Shown here piece by piece: positions 1 to 36,907 of a DNA stretch of 36,907 bases (its first letter is position 1; each line of letters starts with the position of its first letter). A program made the translations under genes and the position numbers. Source of the DNA: Ignavibacteriales bacterium. Its GTDB lineage: Bacteria; Bacteroidota; Ignavibacteria; UBA10030. The DNA lies in NCBI GenBank assembly GCA_026390585.1, contig JAPLFP010000067.1, positions 1 to 36,907 on the forward strand, written 5' to 3'. A model generated the notes under the pieces. That model saw only the letters and a program-made list of their open reading frames with translations. It did not search any database and had not been told where the DNA came from.

Positions 1-267
1 TGTGAAGTTGTAGATAGGTTGATTGATCGGCTTCCATTCTCTCAAGTCTTTCAGATGCCGGACCAGGAAATCGGTCTCAAGCGAATCCGGGTGATCAAAG
101 TTGATCTTGTCCGGTGTCAGGCCGTGATGGGTCGAAAGATCGCGATAGTAGGAATCATGTTGAATAACCAGAATCCTTTCCTTGTCCAACAATTCGAGAA
201 TCTTGTTCGTGACGGTTGTTTTGCCTGATCCCGTCCCGCCCGCGATACCAATAATGAGTGGTTGCAT
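1..267 (-). CDS. udk: Uridine kinase, N-terminal part (cut by window start)
   Basis: Phosphorylates uridine/cytidine to UMP/CMP in pyrimidine salvage; cytoplasmic. The 89 visible residues open with a P-loop (GGTGSGKT, residues 10-17), followed by the HDSYYRD segment (37-43) and the NFDHPDS motif, all in the order seen in Udk; the rest lies beyond base 1. Three ATG codons stand in a row (273, 270, 267). AAGGA abuts the first, so the third, with about 6 nt spacing, is the best start. The gene is divergent from the glycosyltransferase operon at 7511; before the mobile element inserted, the two starts would have been only about 130 bp apart. A -10-like TATATT (minus strand, 316-321) lies inside the element's left attachment repeat, so integration has altered this promoter. 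Confidence 0.9.
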   Translation of the reverse strand, partial: MQPLIIGIAGGTGSGKTTVTNKILELLDKERILVIQHDSYYRDLSTHHGLTPDKINFDHPDSLETDFLVRHLKDLREWKPINQPIYNFT

Positions 268-314
268 CATCATTCCTTGGAAGATACTTGTGGAGTCATC
301 TGTCTGGGTGGAGA

Positions 315-331
315 GAATATATGCGATAAAT
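315..331. repeat. Left attachment repeat (attL core)
   Basis: GAATATATGCGATAAAT, identical to 7432-7448 in the same orientation. The flanking bases differ at once on both sides, as expected for a core crossover sequence. It lies 48 bp upstream of the udk start. Confidence 0.85.
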
Positions 332-388
332 TGAACCTACAACACAATTACCCTTGTGTTAAGCCCTTTCTGTGCATATTGCTCGTTT

Positions 389-409
389 CGTGCAACAAAT
401 GTGCAACAA
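389..409 (+). repeat. Tandem integrase arm-type repeat, left end
   Basis: Two adjacent copies of GTGCAACAA (the second after AAT/AT spacing). The same pair in the same orientation occurs at 7287-7307 near the right end with one mismatch. A pair at each end of the element next to the att cores is what is expected of arm-type binding sites for a tyrosine integrase; binding itself is inferred. Confidence 0.55.
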
Positions 410-625
410 TAACTCCCGTATCTCTCACTTTTCTCCTCTCGCGAAGGTAACGAACCGAAAGACAAAAAACAACCGATCGCTCTCAGGTTATCCTTGCTCG
501 AAATGCAAACAAACGACAAAAATCGATAGTGCTCCGAAGAGTTCCCTTGTTGCGTATCAGACTTGCCAGAGAAGATTGACCGCAGGGGCTTCCTTGCTCG
601 AATTAGGTGTTGTGTAGCGGAGGGT

Positions 626-847
626 CTAACGCTTGGGCGAAACAATCTCACAACAAATGAAATTTAAGTTGTCCGGGTCTACCTCAACGCCGTGTTTATA
701 CTCATAGTCTGCGATTGCTTTTTCTCTGAGCGTGTCCCTTTCAAGCTCGGAGTCTGTTTCGTGAACAACATACATGATATACGGCCCTTCCGTTTCAGGA
801 GAAAATCGCGCTTCGATGTTGGCGATTCTTGTCTCAAGTGTTTTCAT
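626..847 (-). CDS. Small hypothetical protein of the element (73 aa)
   Basis: I do not recognise the family. The protein begins with a short coiled-coil-like heptad stretch (MKTLETRIANIEARF) and is otherwise acidic, with no signal peptide or membrane segment. Its ATG overlaps the TGA of the upstream gene (ATGA at 844-847), so the two are translationally coupled; this is the main evidence that it is real. It is the last gene on the minus strand before the left end of the element. Confidence 0.65.
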   Translation of the reverse strand: MKTLETRIANIEARFSPETEGPYIMYVVHETDSELERDTLREKAIADYEYKHGVEVDPDNLNFICCEIVSPKR

Positions 848-1152
848 ATCTCTTTTCCCCCGGTCTTTGCTTCCAACAATCTGATCCGTTCCTCAAGATC
901 TGCGTCCTTGACAATCTGCACCCACACGCTGAGAAGGTAAGCAAGATCCTTTGCCTCCCGGCCTTCCAACTCCCCCCGCTGAAAGGCAACCAAGATCCGG
1001 GACAATAGCTTTTTTGCGTCCCTCAGATTCTTAACCTTTATTGGCTTTTCTTTCAGTGACAAGGGGGAGTTTGCCGTATTCCTTCTCAGTGTTAGCACCT
1101 TCGGGAGATTTAGCCCTGCATTTTCAGCGGTTTCTTGCGTATTTGCTGTCAT
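844..1152 (-). CDS. Small hypothetical protein of the element (102 aa)
   Basis: Charged, soluble protein of unknown family. The N-terminal 40 residues look disordered; residues about 40-95 are predicted by eye to be helical, with a KNLRDAKKLLSRILVAFQRGELEGREAKDLAYLLSV-like pattern typical of small phage/element proteins, and the C-terminus has a short coiled coil (LEERIRLLEAK). Coupled to the downstream gene by an ATGA overlap. The start codon lies just downstream, on the minus strand, of the tandem repeats at 1225-1380, which may regulate it. Confidence 0.65.
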   Translation of the reverse strand: MTANTQETAENAGLNLPKVLTLRRNTANSPLSLKEKPIKVKNLRDAKKLLSRILVAFQRGELEGREAKDLAYLLSVWVQIVKDADLEERIRLLEAKTGGKEI

Positions 1153-1224
1153 TCTTCTGCCTGAACGTTGCCTTGTGACGTGAGCGCATTTTTAAGGGTT
1201 CCGAAGATGACCCGTAGAGTGTTT

Positions 1225-1380
1225 TCAAGTCCCCTTTTTAGGGACGGAAGATAATTCAAACAACCCCCTTTTTAGGACTTGCAATAATTCAAGCGACCCC
1301 CCCTTTTTAAGGCTTCCTCACCGGTTGTTCAAGGTTGTATAACAACCCCTTTTTAGGGACTGAAGAAAACTCAAGCGCTT
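1225..1380. repeat. Four degenerate ~34-bp tandem repeats with palindromic cores
   Basis: Each unit has the pattern TTCAAG-N4-CCCCTTTTTAGGGAC followed by GAAGATAA-like bases. Cores lie near 1231-1245, 1265-1276, 1297-1312 and 1346-1360. The best copies hold the palindrome CCCT-TTTT-AGGG. The array fills the 218-bp gap between two minus-strand genes. Iterons of a replication origin or operator sites for an element regulator are the likeliest roles; direct evidence is lacking. The spacing and degeneracy rule out CRISPR. Confidence 0.6.
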
Positions 1381-1670
1381 CGCTGCGTTTTGATGTTGAT
1401 TGCGTCTAAGATTTCTTCCAGGGTTGTGACGATGATAAGCCGCCCCTTCCATTTCGAATGAAAGCGTTTCTCCGGCCCTGTGAGTTGCTGCCCGCTTCTT
1501 GGCTGGTTAGGATTCTTCAGCTCAAAGAAGTAATTGCGGCCCTTGTGTCCGATGATGAGGTCAGGAAAGCCCCTGCCAAAAGCGTGAGAGTCGAAGACAC
1601 TCAGGCCCGGTATCTGGTTCAAGGCTCGCATGATTCCGGCTTGGTTGCCGTCCGTTCTACGTGGTCTCAT
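1371..1670 (-). CDS. VRR-NUC domain nuclease (99 aa)
   Basis: Small stand-alone VRR-NUC (PD-(D/E)XK-type) nuclease, common in phages and satellites beside a D5-type primase/helicase. The pattern G-FPDLIIGHKGRNYFFELKNP (residues about 34-54) supplies the metal-binding D and the E-x-K pair of the fold; the length is normal for the family. It likely processes element DNA during replication. The ATG at 1670 overlaps the TGA of an 8-codon ORF (1667-1693) that has a good AAGGAG site, so translation is probably coupled to it. Confidence 0.8.
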   Translation of the reverse strand: MRPRRTDGNQAGIMRALNQIPGLSVFDSHAFGRGFPDLIIGHKGRNYFFELKNPNQPRSGQQLTGPEKRFHSKWKGRLIIVTTLEEILDAINIKTQRSA

Positions 1671-1693
1671 GTTCTGATACCTAACTTTTGCAT
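1667..1693 (-). other. Eight-codon leader ORF in front of the VRR-NUC gene
   Basis: Reads MQKLGIRT and stop. TAAGGAG lies 7 nt before its ATG, and its TGA overlaps the ATG of the nuclease gene. It may serve translational coupling, or be the remnant of an N-terminus displaced by a small indel. The ribosome binding site belongs to a sequence partly repeated at 5601-5639. Confidence 0.4.
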
Positions 1694-1782
1694 CGTCTCG
1701 CTCCTTACTGAATCTCTGCGCCGCTTACGTTTATGGGTCAGACATTTTTGTCCTTGATTGTGTTATTCGAATTCGTTAAGAT

Positions 1783-1800
1783 TCCCGAAACAATTCGGGA
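1783..1800 (+). promoter_or_regulatory. Hairpin overlapping a ribosome binding site
   Basis: TCCCGAA-ACAA-TTCGGGA, a perfect 7-bp stem with a 4-nt loop. The 3' arm includes the first bases of the GGGAGGAG ribosome binding site of the gene starting at 1809. Confidence 0.45.
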
Positions 1801-1808
1801 GGAGTCTC

Positions 1809-1991
1809 ATGGAAATCTTTGTTCTCTTCGTTTTCATTATGCTCTTTGTCGGGGTCGTGTGCGGTTGTTTTTGTCTTTTCATTGCACACGAAAAGAACAG
1901 GGACCGCGCCAGTTGGCTTGTGCTCGGATTCTTTTTCAGTATATTTGCGCTCATAGCAATTGCCGGGTTGCCGATAAAACTAAGGAACTGA
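1809..1991 (+). CDS. Small two-helix membrane protein (60 aa)
   Basis: Two hydrophobic segments (about residues 2-24 and 36-55) joined by a charged loop (HEKNRDRASW) suggest a small inner-membrane protein. The family is not recognised. The ATG at 1809 follows GGGAGGAG by 4 nt; an in-frame ATG at 1758 has no comparable site. It is the only plus-strand gene I accept inside the element. The ribosome binding site is partly contained in a hairpin (1783-1800), so translation may be controlled by RNA structure. Confidence 0.55.
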   Translation: MEIFVLFVFIMLFVGVVCGCFCLFIAHEKNRDRASWLVLGFFFSIFALIAIAGLPIKLRN

Positions 1992-1992
1992 T

Positions 1993-2073
1993 TCATTCCT
2001 GTATCCATTCGACTTCTACCTCAATCCCGCAGCCCTTTGACGTGTGGTTTCGCACAAAGATCTTAGATGCCAT
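1993..2073 (-). CDS. Very small hypothetical protein (26 aa)
   Basis: Reads MASKIFVRNHTSKGCGIEVE and six more residues. GAAGG lies about 6 nt before its ATG, which sits inside the last codons of the preceding small ORF (11-nt overlap, other frame). It has no recognisable family. Compact overlap and a ribosome binding site favour a real gene, but the length makes this uncertain. Confidence 0.35.
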   Translation of the reverse strand: MASKIFVRNHTSKGCGIEVEVEWIQE

Positions 2074-2200
2074 TTTCGCCTTCAATGCTTTGTATGCCTA
2101 ACCTGTTCATCGTCTCAAGAACCTGTTCGTTTGTCATTGCGTCAAAACTATTCTCCCGAAGGTTACTGGAACATGTGGAACATCTGGAGGCTTTTTCCAT
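2063..2200 (-). CDS. Small Cys-containing hypothetical protein (45 aa)
   Basis: Starts MEKASRCSTCSSNLREN, with a CxxC pair encoded by tandem TGTTCCACA-type DNA, and continues with an amphipathic stretch (MTNEQVLETMNRLGIQSIEG). It follows the D5 helicase gene on the same strand by about 45 bp. The DNA behind the CxxC pair is the inverted copy of the last helicase codons. No strong ribosome binding site is visible. Treat as a probable small element gene of unknown role. Confidence 0.35.
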   Translation of the reverse strand: MEKASRCSTCSSNLRENSFDAMTNEQVLETMNRLGIQSIEGENGI

Positions 2201-2268
2201 ATCTTTTCTCTTTGTCTCTCTCGTATAGGAAGTATGTAAAATTGGTCATAGATGTTCCAGGTGTTCCA
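2167..2268. repeat. Inverted repeat across the 3' end of the helicase gene
   Basis: TGGAACATGTGGAACATCT (2167-2185) matches the reverse complement of 2250-2268 at 17 of 19 bases, with a 64-bp spacer. Each arm itself contains two TGGAACA units. The right arm encodes the terminal VEHLEHL of the helicase. Confidence 0.55.
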
Positions 2269-3626
2269 CTGACAGAGAGACACCGCTCCAGAATCGTTTC
2301 TTGCAGGGACCCACTCGAAGCTGAAAGCCCTTTTCCTTCATTCTCTCTTGAAATGCTCTCCAGCTCATCACACCGGATCCGGCCCAAGCCTGATAGGCTT
2401 CATACAAGTCACGGGAGGGGACTTCTCCAGCGAGATTGCAGCACTCACTCACGAATTGAGCTACGGTATCGGACTCTTCGCGATATAGTCCCGTTGCAGC
2501 CTTGACGATATTGGGGACCACAAGCCCCCGGCTTTTCCAATCCAGTAACCCCTCAACGGCCCAATTCAGGATTCCGGGCATTTCCTTTTGAGCATGCGCC
2601 AGTAGTTCACCCATCGGTCTTCGCCCCTCTTCCGGGATTGTGACGGTAAAGGGAATCAGGTGCATGCGTCGCCAGAGTCCGTAGTCCGTGCCGGTGACTA
2701 TTGGTTTATGGTTTCCATACATCCACACCTTATGCGAAGGCTGGAACTCAAAGAAATGACCGTAGAGATGCCGGGCAACGACTGTATCACCTCCAGAAAG
2801 GTCTTTCGTTTTTGATTCGTTGAGTTTCCTTCCTCCTTCGATTTCTGCCAACACAGCCAGACGCACACCGCGGAGCCTTGCAACATCCGCAGGAAGAACA
2901 CAAGGCCCGGTGATCGTGAGGGAGAAACGTATTGGCCTTCAGGTCAAGGATCCCATTTCGCACGTTGAAGAGCCACGGGTCACGATCGAAGTCCGTTGAC
3001 TTGATGCGGATCTTCGCCAGACTCTGAGCAATCGTCAGCGCGTCACAAATCTTCGCCCGGCTTTCACTGACAAGCGCCCACTTTGCCATTGCTTTGCGTT
3101 CGCCTTCCGTCGCCAGATTTTCCGCGTCGCCATACATGCCTCTGAGTGTCCCGGAAATAAGTTCGTTCACTTCTCCCGTCTCATCATACTTCCATTTCGT
3201 GCCATCCCACAGAACCCACTCCCCGCGGGTGTGGTCATATCTCACTTTCGATCCGCACTCCTCTGAAAATCGTTCTGCATTTCCGAGGTCGCTGGTTTGA
3301 AAAGTCAAACGGTCGAACCGGTGGACCTTTAGACGTTCAACCGCCATGCTCCACGAACCATTGAGGGAAATTCCTTCAAAAAGGATTTCAGCGATTGCAT
3401 CGGTCCGACACTGGGGGGCATTGCCTGAGAGGAAGGAGGCCTGAAGTTCAGCATACACTTCCCGAAACTCACGCGTTTGAAAATCATCCTGTTGCAATCC
3501 TTCGAAGACGGTTTTCTTTCTGAAATTCTCATCGTCCACAATCGGCCTCAGCACGTCCCGCTCAAGAGCGCGTCGGTCGGATATGTTGAAGACCTGCAAA
3601 GAATCAGTCACGGCGCTCCTTGCCAT
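2246..3626 (-). pseudogene. D5/P4-type primase-helicase with its ATPase core deleted
   Basis: Should be the replicative helicase of the element. The first open part (from ATG 3626) has a helical DnaB-N-like region (about 1-105) and a D5_N domain (about 113-240, with VRYDHTRGEWVLWDG and DPWLFNVRNGILDL). Family members then continue through about a hundred residues to the Walker A motif. Here the sequence jumps directly, and into another frame, to DVARLRGVRLAVLAE near 2888-2904. The second part (to 2246) keeps the later motifs (LSGGDTVVARHLY; WMYGNHKPIVTGTDYGLWRRM) and a C-terminal winged-helix-like tail. No Walker A is present in any frame at the join. An out-of-frame internal deletion is the simplest reading; a misassembly is possible. 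Confidence 0.8.
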
Positions 3627-3877
3627 TATCGTTCAACCTCCCGGACCCGGTTTCGAGTGAGCCACGCGTCCAGGTCTCCCTTCAGGAAATACAGTCGCTT
3701 TCCGTTTGGTTTGTAATGGACTATCTCGCTTTGTGAGGTGAGGCGGTAGAGCGTTTGACGCGAGCAATGCAAATAGACGGCAGCCTCAGCAAGTGTGAAA
3801 GGCGCTGGCTGTTGCGCTCCGAGTAGCTCTTCGATTTTTGTCAGCTTGGTGAGAACCTCATCAAATTGCTTTCCCAT
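3626..3877 (-). CDS. HTH_17 (excisionase/MerR-like) DNA-binding protein, 83 aa
   Basis: A short N-terminal coiled coil (residues 5-20) is followed by a winged-helix excisionase-type domain: FTLAEAAVYLHCSRQTLYRL (27-46), then KPNGKRLYFLKGDLDAWL (56-73). Such proteins act as excisionases or regulators in integrative elements. Its stop overlaps the helicase ATG by one base (TAATG). Between its ribosome binding site (GAGGTG) and any upstream sequence stands a complete terminator-like hairpin plus U-tract, leaving no room for a promoter, so it must be expressed by read-through. Confidence 0.8.
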   Translation of the reverse strand: MGKQFDEVLTKLTKIEELLGAQQPAPFTLAEAAVYLHCSRQTLYRLTSQSEIVHYKPNGKRLYFLKGDLDAWLTRNRVREVER

Positions 3878-3888
3878 CGTAACACCTC

Positions 3889-3981
3889 AAAAAAAAGTCC
3901 CATCAGCGTCGCTTGGGGACGACACCGATGAGACAATGAATTTTTTCCCCAAGTGAAGACAGGTTGTAAGACTCTTCACTT
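3889..3981 (-). promoter_or_regulatory. Putative transcription attenuator upstream of the HTH gene
   Basis: On the minus strand a 15-bp stem (3920-3934 with 3897-3911, three G-U pairs) with loop UCCCCAAG is followed by eight U (3896-3889) and then directly by the ribosome binding site and ATG 3877. Just upstream lies a second hairpin, AAGTGAAGA/TCTTCACTT (3951-3959/3973-3981). CUUGGGGA (3953-3946), overlapping that hairpin's end, is exactly complementary to the terminator loop, so a pseudoknot or alternative pairing is possible. Confidence 0.65.
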
Positions 3982-4059
3982 AAAGCGGGGAGGTTCAATT
4001 CTGCTTAGTTCTCATCAAATAAGTTCAACATTCATAGGGGTGTTTTGTGTTTTGCTGTT

Positions 4060-4827
4060 TCAATTCTCCTCTGATTCTGCTTCTGGGGTTAGGTTGGGAT
4101 CTAAGAATGGCCTTCCCCCTCTTTTTCGATCGGACCCTTGAACTTGGCTATTCTCATCAATCTCCTCTTGACCGGCAGAACGTTTCACCCGTTTCGTACA
4201 TTCGCCCTGAAGGTCTTCGACGTGTTTGTATACAGCGACCCAAAAATCCTTCGAGGCTTCGACTCTTGCGAGATTCTTTCGCTTTTTGATTTCTTTTCCC
4301 AGGTCTAACAAGAATGTCGCCTCTCTCAACTCCCGCTGCCACTTTGAACGAGATACATTGCTGTTGTTTGCCAAATCAGTGAGACTCGGTTCGGCGTTCC
4401 GAGTCATTCTGCAGACTTCAGCATACCCACTCAGCAAGGGTTTGGCCTTGATCCGTTTTCTTTCTGCCGCTTCTTCCGAGCTTGCGACAAGCTTCCGAAG
4501 GGTTTCGCTCTCGGCAAATCTTTTTCTCATTTCGTTATAGACAGTTGTCACCCTTTCATCAATGTATGGCCAAATGCCTTCCGCCTTGCAGCGGTTCTCT
4601 TCGACAATGGCCAACCGCTCAAGCTCGCGATTGTCTGCCCTCCTTGCGTCCTGAAATAGCTTCTGAAGGGCGTCATGTCGTTGTTGGTATTCTGGTGAGT
4701 TAATGTTCTGTCCTCTCCAGACAACGTTCGGCGTATCGCTTGCCATCTGTGCTACAAGCCTCCATCCGCTGGGAGGCACAGTACCCCGCTCCCATACTTT
4801 TTTATTTGGTGTCCATTTCCCTTTCAT
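4060..4827 (-). CDS. Hydrophilic hypothetical protein of the element (255 aa)
   Basis: No family recognised. The protein is highly charged, without signal peptide or membrane segment. Residues about 50-135 look like long helices (RRADNRELERLAIVEENR; KRFAESETLRKLVASSEE), residues 140-175 could include a small DNA-binding helix pair (PSLTDLANNSNVSRSKWQ), and the tail is disordered and acidic. Like the HTH gene downstream, its start (GTGAGGTAACG then ATG) lies immediately behind a terminator-like structure. Gene order puts it first in the helicase operon, which suggests an early regulatory or replication-accessory role; that is inference. Confidence 0.7.
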   Translation of the reverse strand: MKGKWTPNKKVWERGTVPPSGWRLVAQMASDTPNVVWRGQNINSPEYQQRHDALQKLFQDARRADNRELERLAIVEENRCKAEGIWPYIDERVTTVYNEMRKRFAESETLRKLVASSEEAAERKRIKAKPLLSGYAEVCRMTRNAEPSLTDLANNSNVSRSKWQRELREATFLLDLGKEIKKRKNLARVEASKDFWVAVYKHVEDLQGECTKRVKRSAGQEEIDENSQVQGSDRKRGGRPFLDPNLTPEAESEEN

Positions 4828-4840
4828 GTCGTTACCTCAC

Positions 4841-4922
4841 AAAAAACAAAGATGCTTCCCTCCGCGTCCAAGCCTGTATGAGAGGCCCACCGTTTCGAGA
4901 ACGGTGACGGAGAGAAGCATCT
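4841..4922 (-). promoter_or_regulatory. Putative transcription attenuator with branched stem upstream of the 255-aa gene
   Basis: On the minus strand the outer arms 4908-4922 and 4850-4864 pair over 15 bp with one G-U. They enclose a 7-bp hairpin (4888-4906, CACCGTT/AACGGTG) and a small GCCT/AGGC hairpin (4872-4886), a three-way junction. The outer stem runs straight into a U-rich tract (4849-4841), then GTGAGG and ATG 4827. As at 3889-3981, no promoter fits between the U-tract and the gene. Confidence 0.65.
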
Positions 4923-4944
4923 GGTTTGTTGTTCATGCTCATTT

Positions 4945-4989
4945 GGACGTTCTGCATTTCAAAATCTAAAGCCGCGGTAGCCTGTTGAC
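4945..4989. repeat. Cargo-boundary repeat, copy 1 (copy of integrase 3' end)
   Basis: A 45-bp segment matching 6156-6200, which spans the integrase stop codon. On the minus strand it can encode the same ending VNRLPRL-stop, with synonymous changes. The left half, ending CTCATTT on the minus-strand downstream side, is shared with copy 2 (5494-5517). Confidence 0.65.
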
Positions 4990-4990
4990 A

Positions 4991-5476
4991 TCAGTATACT
5001 TCAAAACCCCAAGCGTCATATTCTGCCAGCTTTTTGGCGCTTTGTTTGTCATAGATTTTGACCCATTTCCCATTGAGACCTTTCGACTGACAATACACAG
5101 CCATGTTTGTGGCGAACCATTTCTTGGTCTTTGCGTCCATGTTATTCCAGGTAATCGGTTCGATGTATACCTTGTTGATTCTGAGATCAACGTCTAGGAG
5201 GCCGTCTCGAGTACCCTGTTCGACCAATGCAATGAAACCTCTGTCGAGTTTAGGGGCTGGACTCAGGCTTGTAACGCTTCCGGTCCTCTTACCCGAAAGT
5301 AAAAGTATTCCCATCAGCATTACCAACACAAAAAAGATACCAAGGCCAATAAGAATCTTCTTGGTCCACGAAGTGCGCTGAGCGGGCTTTGGTTCGGACC
5401 GCTGAAACTCGGTTCCACAATGGGAACAGTATCTTGACCCGTCTAGGTTATCGCGATTGCATTTGGGGCAAATCAT
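4991..5476 (-). CDS. Zinc-ribbon single-pass membrane protein (161 aa)
   Basis: An N-terminal zinc ribbon (C3-x2-C6 and C17-x2-C20) is followed by a basic linker, one transmembrane helix (about 39-62) and an approximately 95-residue C-terminal domain rich in charged and aromatic residues, probably outside the membrane. The C-terminal domain is not recognised. A good ribosome binding site (GAAGGAG) precedes the ATG. It lies in the part of the element between the replication genes and the integrase, bordered on both sides by related short repeats, which suggests cargo rather than core function. Confidence 0.75.
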   Translation of the reverse strand: MICPKCNRDNLDGSRYCSHCGTEFQRSEPKPAQRTSWTKKILIGLGIFFVLVMLMGILLLSGKRTGSVTSLSPAPKLDRGFIALVEQGTRDGLLDVDLRINKVYIEPITWNNMDAKTKKWFATNMAVYCQSKGLNGKWVKIYDKQSAKKLAEYDAWGFEVY

Positions 5477-5493
5477 CGAAAATTCTCCTTCTC

Positions 5494-5517
5494 ATTTCGG
5501 ACGTTCTGTATTTCAAA
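5494..5517. repeat. Cargo-boundary repeat, copy 2 (partial)
   Basis: Shares CTCATTT-GGACGTTCTGYATTTCAAA with copy 1 at 4939-4963 (one inserted C, one substitution). It lies in the leader of the zinc-ribbon gene, as copy 1 lies in the leader of the 255-aa gene. Confidence 0.55.
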
Positions 5518-5636
5518 GCTGCGAAGGTTACGGCGGTTTCTCTTTGTGCGCTTCCTTTCTCAGTTCGCGTCATCAAATCCAAGAGCCTGCTTCTTTGTCC
5601 CGTTGTCTCGCTCCTTACCCAATCTTTGATACTGCC

Positions 5637-6116
5637 TTAGAATACATCTTTCTTCTGAATGAATTGGGACAAGCTTTCAACGATCTCGGAAAACTTGTGA
5701 TGCGCTGGATGGTGGTACGCAACTATGTCTCGAAATGGCTGACGGGCAGTAGCCCCAGCAGGAATGTACTCCAGATTCACGAATCGTATGCGAACTTTTT
5801 CATCGCGAATATCTATGTTCATCGTGAAAGCGATCTCTACCTCAATCGATATCGCGGCTTCCACCTTCATCCGTGACATACCGTTGCCGATTATTGACCC
5901 ATTTTCTTTGTTCTGGTACTCAACCACAGCTTTTGCAGAGCGAAACGTGTTCGCAAGCCATTTCAATGTCATTTCATAGGCTTGTTGCTTCTGCACACCG
6001 GGGAGGCTCAAGATAAACTCGTGATTCATCTCCTCCTTTGTGGCTTCCCTCGAACCGGCGCAACCGGCGAGAAACAGCAAGAACAAAAATGGAAGTGACC
6101 TAATGAGTGCTTTCAT
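5637..6116 (-). CDS. DUF4468-type lipoprotein (159 aa)
   Basis: A type II signal peptide ends in LFLAG-C19, so it should be a lipid-anchored envelope protein. The mature part fits the DUF4468 pattern (TLKWLANTFRSAKAVVEYQNKENGSIIGNG, then IEVEIAFTMNIDIRDEKVRIRF), a TBP-like fold of unknown function found mainly in Bacteroidota. The length is normal. GAGGAGG precedes the ATG. Its position beside the integrase and between boundary repeats marks it as cargo that could change the host surface. Confidence 0.75.
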   Translation of the reverse strand: MKALIRSLPFLFLLFLAGCAGSREATKEEMNHEFILSLPGVQKQQAYEMTLKWLANTFRSAKAVVEYQNKENGSIIGNGMSRMKVEAAISIEVEIAFTMNIDIRDEKVRIRFVNLEYIPAGATARQPFRDIVAYHHPAHHKFSEIVESLSQFIQKKDVF

Positions 6117-6155
6117 AATTCATCCTCCTCAGTTGTCTGTTTTGATGTCCATGTT

Positions 6156-6200
6156 AAACGTTCTATGAATCAGAATCTAAAGCCGGGGCAGCCTGTTCAC
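6156..6200. repeat. Cargo-boundary repeat, copy 3 (integrase 3' end)
   Basis: Covers the last integrase codons, its TAG and about 20 bp beyond. Aligns over 45 bp with 4945-4989. AGAACGT (minus strand) is common to all three copies. Confidence 0.6.
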
Positions 6201-7247
6201 TGCGCGCCGTTTCTTGTCATCAATGATTTGACCATATACCTGGGTCTGTGAGATGCTTTTGTGTCCGAGAAGCTTTGATACCACAAAAATATCAACGCCC
6301 GAAGTAAGGGCAAGGGTGGCAAATGAGTGCCTCCCTTTATGGAACGTCAACGGCTTGTCGATACCTGCCACCTTCGCCCAATGCTTCAAATCCTTGTTGA
6401 CCCCTGAAGCGGAGGGTAACAAAAAAACAGAATTGGCCGGGATCTCACGCTGAAGGTTCGGGCTGGGCTTGGCCTTCTTCTGCTTCGCCAGAATTTGCAG
6501 AGCTTGTGCTGAGAGGGGGAATCGTTCCGGCGCTCCTGTTTTCTTCTGTGTGAATTCAAGGTATTCGCCCTTGATTTTGTCCCACGTCAAACGATCCACG
6601 TCGCTATACCGCAAGCCTGAGAAGCAACTGAAGAGGAAAGCCTGCTTCACCTGATCGTTACCGCATGGAGTCTTTGCCAACTTGCGGATTTCCTTGATTG
6701 ACAGATGCACCGGGAGAGTTTCTTTCCTCTGAACTACCGTCCCGTTTGCTGGATTGCGAGGCAGAATGTTGTCCTTTACAGCTTGGTTCAACGCTGTTTT
6801 GATTCGGGATAGATAGGTATGCGCTGAGTTTGGGCTTTTGACGTGGTTGAGTAAGTAGGATTTGAAGTTGTCCAATAGCTGAGGCGTCACGTTGCCAAAG
6901 ACGATGCCCTCGCCGGCGAAGTCAGCAAAGTGCCCAATGGCACACTCCCATGAGGCTTTCGTGTTCGGTTTGGTTCGTTCGTCTGCCTGAGTGTGGAGGT
7001 ATTTGATGAAACTCGCCTTTCGTTTATGCGTCCCGCTGAGGCCGTGTTGGTCGGCCTGAAAGTCAAGTTGTCGCTTGGCTGCAATCTCTTCTGCCTGTTT
7101 CAACGTCTCACGGTTCTGGAAGCGGTCATTCTTGTGCAGGAAAAGATTGAGCGATTCCGTCCAGCGGTTTTCTTTGTCGCGGTAGATGTCAAGGTAGAGC
7201 TGAATACGCTTGGAAGGAAGTTCGCGCTTGCGGAGTTTGACGCTCAT
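6177..7247 (-). CDS. int: Tyrosine recombinase / integrase (356 aa)
   Basis: Integrates and excises the element at the 17-bp core. Layout is that of Bacteroidota-type phage integrases: N-terminal arm-binding region (about 1-75), SAM-like core-binding domain (about 80-170), then the catalytic domain with R213 (FSGLRYSD), K235/K236, H303-x2-R306 (HKGRH), H329 (LGHKS) and the nucleophile Y338. All catalytic residues are present, so the enzyme should work. The ATG at 7247 is chosen because GGAGG lies 7 nt upstream; an upstream in-frame ATG (7307) would cover the arm repeats and has no such site. It is the first gene inside the right end. Confidence 0.93.
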   Translation of the reverse strand: MSVKLRKRELPSKRIQLYLDIYRDKENRWTESLNLFLHKNDRFQNRETLKQAEEIAAKRQLDFQADQHGLSGTHKRKASFIKYLHTQADERTKPNTKASWECAIGHFADFAGEGIVFGNVTPQLLDNFKSYLLNHVKSPNSAHTYLSRIKTALNQAVKDNILPRNPANGTVVQRKETLPVHLSIKEIRKLAKTPCGNDQVKQAFLFSCFSGLRYSDVDRLTWDKIKGEYLEFTQKKTGAPERFPLSAQALQILAKQKKAKPSPNLQREIPANSVFLLPSASGVNKDLKHWAKVAGIDKPLTFHKGRHSFATLALTSGVDIFVVSKLLGHKSISQTQVYGQIIDDKKRRAVNRLPRL

Positions 7248-7275
7248 TTTGGACCTCCAAAAGGTGTGCATTTTG

Positions 7276-7304
7276 AAGATACAAAACGTGCAACAAATAT
7301 GCAA
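7276..7304 (-). promoter_or_regulatory. Candidate sigma-70 promoter of the integrase, overlapping arm repeats
   Basis: On the minus strand TTGCAT (7304-7299), 17-nt spacer, TATCTT (7281-7276). It overlaps the right arm-type repeat (7287-7307), so integrase binding would repress its own promoter. Prediction by eye. Confidence 0.4.
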
Positions 7305-7307
7305 CAA
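7287..7307 (+). repeat. Tandem integrase arm-type repeat, right end
   Basis: Same double GTGCAACAA/ATGCAACAA unit as at 389-409, same orientation. Confidence 0.55.
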
Positions 7308-7431
7308 AATAATGATAAGTAACGGAAAAGAAGGGATAACAACCGAGGAGAAGAAACCTCAATAATGGCCTGCTATTTATGCGTTTCTCTGCCTATACTA
7401 TGCTTTTGATATGTTGATGTTTATGCTGGCT

Positions 7432-7448
7432 GAATATATGCGATAAAT
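7432..7448. repeat. Right attachment repeat (attR core)
   Basis: GAATATATGCGATAAAT, identical to the left copy at 315-331. Confidence 0.85.
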
Positions 7449-7461
7449 CAGGAACTATCAA
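7433..7461 (-). promoter_or_regulatory. Candidate host promoter spanning attR and reading into the element
   Basis: On the minus strand TTGATA (7461-7456), 17-nt spacer, TATATT (7438-7433). The -10 lies in the att core and the -35 in host DNA. In the unoccupied site the same promoter would drive udk; in the integrated state it points at the integrase. Confidence 0.5.
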
Positions 7462-7510
7462 CGTTTTACGCTATTGATAAAGAGAGCTTATTTCACGATC
7501 ATCTTGCTCG

Positions 7511-8662
7511 ATGCTCTTCGAGAACCTCTTCGACATAGTCCTTGGATTCCTTGCCGCATACTACGCTCTCGCCATTCTGGCGCTGATCGTGGGCATTCGG
7601 CGACTCCACCAATCTAGCTTTGCGGGAAAGCCCCTTGTCTCGGTGATCGTGGCGGCCCGAAATGAGCAGGCGAACATTAGTGGCCTTCTCGAGTGCCTCG
7701 TTCATCAAGATTATCCGATGTACGAGATCATCATCGTCAATGACCGTTCAACCGATAGAACAGCGGCAATTATCGGACAATTTCAGCAGCAAGACACACG
7801 AATACGCAGGATTGACATAACCTCCACCAGCCAGGAAATGCCTTCAAAGAAACACGCACTGGCTCAAGGAATCGCTGACAGCAAAGGGGAAATCCTTGTA
7901 TTCACGGACGCTGATTGCCTGCCCCCCGCCGCATGGATATCAGCGATGGTCCAAGGATTCGAGAAGAATGTTGGGCTCGTTGCTGGTTATTCCCCCTACA
8001 GCAAGAAACAAGAATCCACAGATCACAAACGATCTCCCCTCTCTTCGCTCTTGCTCACCTTCATTCAGTATGAAGAATTCAAAGGTGCGACATGGTCCGC
8101 GGGTTCCATTGGTTTGAATCGCGGATGGTTGTGCACCGGACGTTGCCTTGCGTATCGGCGAGCTGTCTACGATGAGGTTGGAGGCTTCGAGGATATCAGA
8201 CATTCCGTGAGCGGTGACGACGACCTTTTCTTGCAGATGGTCCGCCGGAAAACATCATGGCAAATGCGATATGTCACATCATCCCAAAGCCATGTTCCGA
8301 CATCCCCCCCTCGCACCTTCCGAGAGCTTGTGGAACAACGGACACGTCATTTTTCGGCCGGCAAGTACTTCTCTTTTCCCATGAAGCTGTTTTTCTTTCT
8401 TTTCCATTTGGCGAACCTGATGATTCTGCTTGCTCTTTTTGGTGGAATCGTCCTGGGACCCTCCGATGTTTCATTCTTGCCATATGTCATCAAATGCATA
8501 ATGGACTCCATGCTGTTCTTCACAGCTGCGCCTGTATTCAATGAAAAGCGATTCGGCCCTCTGTTTCTTCTCATGGAGATTCTTGTCGTCCTCTACAACA
8601 GTCTCATCGGTCCCCTTGGTTTCCTCAAAAGATTTGAATGGAAACCCGAGGCGCAATCATGA
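7511..8662 (+). CDS. GT2 glycosyltransferase, membrane-bound (383 aa)
   Basis: Processive-type family 2 transferase acting at the cytoplasmic face of the membrane. One N-terminal transmembrane helix (about 8-30), then the GT-A domain with VNDRSTD (76-82), the metal/nucleotide DAD (133-135), SGDDD (234-238) and a QxxRW-like box reading QRTRH (276-280; W replaced by H), followed by about three C-terminal helices. First gene of a six-gene operon with two paralogues (9596, 11235). The stop overlaps the next start (ATGA). No strong ribosome binding site precedes ATG 7511. The sugar donor cannot be told. Confidence 0.85.
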   Translation: MLFENLFDIVLGFLAAYYALAILALIVGIRRLHQSSFAGKPLVSVIVAARNEQANISGLLECLVHQDYPMYEIIIVNDRSTDRTAAIIGQFQQQDTRIRRIDITSTSQEMPSKKHALAQGIADSKGEILVFTDADCLPPAAWISAMVQGFEKNVGLVAGYSPYSKKQESTDHKRSPLSSLLLTFIQYEEFKGATWSAGSIGLNRGWLCTGRCLAYRRAVYDEVGGFEDIRHSVSGDDDLFLQMVRRKTSWQMRYVTSSQSHVPTSPPRTFRELVEQRTRHFSAGKYFSFPMKLFFFLFHLANLMILLALFGGIVLGPSDVSFLPYVIKCIMDSMLFFTAAPVFNEKRFGPLFLLMEILVVLYNSLIGPLGFLKRFEWKPEAQS

Positions 8663-9603
8663 AGGAGAAGGACGATCGAACCAAGAGAAGAAAGAGCATC
8701 ATCAAGCTTTTGTTGCAGGGGCTCTTCGCTCTTGTTCTGCTTGTGGTGCTCTTCCAATTCGTAAGTTTCGCCGATGTGACGCAGGCGCTCCTCGCCGCAA
8801 AACCTGAGTATATTGTCGGAGCGGCTCTCCTCATGTTCGTGAATATCGGATTGCAGATCGTGAAGTGGAGGTACTTTGTGCGACTCGTTGATCCGACTGC
8901 GACGAACCTGGAAACCGCCGCATCGCTCTTGTTTGGCATCACTCTTGGCACCATCACACCTGGTCAAATCGGCGAATTCGGTGGTCGTGCCCTTCACCAC
9001 ACTTCGATATCTGCAGGGACTCTCATTGGTTTGACGTTGGTCGACAAAGTGCAAATGATGTGCATCATGGGGATTTCAGGGGTAGCGAGTTTCGTTATTC
9101 TGTTTCAGTGCGGACCAATCGTCGGAACGACATCAATCGTCGTTTTCGCTTTCCTTTTCCTCTTCATCTTCTTCAAGCTCAACGCTCTTCAACGTGTCAC
9201 GCTGAGATTCAAGTTTGGCTTCTTTGAACGTCGCTCCATCCAGGACCTGCTTTCCGCAGTAAGCATGTTTCAATTGCGGGACCTGATTGCGTCCTTTGGT
9301 CTGTCGGTCGGATTCTACATGATCATTTACCTGCAAATGTTTCTCTTGCTCAATGCCTTCTCCCCGGTTCATGCGGCAGACGCGTATCTTGGCTTTGCAG
9401 CCATGATGTTCCTGAAATCCCTGGTTCCGGTATCGCTCGGAGATCTTGGAATCCGAGAGGCAAGTTCAGTGTATTTCTACGCTCTCCGGGGAATCGCAAA
9501 CGCGACGGCTTTGAATGCGTCACTGCTCCTCTTCGTCATTAACATTCTTCTTCCTTCACTCATTGGCTTGATCTTCATACCGAGGTCACGATCAAATGGG
9601 TGA
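8659..9603 (+). CDS. Flippase-like / LPG-synthase-type transmembrane protein (314 aa)
   Basis: Polytopic inner-membrane protein of the YbhN/AglD-like family (lysylphosphatidylglycerol synthase TM region), about eight helices. Family signatures are the TPGQIGEFGGRAL segment (about 110-122) and SLGDLGIREAS near the C-terminus. Members occur with glycosyltransferases and are thought to assist lipid-linked sugar transfer or translocation. The ATG at 8659 (ATGA overlap with the preceding stop) is preferred to one at 8638. Lying between two GT2 genes, it may handle the lipid carrier of their product. Confidence 0.8.
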   Translation: MKEKDDRTKRRKSIIKLLLQGLFALVLLVVLFQFVSFADVTQALLAAKPEYIVGAALLMFVNIGLQIVKWRYFVRLVDPTATNLETAASLLFGITLGTITPGQIGEFGGRALHHTSISAGTLIGLTLVDKVQMMCIMGISGVASFVILFQCGPIVGTTSIVVFAFLFLFIFFKLNALQRVTLRFKFGFFERRSIQDLLSAVSMFQLRDLIASFGLSVGFYMIIYLQMFLLLNAFSPVHAADAYLGFAAMMFLKSLVPVSLGDLGIREASSVYFYALRGIANATALNASLLLFVINILLPSLIGLIFIPRSRSNG

Positions 9604-10618
9604 ACTAGTCCTTCTTGGCTTCCTTCTGATTCTTTTGTTCTACTATTTGACATTTCTGTGGAGCATTCGGAAAGGTCTTTCATCTCTGGCTCATCGCGGT
9701 TCCGACGCAAGACCCTTTTCAAGTGTCATCCTCACGGCTCGAAATGAGGAGAAGAATATTGAACCGTGCCTTCGTGCGCTGATTGCACAAAGCTACGATC
9801 CACAGATGTTCGAGATCATCGTCGTCGACGATCATTCTCAAGACAGCACTGTTTCGCGTTCAACCCGACTGGCTGAATCGGTTGACATTCCGAAGATCAC
9901 AGTGGTCACATTGAAGGATCAATCGGGAAAGCCTGCTGCAATAGCGCATGGGGTCTCAATCTCTAATGGAGAGATCATTCTCTGCACAGATGCCGATTGT
10001 GCTGTCCCGAAGAGGTGGATTGAATCTATGATTGGCTGCTTCGATCCTTCCGTGGCTTTTGTGGCCGGCCCTGTTCTCGAGCGTCCTTCAGGTTCCCTGC
10101 TCTCCGGGCTCGAAGCTATCGAATACCTAAGCCTGACCACAACTGCCGCCGGTCTGATCGGATTCGGCAGACCGATTATCTGTAGCGGCGCCAGCATAGC
10201 CTATCGCAAATCCGCGTTCACTTCTGTGAATGGCTATGGCGATCATTTTTCTTCGTGTGACGACGAGACCTTGATGCAAAGGATGGTTCTGCGGAGCGCC
10301 GGAAAAGTTGTTTTCAATTCAGACCCGTCTGCAGTTGTCTCAACCGAGACCCCTCCAACCGTTTTTGAATTCTGGCGTCAACGAACTCGCTGGGCGTCAA
10401 AGAAAGGTCGCTACGAGGATGCTTCAATTCTTCGGCGATTGCTCAAGGGCATGGCGGAGTACTTTGTTCTCTCTCAGGGAGCGCGACTCTTTCGTCAAGC
10501 CCTTCCGCTCGGGCAGTTTCTGATTGCAGAGCTTTTTCACGTTCCGTATATTGCAGTCGCAGGATTGATTGGGCAATTCAGTTCTCTCCGCTGGAAAGAT
10601 CGGAATCTTGATCGATGA
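9596..10618 (+). CDS. GT2 glycosyltransferase, membrane-bound (340 aa)
   Basis: Second family 2 paralogue of the operon. N-terminal helix (about 3-24), VVDDHSQD (76-83), TDAD (131-134), CDDE (221-224) and a full QRTRW box (262-266), which places it with processive synthases such as the PgaC/IcaA type. The C-terminal part has only about two hydrophobic segments. Start overlaps the flippase-like gene by 8 nt; its stop overlaps the deacetylase start by ATGA. With a deacetylase next door, an N-acetylhexosamine substrate is plausible but unproven. Confidence 0.85.
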   Translation: MGELVLLGFLLILLFYYLTFLWSIRKGLSSLAHRGSDARPFSSVILTARNEEKNIEPCLRALIAQSYDPQMFEIIVVDDHSQDSTVSRSTRLAESVDIPKITVVTLKDQSGKPAAIAHGVSISNGEIILCTDADCAVPKRWIESMIGCFDPSVAFVAGPVLERPSGSLLSGLEAIEYLSLTTTAAGLIGFGRPIICSGASIAYRKSAFTSVNGYGDHFSSCDDETLMQRMVLRSAGKVVFNSDPSAVVSTETPPTVFEFWRQRTRWASKKGRYEDASILRRLLKGMAEYFVLSQGARLFRQALPLGQFLIAELFHVPYIAVAGLIGQFSSLRWKDRNLDR

Positions 10619-11238
10619 GTTTCTTCTACCGAACCGTTGCGGCTTCCCTTTTTCCGTCAATTCTGTGGCACACGAATGCTCCGACAGTCCATTTGACATT
10701 TGATGATGGACCTCACGCGAGCGCGACTCCAAGAGTACTCGAGATTCTGAAGATCAGACATCTCAAGGCTACATTTTTTCTTTTGGGGGAGAACGTTGAC
10801 CGATATCCAGATTTGGTCCGCGAAATCAACGATCAGGGCCATTTCGTTGGCAATCATTCATTGACGCACTCAAGCCTGCTTTTGAAGCCATCGTCATGGC
10901 AATCGCGTCAGATGAAGGATACAAACGAGATTATCCAGAAGACAATCGGAAAAACGCCTGGGCTGTTCAGACCTCCCTTTGGTCATTTTGATTTGAGGAC
11001 GATCAAGACGGCATCGTCTCATGGGCTAAAGACAGTGATGTGGGATGTGGACTCAAAGGACTACTCGGCTTCTGATATCAAATCGATCATTCGCAGAGTA
11101 TGTCGTCAGACTGGCCCCGGTTCCATTGTTTTGTTTCATGACAATGACTCCACATCGGCTAGGATCCCGGAGTATCTGAATCCAATATTGGATAACCTTG
11201 AACAACGCAACCTGAGCTTCGCTCCGCTGATTTTATGA
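10615..11238 (+). CDS. Polysaccharide deacetylase, NodB family (207 aa)
   Basis: Carbohydrate esterase family 4 enzyme removing N-acetyl groups from sugars. All motifs are present: TFDDGP (28-33), HSLTH (81-85), RPPFG (119-123), the MWDVDSKDY stretch (142-150) and LFHD (173-176). It belongs to the short Bacteroidota/Chlorobiota subgroup that begins with an LFPSILW-like segment and lacks a clear signal peptide, so it may act in the cytoplasm or at the inner membrane on a lipid-linked precursor. Coupled on both sides (ATGA overlaps) to GT2 genes. Confidence 0.9.
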   Translation: MSFFYRTVAASLFPSILWHTNAPTVHLTFDDGPHASATPRVLEILKIRHLKATFFLLGENVDRYPDLVREINDQGHFVGNHSLTHSSLLLKPSSWQSRQMKDTNEIIQKTIGKTPGLFRPPFGHFDLRTIKTASSHGLKTVMWDVDSKDYSASDIKSIIRRVCRQTGPGSIVLFHDNDSTSARIPEYLNPILDNLEQRNLSFAPLIL

Positions 11239-12329
11239 TGCTAGATTACCTTCTGATTTCCCTTCTCGTACTCTATCTTGTTCAGGTGGCGGTTTTCACC
11301 GCCGCCGCCAGAAGGACACGAGACGAACAGGGGAACATATCTCAACCATTTATCTCAGTGCTCATCGCAGCCCGAAACGAAGAGTCCAACCTTTCGGATT
11401 GCCTCAAATCGGTTCTCAATCAAAGCTATGATACCGAGCGATATGAGGTCATCGTCATCAATGACCACTCAACTGATGGAACGGAGTCCATTTGTCAAGA
11501 ATTTGCACTCCGCTTCCATAATTTCTCCTATGCAAACGCTCGTGAAGATAGTACATTGAGAGGAAAGACGAATGCCCTGGATCAGGGAATCGAAAAAGCC
11601 CGTGGTGAGATCATCCTCGTCACGGATGCAGACTGTTCTGTGCCGAGGACATGGGTCGAATGGACGGCGAGGCGATATTCGAATTCTGTGGGAATGGTCG
11701 GTGGAATAACGCTGCAAAAGGCAGGGAATTGGTTCGAAGGGATGCAGTCGCTCGATTGGGCTTTCCTCCTTGGACTTGCGTCCGCGACGGTTTCCCTCCG
11801 ACACCCTCTCAGCACTATTGGTAACAACCTCTCATTTCGCAAGGCCGCATACGGAGAGGTCGGAGGATATAGGAAGATTCCGTTCAGTGTCACTGAAGAC
11901 TTCATGCTCTTTCGGTCAATTGTGAAGACGAAGAACTGGGACTATCTGTGTCCGATTGATCCGAATGTCCTCGTCGTCAGTCAACCATGTTCATCATGGA
12001 AGGAACTCTTTCGTCAGAAACAGCGCTGGGGAAAAGGCGGATTAGACATGAAGCTGAGCGGTTTTTCTATCATGGCGATCGGCTTCGGCCTCAATGCGAT
12101 GATACTCCTTTCACCTGTGTTGGGAAATTCCCTTTTCGCGCTGGGAGCACTGCTCTTCAAAATGGCTGGAGATTACTCCTTCTTACGTACCGTCCTTAAG
12201 AAATTGGGTCGATTGGATCATCTCAAATACTTCTCAGCTTTTCAGGCCTACTTCTTCCTTTATGTGCTTGTGCTTCCATTCATAGTGTTTCTCGGTGGAA
12301 AGGTGGTTTGGAAAGGACGCAAGTATTGA
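11235..12329 (+). CDS. GT2 glycosyltransferase, membrane-bound (364 aa)
   Basis: Third GT2 paralogue. N-terminal helix (about 5-24), NDHSTD (76-81), TDAD (130-133), TED catalytic box (220-222) and QKQRW (261-265), followed by about three C-terminal transmembrane segments. The intact QxxRW suggests a processive or cellulose-synthase-like enzyme. Two ATG codons (11235 and 11238) are possible. It shares about the same architecture as the other two, so the cluster may have arisen by duplication, while sequence differences at the catalytic boxes suggest distinct linkages or donors. Confidence 0.85.
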   Translation: MMLDYLLISLLVLYLVQVAVFTAAARRTRDEQGNISQPFISVLIAARNEESNLSDCLKSVLNQSYDTERYEVIVINDHSTDGTESICQEFALRFHNFSYANAREDSTLRGKTNALDQGIEKARGEIILVTDADCSVPRTWVEWTARRYSNSVGMVGGITLQKAGNWFEGMQSLDWAFLLGLASATVSLRHPLSTIGNNLSFRKAAYGEVGGYRKIPFSVTEDFMLFRSIVKTKNWDYLCPIDPNVLVVSQPCSSWKELFRQKQRWGKGGLDMKLSGFSIMAIGFGLNAMILLSPVLGNSLFALGALLFKMAGDYSFLRTVLKKLGRLDHLKYFSAFQAYFFLYVLVLPFIVFLGGKVVWKGRKY

Positions 12330-13951
12330 TTGCCCCAACGAATAGCTACTGGTTACTCCCCTTTTTCCTTTACGCGGAAACCCACTACCGTTTTCGCTAC
12401 TTCCTTAGCTTTCTGAAGAAAGACGAACCAGAGGTCATCGCCGACCTACCACATCGAGTTGAGCCGGGACACTCCCTGCCGGTTCTGATCCTGGCAAAAG
12501 ATGCTCACACTTATCCGTGTGTCCTAAGACAGATTACCCTAGAGCTCCGCCAGCATAACAACGTCGTGCAAAGATTCGATCTCCTCAAGCAACCTATTGT
12601 GCTCAACCAGAAGTTGTTTTCACACATCTTCCAGATTGATCGTTCTGAACTTACGGGATGGTTGGATGTCGACGTATCATTCACGTTAGAAGCGCATGGA
12701 GAAACATCCACCTACCACAATGACAATCACAAGACATCGTCACGTCGTCCACTGAGTGTGTTTCTTTCTCCGCATCCACTCCCTCGTTTTCCGTGCCTCC
12801 ATGTTGGGGATCCTCACACACATTCGTCGTATACTGAAGACCAAGTCGAGTTTGGCAGCCCGATCAATGCGAGTCGAGATCTGAGTCGGGCGATGGGCTT
12901 ATCCTTCTTCTGCGTCACAGACCATTCATATGACCTTGACGACAAGCTTGACTCATTTCTGGACAACGACCCATCACTTCCTAAATGGGTTTCTTTCCAG
13001 AATGAGGTGGATTCGCTCAACAGTAACACTGAGGATTTTGCCATTGTCCGCGGCGAAGAAGTCACATGCGAGAACGATGCCGGGAAAAACGTGCACTTCC
13101 TCGTCTTTGGACAAAAAGAGTTCATTCGAGGATCCGGCGATGGAGCCGAACAATGGCTGCGCAAAAAATCAGAACACACCATCGTCGAAGTCCTCAGAGC
13201 CAAATCGACTGGCGCAACTGCATTTGCAGCACATGCTCAGGAACCCGTACCGTTTCTTCAGCGACTTCTTCTCGGCCGTGGTGTCTGGTCATTTCGAGAT
13301 TTGCAGAATGAAGGATTGGCGGGCTTGCAGATCGTTAACGGGAAGCTCGACGTTGGGTTTGAGCAGAGTTATCATATGTGGGCCCGCTTGCTCTTGAGCG
13401 GAATCAGGGCGTGCGCCATCGCGGGGAATGATGCACACGGCAATTTCAACCGATACCGTCAGATCGGGATTCCTTTCCTAAGCATCCGGGAACAGCACCA
13501 TCAGCTATTCGGAAAATGGCGAACCGGAATCTTCATCGAGGGTGCGCTTTCCGAGAAATCAGTCCTGCTCGCTTTGGCGCAAGGCCGCACGATCATGACA
13601 GATGGACCCGTGGTTCAGATGTCGGCGATGAGTTCAGACGGTCAGATCATAGGAATCGGCGGAACAATCCGCGCGGACTCGATTCGTCTCAGTATTGATA
13701 TTCTTTCCAGCGAAGAGTTTGGCGAGATAGACGCAGTGCGAGTCATCGTCGGGAAGGTTGGTACCACGACAGAACAAACGGCGTTTCGATTCGAGGGAAA
13801 TCAGAGCTTCAGCCTGCAGAAGGATTTCTTATTGGATCGCATTTCTGCCACTTACGTGCGAGTCGAGGTCACCACCTCGGATTCGGGGAATTGCGATGGC
13901 GAGCAGCACTTTTGTTTTACAAATCCTATATGGATTGATGCGAACGTATAG
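12326..13951 (+). CDS. PHP-domain metal-dependent hydrolase with novel N-terminal domain (541 aa)
   Basis: A PHP-type trinuclear-metal phosphoesterase core: HTH in GDPHTHSSYTED (near 164-166), TDH (198-200), RGEEVTCEN, AAHAQEP and AGNDAHG in family order. About 155 N-terminal residues and about 110 C-terminal residues (beta-rich, Ig-like) have no family I recognise. TTG 12326 is chosen: AAGGA lies 8 nt upstream and the codon overlaps the TGA of the GT2 gene (TTGA); TTG 12308 is less well placed. Last gene of the glycan operon. It may cleave a phosphate from a lipid- or sugar-phosphate intermediate; substrate unknown. Confidence 0.8.
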   Translation: MIAPTNSYWLLPFFLYAETHYRFRYFLSFLKKDEPEVIADLPHRVEPGHSLPVLILAKDAHTYPCVLRQITLELRQHNNVVQRFDLLKQPIVLNQKLFSHIFQIDRSELTGWLDVDVSFTLEAHGETSTYHNDNHKTSSRRPLSVFLSPHPLPRFPCLHVGDPHTHSSYTEDQVEFGSPINASRDLSRAMGLSFFCVTDHSYDLDDKLDSFLDNDPSLPKWVSFQNEVDSLNSNTEDFAIVRGEEVTCENDAGKNVHFLVFGQKEFIRGSGDGAEQWLRKKSEHTIVEVLRAKSTGATAFAAHAQEPVPFLQRLLLGRGVWSFRDLQNEGLAGLQIVNGKLDVGFEQSYHMWARLLLSGIRACAIAGNDAHGNFNRYRQIGIPFLSIREQHHQLFGKWRTGIFIEGALSEKSVLLALAQGRTIMTDGPVVQMSAMSSDGQIIGIGGTIRADSIRLSIDILSSEEFGEIDAVRVIVGKVGTTTEQTAFRFEGNQSFSLQKDFLLDRISATYVRVEVTTSDSGNCDGEQHFCFTNPIWIDANV

Positions 13952-13972
13952 TCCTACGGTTCTCTTCTTGAA

Positions 13973-14007
13973 AACACGAACGCCCTCTTGAAGAGGGCGT
14001 TCGTGTT
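13973..14007. terminator. Bidirectional terminator between convergent operons
   Basis: Perfect 15-bp inverted repeat (13973-13987/13993-14007; AACACGAACGCCCTC and its complement) with a 5-nt loop. On the minus strand it is followed by TTTTC, serving the AAA+ gene that ends at 14030. On the plus strand the A/T-rich AACA base also ends the glycan operon. Confidence 0.85.
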
Positions 14008-14029
14008 CATAATCTCTTGGGCGGAGTCT

Positions 14030-15007
14030 CTATCTATGCCGAGCACTCGGAATAGCCAATCGCTTCAGCTTGTAGCGGAGTGTTTGCTCAGTCATTCCCA
14101 AGAACGACGCGGCGCGAGATTGGTTGAATCCGTATCGATCCAATGCCCTCTCGATGATCCCTTTTTCGATCACATCGAGAGAATTGTCGAGCACAAATTC
14201 CTGACCGCTGATGACATTGTTGATCATCTTCACGACTTCTGTCTTCTCGTCTGTCAATTCTGCTGGAAGAACGAACTTTCCTCCTTCGGAGAAAAGGATC
14301 GACTTGTCGATAACCGCTTTTAGCTCCCGAATGTTCTCCTTCCAAGGGTGCCGGACCAAAACGTCGATGGCATTGATATCAATCGCCACATCCTTGATTC
14401 CCAAGTCTTTGCTAATCTCATTGACGAAATGCTTCACCAGAACGGGAATATCGTCCGGGCGTTCACGCAGAGGGAGGACTGCTATTGATTCGAAGTCATT
14501 CAGCTTAGCGGCTAGGTCTTCATAGATCTTGTGAGCCGCGAGCAATTCTTCGGGAGGTCGCTTAACCGTGAGAATAACTCGTGTATTGACTGTTCTTCCC
14601 TCCTCGCCTCCCATTCGCTTTGTCTGTCTGTTGCGAATGAATTCCAGAATCTTCATTTGATTTCGGAAGCTGGCATCCTCGATTTCTTCGATCAGGACTG
14701 AGCCATTTTCTGCCAACTCAAACAATCCGCGTTTTGTAGTTGGGGGCATTCCAGGAACGCCCTTTTCAAAACCGAAGAGCACTGCTTCCAATTCGCGATC
14801 ATCGATCACGGAAGCATTCACCGAAAGAAATGGATGCTGTCCATTCGTGTCGCCGAATTGTTCCGAGTGGATTCTTTTGGCAACAATCCCTTTTCCGACT
14901 CCAGGTTCGCCAACGACCAAGATATCCTTTGAGCTTCTCGCCAGCTTCGCGATTTGCTTCCTCACCTGCTCAATCGATTTGCTTCTACCGATGATTGTTT
15001 CTTCCAT
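14030..15007 (-). CDS. NtrC-like AAA+ regulator lacking GAFTGA, with Fis-type HTH (325 aa)
   Basis: Central AAA+ domain of the bacterial enhancer-binding type: Walker A GEPGVGKG (33-40), a degenerate Walker B SVLIEEIE (103-110), RERPDDIPVL (181-190), HPWKENIREL (220-229), then a C-terminal Fis-like helix-turn-helix (about 290-320, RAASFLGMTEQTLRYKL). No receiver or GAF domain is present. Where activators have the GAFTGA loop that contacts sigma-54, this one has GVPGMP (83-88), so classical sigma-54 activation is doubtful. Last of three minus-strand genes; nearby (16414-16430) is a sigma-54-like promoter. Confidence 0.85.
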   Translation of the reverse strand: MEETIIGRSKSIEQVRKQIAKLARSSKDILVVGEPGVGKGIVAKRIHSEQFGDTNGQHPFLSVNASVIDDRELEAVLFGFEKGVPGMPPTTKRGLFELAENGSVLIEEIEDASFRNQMKILEFIRNRQTKRMGGEEGRTVNTRVILTVKRPPEELLAAHKIYEDLAAKLNDFESIAVLPLRERPDDIPVLVKHFVNEISKDLGIKDVAIDINAIDVLVRHPWKENIRELKAVIDKSILFSEGGKFVLPAELTDEKTEVVKMINNVISGQEFVLDNSLDVIEKGIIERALDRYGFNQSRAASFLGMTEQTLRYKLKRLAIPSARHR

Positions 15008-15031
15008 TGTTTAAACCTATCGAATACGAGT

Positions 15032-15211
15032 TCATCCAAAAAGTTTTAGAATGACTCTTTGAAAAAAGCTAGGCTTCGCCTCTTGGCGAACGCGGTGCAA
15101 AAAGCCTTCCATGAATCGCTTTCGGGTTAAGAAAATGGCGTACAACAAGATTATCAAAAGCGTCGCGCCAACGACTAATATGTTCAGCGTCAGAAACCAG
15201 TTCTCGCTCAT
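15032..15211 (-). CDS. Small membrane protein overlapping the upstream gene (59 aa)
   Basis: Begins MSENWFLTLNILVVG, with one transmembrane helix (about 5-28) and a basic C-terminal tail (RKRFMEGFLHRVRQEAKPSF). AAAGG lies 8 nt before ATG 15211. The gene lies 143 bp inside the 3' end of the 384-aa membrane-protein gene in another frame, and both frames look protein-like. The family is not recognised. Being between that gene and the AAA+ gene, it is probably co-transcribed with them. Confidence 0.55.
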   Translation of the reverse strand: MSENWFLTLNILVVGATLLIILLYAIFLTRKRFMEGFLHRVRQEAKPSFFQRVILKLFG

Positions 15212-16223
15212 AAAATTCGCCTTTGACGCTCGTGATGAACCGTAAACGGAGACTGAAGAAAAGAAGCAGCAGCACAAGATTCGTAAGTGTCAGATACCAG
15301 CCAATCTGGTGCACCTGAAGGAGCGTCGCATACTCGACCGACTTAATGTAGGCGTAGTTGTGCAGAATTTCAAGCGAGCAATAGGGAACAAACAAGAAGA
15401 TGATTTTTTCGATGTAAGCTCCCTGAGGAGGATCATTGTTGTACTGATAGCCGAAGAACAGAAAGACGAAAATGACACAGAGAACACTCATGTAGATGTT
15501 GTCAAGATAAAGAGGCTTGAAAAGCAGTGGCAAGAAGCTTTCCTCTCCTTGAACATACGGAAGCAGTTCGGCAACACGTCGCACTTTCTGGTCGTCGAAG
15601 AGAATGCCTACCTGTTGCCCATTCCTCCACACCCCCAGATTCGCGATTCCCGCGATTTCCTCGACAGATGGCTTCTCATTCCCTTCGGTGGACAGCTGCT
15701 TTATCGAAGCAACAACGGCTTTGAAATCAGTTATGTCCTCGGTAGTGTAAAGGTACTTCGGGTTCTGGAAGAATGGATGATTGTAGAATGCGAACACTCC
15801 CCCCACGATCAACAACGTAATGAGATATTTCCTTCTCGCTTTGAAATCGTTGAAAAGGGAGTCTATCACAACGTAGACAATAGCGAACGACAGCAAGAAA
15901 TAGTGTGTTAGTTCATAGTACTGGAAGAAAAAGAACTTCTTCCAACTGTCTCCAGAAAAAACTGCATATCCAATGAATCTGCTAACAAAAACAAAAACTA
16001 CGGAGACAAGGAAAAACGCTGCGAAATTCGCAAAGATCGCCTTGTTCGACTTGCTTGGCTCGTTAATCCAAACACTTAGGCACACCATGCCAAGGAGAAG
16101 GAATAGCGCATCGACAACAAGAGCACCCATGCTTGGGTTTTCATTAGGTATGAAAACTAGCAGAACCGAACCGATTGCGATTCCCAGTATCCAAGAAAGC
16201 CCGAGCTTCTTCAGAATTCTCAT
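15069..16223 (-). CDS. Polytopic membrane protein of unknown function (384 aa)
   Basis: About four N-terminal transmembrane helices (to residue 125), another near 133-150, a roughly 80-residue non-membrane domain (about 150-235), then three or four more helices and a soluble C-terminal tail (about 330-384). No family recognised and no enzyme motif seen. The middle domain carries charged residues (SVEEIAGIANLGVW, DDQKVRRVAELLPYV) and may be periplasmic, as in some sensor proteins. First gene of the minus-strand operon that ends with the AAA+ protein, so a sensing or signal-relay role is possible, without direct evidence. Confidence 0.75.
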   Translation of the reverse strand: MRILKKLGLSWILGIAIGSVLLVFIPNENPSMGALVVDALFLLLGMVCLSVWINEPSKSNKAIFANFAAFFLVSVVFVFVSRFIGYAVFSGDSWKKFFFFQYYELTHYFLLSFAIVYVVIDSLFNDFKARRKYLITLLIVGGVFAFYNHPFFQNPKYLYTTEDITDFKAVVASIKQLSTEGNEKPSVEEIAGIANLGVWRNGQQVGILFDDQKVRRVAELLPYVQGEESFLPLLFKPLYLDNIYMSVLCVIFVFLFFGYQYNNDPPQGAYIEKIIFLFVPYCSLEILHNYAYIKSVEYATLLQVHQIGWYLTLTNLVLLLLFFSLRLRFITSVKGEFYERELVSDAEHISRWRDAFDNLVVRHFLNPKAIHGRLFAPRSPRGEA

Positions 16224-16249
16224 TGTTCCACCCTTCGTTATCTGTGACG

Positions 16250-16278
16250 AATATAATATGGAATCGAGAAGTTGTCAA
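16250..16278 (-). promoter_or_regulatory. Sigma-70 promoter of the membrane-protein/AAA+ operon
   Basis: On the minus strand a perfect TTGACA (16278-16273), 17-nt spacer, TATATT (16255-16250). The expected transcript start near 16243 is 20 nt before ATG 16223. Confidence 0.75.
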
Positions 16279-16413
16279 GTGGAAACTCGCAGCTTTCTAT
16301 CTAGAGTGTGCTGCATCACCAGATTCGTAAGCCATTGCAGTACTTAGTGTTATGATGACTTTGCAGAACTACAATTTCAATTTTACAGCCTATTTGAAAG
16401 TTTTCGCTTGACA

Positions 16414-16430
16414 TTGGCACAAAATTAGCC
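16414..16430 (+). promoter_or_regulatory. Sigma-54-type promoter of the small exported peptide
   Basis: TTGGCAC-N7-GC: GG at 16416-16417 and GC at 16428-16429 with the required 10-nt spacing. One mismatch in the -12 box (TA for TT). The site overlaps the palindrome ATTGGC/GCCAAT (16413-16418/16428-16433), and AAAATTAGC is repeated 22 bp apart (16421-16429, 16443-16451), so a regulator may also bind here. Confidence 0.65.
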
Positions 16431-16510
16431 AATTTTTACGGAAAAATTAGCACATCAACTGCTATTTCCAGTGATCTATGTCACTATCATTGTTCCAGAA
16501 GGAGGCTCCG

Positions 16511-16708
16511 ATGTTCAATTCCAGAAACTCGAAGCGTGCCAGAGCGATCGCAGTTGCTCTTGCAATCACGATTGCCACCAACTTTGCTATCTCGTATGCC
16601 GAATCACGAAGTGGTGCCACAAAAATGCCAACGGCCCCGCCACCTGCAACGGGGATGAGAAGCGGTGCCACAAAAATGCCAACGGCTCCGCCGCCGGCAT
16701 TTAACTGA
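16511..16708 (+). CDS. Small exported peptide with duplicated motif (65 aa)
   Basis: A classic signal peptide (basic SRNSKRAR, hydrophobic core AIAVALAITIATNFAISYA, probable cleavage after residue 30) leaves about 35 residues. These hold two exact copies of RSGATKMPTAPPPA (33-46 and 50-63) joined by TGM. There is no cysteine, membrane anchor or sorting motif. AGGAGG precedes ATG 16511. The gene stands alone between a sigma-54-like promoter and a hairpin terminator. No family recognised; a secreted signal or surface peptide is one possibility. Confidence 0.65.
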   Translation: MFNSRNSKRARAIAVALAITIATNFAISYAESRSGATKMPTAPPPATGMRSGATKMPTAPPPAFN

Positions 16709-16810
16709 GCTCTCGTATGGACTGAAGAACACCACATCTGACTTGCCCCGTTTTCTTAAATGTTGGCTGGATGCGGGATTATTCTTCAGTGCCTCGGGTT
16801 ATTTCCCCCA

Positions 16811-16856
16811 ACTCCGATAGCATTCTGAACTCCCCACTCTCGAATGCTATCGGAGT
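16811..16856 (+). terminator. Hairpin terminator after the peptide gene
   Basis: Perfect 15-bp arms (16811-16825/16842-16856, ACTCCGATAGCATTC and complement), 16-nt loop, followed by a T-rich stretch ending GGTTTTC. It separates the peptide gene from the protease gene. Confidence 0.7.
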
Positions 16857-16863
16857 AATCTGT

Positions 16864-16892
16864 TTGGTTTTCCTCCGTCGCTTTTGTATATT
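16864..16892 (+). promoter_or_regulatory. Possible promoter of the M50 protease gene
   Basis: TTGGTT (16864-16869), 17-nt spacer, TATATT (16887-16892). The -10 is the form seen at other promoters here; the -35 is weak. Confidence 0.35.
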
Positions 16893-16937
16893 CAACCTGA
16901 GATCGCATCAGAATATTGAAAAAAAATCTCGGATTGA

Positions 16938-17987
16938 ATGAGTCAACAACTTCCCCAAGAAGACCCACAAGTTCACGATTTCCGTTCCCCTCGAAGCACC
17001 CCTCGAGTTGCTCTGAATATCCTCCTTTTCCTTCTAACCTTTTTCACGACAACAGTTGCGGGTGTCCAGTGGGTTGGCAAAGATGCGTTTGAGCTGACGA
17101 ACTTGAGCTACGGATTTCCCTACTCGCTTGCCATCCTGTTCGTCCTCGGGGTCCACGAGTTTGGCCATTACTTTGCAGCTAGATATCATCGAGTAGAGGT
17201 TACGCTGCCATATTTCCTTCCATTCCCACCCACTCCCTTCTTCTTGAACTTTGGAACGCTTGGCGCACTTATCCGTACAAGATCGGTAGTGCCAAGTCGA
17301 AAGGCTATGTTTGACATCGGCGTCGCTGGCCCGCTCGCCGGCTTCGTCGCATGTATCATCGTCCTCGTTCTAGGATTTCTCACACTCCCAGGCCGAGAAT
17401 ACATACTGGCGCTTCATCCTTACTACGACTTTTTGACTAACTCTACAAACGAAGCCCATGGGATCCCGTTGGAATTTGGCAACACAATTCTTTATCGCTT
17501 TCTCTCGTCAGTTTTTGCGGATCCTACCAGACAGTTCGTTCCTCCAATGTCCGAAATCTACCACTATCCTCTACTCTGCGTGGGGTGGTTCGGACTGTTT
17601 GTAACTGCCTTGAATCTCATTCCGATTGGTCAATTCGATGGTGGCCACGTCGTCTACACAGTGTTTGGTGACAAACATCGTTTCATCGCCCGATTCTTCT
17701 TCGTGTTCCTCCTCGTCCTCGGTTTGCCTTCGATCCTGGATGGTCTGATCCGAGGGATCGCCTCTTACTTCGCCACGCAGCCTCTCGACCAGGTGATCCC
17801 GTTCGCACAATACAGCTGGAGCGGATGGTTCTTGTGGGCGTTGATATCGTTCTACATGGTGAAACTCTATCATCCGCCAGTCCCCGATGAATCGCCTCTT
17901 GATCGAAAACGGATCATCGTTGGCTGGCTGGCACTTGTGGTATTTGTCCTGTGTTTCTCGTTCGCTCCATTTACGATTTCTCTTTGA
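16938..17987 (+). CDS. Site-2 protease family (M50) membrane metalloprotease (349 aa)
   Basis: Intramembrane zinc protease. HEFGH (residues 73-77) gives the two zinc histidines and catalytic Glu; NLIPIGQFDGGHV (226-238) supplies the third ligand, D234, and the conserved GPLAG motif is at 131-135. Around seven to eight transmembrane helices; no PDZ domain between the two motifs, which fits the short bacterial and archaeal-like group rather than RseP. Substrate unknown. It lies between the sigma-54 peptide and the Por-like operon and could cut a membrane-bound regulator; that link is only positional. Confidence 0.9.
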   Translation: MSQQLPQEDPQVHDFRSPRSTPRVALNILLFLLTFFTTTVAGVQWVGKDAFELTNLSYGFPYSLAILFVLGVHEFGHYFAARYHRVEVTLPYFLPFPPTPFFLNFGTLGALIRTRSVVPSRKAMFDIGVAGPLAGFVACIIVLVLGFLTLPGREYILALHPYYDFLTNSTNEAHGIPLEFGNTILYRFLSSVFADPTRQFVPPMSEIYHYPLLCVGWFGLFVTALNLIPIGQFDGGHVVYTVFGDKHRFIARFFFVFLLVLGLPSILDGLIRGIASYFATQPLDQVIPFAQYSWSGWFLWALISFYMVKLYHPPVPDESPLDRKRIIVGWLALVVFVLCFSFAPFTISL

Positions 17988-17997
17988 CGCTTTCCGC

Positions 17998-18026
17998 TTG
18001 ACTTTTTTCCATAAGGTGACTATCTT
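17998..18026 (+). promoter_or_regulatory. Sigma-70 promoter of the lipoprotein/Por-like operon
   Basis: TTGACT (17998-18003), 17-nt spacer, TATCTT (18021-18026). Transcription from here would begin near 18033, which excludes the ATG at 17887 as the start of the lipoprotein and gives a long leader of about 160 nt. Confidence 0.65.
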
Positions 18027-18195
18027 TATAGTGTGCAGTGGGTCATCCATCTCTTCCTCCACAACAGGACAGCTGACACAGGACGATTGCTACGAAGTAG
18101 ACGTAAACAGAACTAAGGGAAAGCAATCTTTGAGTCAGCTTCATCTTCTTCCTCGAACTCTTCCAGGAATATTCTCCATCAAGAATACGCGGAGC

Positions 18196-19053
18196 GTGTT
18201 CTCACGTTATTCATGTAGCAGATTGGCACGGCCATTTCTTTTCATTTCTCTTGTGTTGCTCCTCGGAAGCTGCGAGAAAGAAGACAATAGCCTTGTCGAT
18301 TCGACTGGAACACCTCCCCTCTTGACTCAAGTCTCCCTTGCACCGTCACAAATCAATAGCGACACGATCAATGTCGGATCGAATCGGCAACCAGACGACC
18401 TGCTGACGATCACAACTACAATCGTCGCGCGCGTACAGTCCAATTCCTTGCTTCCGACTTCGGTCAACTACTCTGTCAGCAGTTCTGACAGTCTCCGGAT
18501 CGTTTCACAAGGTGCGTTGCTGGACGATGGGCTAGTCCCTGATCAATCGAAGGGGGACGGGCTTTTCACGGCGAAGGCTTCATTTCAAATCAGACGTGTG
18601 CAGCTCGGCAAATATATTGTTGAAGTGCATGCTCAATCGCCCGACGGATATCGGAGCAATGCAATCATCACGCCTTTGGTAGTATTTCGCGACAATCACC
18701 CTCCCACCATTTCCGATCTTGTCGCACCCGAATCAATCCAGCTCGGCAACCAGTCACAAGTCCTGCTTCTCACTGTGAGAGCGAACGATCCGGATGGTCT
18801 CAGTGACGTTGTCAGAGTTGTCTTCAACTCCTACAAGCCTGATAGTTCGGCGTCTGGCAGCAACCCGTTCGTCATGTACGACGATGGATTGGCTACACAC
18901 GGGGACGAAAAAGCAGGAGATGGGATTTTCAGCCTCCTTATCTCCCTCCCAGCGAGCACTCAGGTCGGAACATACAGATTTGAATTTCAGGCGTTTGATC
19001 GATCAAATGAACCGAGTGATATCATCATCCTGCGGCTTTCGGTGAAACCATGA
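18196..19053 (+). CDS. Lipoprotein with two DDG-GDG beta domains (choice-of-anchor X-like)
   Basis: Signal peptide with lipobox LLLGS-C, so lipid-anchored. The mature part has two related beta-sandwich segments, each with a DDG-x-GD-x-GDG(L/I)F signature (LLDDGLVPDQSKGDGLF; MYDDGLATHGDEKAGDGIF), as in choice-of-anchor X or Ig-like proteins of Bacteroidota relatives. The start is unsure: no ATG lies after the promoter; GTG 18196 gives a signal peptide of normal length, with TTG 18130 and TTG 18223 as alternatives. The stop overlaps the next ATG (ATGA). First gene of the eight-gene operon; perhaps a surface partner of the following propeller protein. Confidence 0.65.
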   Translation: MFSRYSCSRLARPFLFISLVLLLGSCEKEDNSLVDSTGTPPLLTQVSLAPSQINSDTINVGSNRQPDDLLTITTTIVARVQSNSLLPTSVNYSVSSSDSLRIVSQGALLDDGLVPDQSKGDGLFTAKASFQIRRVQLGKYIVEVHAQSPDGYRSNAIITPLVVFRDNHPPTISDLVAPESIQLGNQSQVLLLTVRANDPDGLSDVVRVVFNSYKPDSSASGSNPFVMYDDGLATHGDEKAGDGIFSLLISLPASTQVGTYRFEFQAFDRSNEPSDIIILRLSVKP

Positions 19054-20618
19054 GGTTGATGCAAGTCATAGCGTTCTGCATTATCGTCCTCGCGATATCT
19101 GCGCAAGCCCAAGTCGTGAATTCATATTCGTTGACGGAGACACAACTCAGTTCGCTCCCCCAAAGCAACTCCATCTCACAGATCGTTCCTCGAGGGGATA
19201 CAATCTGGGTGGGATCAGGAAGAGGATTAAGCTATACAATAGATGCAGGGCGGAGTTGGAAGCTGTTTACGGCTTCCGAGACGTTCGACGGAAAGAGCGT
19301 TTGTGCTATCGCAATTCGCGGCAATGCCATTTGGGTAGCCTCAGAATACTCTGTTATAAATGACAACCAGTCGTACCAAACTGGAGGCGGCCTGCATTAT
19401 TCGACGGACCGTGGATCTACATGGACATTCCTGCCACAACCAGTTGACACGGGGAAAGTCGATACTCTGATCTACGGCCGCAATAAGATTCCCGCGCTTG
19501 CTATCACGGTGCCTCAACAAAACGTCACATGGGATTTGACATTGACGCAGAATGCGGTCTGGACAGCAAGTTGGGCCGGCATGCTCCGCAAATCGACCGA
19601 TCAGGGGAAATCCTGGCAGCGAATTGTCTTGCCGCCGGACAATCTAAATCAAATTTCGCCGTCCGACTCTCTCCACTTCTCGATGTCCAATGTGGAGAAG
19701 TTCTTTAAGAATGACTCTCTCTATAATAAGGACACTTTGCATCTAAGCAACAACTACCTAGTTTTTTCGGTCTACGCAAGCGATGATTCAACCTTGTGGG
19801 TTGGCACGGCAAATGGCATCAACAAATCAACTGATGGTGGAATCAGTTGGCGCAAGTTCAATCACAAGAACCAGCTAAAGCCTATCTCAGGGAACTTTGT
19901 GGTGGGCATCACGGAACAACGATGGAAGTCAAAAAGAATCATCTGGGCTGCGACGAGCAATGCCGTCGACCCTGATGAAAAAAGGGGTGTGAGCTTTTCA
20001 TCGGATGGCGGTGAGACTTGGGGAACGGCCCTCCTCGGGGACTTTGCGCACAACATCGCCGTCCACGATTCAATAGTGTATGTCGCCGCTGACGGGGGTT
20101 TGTACCGCTCATCCGACTTTGGCCAATCCTGGACTCGAGGTGGGACCATCGCTGATCCGACGAATTTTCAGCGATTTGCCTCATCAAAAATCACCGGGAC
20201 TGCGGTGAAAGGCGATACCGTGTGGGTTGGGGGCGACGAAGGACTCGCATTCACGTTTGACTCTCCAGCGCAGTCGTTTGGCTCCTCCTGGAGGGTTCTC
20301 AGGACCTATGTCCCTGTTCAGGCGAGTGGCAAAAGTTATTCATACCCTCTGCCCTTTTCGCCTGCAGCGGAAGTAGTTCGAATACACTATTCAACTTCGG
20401 AGAAAACGCTGCCGGTCACCATCCGAATATTCGATTTCGCGATGGCGCCGGTAAAAATCCTTCTGCGAGGTGCAACAAGGATCGGTTCTGTCGAGCATGA
20501 CGAAATCTGGGACGGGCGCGACGACCTCGGTCGGCGCGTTTCGAACGGAGTCTACTTTTATAGGATCGAGATCGAGGATAGCGATCCACAATGGGGAAAG
20601 ATCTTCGTGCTACAATGA
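19050..20618 (+). CDS. BNR-type beta-propeller with FlgD-like C-terminal domain (522 aa)
   Basis: Sec signal peptide (1-21), then repeated blades with the BNR/sortilin signature S-x-D-x-G-x-(S/T)-W (for example YTIDAGRSW, YSTDRGSTW, KSTDQGKSW, KSTDGGISW, FSSDGGETW, RSSDFGQSW) up to about residue 400. The last about 95 residues form a FlgD-like Ig domain (YPLPFSPAAEVVRI ... EIWDGRDDLGRRVSNGVYFYRIE), the tail often found on Por/type IX-exported proteins in this group. Coupled by ATGA overlaps to the lipoprotein before and the PorV-like protein after it, which suggests a cargo and its outer-membrane partners. Confidence 0.8.
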   Translation: MRLMQVIAFCIIVLAISAQAQVVNSYSLTETQLSSLPQSNSISQIVPRGDTIWVGSGRGLSYTIDAGRSWKLFTASETFDGKSVCAIAIRGNAIWVASEYSVINDNQSYQTGGGLHYSTDRGSTWTFLPQPVDTGKVDTLIYGRNKIPALAITVPQQNVTWDLTLTQNAVWTASWAGMLRKSTDQGKSWQRIVLPPDNLNQISPSDSLHFSMSNVEKFFKNDSLYNKDTLHLSNNYLVFSVYASDDSTLWVGTANGINKSTDGGISWRKFNHKNQLKPISGNFVVGITEQRWKSKRIIWAATSNAVDPDEKRGVSFSSDGGETWGTALLGDFAHNIAVHDSIVYVAADGGLYRSSDFGQSWTRGGTIADPTNFQRFASSKITGTAVKGDTVWVGGDEGLAFTFDSPAQSFGSSWRVLRTYVPVQASGKSYSYPLPFSPAAEVVRIHYSTSEKTLPVTIRIFDFAMAPVKILLRGATRIGSVEHDEIWDGRDDLGRRVSNGVYFYRIEIEDSDPQWGKIFVLQ

Positions 20619-21598
20619 GCAGGCGACAAACTACATATCTCGGAAGCTTCGCAGTCGTCCTCCTCGCCACTTGTTATCTCATGCCACTGGATGTTAGTGC
20701 ACAGAACAGCTACGCTCTCGGCGGACTCGCTGGTTCGGCCATGAGGATGGGCTTTGGGGCACGAGGCATGACGATGGGTAATAGTATTGGCGCAATGACA
20801 AACGAAGACGGACTCAGCTACTACAATCCTGCCATTGTCCCTTTTCAAACGGAGCGCACTGCATATGTTTCCACTGGTTTTCTGCCTTTAGATCGAAGCT
20901 TAAATTTCCTTAGCTACACTCAAAGCCTGAAACCAGCGGGAGGCTTTTCTCTGGCCATCCTCAATGCAGGCGTCACCAAAATTGAAGGACGAAATTCTGA
21001 CGGACTCCAAACGGAGACGTACTCCACTTCAGAAAATGAATTCCTCTTTTCTTTCGGTACAAAGATCCGACCTGATTTCGCGATAGGAGTTTCGGCAAAA
21101 ATCCTGTACTATTCTTTGTTTGAAGGTGTGAAAAGCACGACGGTGGGATTTGATCTGGGTATTCTCTATAAATTGAACGAGGAGTGGGCACTAGGTCTCA
21201 TCGTGGGAGATATCAATTCGAAATATAAGTGGGATACGTCTACATTGTACGGTCAAGATGGCAACACCACGATAGAGCATTTTCCTCTACGTCGAAGGCT
21301 GGCAATATGCTACACTCCTACCTACTTCCGAAGCAGGTTTTCGGGGGAAATAGAGTGGATTGGCTCCACCTGGCTTTCACGCGCCGGCGCGGAGATCCCA
21401 TTACACGACAATCTTACACTTCGTGGCGGAATTGACCAGGTCGCATATGATGGGAGCATCAATGCGAAACCGAGCCTCGGATTTTCCTTGCAGGGGCCTG
21501 TAGCGGCTTGGAAACCTATTCTGACCTATGGATACATTTTCGAACCATATTCGGCGGGAGGTATCCATATGTTGTCCCTAACGGTGGGCTTCGAATGA
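20615..21598 (+). CDS. PorV/PorQ-family outer-membrane protein (327 aa)
   Basis: Signal peptide (to about 30), then GARGMTMGNSIGAMTNEDGLSYYNPA, the hallmark opening of the PorV/PorQ family, and alternating beta-strands to an aromatic C-terminus (LSLTVGFE), consistent with a FadL-like barrel. In type IX systems PorV shuttles cargo from the translocon to the PorU sortase. ATG 20615 (ATGA overlap) is chosen over 20591. A second member follows directly; neither can be called true PorV from sequence alone. Confidence 0.8.
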   Translation: MSRRQTTYLGSFAVVLLATCYLMPLDVSAQNSYALGGLAGSAMRMGFGARGMTMGNSIGAMTNEDGLSYYNPAIVPFQTERTAYVSTGFLPLDRSLNFLSYTQSLKPAGGFSLAILNAGVTKIEGRNSDGLQTETYSTSENEFLFSFGTKIRPDFAIGVSAKILYYSLFEGVKSTTVGFDLGILYKLNEEWALGLIVGDINSKYKWDTSTLYGQDGNTTIEHFPLRRRLAICYTPTYFRSRFSGEIEWIGSTWLSRAGAEIPLHDNLTLRGGIDQVAYDGSINAKPSLGFSLQGPVAAWKPILTYGYIFEPYSAGGIHMLSLTVGFE

Positions 21599-22491
21599 TT
21601 CGGTATACAGTCTTTGCAGCGCTTCTGTTGTTTGCTCTCTCTTCCGCAAAAGGACAGGGATCTTCAACAAGCTCATCGCAGCTGAAGATTCCGCTCACAG
21701 CGCGATCGGCAGCACTGGGCGAAAGCACTGTCTCGGATCCCGGACAGTTCTCCTCCTGGTCCATCAATCCCGCCAACCTGTTCTCCGACTCCCCCCTGGC
21801 TATCGCGCTCACTCATTCGCAATGGATGCAAGAGATTCAAACTGAGTTTCTTGCAGCTCGAATTCCTATTGCGAGTGGCAGTCTCGGGATAGGGGTGTCG
21901 ACGAACAGCGTCCCCGGAATCGAGATCAGGGATGTTCCTGGTCCATCTCTCGGCACATTCAGCGCAAGATTCGCGTCATTCCAGATTGGCTATGCACAGA
22001 ATCTGACGGACGATATCATTCTCGGCGCATCCGCCAAGTACCTTTACGAAAAGTTATATGTCGACGAAGCCTCGGGTTTCGGATTCGACGCGGGCATGAT
22101 CTACAACACTCCTATCCAAGGCTTGAAAGCTGGATTCGCTGTTACCAACATTGGAGGGCTTCAGCAATTCCAGAACGATCGTTCTGATCTGCCCACGTTT
22201 TCACGCATCGGTGCTTCATATGCCTTTCGACGAGACGACTTTGATTTCTCTGTGTTAGGAGCCTGGGCGCACAATCTTCGAGATCCTGAGAATCATGCGC
22301 AGGCAAGTCTTGAAGCCTCCTACAGTCAGAAGGTCTCGTTGCGTTTTGGGTATCAAACCGGATACGAATCCCGTGCCCTCTCTGCCGGCATTGGAATTCG
22401 TTTCGAGTTTATTCAACTCGACTACGCATATGTCCCATTTGCACTCGGACTAGGCGACAGTCATCTCTTTTCACTCGGATTCCAATTCTGA
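21595..22491 (+). CDS. PorV/PorQ-family outer-membrane protein, second copy (298 aa)
   Basis: Signal peptide (1-21), then LTARSAALGESTVSDPGQFSSWSINPANLF, which parallels the GA-x-MGN-NPA opening of the preceding gene, and beta-strands ending in LGFQF. Probably an outer-membrane barrel of the same family but clearly diverged. ATG 21595 overlaps the preceding stop (ATGA); the upstream ATG at 21508 would read through the neighbour. Two tandem copies behind a propeller cargo suggest a dedicated secretion or anchoring set. Confidence 0.75.
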   Translation: MIRYTVFAALLLFALSSAKGQGSSTSSSQLKIPLTARSAALGESTVSDPGQFSSWSINPANLFSDSPLAIALTHSQWMQEIQTEFLAARIPIASGSLGIGVSTNSVPGIEIRDVPGPSLGTFSARFASFQIGYAQNLTDDIILGASAKYLYEKLYVDEASGFGFDAGMIYNTPIQGLKAGFAVTNIGGLQQFQNDRSDLPTFSRIGASYAFRRDDFDFSVLGAWAHNLRDPENHAQASLEASYSQKVSLRFGYQTGYESRALSAGIGIRFEFIQLDYAYVPFALGLGDSHLFSLGFQF

Positions 22492-22496
22492 TCCCT

Positions 22497-23462
22497 ATGG
22501 CAATTCAAGTCATTTCATATACCGAAGACTGGAAAGAACGCTGGGACCGCTTTGTCCTGACCTCAAATAATGGCACGATGTTTCATCTGCAGAAGTTCTT
22601 TGACTATCATCCTAAAGGGAGGTTCAATTGGCATCATCTCCTGTTCACCGAGAACAAGGAGATCGTGGCAGTGCTCCCGGGTGCCTTGATGGGCACCACG
22701 TTCGAAACTCCCATCGGGGCATCGTACGGATCTTTCGTGACGAACGATCTCAGTTTTGCTAAGTCCCTCGAGCTCGTCGACACTTTTTCCGACTACTGCC
22801 GTGACCACTCTTTCGAGCGTGCCCTTTTGACACCACCGCCGTTCATGTATCAGAAGGTCATTACGCAACATCTGGACTACGCCCTGGCCTACAGAGGCTT
22901 TTCGTACGACAAGCACTACATTTCGCATGCTATCCAGCTGAATACCGACGACTTCGTATCACACTTCCAGAGCACTGCGCGTCGCTATGTCCACAAGTAT
23001 CTGCGTGAACAAACGCTCCGGGTAGAGATGAACGATGACTACGAAGCATTCTATCCGATCCTCATTCAGAACAAGGCGCGGCATGGGGTCACGCCGACGC
23101 ATACGCTCGAAGAAATCCTCCGTTTGAAGAAACTGCTACCCGAAAACTTGACGCTTTTCCTCGTTTACAAAGGAGCCAAACCCATTGCGGGTTCTCTCAT
23201 GTTCTCCTGTAATGATCAGGTGACCCTCTGCTTCTACAACATGCTCCTCTATGAGTACGAACAGTACAATCCGATTCATATCGTCATGTACGAGGTTGTG
23301 AAGTGGGCCACCGAACGCGGCTTCTCCTGGGTCGACATCGGAGTATCGCAGGACACCAAAGCGGAAAATCCGATGACACCGTCGATGAACCTCATCCGCT
23401 TCAAAGAGAAATTCAATGCGCATGGACTCCTTCGGAGCACATTCTACAAGCGATTCATCTAA
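22497..23462 (+). CDS. FemAB/GNAT-like acyltransferase (321 aa)
   Basis: Cytoplasmic protein of two GNAT-like halves. The C-terminal half has the FemAB/BioF2-like pattern: LTLFLVYKGAKPIAGSLMF (about 217-235), NMLLYEYEQYNPIHIVMYEVVKWATERGFSWVDIG (about 246-280) and a final FKEKFNAHG (about 303-311). Such enzymes transfer aminoacyl or acyl groups to sugars or peptides, often in exopolysaccharide clusters. It starts 5 nt after the PorV-like gene and precedes a glycosyltransferase by 3 nt, so its likely target is a glycan or glycolipid made by this operon. Confidence 0.75.
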   Translation: MAIQVISYTEDWKERWDRFVLTSNNGTMFHLQKFFDYHPKGRFNWHHLLFTENKEIVAVLPGALMGTTFETPIGASYGSFVTNDLSFAKSLELVDTFSDYCRDHSFERALLTPPPFMYQKVITQHLDYALAYRGFSYDKHYISHAIQLNTDDFVSHFQSTARRYVHKYLREQTLRVEMNDDYEAFYPILIQNKARHGVTPTHTLEEILRLKKLLPENLTLFLVYKGAKPIAGSLMFSCNDQVTLCFYNMLLYEYEQYNPIHIVMYEVVKWATERGFSWVDIGVSQDTKAENPMTPSMNLIRFKEKFNAHGLLRSTFYKRFI

Positions 23463-23465
23463 CGC

Positions 23466-24548
23466 ATGAAGATCCTTCACGTCGCTCCCCTCAATGTTGC
23501 CGGCGTGCCCTTCAGCATGATGGACATGCAGCGCAGGTCCGGCTCTGAGGCCAGACTTGTCACACTGCATCAAAGCGATTTTGCATTCCCGGAAGATATC
23601 TGCCTTCATATCCCCCTTCCTCGACATTCACTAGCCCAGTGGTGGCGCGAATCAAAGCAGAGACAGACCTTGGCACAAACCGAGGAATCAGACAAACAGG
23701 ATACTCTTCTTCCTGTTCATGGTCCAAAGAATCTCGTTGAGCGCGCCTATTTCGCACTTGACGACAGAAGGCGCGAGCCAATTGTGCGCCGTGCGATCGA
23801 AGAATTCCAACTCGATACATTCGAGATCATTCATTATGATGGTGGGTTGGATTTCTTTCGGGATTGCCGATTGGCGAAGCAGTGGAAGAAAGAGGGAAAG
23901 AAGATCATCTGTCACTATATGGGGAGCGATCTTCGTGTCCGTGGTATCGATCCAACCATGAACAACTTAAGCGACTTGAACCTCACAAATGAGAGCGACC
24001 ACCTGCTTCGACATCCCGACATTCACTACATCTACATTCCATTCGATGCAGATTCTTTGACTGTGAGACCTAAGGAAAACAATCGTCTGCGCATCGTCCA
24101 CTCCCCCACCAACCGAGCAATGAAGGGGACCGAGTTTATCCTTCCCGTCATGGACGCCGTCCGGAAAGTACGGGACGTTGAATTTATCCTCGTGGAGAAC
24201 AAATCGCACGATGAAGCGATTCAGATCAAGCAAACATGTGACCTTGCTATTGAACAAGTCGGCAATCTCGGAGGTACGGGATACGGTCGCAATTCTCTCG
24301 AAACACTGGCTATGGGAATTCCGACGATCACGGAGATGACCCCCGACTATTCTGCATGGCTTCCCGAAAACCCCTTCGTCCTTGCCACCCGTGAAACGCT
24401 TTATGAATCAGTTCTTGCGCTGATCGACAACGCCGTGCTTCGAAGACAACTGAAGGAACGGGGCCGACAATGGGTAGTCAAGTATCATTCCTACGCAGCA
24501 GTTCACCATCGGTTGATGGACCTGTACCGTGAACATCATATCATATGA
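23466..24548 (+). CDS. Glycosyltransferase, GT-B fold, family 4-like (360 aa)
   Basis: Starts MKILHVAPLNVAGVPFSM, a typical Rossmann opening of GT4-type transferases. The C-terminal half shows the expected order: IVHSPTNRAMKGTEFILPVM (about 216-235), VENKSH, and NLGGTGYGRNSLETLAMGIPTI (about 265-290), the counterpart of the E-x7-E donor-binding region though less canonical. Soluble, cytoplasmic or membrane-associated. Overlaps the next gene by 20 nt. Donor and acceptor unknown. Confidence 0.75.
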   Translation: MKILHVAPLNVAGVPFSMMDMQRRSGSEARLVTLHQSDFAFPEDICLHIPLPRHSLAQWWRESKQRQTLAQTEESDKQDTLLPVHGPKNLVERAYFALDDRRREPIVRRAIEEFQLDTFEIIHYDGGLDFFRDCRLAKQWKKEGKKIICHYMGSDLRVRGIDPTMNNLSDLNLTNESDHLLRHPDIHYIYIPFDADSLTVRPKENNRLRIVHSPTNRAMKGTEFILPVMDAVRKVRDVEFILVENKSHDEAIQIKQTCDLAIEQVGNLGGTGYGRNSLETLAMGIPTITEMTPDYSAWLPENPFVLATRETLYESVLALIDNAVLRRQLKERGRQWVVKYHSYAAVHHRLMDLYREHHII

Positions 24549-25842
24549 CGTTGGGAAGTATCCCAGAGCATTGCTCGTCGTCCTTGTCGTGGGACTGCTT
24601 CTCCGTGTCTTGTTCATTTCAGTTCATGAACGCCCGCTTTATTCCGACGAAAAGGAGTATGATCAACTCGCGCACAATCTCGCCACAAAGACGAGCTACA
24701 CATACGACACATCTCCAACTGCGTATCGACCTATCGGATACCCGGCATTTTTGGGTTTCATTTACTATTTCTTCGGGCATCATCTCATTTTCGTGAAATT
24801 GCTCCAGGCGTTGGCCGACATCATGATTTCATTTCTCATCTACTTGCTATTGGCGGGTCATCCCGAAAGAACGCGAGTACTTGGGGCAGCTCTGTGGGCC
24901 TTCTTTGCTCCTGCCGTGTTCTATTCGAATCTGTTGCTTTCAGAAACCGTGTTCACTTTCCTTTTTGTGCTCATCACATGGATATTGTCCCGGAAATATG
25001 TCGGCAGTACCTCGCAAGCTGTTGTTCTGGGAGCATTGCTTGGGATCCTCACCCTGATCAAGCCGACGAGCGTCGTCTTCGTGCTGGTGCTTCCGCTTCT
25101 GATGCGACAATTCGAGATACCGCTCAGGAAGCTCTACCCAATGGCAATCGCGTTCATGCTTGTCCTGGCTCCGTGGCTTGTTCGAAACTATTTGGTTTTC
25201 GGTGAGTTCGCGCTCTCGTCCAATGGCGGAATCAATCTCATGATCGGCAACAACGCCAGCGCCACGGGGGCATATAAATATCCTGCCGATCAGAGTTACT
25301 CAAGTGGTTCCAAAGGTGAATTCGACGTTGATCGCAAGGCACTGCGCGCCGCTGCTGGTTACATTGTGAGCAATCCAGTCGCTTCTACCATCAACGCTGC
25401 AAAAAAGATAGGGCGTTTGTTTGAGAGCGAGGGTGGACTTCTCGTCATGACGTTTCACGACGCCCCGGAAGATGGATCCACTCACTACGGGACGAAATAT
25501 GCATCTCTTCCTCTATCCTGGATTCTCTTGACCAATTTCTGTTATTTCATCATTATGCTAGGGGCAATATTTGGACTTTTCGCAGCTGAGAAAGGTCGTC
25601 TCTGGTGGATAGTCATCTCAGTTCTTGTGGGCTGGCTTGTGGTGCATGCTGTGTTCTTCGGAGGTGGCCGATTCCATTTCCCGTTAATGCCGCTGATGGC
25701 AGCATATGCTGCCCAGTTTCTGGGCGAGCCCAGAAAGCGATATGAATCCCTCTCTCGATTCCAAACGGGAATGGCGTTTGCTGCCTTATTGGTTTTCTGC
25801 ACGCTCTGGTGCATCGAAGGGTATGTGGTATTCTATGGTTGA
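24529..25842 (+). CDS. PMT/ArnT-type membrane glycosyltransferase (GT39-like, 437 aa)
   Basis: About ten transmembrane helices. The first periplasmic loop has the acidic pair of the GT-C fold (LYSDEKEYDQLAHNL, about 37-51), and family features such as YRPIGYPAFLGFIY and PWLVRNYLVFGEF follow. It uses lipid-phosphate-linked sugars on the periplasmic side. The start is GTG 24529 with a weak GGA site; the gene overlaps the previous one by 20 nt and the next by 8 nt. It may decorate proteins or glycolipids, perhaps the exported proteins encoded upstream. Confidence 0.8.
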   Translation: MNIISYDVGKYPRALLVVLVVGLLLRVLFISVHERPLYSDEKEYDQLAHNLATKTSYTYDTSPTAYRPIGYPAFLGFIYYFFGHHLIFVKLLQALADIMISFLIYLLLAGHPERTRVLGAALWAFFAPAVFYSNLLLSETVFTFLFVLITWILSRKYVGSTSQAVVLGALLGILTLIKPTSVVFVLVLPLLMRQFEIPLRKLYPMAIAFMLVLAPWLVRNYLVFGEFALSSNGGINLMIGNNASATGAYKYPADQSYSSGSKGEFDVDRKALRAAAGYIVSNPVASTINAAKKIGRLFESEGGLLVMTFHDAPEDGSTHYGTKYASLPLSWILLTNFCYFIIMLGAIFGLFAAEKGRLWWIVISVLVGWLVVHAVFFGGGRFHFPLMPLMAAYAAQFLGEPRKRYESLSRFQTGMAFAALLVFCTLWCIEGYVVFYG

Positions 25843-27559
25843 TTTTTCTTCTCCGAGACGTATTGAACGCATGTATGCCATCGCACTCTTGGCGGTAGCA
25901 TCGGCTCGCTTTTTGAATCTCGGGTTTCTTGATCTGCAGGCATGGGACGAAGCTCTTTACGCTGTCCGATCTGTAGGGATACTCCACTTCGGCGGAGTTC
26001 TTGACCAGACTTCGTTCTCCATTGGAGGACTCTACTCTTCGCTTCCCCCTCCACTTTATGTGTGGCTCACGAGCTTCTCCTTCCTGATCTTCGGAGTAAC
26101 AGAATTTGCCGTTCGGTTCTTCTCAGCAATGTTCGGCGGGCTCACCTTGTTGGTTATCTACAAGATTGGGAAAGAGCTCCATAGTCCTAAGCTCGGATTC
26201 ATCGCAGCAATGCTTTTCGGATTGAACCCTTTCGTCTCATTCTATGCTCGACAAGGGCAGTTCGACACGACCATGGTATTCTTCCTCTCACTCGCTGTCT
26301 TGTACCTCCTCAGATATGAGCTCCGTGGAGGTCTTCACTACGCTCTCATCGCAGGTCTGGCAATCGGCGCAGCACTGATGACCAAGCTGTTCATCGGGTT
26401 CGGAATTCCCCTCGCGTACTTTTTCTGGAAGGCTGCGACACACGACGGCAAGGCGCCACTCTGGAGACCCCTGCTGGTGTCACTTGGTGTAGCTCTTCTC
26501 ATCTCCGCTCCTTGGCACGTCTACATGACGATGGTGAGAGGTTTCAGCAATCCACTTTTCTTTCTGGACGCTTCCGGGATTATCGAACGCTCCGTCGCAG
26601 GTATAGAAGGAAATGTCAAACCGCTCGAAGTGTTCTATTACGTGAACCAGTTCTTCGTCCTCTTCCCCCTCGGAGTTGTTTGGTTCATTGCAGGAATCTA
26701 TCGTGTCTTCCGGAACCGCGAACGCGCCTGGCTTTTGCTCGCTATTTGCTTCTTGGTCTTCTTCGTAGTCTTCACATTGATGAGAACGAAACTCGCGGTT
26801 TATCTCCTCCCCATGTTGGTTCCTGCTTCACTTTTCGCTGCTTACTCTTTGGTGTCAGTGGGAAACGGATTCTTTTCGAAGAGACTCACGGCGAGTTGTC
26901 TCGCTATTACTGGCATTGCTTTCGTGTGGGCTTCAAACCAGACCTGGCGGAACACAACTAAGTCATTGGCTTTTCAGCTCATCCATGCACAGCTCCCGCC
27001 ATCTTCCGAGATCATGGTCTATCTCCCATTTGTTGTCATCTCCTGTTGTGTCCTCTTGATCGCCTATACACTTTACAGGAGAGATGATTTCGCCCGACTG
27101 AACATATTCATGCCGTCCATCATCCTCGTGCCGGCGTTTGTGACCTGCTTCTACACAATCGTAGCGGTCGATCAGTTCGAGTTTAGAGATGGGGGGCACG
27201 ATCTGGCTGAATTTGTCGCGGAGCACCAGCCCACCACTCTACTTGTGACAGGATTTGATCGCAATCCACAGCTCACGTTTTACTTGGAGGGTGCAGACAT
27301 TGGATGGCGTGACGATATCGAAGTGAAGCGGTTGAAACCACCCACAGAGCGGTCGCAGTTGAGGGGATGGCTCTCAGAGCAAACGAAAGATCTTCCCGGC
27401 GATGCTCTTGTGGTTGTCGAGAAAGACAAGTTCATCCGCTATGAGTGGGTCACCGCGGAGGAGCTCATTCCGTTGAACTTCTCTCTCGTTTTCGAAAGCA
27501 GGCGCTATGCCGTCTTCCAAAGAACCCCTTCCACGGAGCTGGCACAGCTCATCAACTGA
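25835..27559 (+). CDS. PMT/ArnT-type membrane glycosyltransferase (GT39, 574 aa)
   Basis: Second GT-C enzyme of the operon. Acidic pair in AWDEALYAVRSVGILHFGG (about 37-55), then RFFSAMFGGLTLLVIYKIG, NPFVSFYARQGQFDT and SAPWHVYMTMVRG, all typical of the ArnT/PMT_2 family; about twelve helices and a soluble C-terminal domain of about 130 residues. The usual DE-x-RYA loop is kept as DE-x2-YA. ATG 25835 overlaps the previous stop by 8 nt (25823 and 25871 are alternatives). Its stop overlaps the convergent gene at 27552 by 8 bp, with no space for a terminator. Confidence 0.85.
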   Translation: MVDFSSPRRIERMYAIALLAVASARFLNLGFLDLQAWDEALYAVRSVGILHFGGVLDQTSFSIGGLYSSLPPPLYVWLTSFSFLIFGVTEFAVRFFSAMFGGLTLLVIYKIGKELHSPKLGFIAAMLFGLNPFVSFYARQGQFDTTMVFFLSLAVLYLLRYELRGGLHYALIAGLAIGAALMTKLFIGFGIPLAYFFWKAATHDGKAPLWRPLLVSLGVALLISAPWHVYMTMVRGFSNPLFFLDASGIIERSVAGIEGNVKPLEVFYYVNQFFVLFPLGVVWFIAGIYRVFRNRERAWLLLAICFLVFFVVFTLMRTKLAVYLLPMLVPASLFAAYSLVSVGNGFFSKRLTASCLAITGIAFVWASNQTWRNTTKSLAFQLIHAQLPPSSEIMVYLPFVVISCCVLLIAYTLYRRDDFARLNIFMPSIILVPAFVTCFYTIVAVDQFEFRDGGHDLAEFVAEHQPTTLLVTGFDRNPQLTFYLEGADIGWRDDIEVKRLKPPTERSQLRGWLSEQTKDLPGDALVVVEKDKFIRYEWVTAEELIPLNFSLVFESRRYAVFQRTPSTELAQLIN

Positions 27560-28802
27560 CAGCTTCCTTTATCCACTTCAGGTTGTCGAGAGGGACAAAA
27601 CCATAATTGTAGAAGTTGAAGCTCTTGATTCCGATCTCTTTCGCTACGGACATCTTCTCCAGGAATTCCTTCCTTCCCCCGCTTTCCGGTAAGCCAAGCT
27701 GCAATCCCAACGTTATTTCCGCATCCCCCACCAGCGATTGAAGCGCCTTCAAGGGTTCGCGAAGTGAAGGCCCGTCCTTCACATATCCCAAAGCAAGCAA
27801 TCCTCCCGCGGTTTTTGCGGAGGCTGCAGCATCGACACTTACCATCTTCCTCGCGAGCGGATCTACGTTGATAAGCTGTCGCAATTGCGTGTTGCCCGCA
27901 ACCGTCATCAATTCCTCAAGTAGCGACTGAACAACAGATTTTCTCCACTCGAGAAATGGTTCGATGAGTTCGGACGGCAATCTATCCACAGTGGACAGAT
28001 CAGCAACTCCTTTCGACGGATCTTTGAAATAGTTCTCCAGTTTCTGTTTGGTAAATGCTCGGAACGAAACGAGATCCACTCTTGCCAGTTTCGCACTTGT
28101 GAGACATGATGGGCAGAAGCAGAAGCCGAGAAGCATCCGTGCCGCTTGGGTAAGCTCAATGCCTTCACGTTCATGGTGGAAGCCATGAGCATAGCCTTGA
28201 AATTGAAGCGCCTCGAGCTCGATCGTCTGCACACCACGAGCAGCAATATCTGCAATCAGTGTCCGAAGGTACTTCCTGACATCCGGATTGCTGGGACACA
28301 GGTTGTGGTAAAGCTTGTCGCCAAAAGCATCTTCGCTCGCAACTTCTGGATGCTCTGTCCCCATCGGAGTATTGTGGCAGCACACCACCCACGCCCTCGT
28401 CTTCATCCCCCACTTGTCGGCAACTTGTTTTACTCTTTCGAGGCTGTGTCCAGCCTGGACCAATGAGTTGACCTTGGGATGAAGTTTTCCATAGAGTGCT
28501 TGCTTCGGATTGAAGTAGACAGTACCGTCCTCCGGAAACACCACCTTTCGTTTCGGATTATGGGGTTCAAGAAATTTTCCTGCGTGATAGCCTGTGGCCA
28601 GACTTATGGCAGTTAATCCATTCTCCGTGAGATTGCGAAACACCTCTTCATAGCCCTCATCAACAATGTCCCAGAGATATGTCCACATTGAAGCGGAATA
28701 CTTTGGCAGACCCGCAAGGGTGCTCAGCAACTGAGAGTGAACTGCTGCCTGCGCAGCGATGGGAGCGAAAGCTATTGATGTCAGGAATTGTCGTCGGTCC
28801 AT
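27552..28802 (-). CDS. Tat-exported protein, putative TIM-barrel glycosidase-like (416 aa)
   Basis: N-terminal twin-arginine-like signal MDRRQFLTSIAFAP ending near AQAAVHS. The mature protein is of a type seen beside envelope or carbohydrate genes: CPSNPDVRKYLRTLIADIAARGVQTIELEA (about 200-230), a GYAHGFHHERE segment and FCFCPSC, possibly a metal site. Alternating helices and strands suggest a TIM barrel related to family-10-like glycoside hydrolases, but I cannot name the family with certainty. ATG 28802 is taken because the Tat motif directly follows; the longer frame to 28907 would put it internally. Confidence 0.6.
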   Translation of the reverse strand: MDRRQFLTSIAFAPIAAQAAVHSQLLSTLAGLPKYSASMWTYLWDIVDEGYEEVFRNLTENGLTAISLATGYHAGKFLEPHNPKRKVVFPEDGTVYFNPKQALYGKLHPKVNSLVQAGHSLERVKQVADKWGMKTRAWVVCCHNTPMGTEHPEVASEDAFGDKLYHNLCPSNPDVRKYLRTLIADIAARGVQTIELEALQFQGYAHGFHHEREGIELTQAARMLLGFCFCPSCLTSAKLARVDLVSFRAFTKQKLENYFKDPSKGVADLSTVDRLPSELIEPFLEWRKSVVQSLLEELMTVAGNTQLRQLINVDPLARKMVSVDAAASAKTAGGLLALGYVKDGPSLREPLKALQSLVGDAEITLGLQLGLPESGGRKEFLEKMSVAKEIGIKSFNFYNYGFVPLDNLKWIKEAVS

Positions 28803-28850
28803 GGTATCCCTAGAATAGTCAGAGGTCTGAAAAGAAGAAATATTGTTGAC

Positions 28851-28879
28851 AATGTAGCTCAATGAGGAATCGATTTCAA
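28851..28879 (-). promoter_or_regulatory. Candidate sigma-70 promoter of the Tat-exported protein
   Basis: On the minus strand TTGAAA (28879-28874), 17-nt spacer, TACATT (28856-28851), about 49 nt before ATG 28802. Confidence 0.45.
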
Positions 28880-29139
28880 GCCCCATGAAAGAGCTCTTGC
28901 CAGCCAAAGAGAGGTGAATCTCGACTCAACTCAGAGTCAAACGTGCACTGCTCACTCCGACCGTCATGTTGCCATTGCGAGTGAACATACGTGCGACCGG
29001 AGAAAGGATCCGATGATCGATTTCCGCTCAGGATCCTTCGAACGATCATGCTCTGCGTCTCGCGGATTGTGAGCGTCAGTTTTCCCACAACAGGATCACT
29101 GTGAATCTCGACGGATGACGCAATACGCCCTTAGGAGCC

Positions 29140-29168
29140 TTGACTGGAGGGTCACAGAGGCCTATATT
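29140..29168 (+). promoter_or_regulatory. Sigma-70 promoter of the phosphodiester glycosidase gene
   Basis: TTGACT (29140-29145), 17-nt spacer, TATATT (29163-29168), 81 nt before ATG 29249. Confidence 0.65.
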
Positions 29169-29248
29169 AGTTCTAGCACCTGCCTCTCACGACAGGCCAG
29201 ATTCAATCATGACCTTTGTCCTTGTAAGATCTCCTGGAAGGGCGAGAA

Positions 29249-30475
29249 ATGCTGCAGAGAATTCGAGTTGCCCTGGCATTTTTCCTCGCTATCACATGGA
29301 CGGGGAGCGCAGGCTTGTACCAAACCTCGCTTCCCTCACTTTCGCCACGTGAGAAATATGAGGTCGTTTCCAGCCGAGAAGTAAGACCCGGTGTCACGTA
29401 CTACTACATCGCCGGAAAACGCGGTCCGTGGCGAATCCATGTCCTCGAGATTGACCTCCATCATTCGGAGCTTGAAATCGCGGCGGCAAGAGCCCTTGAC
29501 AAACTCTTCGGCAGGGAACCGACGAGCTCGATTGCCCGGCGTCACGACTCGAATGAGCGCACTGTGGTCGCTGCGTTGAACGCCGACTTCTTTGACCTGG
29601 CGACAGGTGAGAATGAAAACAACAATGTGGTGGAAACCGAATTTGTCAAAGGGACCGAAGTGACCAAATCTCCAAATGACGTCTTCGATAACATTCACTC
29701 TCAGTTTGCTGTTTCGATTAGTCGCAAGCCTTTCCTCGACCGATTTGCGTTTATGGGGAGGGTTTTCTGGACTCAGGGCATCGCCTCGGACTTGCACGGC
29801 GTCAATGATGCCCCGAGATCGAACAGCTTGGTTCTCTTCAATCACTACTACGGCCCTTCAACCCCGATCGATACTCTGAAGATGGATATTAAGGAATTGC
29901 CGCTTCGCGAGATCAGGAAGGATCATGACACCTCGTATGCAATTGTTACCGGAAAGGTGACTTCCGTTGGTACAACCATTGGTGCCGGGATGCTTGTGCT
30001 TTCTGGATACAACCTCCAGAATCCGAACCTCATTTCATCGGCGAACGTCGGTGATACCGTAAGAATCTGGGTTGGCACCAATCCCGATCGCGGCACGCTG
30101 AAAACCCTTGTCGGAGGCTGGCCTAGGATTGTATTGAACGGCAAGAATATCGGCGCTTCCGTTGATTCCATCGAAGGCACATTCCCCAGATTTTCGGCCC
30201 AACGTAACCCTCGGAGCGGAGTCGGTTTCTCGATGGATAGCACGACAGTCTATTTCTTGGTGGTTGACGGTCGACAGCCGTCCAGCGCAGGCATGACGCT
30301 CGTTGAGTTTGCCGATTTGATGATTTCACAAGGAGTTTATCAGGGATTGAATCTCGACGGCGGCGGCTCGACGACATTTGTCCTAGAGGGCAGGATCATG
30401 AACTCCCCATCAGATGCTACGGGGGAACGGCCTGTTGGCAATTGCCTTCTCCTCACCGCTCCAAAACAAAAGTAG
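29249..30475 (+). CDS. Exported phosphodiester glycosidase (NAGPA domain, 408 aa)
   Basis: NAGPA-family hydrolase of sugar-1-phosphodiesters. Sec-type signal peptide (to about 22). The catalytic domain shows VAALNADFFD (about 107-116), then GWPRIVLNGK, RSGVGFSMDSTTVYFLVVDGRQPSSAGMTLVEFADL and LNLDGGGSTTFV (about 371-382), ending with GERPVGNCLLL, all family hallmarks. GGAAGGGCG precedes the ATG. It lies 195 bp ahead of the NamZ gene, and both may act on cell-wall or teichoic/capsular-type glycans in the periplasm. The true substrate is not evident. Confidence 0.85.
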   Translation: MLQRIRVALAFFLAITWTGSAGLYQTSLPSLSPREKYEVVSSREVRPGVTYYYIAGKRGPWRIHVLEIDLHHSELEIAAARALDKLFGREPTSSIARRHDSNERTVVAALNADFFDLATGENENNNVVETEFVKGTEVTKSPNDVFDNIHSQFAVSISRKPFLDRFAFMGRVFWTQGIASDLHGVNDAPRSNSLVLFNHYYGPSTPIDTLKMDIKELPLREIRKDHDTSYAIVTGKVTSVGTTIGAGMLVLSGYNLQNPNLISSANVGDTVRIWVGTNPDRGTLKTLVGGWPRIVLNGKNIGASVDSIEGTFPRFSAQRNPRSGVGFSMDSTTVYFLVVDGRQPSSAGMTLVEFADLMISQGVYQGLNLDGGGSTTFVLEGRIMNSPSDATGERPVGNCLLLTAPKQK

Positions 30476-30626
30476 ATTGTCCATGATCTCGTCACCTTTC
30501 GGACAGCGATTGACACCGGAATTTGGGACATGACTTTCAATTGTCGCCTATGTGTTAGACTGGTTGCGATAGTATAGCGGACCGACCCTGTTAGATCCAA
30601 TCGCTGCCAATGGCCATTTGTCCGTC

Positions 30627-30648
30627 GAGTTTCCCTCGAGGGAAACTC
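30627..30648. repeat. Perfect 22-bp palindrome upstream of namZ
   Basis: Half-site GAGTTTCCCTC (30627-30637) followed at once by its reverse complement (30638-30648). Located 22 bp before the namZ ATG and 150 bp after the preceding stop. No T-tract follows, so an operator is as likely as a terminator. Confidence 0.55.
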
Positions 30649-30670
30649 ACTTCATCGAGGTCGTCAGGAA

Positions 30671-31864
30671 ATGACCCGCATACATCTTGCCACCGTTCAC
30701 GTCGGAGCGGAGGTTCTCCTCCGCTCGCAGCTCAATCTCATCCGCGGAAAGCGGATAGGCGTCGTTACGAATCACTCCGCCCTGCTTCATGATCGGACGC
30801 ATCTTGTTGACGCTCTCGTATCCCAGAAGGATGTACATGTTGCAGCACTTTTTGGACCCGAACACGGGATCCGAGGGCAAGCACCGGACCGGAAAGGGGT
30901 CAAGGATGAGGTCGATCCGAAGACAGGCGTTCCCATCTTTTCTCTCTTCGGCAAGACGACAAAACCGACATCCCGAATGCTTACGGGAATCGACGTTCTT
31001 CTCTTCGATATTCAAGATGTCGGCGCAAGGTTCTACACCTACACGACCACGCTGGCGTTATCCATGGAGGCAGCTGCAGAAAAGGGAATTCCCGTTGTCG
31101 TGCTCGACAGACCGAACCCAATCGGAGGCTTGCACACGGAGGGACCGATTCGCGAGGAGAGACTGAAATCGTTTGTGGGATGGCTCCCCTTCCCGATAAT
31201 TCACGGACTCACCATCGGCGAAATTGCGTCGATGATTGCCGGCGAAGGTTGGCTTCGAGGAAAGACCAAGCCGCAGTTGCATGTCGTGAAAATGAAGGAT
31301 TGGCAAAGAGATTTCTACTTTGATGATACAGATCTCCCATGGACCAGACCATCTCCGAGCATCCGGTGCCTCCATACAGCTCTTGTGTATCCTGGGACCT
31401 GCTTGATAGAAGGAACGAACGTGTCAGAAGGACGTGGGACTGATCATCCGTTTGAATACATCGGGGCTCCGTGGATAGATTCAAAGACTTTTGCGATAGC
31501 GCTCAATTCTTCAGGACTGCCAGGCGTAACATTCAGAGCAATCACGTTCACACCGAGATCGACCAAAGCCGTCACAACAGACTCAAAGTACGAAGGCGAA
31601 CAATGCAATGGAGTTTCCCTCAGAGTGGTTTACCGTAACAGATTTCGAGCCGTCGCGACCGGCATGCAGATCCTCTTCGCCCTGCAAACGCTCTACTCCG
31701 AACAATTCCAGATAAAGTCACGTCGTTTCGATGAACTCGTCGGTTCGCAGTCAGTTCGAAAAGCTCTAAGAAAGGGGCAATCACTCTTCCAGTTAGAAGC
31801 AGAATGGGACAAGGGACTCGAGAATTTCGACAATCTCCGAGGGAAATATCTCTGCTATCGATAG
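30671..31864 (+). CDS. namZ: Exo-beta-N-acetylmuramidase, NamZ/DUF1343 (GH171, 397 aa)
   Basis: GH171 enzymes release terminal MurNAc from peptidoglycan fragments. Signatures: LFGPEHGIRG (60-69), FDIQDVGARFYTY (112-124), VLDRPNPIGG (about 143-152) and LIEGTNVSEGRGTDHPFEYIGAPW (about 244-267). The family's length is normal. No signal peptide is visible from ATG 30671, unlike many relatives, so it may act in the cytoplasm, or the true start was lost. The ribosome binding site is weak (GAGG at 11 nt, AGGAA at 1 nt). It follows the phosphodiester glycosidase and suggests MurNAc salvage. Confidence 0.9.
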   Translation: MTRIHLATVHVGAEVLLRSQLNLIRGKRIGVVTNHSALLHDRTHLVDALVSQKDVHVAALFGPEHGIRGQAPDRKGVKDEVDPKTGVPIFSLFGKTTKPTSRMLTGIDVLLFDIQDVGARFYTYTTTLALSMEAAAEKGIPVVVLDRPNPIGGLHTEGPIREERLKSFVGWLPFPIIHGLTIGEIASMIAGEGWLRGKTKPQLHVVKMKDWQRDFYFDDTDLPWTRPSPSIRCLHTALVYPGTCLIEGTNVSEGRGTDHPFEYIGAPWIDSKTFAIALNSSGLPGVTFRAITFTPRSTKAVTTDSKYEGEQCNGVSLRVVYRNRFRAVATGMQILFALQTLYSEQFQIKSRRFDELVGSQSVRKALRKGQSLFQLEAEWDKGLENFDNLRGKYLCYR

Positions 31865-31977
31865 CCCTGAGAGGTTGCGAACCGTTTCTAAATTCTCTGC
31901 ATCATAGAGAAAAAGGAACGGATCTCATGCCAAGCCTGTTAGATTGAAAAGGCCGCATCCATCATCGATGAGAGGAA

Positions 31978-32523
31978 ATGATGAACTCAAAAGCCACTTC
32001 CATCCTGATTGTCGTCGCACTGGTCGGCGTCGGGCTTGCCATGTTTTCTTGCTCCAAGAAGGATCAGCGGGGGATGGATTCATCGTCCGGAGGAATCCAG
32101 TGGCATTCGTACAACGACGGCGTCGCACTTGCACGCACTCAAAACAAGAAACTGCTCATCGATGTCTACACGGACTGGTGTGGTTGGTGCAAGAAAATGG
32201 ATTCCGACGTTTACACTAACGAAAACATCAGGACTCTTCTTGCCAGCAATTTTGTCGCTGTGAAGCTCAATGCTGAATCTTCGAACAATGTAACTGTCGG
32301 AACCGACCAGCTTGATGAAGCGAGCCTTGCCCGAGCGATGGGTGTATCGGGATATCCAACGACGGTGTTTCTCGATTCAGGCGCCGGACCGATTACAAAG
32401 GTCGCTGGATACATGGAAGCGAAGGAATTTGCGACAGTGTTGCGGTTCATCGGTGAGGATCACTACAAGAACAAAACGTTTGACCAGTTCAAATCGTCAG
32501 TCGGCGCTGGAACGAAGAACTAG
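31978..32523 (+). CDS. Thioredoxin-like lipoprotein (181 aa)
   Basis: Lipobox AMFS-C25 puts it on a membrane, facing the periplasm. The thioredoxin fold follows: KKLLIDVYTDWCGWCKKM with the redox pair C68-GW-C71, then cis-Pro segment VSGYPTTVFLD (about 124-134). Similar to DsbD C-terminal/thioredoxin_7 proteins, it may reduce or isomerise disulfides in exported proteins. Two ATG codons adjoin (31978, 31981); AGAGG is better spaced for the second. Monocistronic, convergent with the O-antigen ligase gene. Confidence 0.85.
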   Translation: MMNSKATSILIVVALVGVGLAMFSCSKKDQRGMDSSSGGIQWHSYNDGVALARTQNKKLLIDVYTDWCGWCKKMDSDVYTNENIRTLLASNFVAVKLNAESSNNVTVGTDQLDEASLARAMGVSGYPTTVFLDSGAGPITKVAGYMEAKEFATVLRFIGEDHYKNKTFDQFKSSVGAGTKN

Positions 32524-32556
32524 TTCCGGTGAGTCACCCTGCAACGAATCGTGCTC

Positions 32557-33768
32557 TTAACCAGTTACTGCCGTTTCGGTAGCAGTAACATTGAGCTTGG
32601 AAGCAGTCATCAACACTCCTGCCACAAACCACCACTCCAGGCAGTTGATGAACGTGCCATAGTAGTTCTGGAACACCGCACCAACCAGCAATCCCATCAG
32701 CGAGAAGGCTGCTCCCCATCCTACAGCACGAAGAGTGTTGCTTTGCATCATCCTCGCTGATTTGAATCCCGTTACCAGAACGACGCCCCACAGTGAGAGA
32801 AAAGCCAAGAGTCCTGGCACCCCTGAAGACACGAGGACGGTGAGGTAGTCATTGTGTGGATGGACGGTCGTATCATAGTAACCTTCAATGCAATAGCGAT
32901 CAAAAACCAAATCCCAGTTATCCTCCCCAACTCCGAGGAGAGGGTTCCCTTCTGAGATTCTGACAGCAGTTTTCCACAGGTTGAGTCTTGTCTCATTTTG
33001 CCCCGGGTCAAGAATCGATCCGACGCGGTCCCGTAGTGTGGGTACGGTGAGCATTCCTCCTACAACGAGAACGAGGAGTAACGAGGTCAGGATCGTTCCG
33101 AGTCTTCGGCTGCGTATGAATGCGAATACTGGAATCGCGACGGCGAAGGAGAGCCAAATGCTTCGGGCAAACGACCCGACAACAGCGAGAAAGCTCAATG
33201 CAGAAAGCGCCACGAAGTACCACCTCTTGAATTCGAATGAGAAACTTGTCGAGAAGAAAAACACCGCCATAGCGAGTGCGGCAAACGTCAGGTAAAAGCT
33301 ATAGAACCCCACGGCGCGATAGAGCCCGCTCCCCATCGGGTCGAGCGGTACGTGGCGATAGAGTTCCATCCCACCTCCCACCTGCCAGACAGCGTAGACA
33401 GCGGCGACACATCCTGAAGACAGAAACACCATCAAGACCTTTTTCAGGAATGCCTCGTCGTCAATTGACCAGTACAACATCAGCATGATGAATAAGGGCC
33501 ACTCATTGTCGAGTATTGCACCAAGACTGTGCCCCGGCCGCTCGGAAAGTCCCGCCGAGAGTATGTTCCACCCCAAATAGACAATCAATGGAACAAATGC
33601 AAGATGCCAACGAACGTTCCAATTCCTATTAACGATTCCCTCCCCCAACCAGCCGAGAAATGCTATCCCAATGGCAAACTGTGCTGGCACATGTGAGACG
33701 GGAATACTCAGAGCGAACAAAAGGATTCCAAATCGTGTCGTTGCTTTGAATGCTGATTCTCTCTTCAT
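32557..33768 (-). CDS. O-antigen ligase/polymerase (Wzy_C/WaaL family, 403 aa)
   Basis: Polytopic inner-membrane protein with about eleven helices. The large periplasmic loop ends in the family hallmark HPHNDYLTVLVSSGVPGLLAF (about 306-326), preceded by RLNLWKTAVRISEGNPLLGVGEDNW, as in WaaL ligases that join O-polysaccharide to lipid A-core. Ligase and polymerase cannot be separated by sequence alone. Last gene of the minus-strand operon; ATGA overlap with the GT9 gene. The terminal codons include GTTACTGC/GCAGTAAC (32564-32571/32582-32589), a possible terminator stem inside the coding end. Confidence 0.85.
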   Translation of the reverse strand: MKRESAFKATTRFGILLFALSIPVSHVPAQFAIGIAFLGWLGEGIVNRNWNVRWHLAFVPLIVYLGWNILSAGLSERPGHSLGAILDNEWPLFIMLMLYWSIDDEAFLKKVLMVFLSSGCVAAVYAVWQVGGGMELYRHVPLDPMGSGLYRAVGFYSFYLTFAALAMAVFFFSTSFSFEFKRWYFVALSALSFLAVVGSFARSIWLSFAVAIPVFAFIRSRRLGTILTSLLLVLVVGGMLTVPTLRDRVGSILDPGQNETRLNLWKTAVRISEGNPLLGVGEDNWDLVFDRYCIEGYYDTTVHPHNDYLTVLVSSGVPGLLAFLSLWGVVLVTGFKSARMMQSNTLRAVGWGAAFSLMGLLVGAVFQNYYGTFINCLEWWFVAGVLMTASKLNVTATETAVTG

Positions 33769-34925
33769 TTCAACTCCCGGGATTGGGCCCGTTTCATTTC
33801 GAGAACTCGTGCGATGAATCGGTCGGCTCCATCGATGAGAACCTGTGGCTCGATATCGGATATCCGTTGTTCCCCTTTGGCCATGACGACATCATACGGT
33901 ACCTTGTGCGGCAGCCATTCCTGTGAAGCATTCACAGGAGCGTAGATGGCGAGGACGGGCGTCTGCATCGCCGAGGCGAAGTGAACAATTGAAGTGTCCG
34001 GACTAATCACAAGAAAAGCCCCTTCGATGAGCGAGGCCAATTCACCAAGCGGTTTGGAACTCAGTGTTCGATATACCAGGCTCTTCAGAAAATCCGATTC
34101 AGTGCAGATAGCCTCGCTCGTTGCCTTGTTGCCAGGCGCATCAAGCACCACGACGCGAAAATCCGGTTTTTCAGATAGGTTTTTGACCAGAGCCGCCACC
34201 TGACGCGCCTCGAGCGATCGGTCCATGTCCTTTCCCGACGGATTCAAGATAAGATACGGCAGGCCCGGGGATTTCGGTTCGGATCTTCGATGGAGAATTT
34301 GCTTCTGCAACCAGTCGTCTACTGTGCGCTTCGCATCAGCGCCTATCGCTATTTGAAACGTCAGTTCCTCACGCTGGACGGATATCCCGAACGCCTGTTC
34401 GACGAATGAAACATATGATTCGAGCATATGTTGCTCGAATCGCCTGACTTTGACAAGGCGATTGAAATAGAACGCGTAGCGATCTGGCCCCTGACCCACT
34501 TTGCACCCGTTCGGAGCAACGAGGTTTGCCAGAATACCGGGACCCGTTGTACGGTTGAAAATGAAGTTCAAAACAACATCATACCGTTGTTTCCGCAGAT
34601 GAACGATCTGTCTCAGCAGCCTCACCCAGTTCGTCTCAATGATCATGAGATTGTCAACCAATGGGCTTCTCTGCACAACTTCCGCGTTGACTTTGCTCGC
34701 AAGAACATCAAGCCGAATGTGAGGATATTGCTGTTTCAGTGTTCTCAGAATCGGCGTCGTAACAATCATGTCTCCGATCCGATCGTAGCGGAGAATCAGA
34801 ATCCGTTTGACGCGATGGAGATCGATTGGCGCGTCTAAGACGGGATTGCGGAATATCATCCGCAACAACGGATAGACCAGCTTCTTACGAAAGAAGCGCT
34901 CCAGTGCTTCGATGGGTTTGGTCAT
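33765..34925 (-). CDS. GT9 heptosyltransferase-like protein (386 aa)
   Basis: GT-B enzyme of the ADP-heptose:LPS transferase family, at the inner face of the membrane. RILILRYDRIGDMIVTTPIL (about 41-60) is the N-terminal signature; YLILNPSGKDMDRS and FLVISPDTSIVHFASAMQTPVLAIY (about 307-331) form the donor-binding half. The N-terminal basic amphipathic stretch may attach it to the membrane. Coupled by ATGA overlaps to the ligase gene and the other GT9 gene. The exact sugar is unknown; many Bacteroidota GT9 enzymes are not true heptosyltransferases. Confidence 0.88.
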   Translation of the reverse strand: MTKPIEALERFFRKKLVYPLLRMIFRNPVLDAPIDLHRVKRILILRYDRIGDMIVTTPILRTLKQQYPHIRLDVLASKVNAEVVQRSPLVDNLMIIETNWVRLLRQIVHLRKQRYDVVLNFIFNRTTGPGILANLVAPNGCKVGQGPDRYAFYFNRLVKVRRFEQHMLESYVSFVEQAFGISVQREELTFQIAIGADAKRTVDDWLQKQILHRRSEPKSPGLPYLILNPSGKDMDRSLEARQVAALVKNLSEKPDFRVVVLDAPGNKATSEAICTESDFLKSLVYRTLSSKPLGELASLIEGAFLVISPDTSIVHFASAMQTPVLAIYAPVNASQEWLPHKVPYDVVMAKGEQRISDIEPQVLIDGADRFIARVLEMKRAQSRELK

Positions 34926-36046
34926 GCAGTAGGTGGGGCAAGGTGCTGAGTGTTGACCGTTGACGATCCGATCTGCTGCACCAGCTTGTCAATTGCATGG
35001 AAGACTTCTGCCTGCGAAATGCGACGCAGATCATCAATATCTGTTACCACCGTCTCGCTGAGAGAACCGTACGGTTCCCAGATCCGCAGCTCTTTGTTCG
35101 ATTGGACATACATGACGACCGATGGAATCGAAAACGCTGCCGCAAGATGAACGGCTGAGGTGTCGGGCGTCATGAGCATCCATAGCGTCTGGATGAATGC
35201 AGCGAACTGGTCAAAGGATTTTGTCTCGGGAGAGAGCACAACCTCCGGAAATGGCTTTGCTATTGCTTGCGCCACCGGTTTGTCGGAGGGTTGATACAAA
35301 ACCAAAATCGGAGACCCGGGATACTCTTTCCGTAGCCAGCTGATGAGCGCCTGGTAGTTCTCAACTCCCCAGAAACGAGTCCCTTCTCCCGGCGATATGT
35401 TGATCCCGATAAGCTTCCTACCAAGTATGTTATGCTCTTTCAGGAACCGATCAGCAAACTCCTGGCTCTCCGACAAAATGTTGTAGTAGACTTTGAGATT
35501 GAGATCTTCTCGGCTAATCCCAAACACCGTCAACAACATCGCCAAACGATCGATGATATGGGTCTCCTTGCGTGAAAGGAGCGGGACGGAGATGTCATAG
35601 GTGTAGGCATTCTCTTTCGACAATCCAACATTCCACTTCCCTCCTGCAAGTGCACAGAGGACCGTTGACGTGGCAGACGGATTATCCATCAGATCAATGA
35701 CAAAATCGTACTGCTCCCTCCGGACTTTCCTTAGGATATCGACTGCGCTCGCCGCAGTCTTCTTGTAGATCCAACGTTTCCGGACAAGTGGTTCATTCTC
35801 AAGGACGAAATGATTGTTGGAGCTTAAGAGGAAATCGACGGTCGAGTTCGGGTATCGATCCTTCATTGCGTGGATGAGAGGCGTAGAAACGAGAACATCC
35901 CCAATCCGATCTTGCCGGACAAAAAGGTATTTTCGTGAGGAGAAGTCGATGGATGCGGGCAACGGACGAGAGCGTCTTACCAGGAGGCCCAGGAGACGAA
36001 CCAGAAAGCGACGGAATCCGATTTCGACAGGTTTTAGGAACTCCAT
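34922..36046 (-). CDS. GT9 heptosyltransferase-like protein (374 aa)
   Basis: Second GT9 member. KYLFVRQDRIGDVLVSTPLI (about 39-58), KLIGINISPGEGTRFWGVENYQALI (about 212-236) and TPDTSAVHLAAAFSIPSVVMY (about 294-314) correspond to the family motifs in the neighbouring gene, though identity is low elsewhere, so the two probably add different residues to the core oligosaccharide. It starts immediately (0 nt) after the ABC-transporter stop and overlaps the next start by 4 nt. Confidence 0.88.
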   Translation of the reverse strand: MEFLKPVEIGFRRFLVRLLGLLVRRSRPLPASIDFSSRKYLFVRQDRIGDVLVSTPLIHAMKDRYPNSTVDFLLSSNNHFVLENEPLVRKRWIYKKTAASAVDILRKVRREQYDFVIDLMDNPSATSTVLCALAGGKWNVGLSKENAYTYDISVPLLSRKETHIIDRLAMLLTVFGISREDLNLKVYYNILSESQEFADRFLKEHNILGRKLIGINISPGEGTRFWGVENYQALISWLRKEYPGSPILVLYQPSDKPVAQAIAKPFPEVVLSPETKSFDQFAAFIQTLWMLMTPDTSAVHLAAAFSIPSVVMYVQSNKELRIWEPYGSLSETVVTDIDDLRRISQAEVFHAIDKLVQQIGSSTVNTQHLAPPTA

Positions 36047-36907
36047 CTAGATCGTCCCTTTGCCCTCTTTTCCCTCATCGTTGAACTGAAGTGAATAGAG
36101 GCGCTTATAAAGCCCCGTGTCGTTGAGAAGAAGTTGCTCGTGCGATCCTTGTTCGATGATACTCCCGTGGTCGAGGACGAAAATCTTATCACACCGATAT
36201 ACCGTCGAGAGTCTATGAGCGATGATGAAGGAGGTGCGCCCTTCCATCAGCCTGTCAAGAGCCTCCTGCACCATGAGCTCTGACTCACTGTCCAGCGCTG
36301 ACGTGGCTTCATCGAGGAGCAGGATCTTGGGATCGCGCAATATTGCCCTTGCAATCGCCAACCGCTGGCGCTGCCCCCCCGACAACTGAACCCCCCGTTC
36401 GCCGATCTGTGTGGCGTATCCAAGCTCCAGTTGGGATACAAACGAATGCGCATTCGCCATCGTCGCGGCCACGACAATCTCCTTTTCAGAAGCATCGAGC
36501 TTACCGTAGCGGATGTTTTCCTCAATCGTTCCGGAAAACAGAACAACTTCCTGAGGAACGATGCTTATCTGAGACCTGAGATCTGTGAGGTTCATCGCGC
36601 GTGTGTCGTGGCCATCGATCTCTATCGATCCCGAGGACAATTCATAAAACCGAGGGATCAAATTAATGAGGGTTGTCTTGCCACTTCCGCTGGGACCGAC
36701 CAATGCCACTTTTTCCCCGGGATTGACAGCGAAGCTGACATGTGAGAGCGCGGCAATCTCATTGTTGTATGAGAAGGACACATCTTCGAATTCCACTTTC
36801 CCTGCCTTGACGACGAATGATCCGGGCTTGTCGTGCAGTTTCTCCTTCTCAAGATCGAGCATCTCAAAGATCAGGCCAGCCGAAACGAGCGTCTTTTGAA
36901 TCCGGGC
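36047..36907 (-). CDS. msbA: MsbA-like ABC exporter, C-terminal part (cut by window end)
   Basis: The visible 287 residues include the end of the transmembrane domain (SAGLIFEMLDLEKEKLHD) and the whole nucleotide-binding domain: Walker A GPSGSGKT (about 71-78), Q-loop VPQEVVLFSG, signature LSGGQRQR, Walker B ILLLDEATSALD and switch IIAHRLST. The sequence type is that of MsbA-like lipid A/lipid exporters, supported by the LPS genes that follow. The reading frame is open to the last base of the window, so the gene continues beyond it; the internal ATG at 36862 is not the start. Confidence 0.9.
   Translation of the reverse strand, partial: ARIQKTLVSAGLIFEMLDLEKEKLHDKPGSFVVKAGKVEFEDVSFSYNNEIAALSHVSFAVNPGEKVALVGPSGSGKTTLINLIPRFYELSSGSIEIDGHDTRAMNLTDLRSQISIVPQEVVLFSGTIEENIRYGKLDASEKEIVVAATMANAHSFVSQLELGYATQIGERGVQLSGGQRQRLAIARAILRDPKILLLDEATSALDSESELMVQEALDRLMEGRTSFIIAHRLSTVYRCDKIFVLDHGSIIEQGSHEQLLLNDTGLYKRLYSLQFNDEGKEGKGTI

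Follow-up and report, generated by a model that had tools for sequence, protein, structure and literature searches.

Satellite phage P4 carries a D5-type primase, and the tnpA leader of IS200 contains a second, terminator-like stem that acts against outside transcription. Together with ISPpu9, these are the closest described systems for the locus analyzed in this work. Published accounts describe three forms of control: in P4, pairing of the CI RNA with seqA and seqC prevents expression of the replication genes (PMC4825925); in IS200, a 5' stem-loop sequesters the ribosome-binding site of tnpA (PMC12594629); and in ISPpu9, a structure in the 5'-UTR has been proposed to block translation of tnp and is possibly opened by an sRNA (PMC8450116). 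Silencing of non-model integrative elements is mostly not understood, and a barrier at a fixed operon position would provide a testable handle on the switch to excision and replication. The titles and abstracts found in the open-licence literature searched mention no such arrangement of a terminator-like hairpin directly before an excisionase-like gene.

The window, a 36,907-nt stretch of DNA that makes up one contig of a 379-contig genome assembly, contains an element of ~6.9 kb on the minus strand, bounded by two 21-nt repeats (Table 1). Its genes are arranged in the order integrase, DUF4468 protein, zinc-ribbon protein, 255-aa protein, 83-aa HTH_17 protein, D5/P4-type primase-helicase, endonuclease-like gene and two small ORFs. 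The presence of an integrase, att repeats and a replication gene of its own (with the primase broken) places it among phage satellites or integrative elements; no structural gene was found among the ten element ORFs with Pfam or among six of these ten with PHROGs. The primase is split between two frames and, compared with the intact 574-aa primase of its relative L019, has lost an internal stretch that presumably includes the ATP-binding motif, so this copy is probably defective. The element as a whole looks defective, and since its primase is broken, the copy may no longer be in use. The 255-aa gene was found in its own genome only (1 of 395 genomes) and was absent from the viral contigs searched, where the HTH protein had no match either.

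Several repeats were noted within and at the ends of the element. The att-like core (386-409 / 7287-7307) is common, at 95-100%, to positions 7151-7173 / 11927-11949 of L022, an element found in another family of the same order that has an integrase 47% identical to that of the window and an HUH-type replication gene instead of the primase. A repeat that spans the end of int and the stretch following it occurs again before leader B (window positions 4947-4989, 5496-5517 and 6158-6200), and a shorter part of this repeat also precedes the zinc-ribbon gene. The pattern looks as though duplication of the junction had brought in cargo genes. A 37-nt direct repeat with a CCCCTTTTTAGG-like core stands in three imperfect copies between two element genes, at 1226-1377; these could be origin iterons.

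Table 1. Features of the element and of leaders A and B, in window coordinates
Feature	Position	Strand	Basis
Left att-like repeat, 21 nt	389..409	.	95% identical to 7287-7307
D5/P4-type primase-helicase, split (3626-2787 + 2866-2246)	2246..3626	-	D5_N 6.4e-23, Pox_D5 3.3e-6
83-aa HTH_17 protein, excisionase-like	3626..3877	-	Pfam HTH_17 2.3e-14; PHROG 66 'excisionase and transcriptional regulator' 8.5e-7
Shine-Dalgarno (SD) GAGGU of HTH gene	3884..3888	-	possible pairing with ACCUC 3994-3990 (MFE of 3880-3995)
U8 tract of hairpin A	3889..3896	-	sequence, terminator consensus scan
Hairpin A, terminator-like; stem of 15-16 bp, loop 3919-3912 (UCCCCAAG)	3897..3934	-	fold
CUUGGGGA, exact complement of loop A	3946..3953	-	P 0.0004, 5000 shuffles
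Upstream hairpin AAGUGAAGA/UCUUCACUU in leader A, without U tract	3951..3981	-	fold of 3880-3995
255-aa gene	4060..4827	-	no family at its cut-off (Pfam, PHROGs)
Branched terminator-like structure B, U6 at 4846-4841	4841..4922	-	fold, z -5.2
CGUCCAA, complement of B junction UUGGACG (4871-4865)	4943..4949	-	P 0.012
Tyrosine integrase	6177..7307	-	Pfam Phage_integrase 1.4e-20
Right att-like repeat, 21 nt	7287..7307	.	pair of left repeat 389-409
Sigma-70-like match before int, TTGATA-17-TATATT	7433..7461	-	consensus match only; 3 in stretch vs 6.6 in shuffles

The initial annotation had described 15-bp stems with U-tracts directly before the starts of the HTH gene and the 255-aa gene, one of them branched, and both structures were recovered as described. 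In hairpin A, the arms (3920-3934 / 3897-3911) form 12 Watson-Crick and 3 G-U pairs with no A-C, and the G+C-rich stem, of 16 pairs at its full extent, leads directly into U8, as in an intrinsic terminator; 11 nt (GAGGUGUUACG) then separate the U8 from the AUG of the HTH gene at 3877. Its minimum free energy (MFE) of -26.7 corresponds to a shuffle z of -5.5. Structure B is branched because two inner hairpins lie inside its outer stem (4908-4922 / 4850-4864; 14 Watson-Crick pairs and 1 G-U). Its 15-pair stem followed by UUGUUUUUUG likewise has the form of a terminator stem, and its U6 ends 13 nt before the AUG of the 255-aa gene at 4827. For neither structure was any of 200 shuffles equally stable. 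B is absent from the list of the consensus terminator scan, which accepts loops of 3-8 nt only.

The exact complement of loop A, also pointed out in the initial annotation, is real: it is read from 3953 to 3946 on the minus strand, and an 8-nt complement arose in 0.04% of 5000 dinucleotide shuffles over the 125 nt upstream and in 0.22% over the nearest 60 nt. Both the MFE and the centroid fold of leader A keep the terminator stem despite this complement. The pseudoknot that had been suggested for these sequences was rejected on geometry, by reasoning only, for the case in which all 8 loop bases are used, since no unpaired base would then remain to cross the second stem. Masking of the SD of the HTH gene by the GAGGU/ACCUC pairing is uncertain in leader A because the duplex shuffle p is 0.42 (upstream 95 nt only), despite a predicted P(SD paired) of 0.75. 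For B, the 7-nt junction complement, which is absent from the initial annotation, lies in the repeat that is also found before the zinc-ribbon gene, where no such hairpin is listed, and may for this reason be incidental.

Structures A and B occupy an unusual position. We defined compact terminator-like rows by a dG of -14 or lower, -0.40 or lower per nt, and at least 6 T in 8, and took as host background 250,640 b on 20 contigs of the same genome. An SD and a start codon follow within 30 nt for three of the six compact rows in the window (two structures: A, and B twice) versus none of the 33 compact rows in the background, one of which (L138, 7884) has an SD and a start at 32 nt. This contrast depends on stem quality together with position, since with the compactness filter off and dG at -15 or lower the counts are 3/64 rows in the window vs 7/389 in the background. 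A simple consensus terminator scan of the first 8 kb returned 10 sites vs 9.2 in shuffles, which is about the shuffled rate.

The rival explanation that survives best treats both structures as plain, unregulated terminators, A ending the transcript of the 255-aa gene and B that of the zinc-ribbon gene, with the downstream genes expressed by leakage or from promoters that overlap the hairpins. Placement fits such a role, as A begins 125 nt and B 68 nt past the end of the preceding gene, and hairpins with a T tract stand before other genes too, in L106 and L022. However, none of the 33 compact terminator-like rows of the host background shares this position, and the position recurs before excisionase-like genes of other elements (see below), which makes this explanation unlikely. 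Bacteroidota-type promoters have the consensus TAnnTTTG. On the minus strand from 5000 to 3877 the scans found neither this consensus nor a sigma-70-like match, only a relaxed TAGATTT at 4968, and no promoter was recognised inside hairpin A; the nearest sigma-70-like match further upstream is the one before int.

On balance we lean towards leader A being an RNA barrier that sits at the junction between integration and excision-replication functions and keeps the integrative element quiet. The integration part would comprise int, the cargo and the 255-aa gene, and the excision/replication part the excisionase-like HTH gene and the primase. The structure, its unusual placement, its recurrence at this place of the operon in some other elements and the leaning of its pairing towards the RNA strand are observed directly; termination at A, silencing as its purpose and the manner of opening we infer as follows. 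Transcripts entering from further upstream (those of an int promoter or of host read-through, for example) would form hairpin A with its U8 tract, and most of them would end short of the HTH gene, leaving the element quiet. Expression of the HTH gene would then require transcripts that pass or avoid hairpin A; candidate routes are antitermination, a refolding of the leader that engages the upstream complement, or transcription that begins within the leader. The simplest function of such a barrier would be protection against excision and replication being triggered by read-through transcripts. Of the RNA attenuation circuit envisaged in the initial annotation, the part that finds support is terminator-like structure directly before the starts, favoured as RNA by the G-U pairs, with the arrangement of A seen again at this operon position in some further elements of the integrase-HTH-replication type; the P4-like antisense part finds no support.

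A second barrier, specific to the element of the window, may be formed by leader B in front of the 255-aa gene. No counterpart of it was found among the relatives examined: of the 66 upstream ORFs identified next to 86 DUF1580 genes of planctomycetes, none has a B-like leader hairpin, and in L019, the nearest relative, the gene corresponding to the 255-aa gene is leaderless and overlaps with the stop codon of the integrase. The two-step design proposed earlier thus finds no support in relatives.

The closest relative of the element is found in 'Ignavibacteriae bacterium isolate fen_1276' (L019, the same as L026), with the gene order integrase, 241-aa gene, HTH gene and intact primase. Its HTH leader contains a 9-bp hairpin and UUAUGUUUUCU, then an SD and a GUG start; the sequence reads GGACCATCG-ACGA-CGATGGTCC, TTATGTTTTCT, then ATGGAGGTGCTA and the GTG start at position 5666. 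There the SD is predicted to be paired with a probability of 0.98 (duplex p 0.013). L026 and a second case, L033, were picked up when 102 related loci (1.016 Mb) were scanned for a compact hairpin with a T tract in front of an SD and a start. In L033, a Pirellula MAG, the order is integrase, 225-aa gene, hairpin and TATTTTTATTT, 94-aa HTH-like gene and D5 primase. In the same scan, 12 other genes also had such a hairpin ahead of them (in L021, L022, L045, L064, L065, L071, L091, L101, L108, L112 and twice in L106), so it is not confined to HTH or excisionase-like genes. A third case, from a look under looser rules at 70 of 93 primase loci, for which the genome scan retained the best 80 of 143 relatives, is the Singulisphaera plasmid pSINAC02 (L027), where a -48.6 kcal hairpin precedes an 81-aa gene upstream of the primase; the protein, HTH-like by eye, matched no Pfam family. 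Under these looser rules hairpins also preceded many ORFs, called mechanically, whose products do not resemble HTH proteins.

Altogether, a hairpin with a U tract precedes 3 of 18 HTH-like genes near primases (L026, L033 and L027), a set of 16 genes picked by eye from 75 proteins plus two profile matches; the 75 proteins represent 75 of 91 candidates and were drawn from 47 of the 93 primase loci. In three further members, which are HTH/AlpA genes of other phyla and lie ahead of D5 primases (L036 at 4685-4738, L064 at 1072-1134 and L075 at 5100-5173), stems mask the SD instead (duplex p 0.003-0.007), and the remaining HTH-like genes show nothing clear in the leader. Five other HTH relatives in the order of the window (L017, L018, L020, L021 and L022) are without the leader A hairpin, and L011-L016, six weaker matches whose starts for folding were set mechanically from the match, show no such hairpin by eye. 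Within its own order, leader A itself thus has a single counterpart, that of L026. Close homologues of leaders A and B were sought for covariation and none were found.

Three of the five relatives in this order belong to loci of another make-up. L020 (2569-5336), L021 (7626-10276) and L022 (7208-10116) combine an integrase and a gene of the same HTH family with an HUH-type replication protein in an inovirus-like style; the HUH type was assigned by a match to the REP_ORF2-G2P profile in L022 and by resemblance in L020 and L021. At the far end of the L022 element, a -39.5 kcal hairpin and U tract lie ~30 nt before a gene (11605-11607, minus strand), a further terminator-like structure near a start codon.

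The HTH-like protein of L033 is a member of DUF1580 that also matches PHROG 66, and 51 of the 196 genomes from its order contain relatives of it (E <= 1e-8). Their 87 places provided 71 leaders, after exclusion of one without a usable leader, 13 without an SD motif and two near-identical ones. An integrase match was present upstream, in the fetched flank, at 25 of the 33 DUF1580 loci tested among these places. An upstream ORF lies beside 66 of 86 DUF1580 genes, its stop at a median of 111 nt before the DUF1580 start, and several of 20 downstream ORFs listed look by eye like primase, DnaB, Toprim or ParB-like genes, their identity being profile-tested for L033 only. In L150, L153 and L155, the DUF1580 gene has genes of the integrase side on one flank and, downstream, genes that vary from locus to locus (by eye, DnaB-like in L150 and primase-like in L153), which suggests an interchangeable module. 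No paper on DUF1580 was found in the open-licence literature; its likely role is that of an excisionase-like gene heading a replication module.

Hairpins with a T tract, beginning 10-48 nt before the start, precede 9 of the 71 DUF1580 genes, as compared to 3 of 154 controls (p 0.0019) and 2 of 528 mixed control genes (p 1.3e-7). The 154 controls were taken from 400 kb of sequence of the same planctomycete genome group, and all control starts are mechanical ORF calls rather than annotated genes. Against the 154 controls, pairing of the SD was also enriched, with a median z of -1.34 in the DUF1580 leaders vs 0.07 (p 7e-13) and P(SD paired) above 0.8 in 35/71 vs 19/154, and the enrichment is present within the G+C band 0.35-0.6 too. 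In a separate run, the mean P(SD paired) was 0.85 for 30 DUF1580 leaders vs 0.48 for 491 mixed controls. However, when only 37 flanking planctomycete genes served as the control, the difference was gone (p 0.24); we gave more weight to the 154-gene control, and the conflict between the two stands.

A terminator-like hairpin is nested inside an SD-masking stem in L147 (= L033), L150, L155, L163, L190 and L026. The outer stems of L147 and L150 have 7-8 bp and different sequences (GUUGCAC/GUGCAAC and CACACUC/GAGUGUG). Pairwise comparison of DUF1580 leaders gave 69 two-sided changes vs 39-54 for slid pairings, and a share of changed pairs kept of 0.28 vs 0.36-0.40, both from alignments too gapped for a reading of covariation. 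In many of the planctomycete counterparts, the barrier seems to be SD masking rather than a terminator, and the barrier proposed for leader A would there act by masking, sometimes with a terminator-like hairpin nested inside. The tie between leader A and the DUF1580 leaders is one of position and weak protein similarity, not of leader sequence.

A second rival explanation places the function in DNA, the inverted repeats being operators or other sites bound by an HTH protein rather than RNA devices. The gene downstream of hairpin A does encode a DNA-binding HTH product, and the hairpins of L026 and L033 are perfect 9-bp palindromes, yet the imperfections of the arms are of a kind expected for RNA: all 3 places at which the arms of A differ, and both of the 2 in B, are G-U on the coding strand. 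Similarly, among planctomycete SD stems scoring 6 or more (54/71 leaders), G-U outnumber A-C by 40 to 20 (p 0.013, a count made without control genes), and among those listed the arms lie at least 20 nt apart in 22 of 40. The U tract on the gene side was a requirement of the scan and hence gives no independent evidence against DNA sites. Folding of the opposite strand gave a z of -2.4 vs -5.5 on the coding strand for leader A (3880-3995) and of -5.1 vs -5.2 for B; the strand comparison thus favours RNA for A and is nearly neutral for B. We regard the DNA explanation as improbable.

The weakest rival, to which we give very little credence, is a P4-like circuit, in which pairing of the leader with an element-encoded small antisense RNA would cut transcription of the replication genes short. 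The element does carry a D5/P4-type primase, a leader that would be transcribed through and the upstream loop complement, but the loop and its complement (TCCCCAAG and CTTGGGGA) each occur once on the minus strand within 389-7307, both in the same leader, which leaves no third site of complementarity comparable to seqA/seqB/seqC. Nor was a gene for a separate sRNA recognised; compared with Rfam, the window had no match at gathering score (Rfam may not contain the P4 CI RNA), and the gene order presumably differs from that of P4. A riboswitch or other described RNA family was rejected as a candidate on the same Rfam result.

Beyond the RNA barrier proposed for leader A, a broader interpretation is possible, although we hold it tentatively and consider it rather doubtful. 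Integrative elements of two or more phyla (those of Ignavibacteria-type hosts and of planctomycetes) might have in common an RNA lock, conserved in position and free in sequence, on the excisionase-like gene with which the replication module opens. Such a lock would consist of a terminator-like hairpin nested in an SD-masking stem, would block both transcription and translation from read-through, and would be opened by a key specific to the element or to a helper. It would be recognisable without sequence similarity, and the unstudied DUF1580 genes would make up the largest known set.

Compared with the described systems, the locus resembles P4 in that transcription is terminated prematurely before replication genes, as described for P4 (PMC4825925) and predicted from sequence in the window. 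It differs in that P4 uses a processed antisense RNA with seqA and seqC (PMC4825925), whereas the window has one complement in one leader; the resemblance is functional at most. ISPpu9 is alike in having a leader structure as a proposed block to expression, and unlike in that the gene encodes a transposase and two sRNAs are known, with a U-tract hairpin at the start codon not mentioned in the accessible portion of the source (PMC8450116). IS200 also differs from the window element, since its leader belongs to a transposase rather than an excisionase gene, no antisense RNA is known for the window and SD masking there is unproven. IS200 is nevertheless closer than P4 to the pattern of the planctomycete set.
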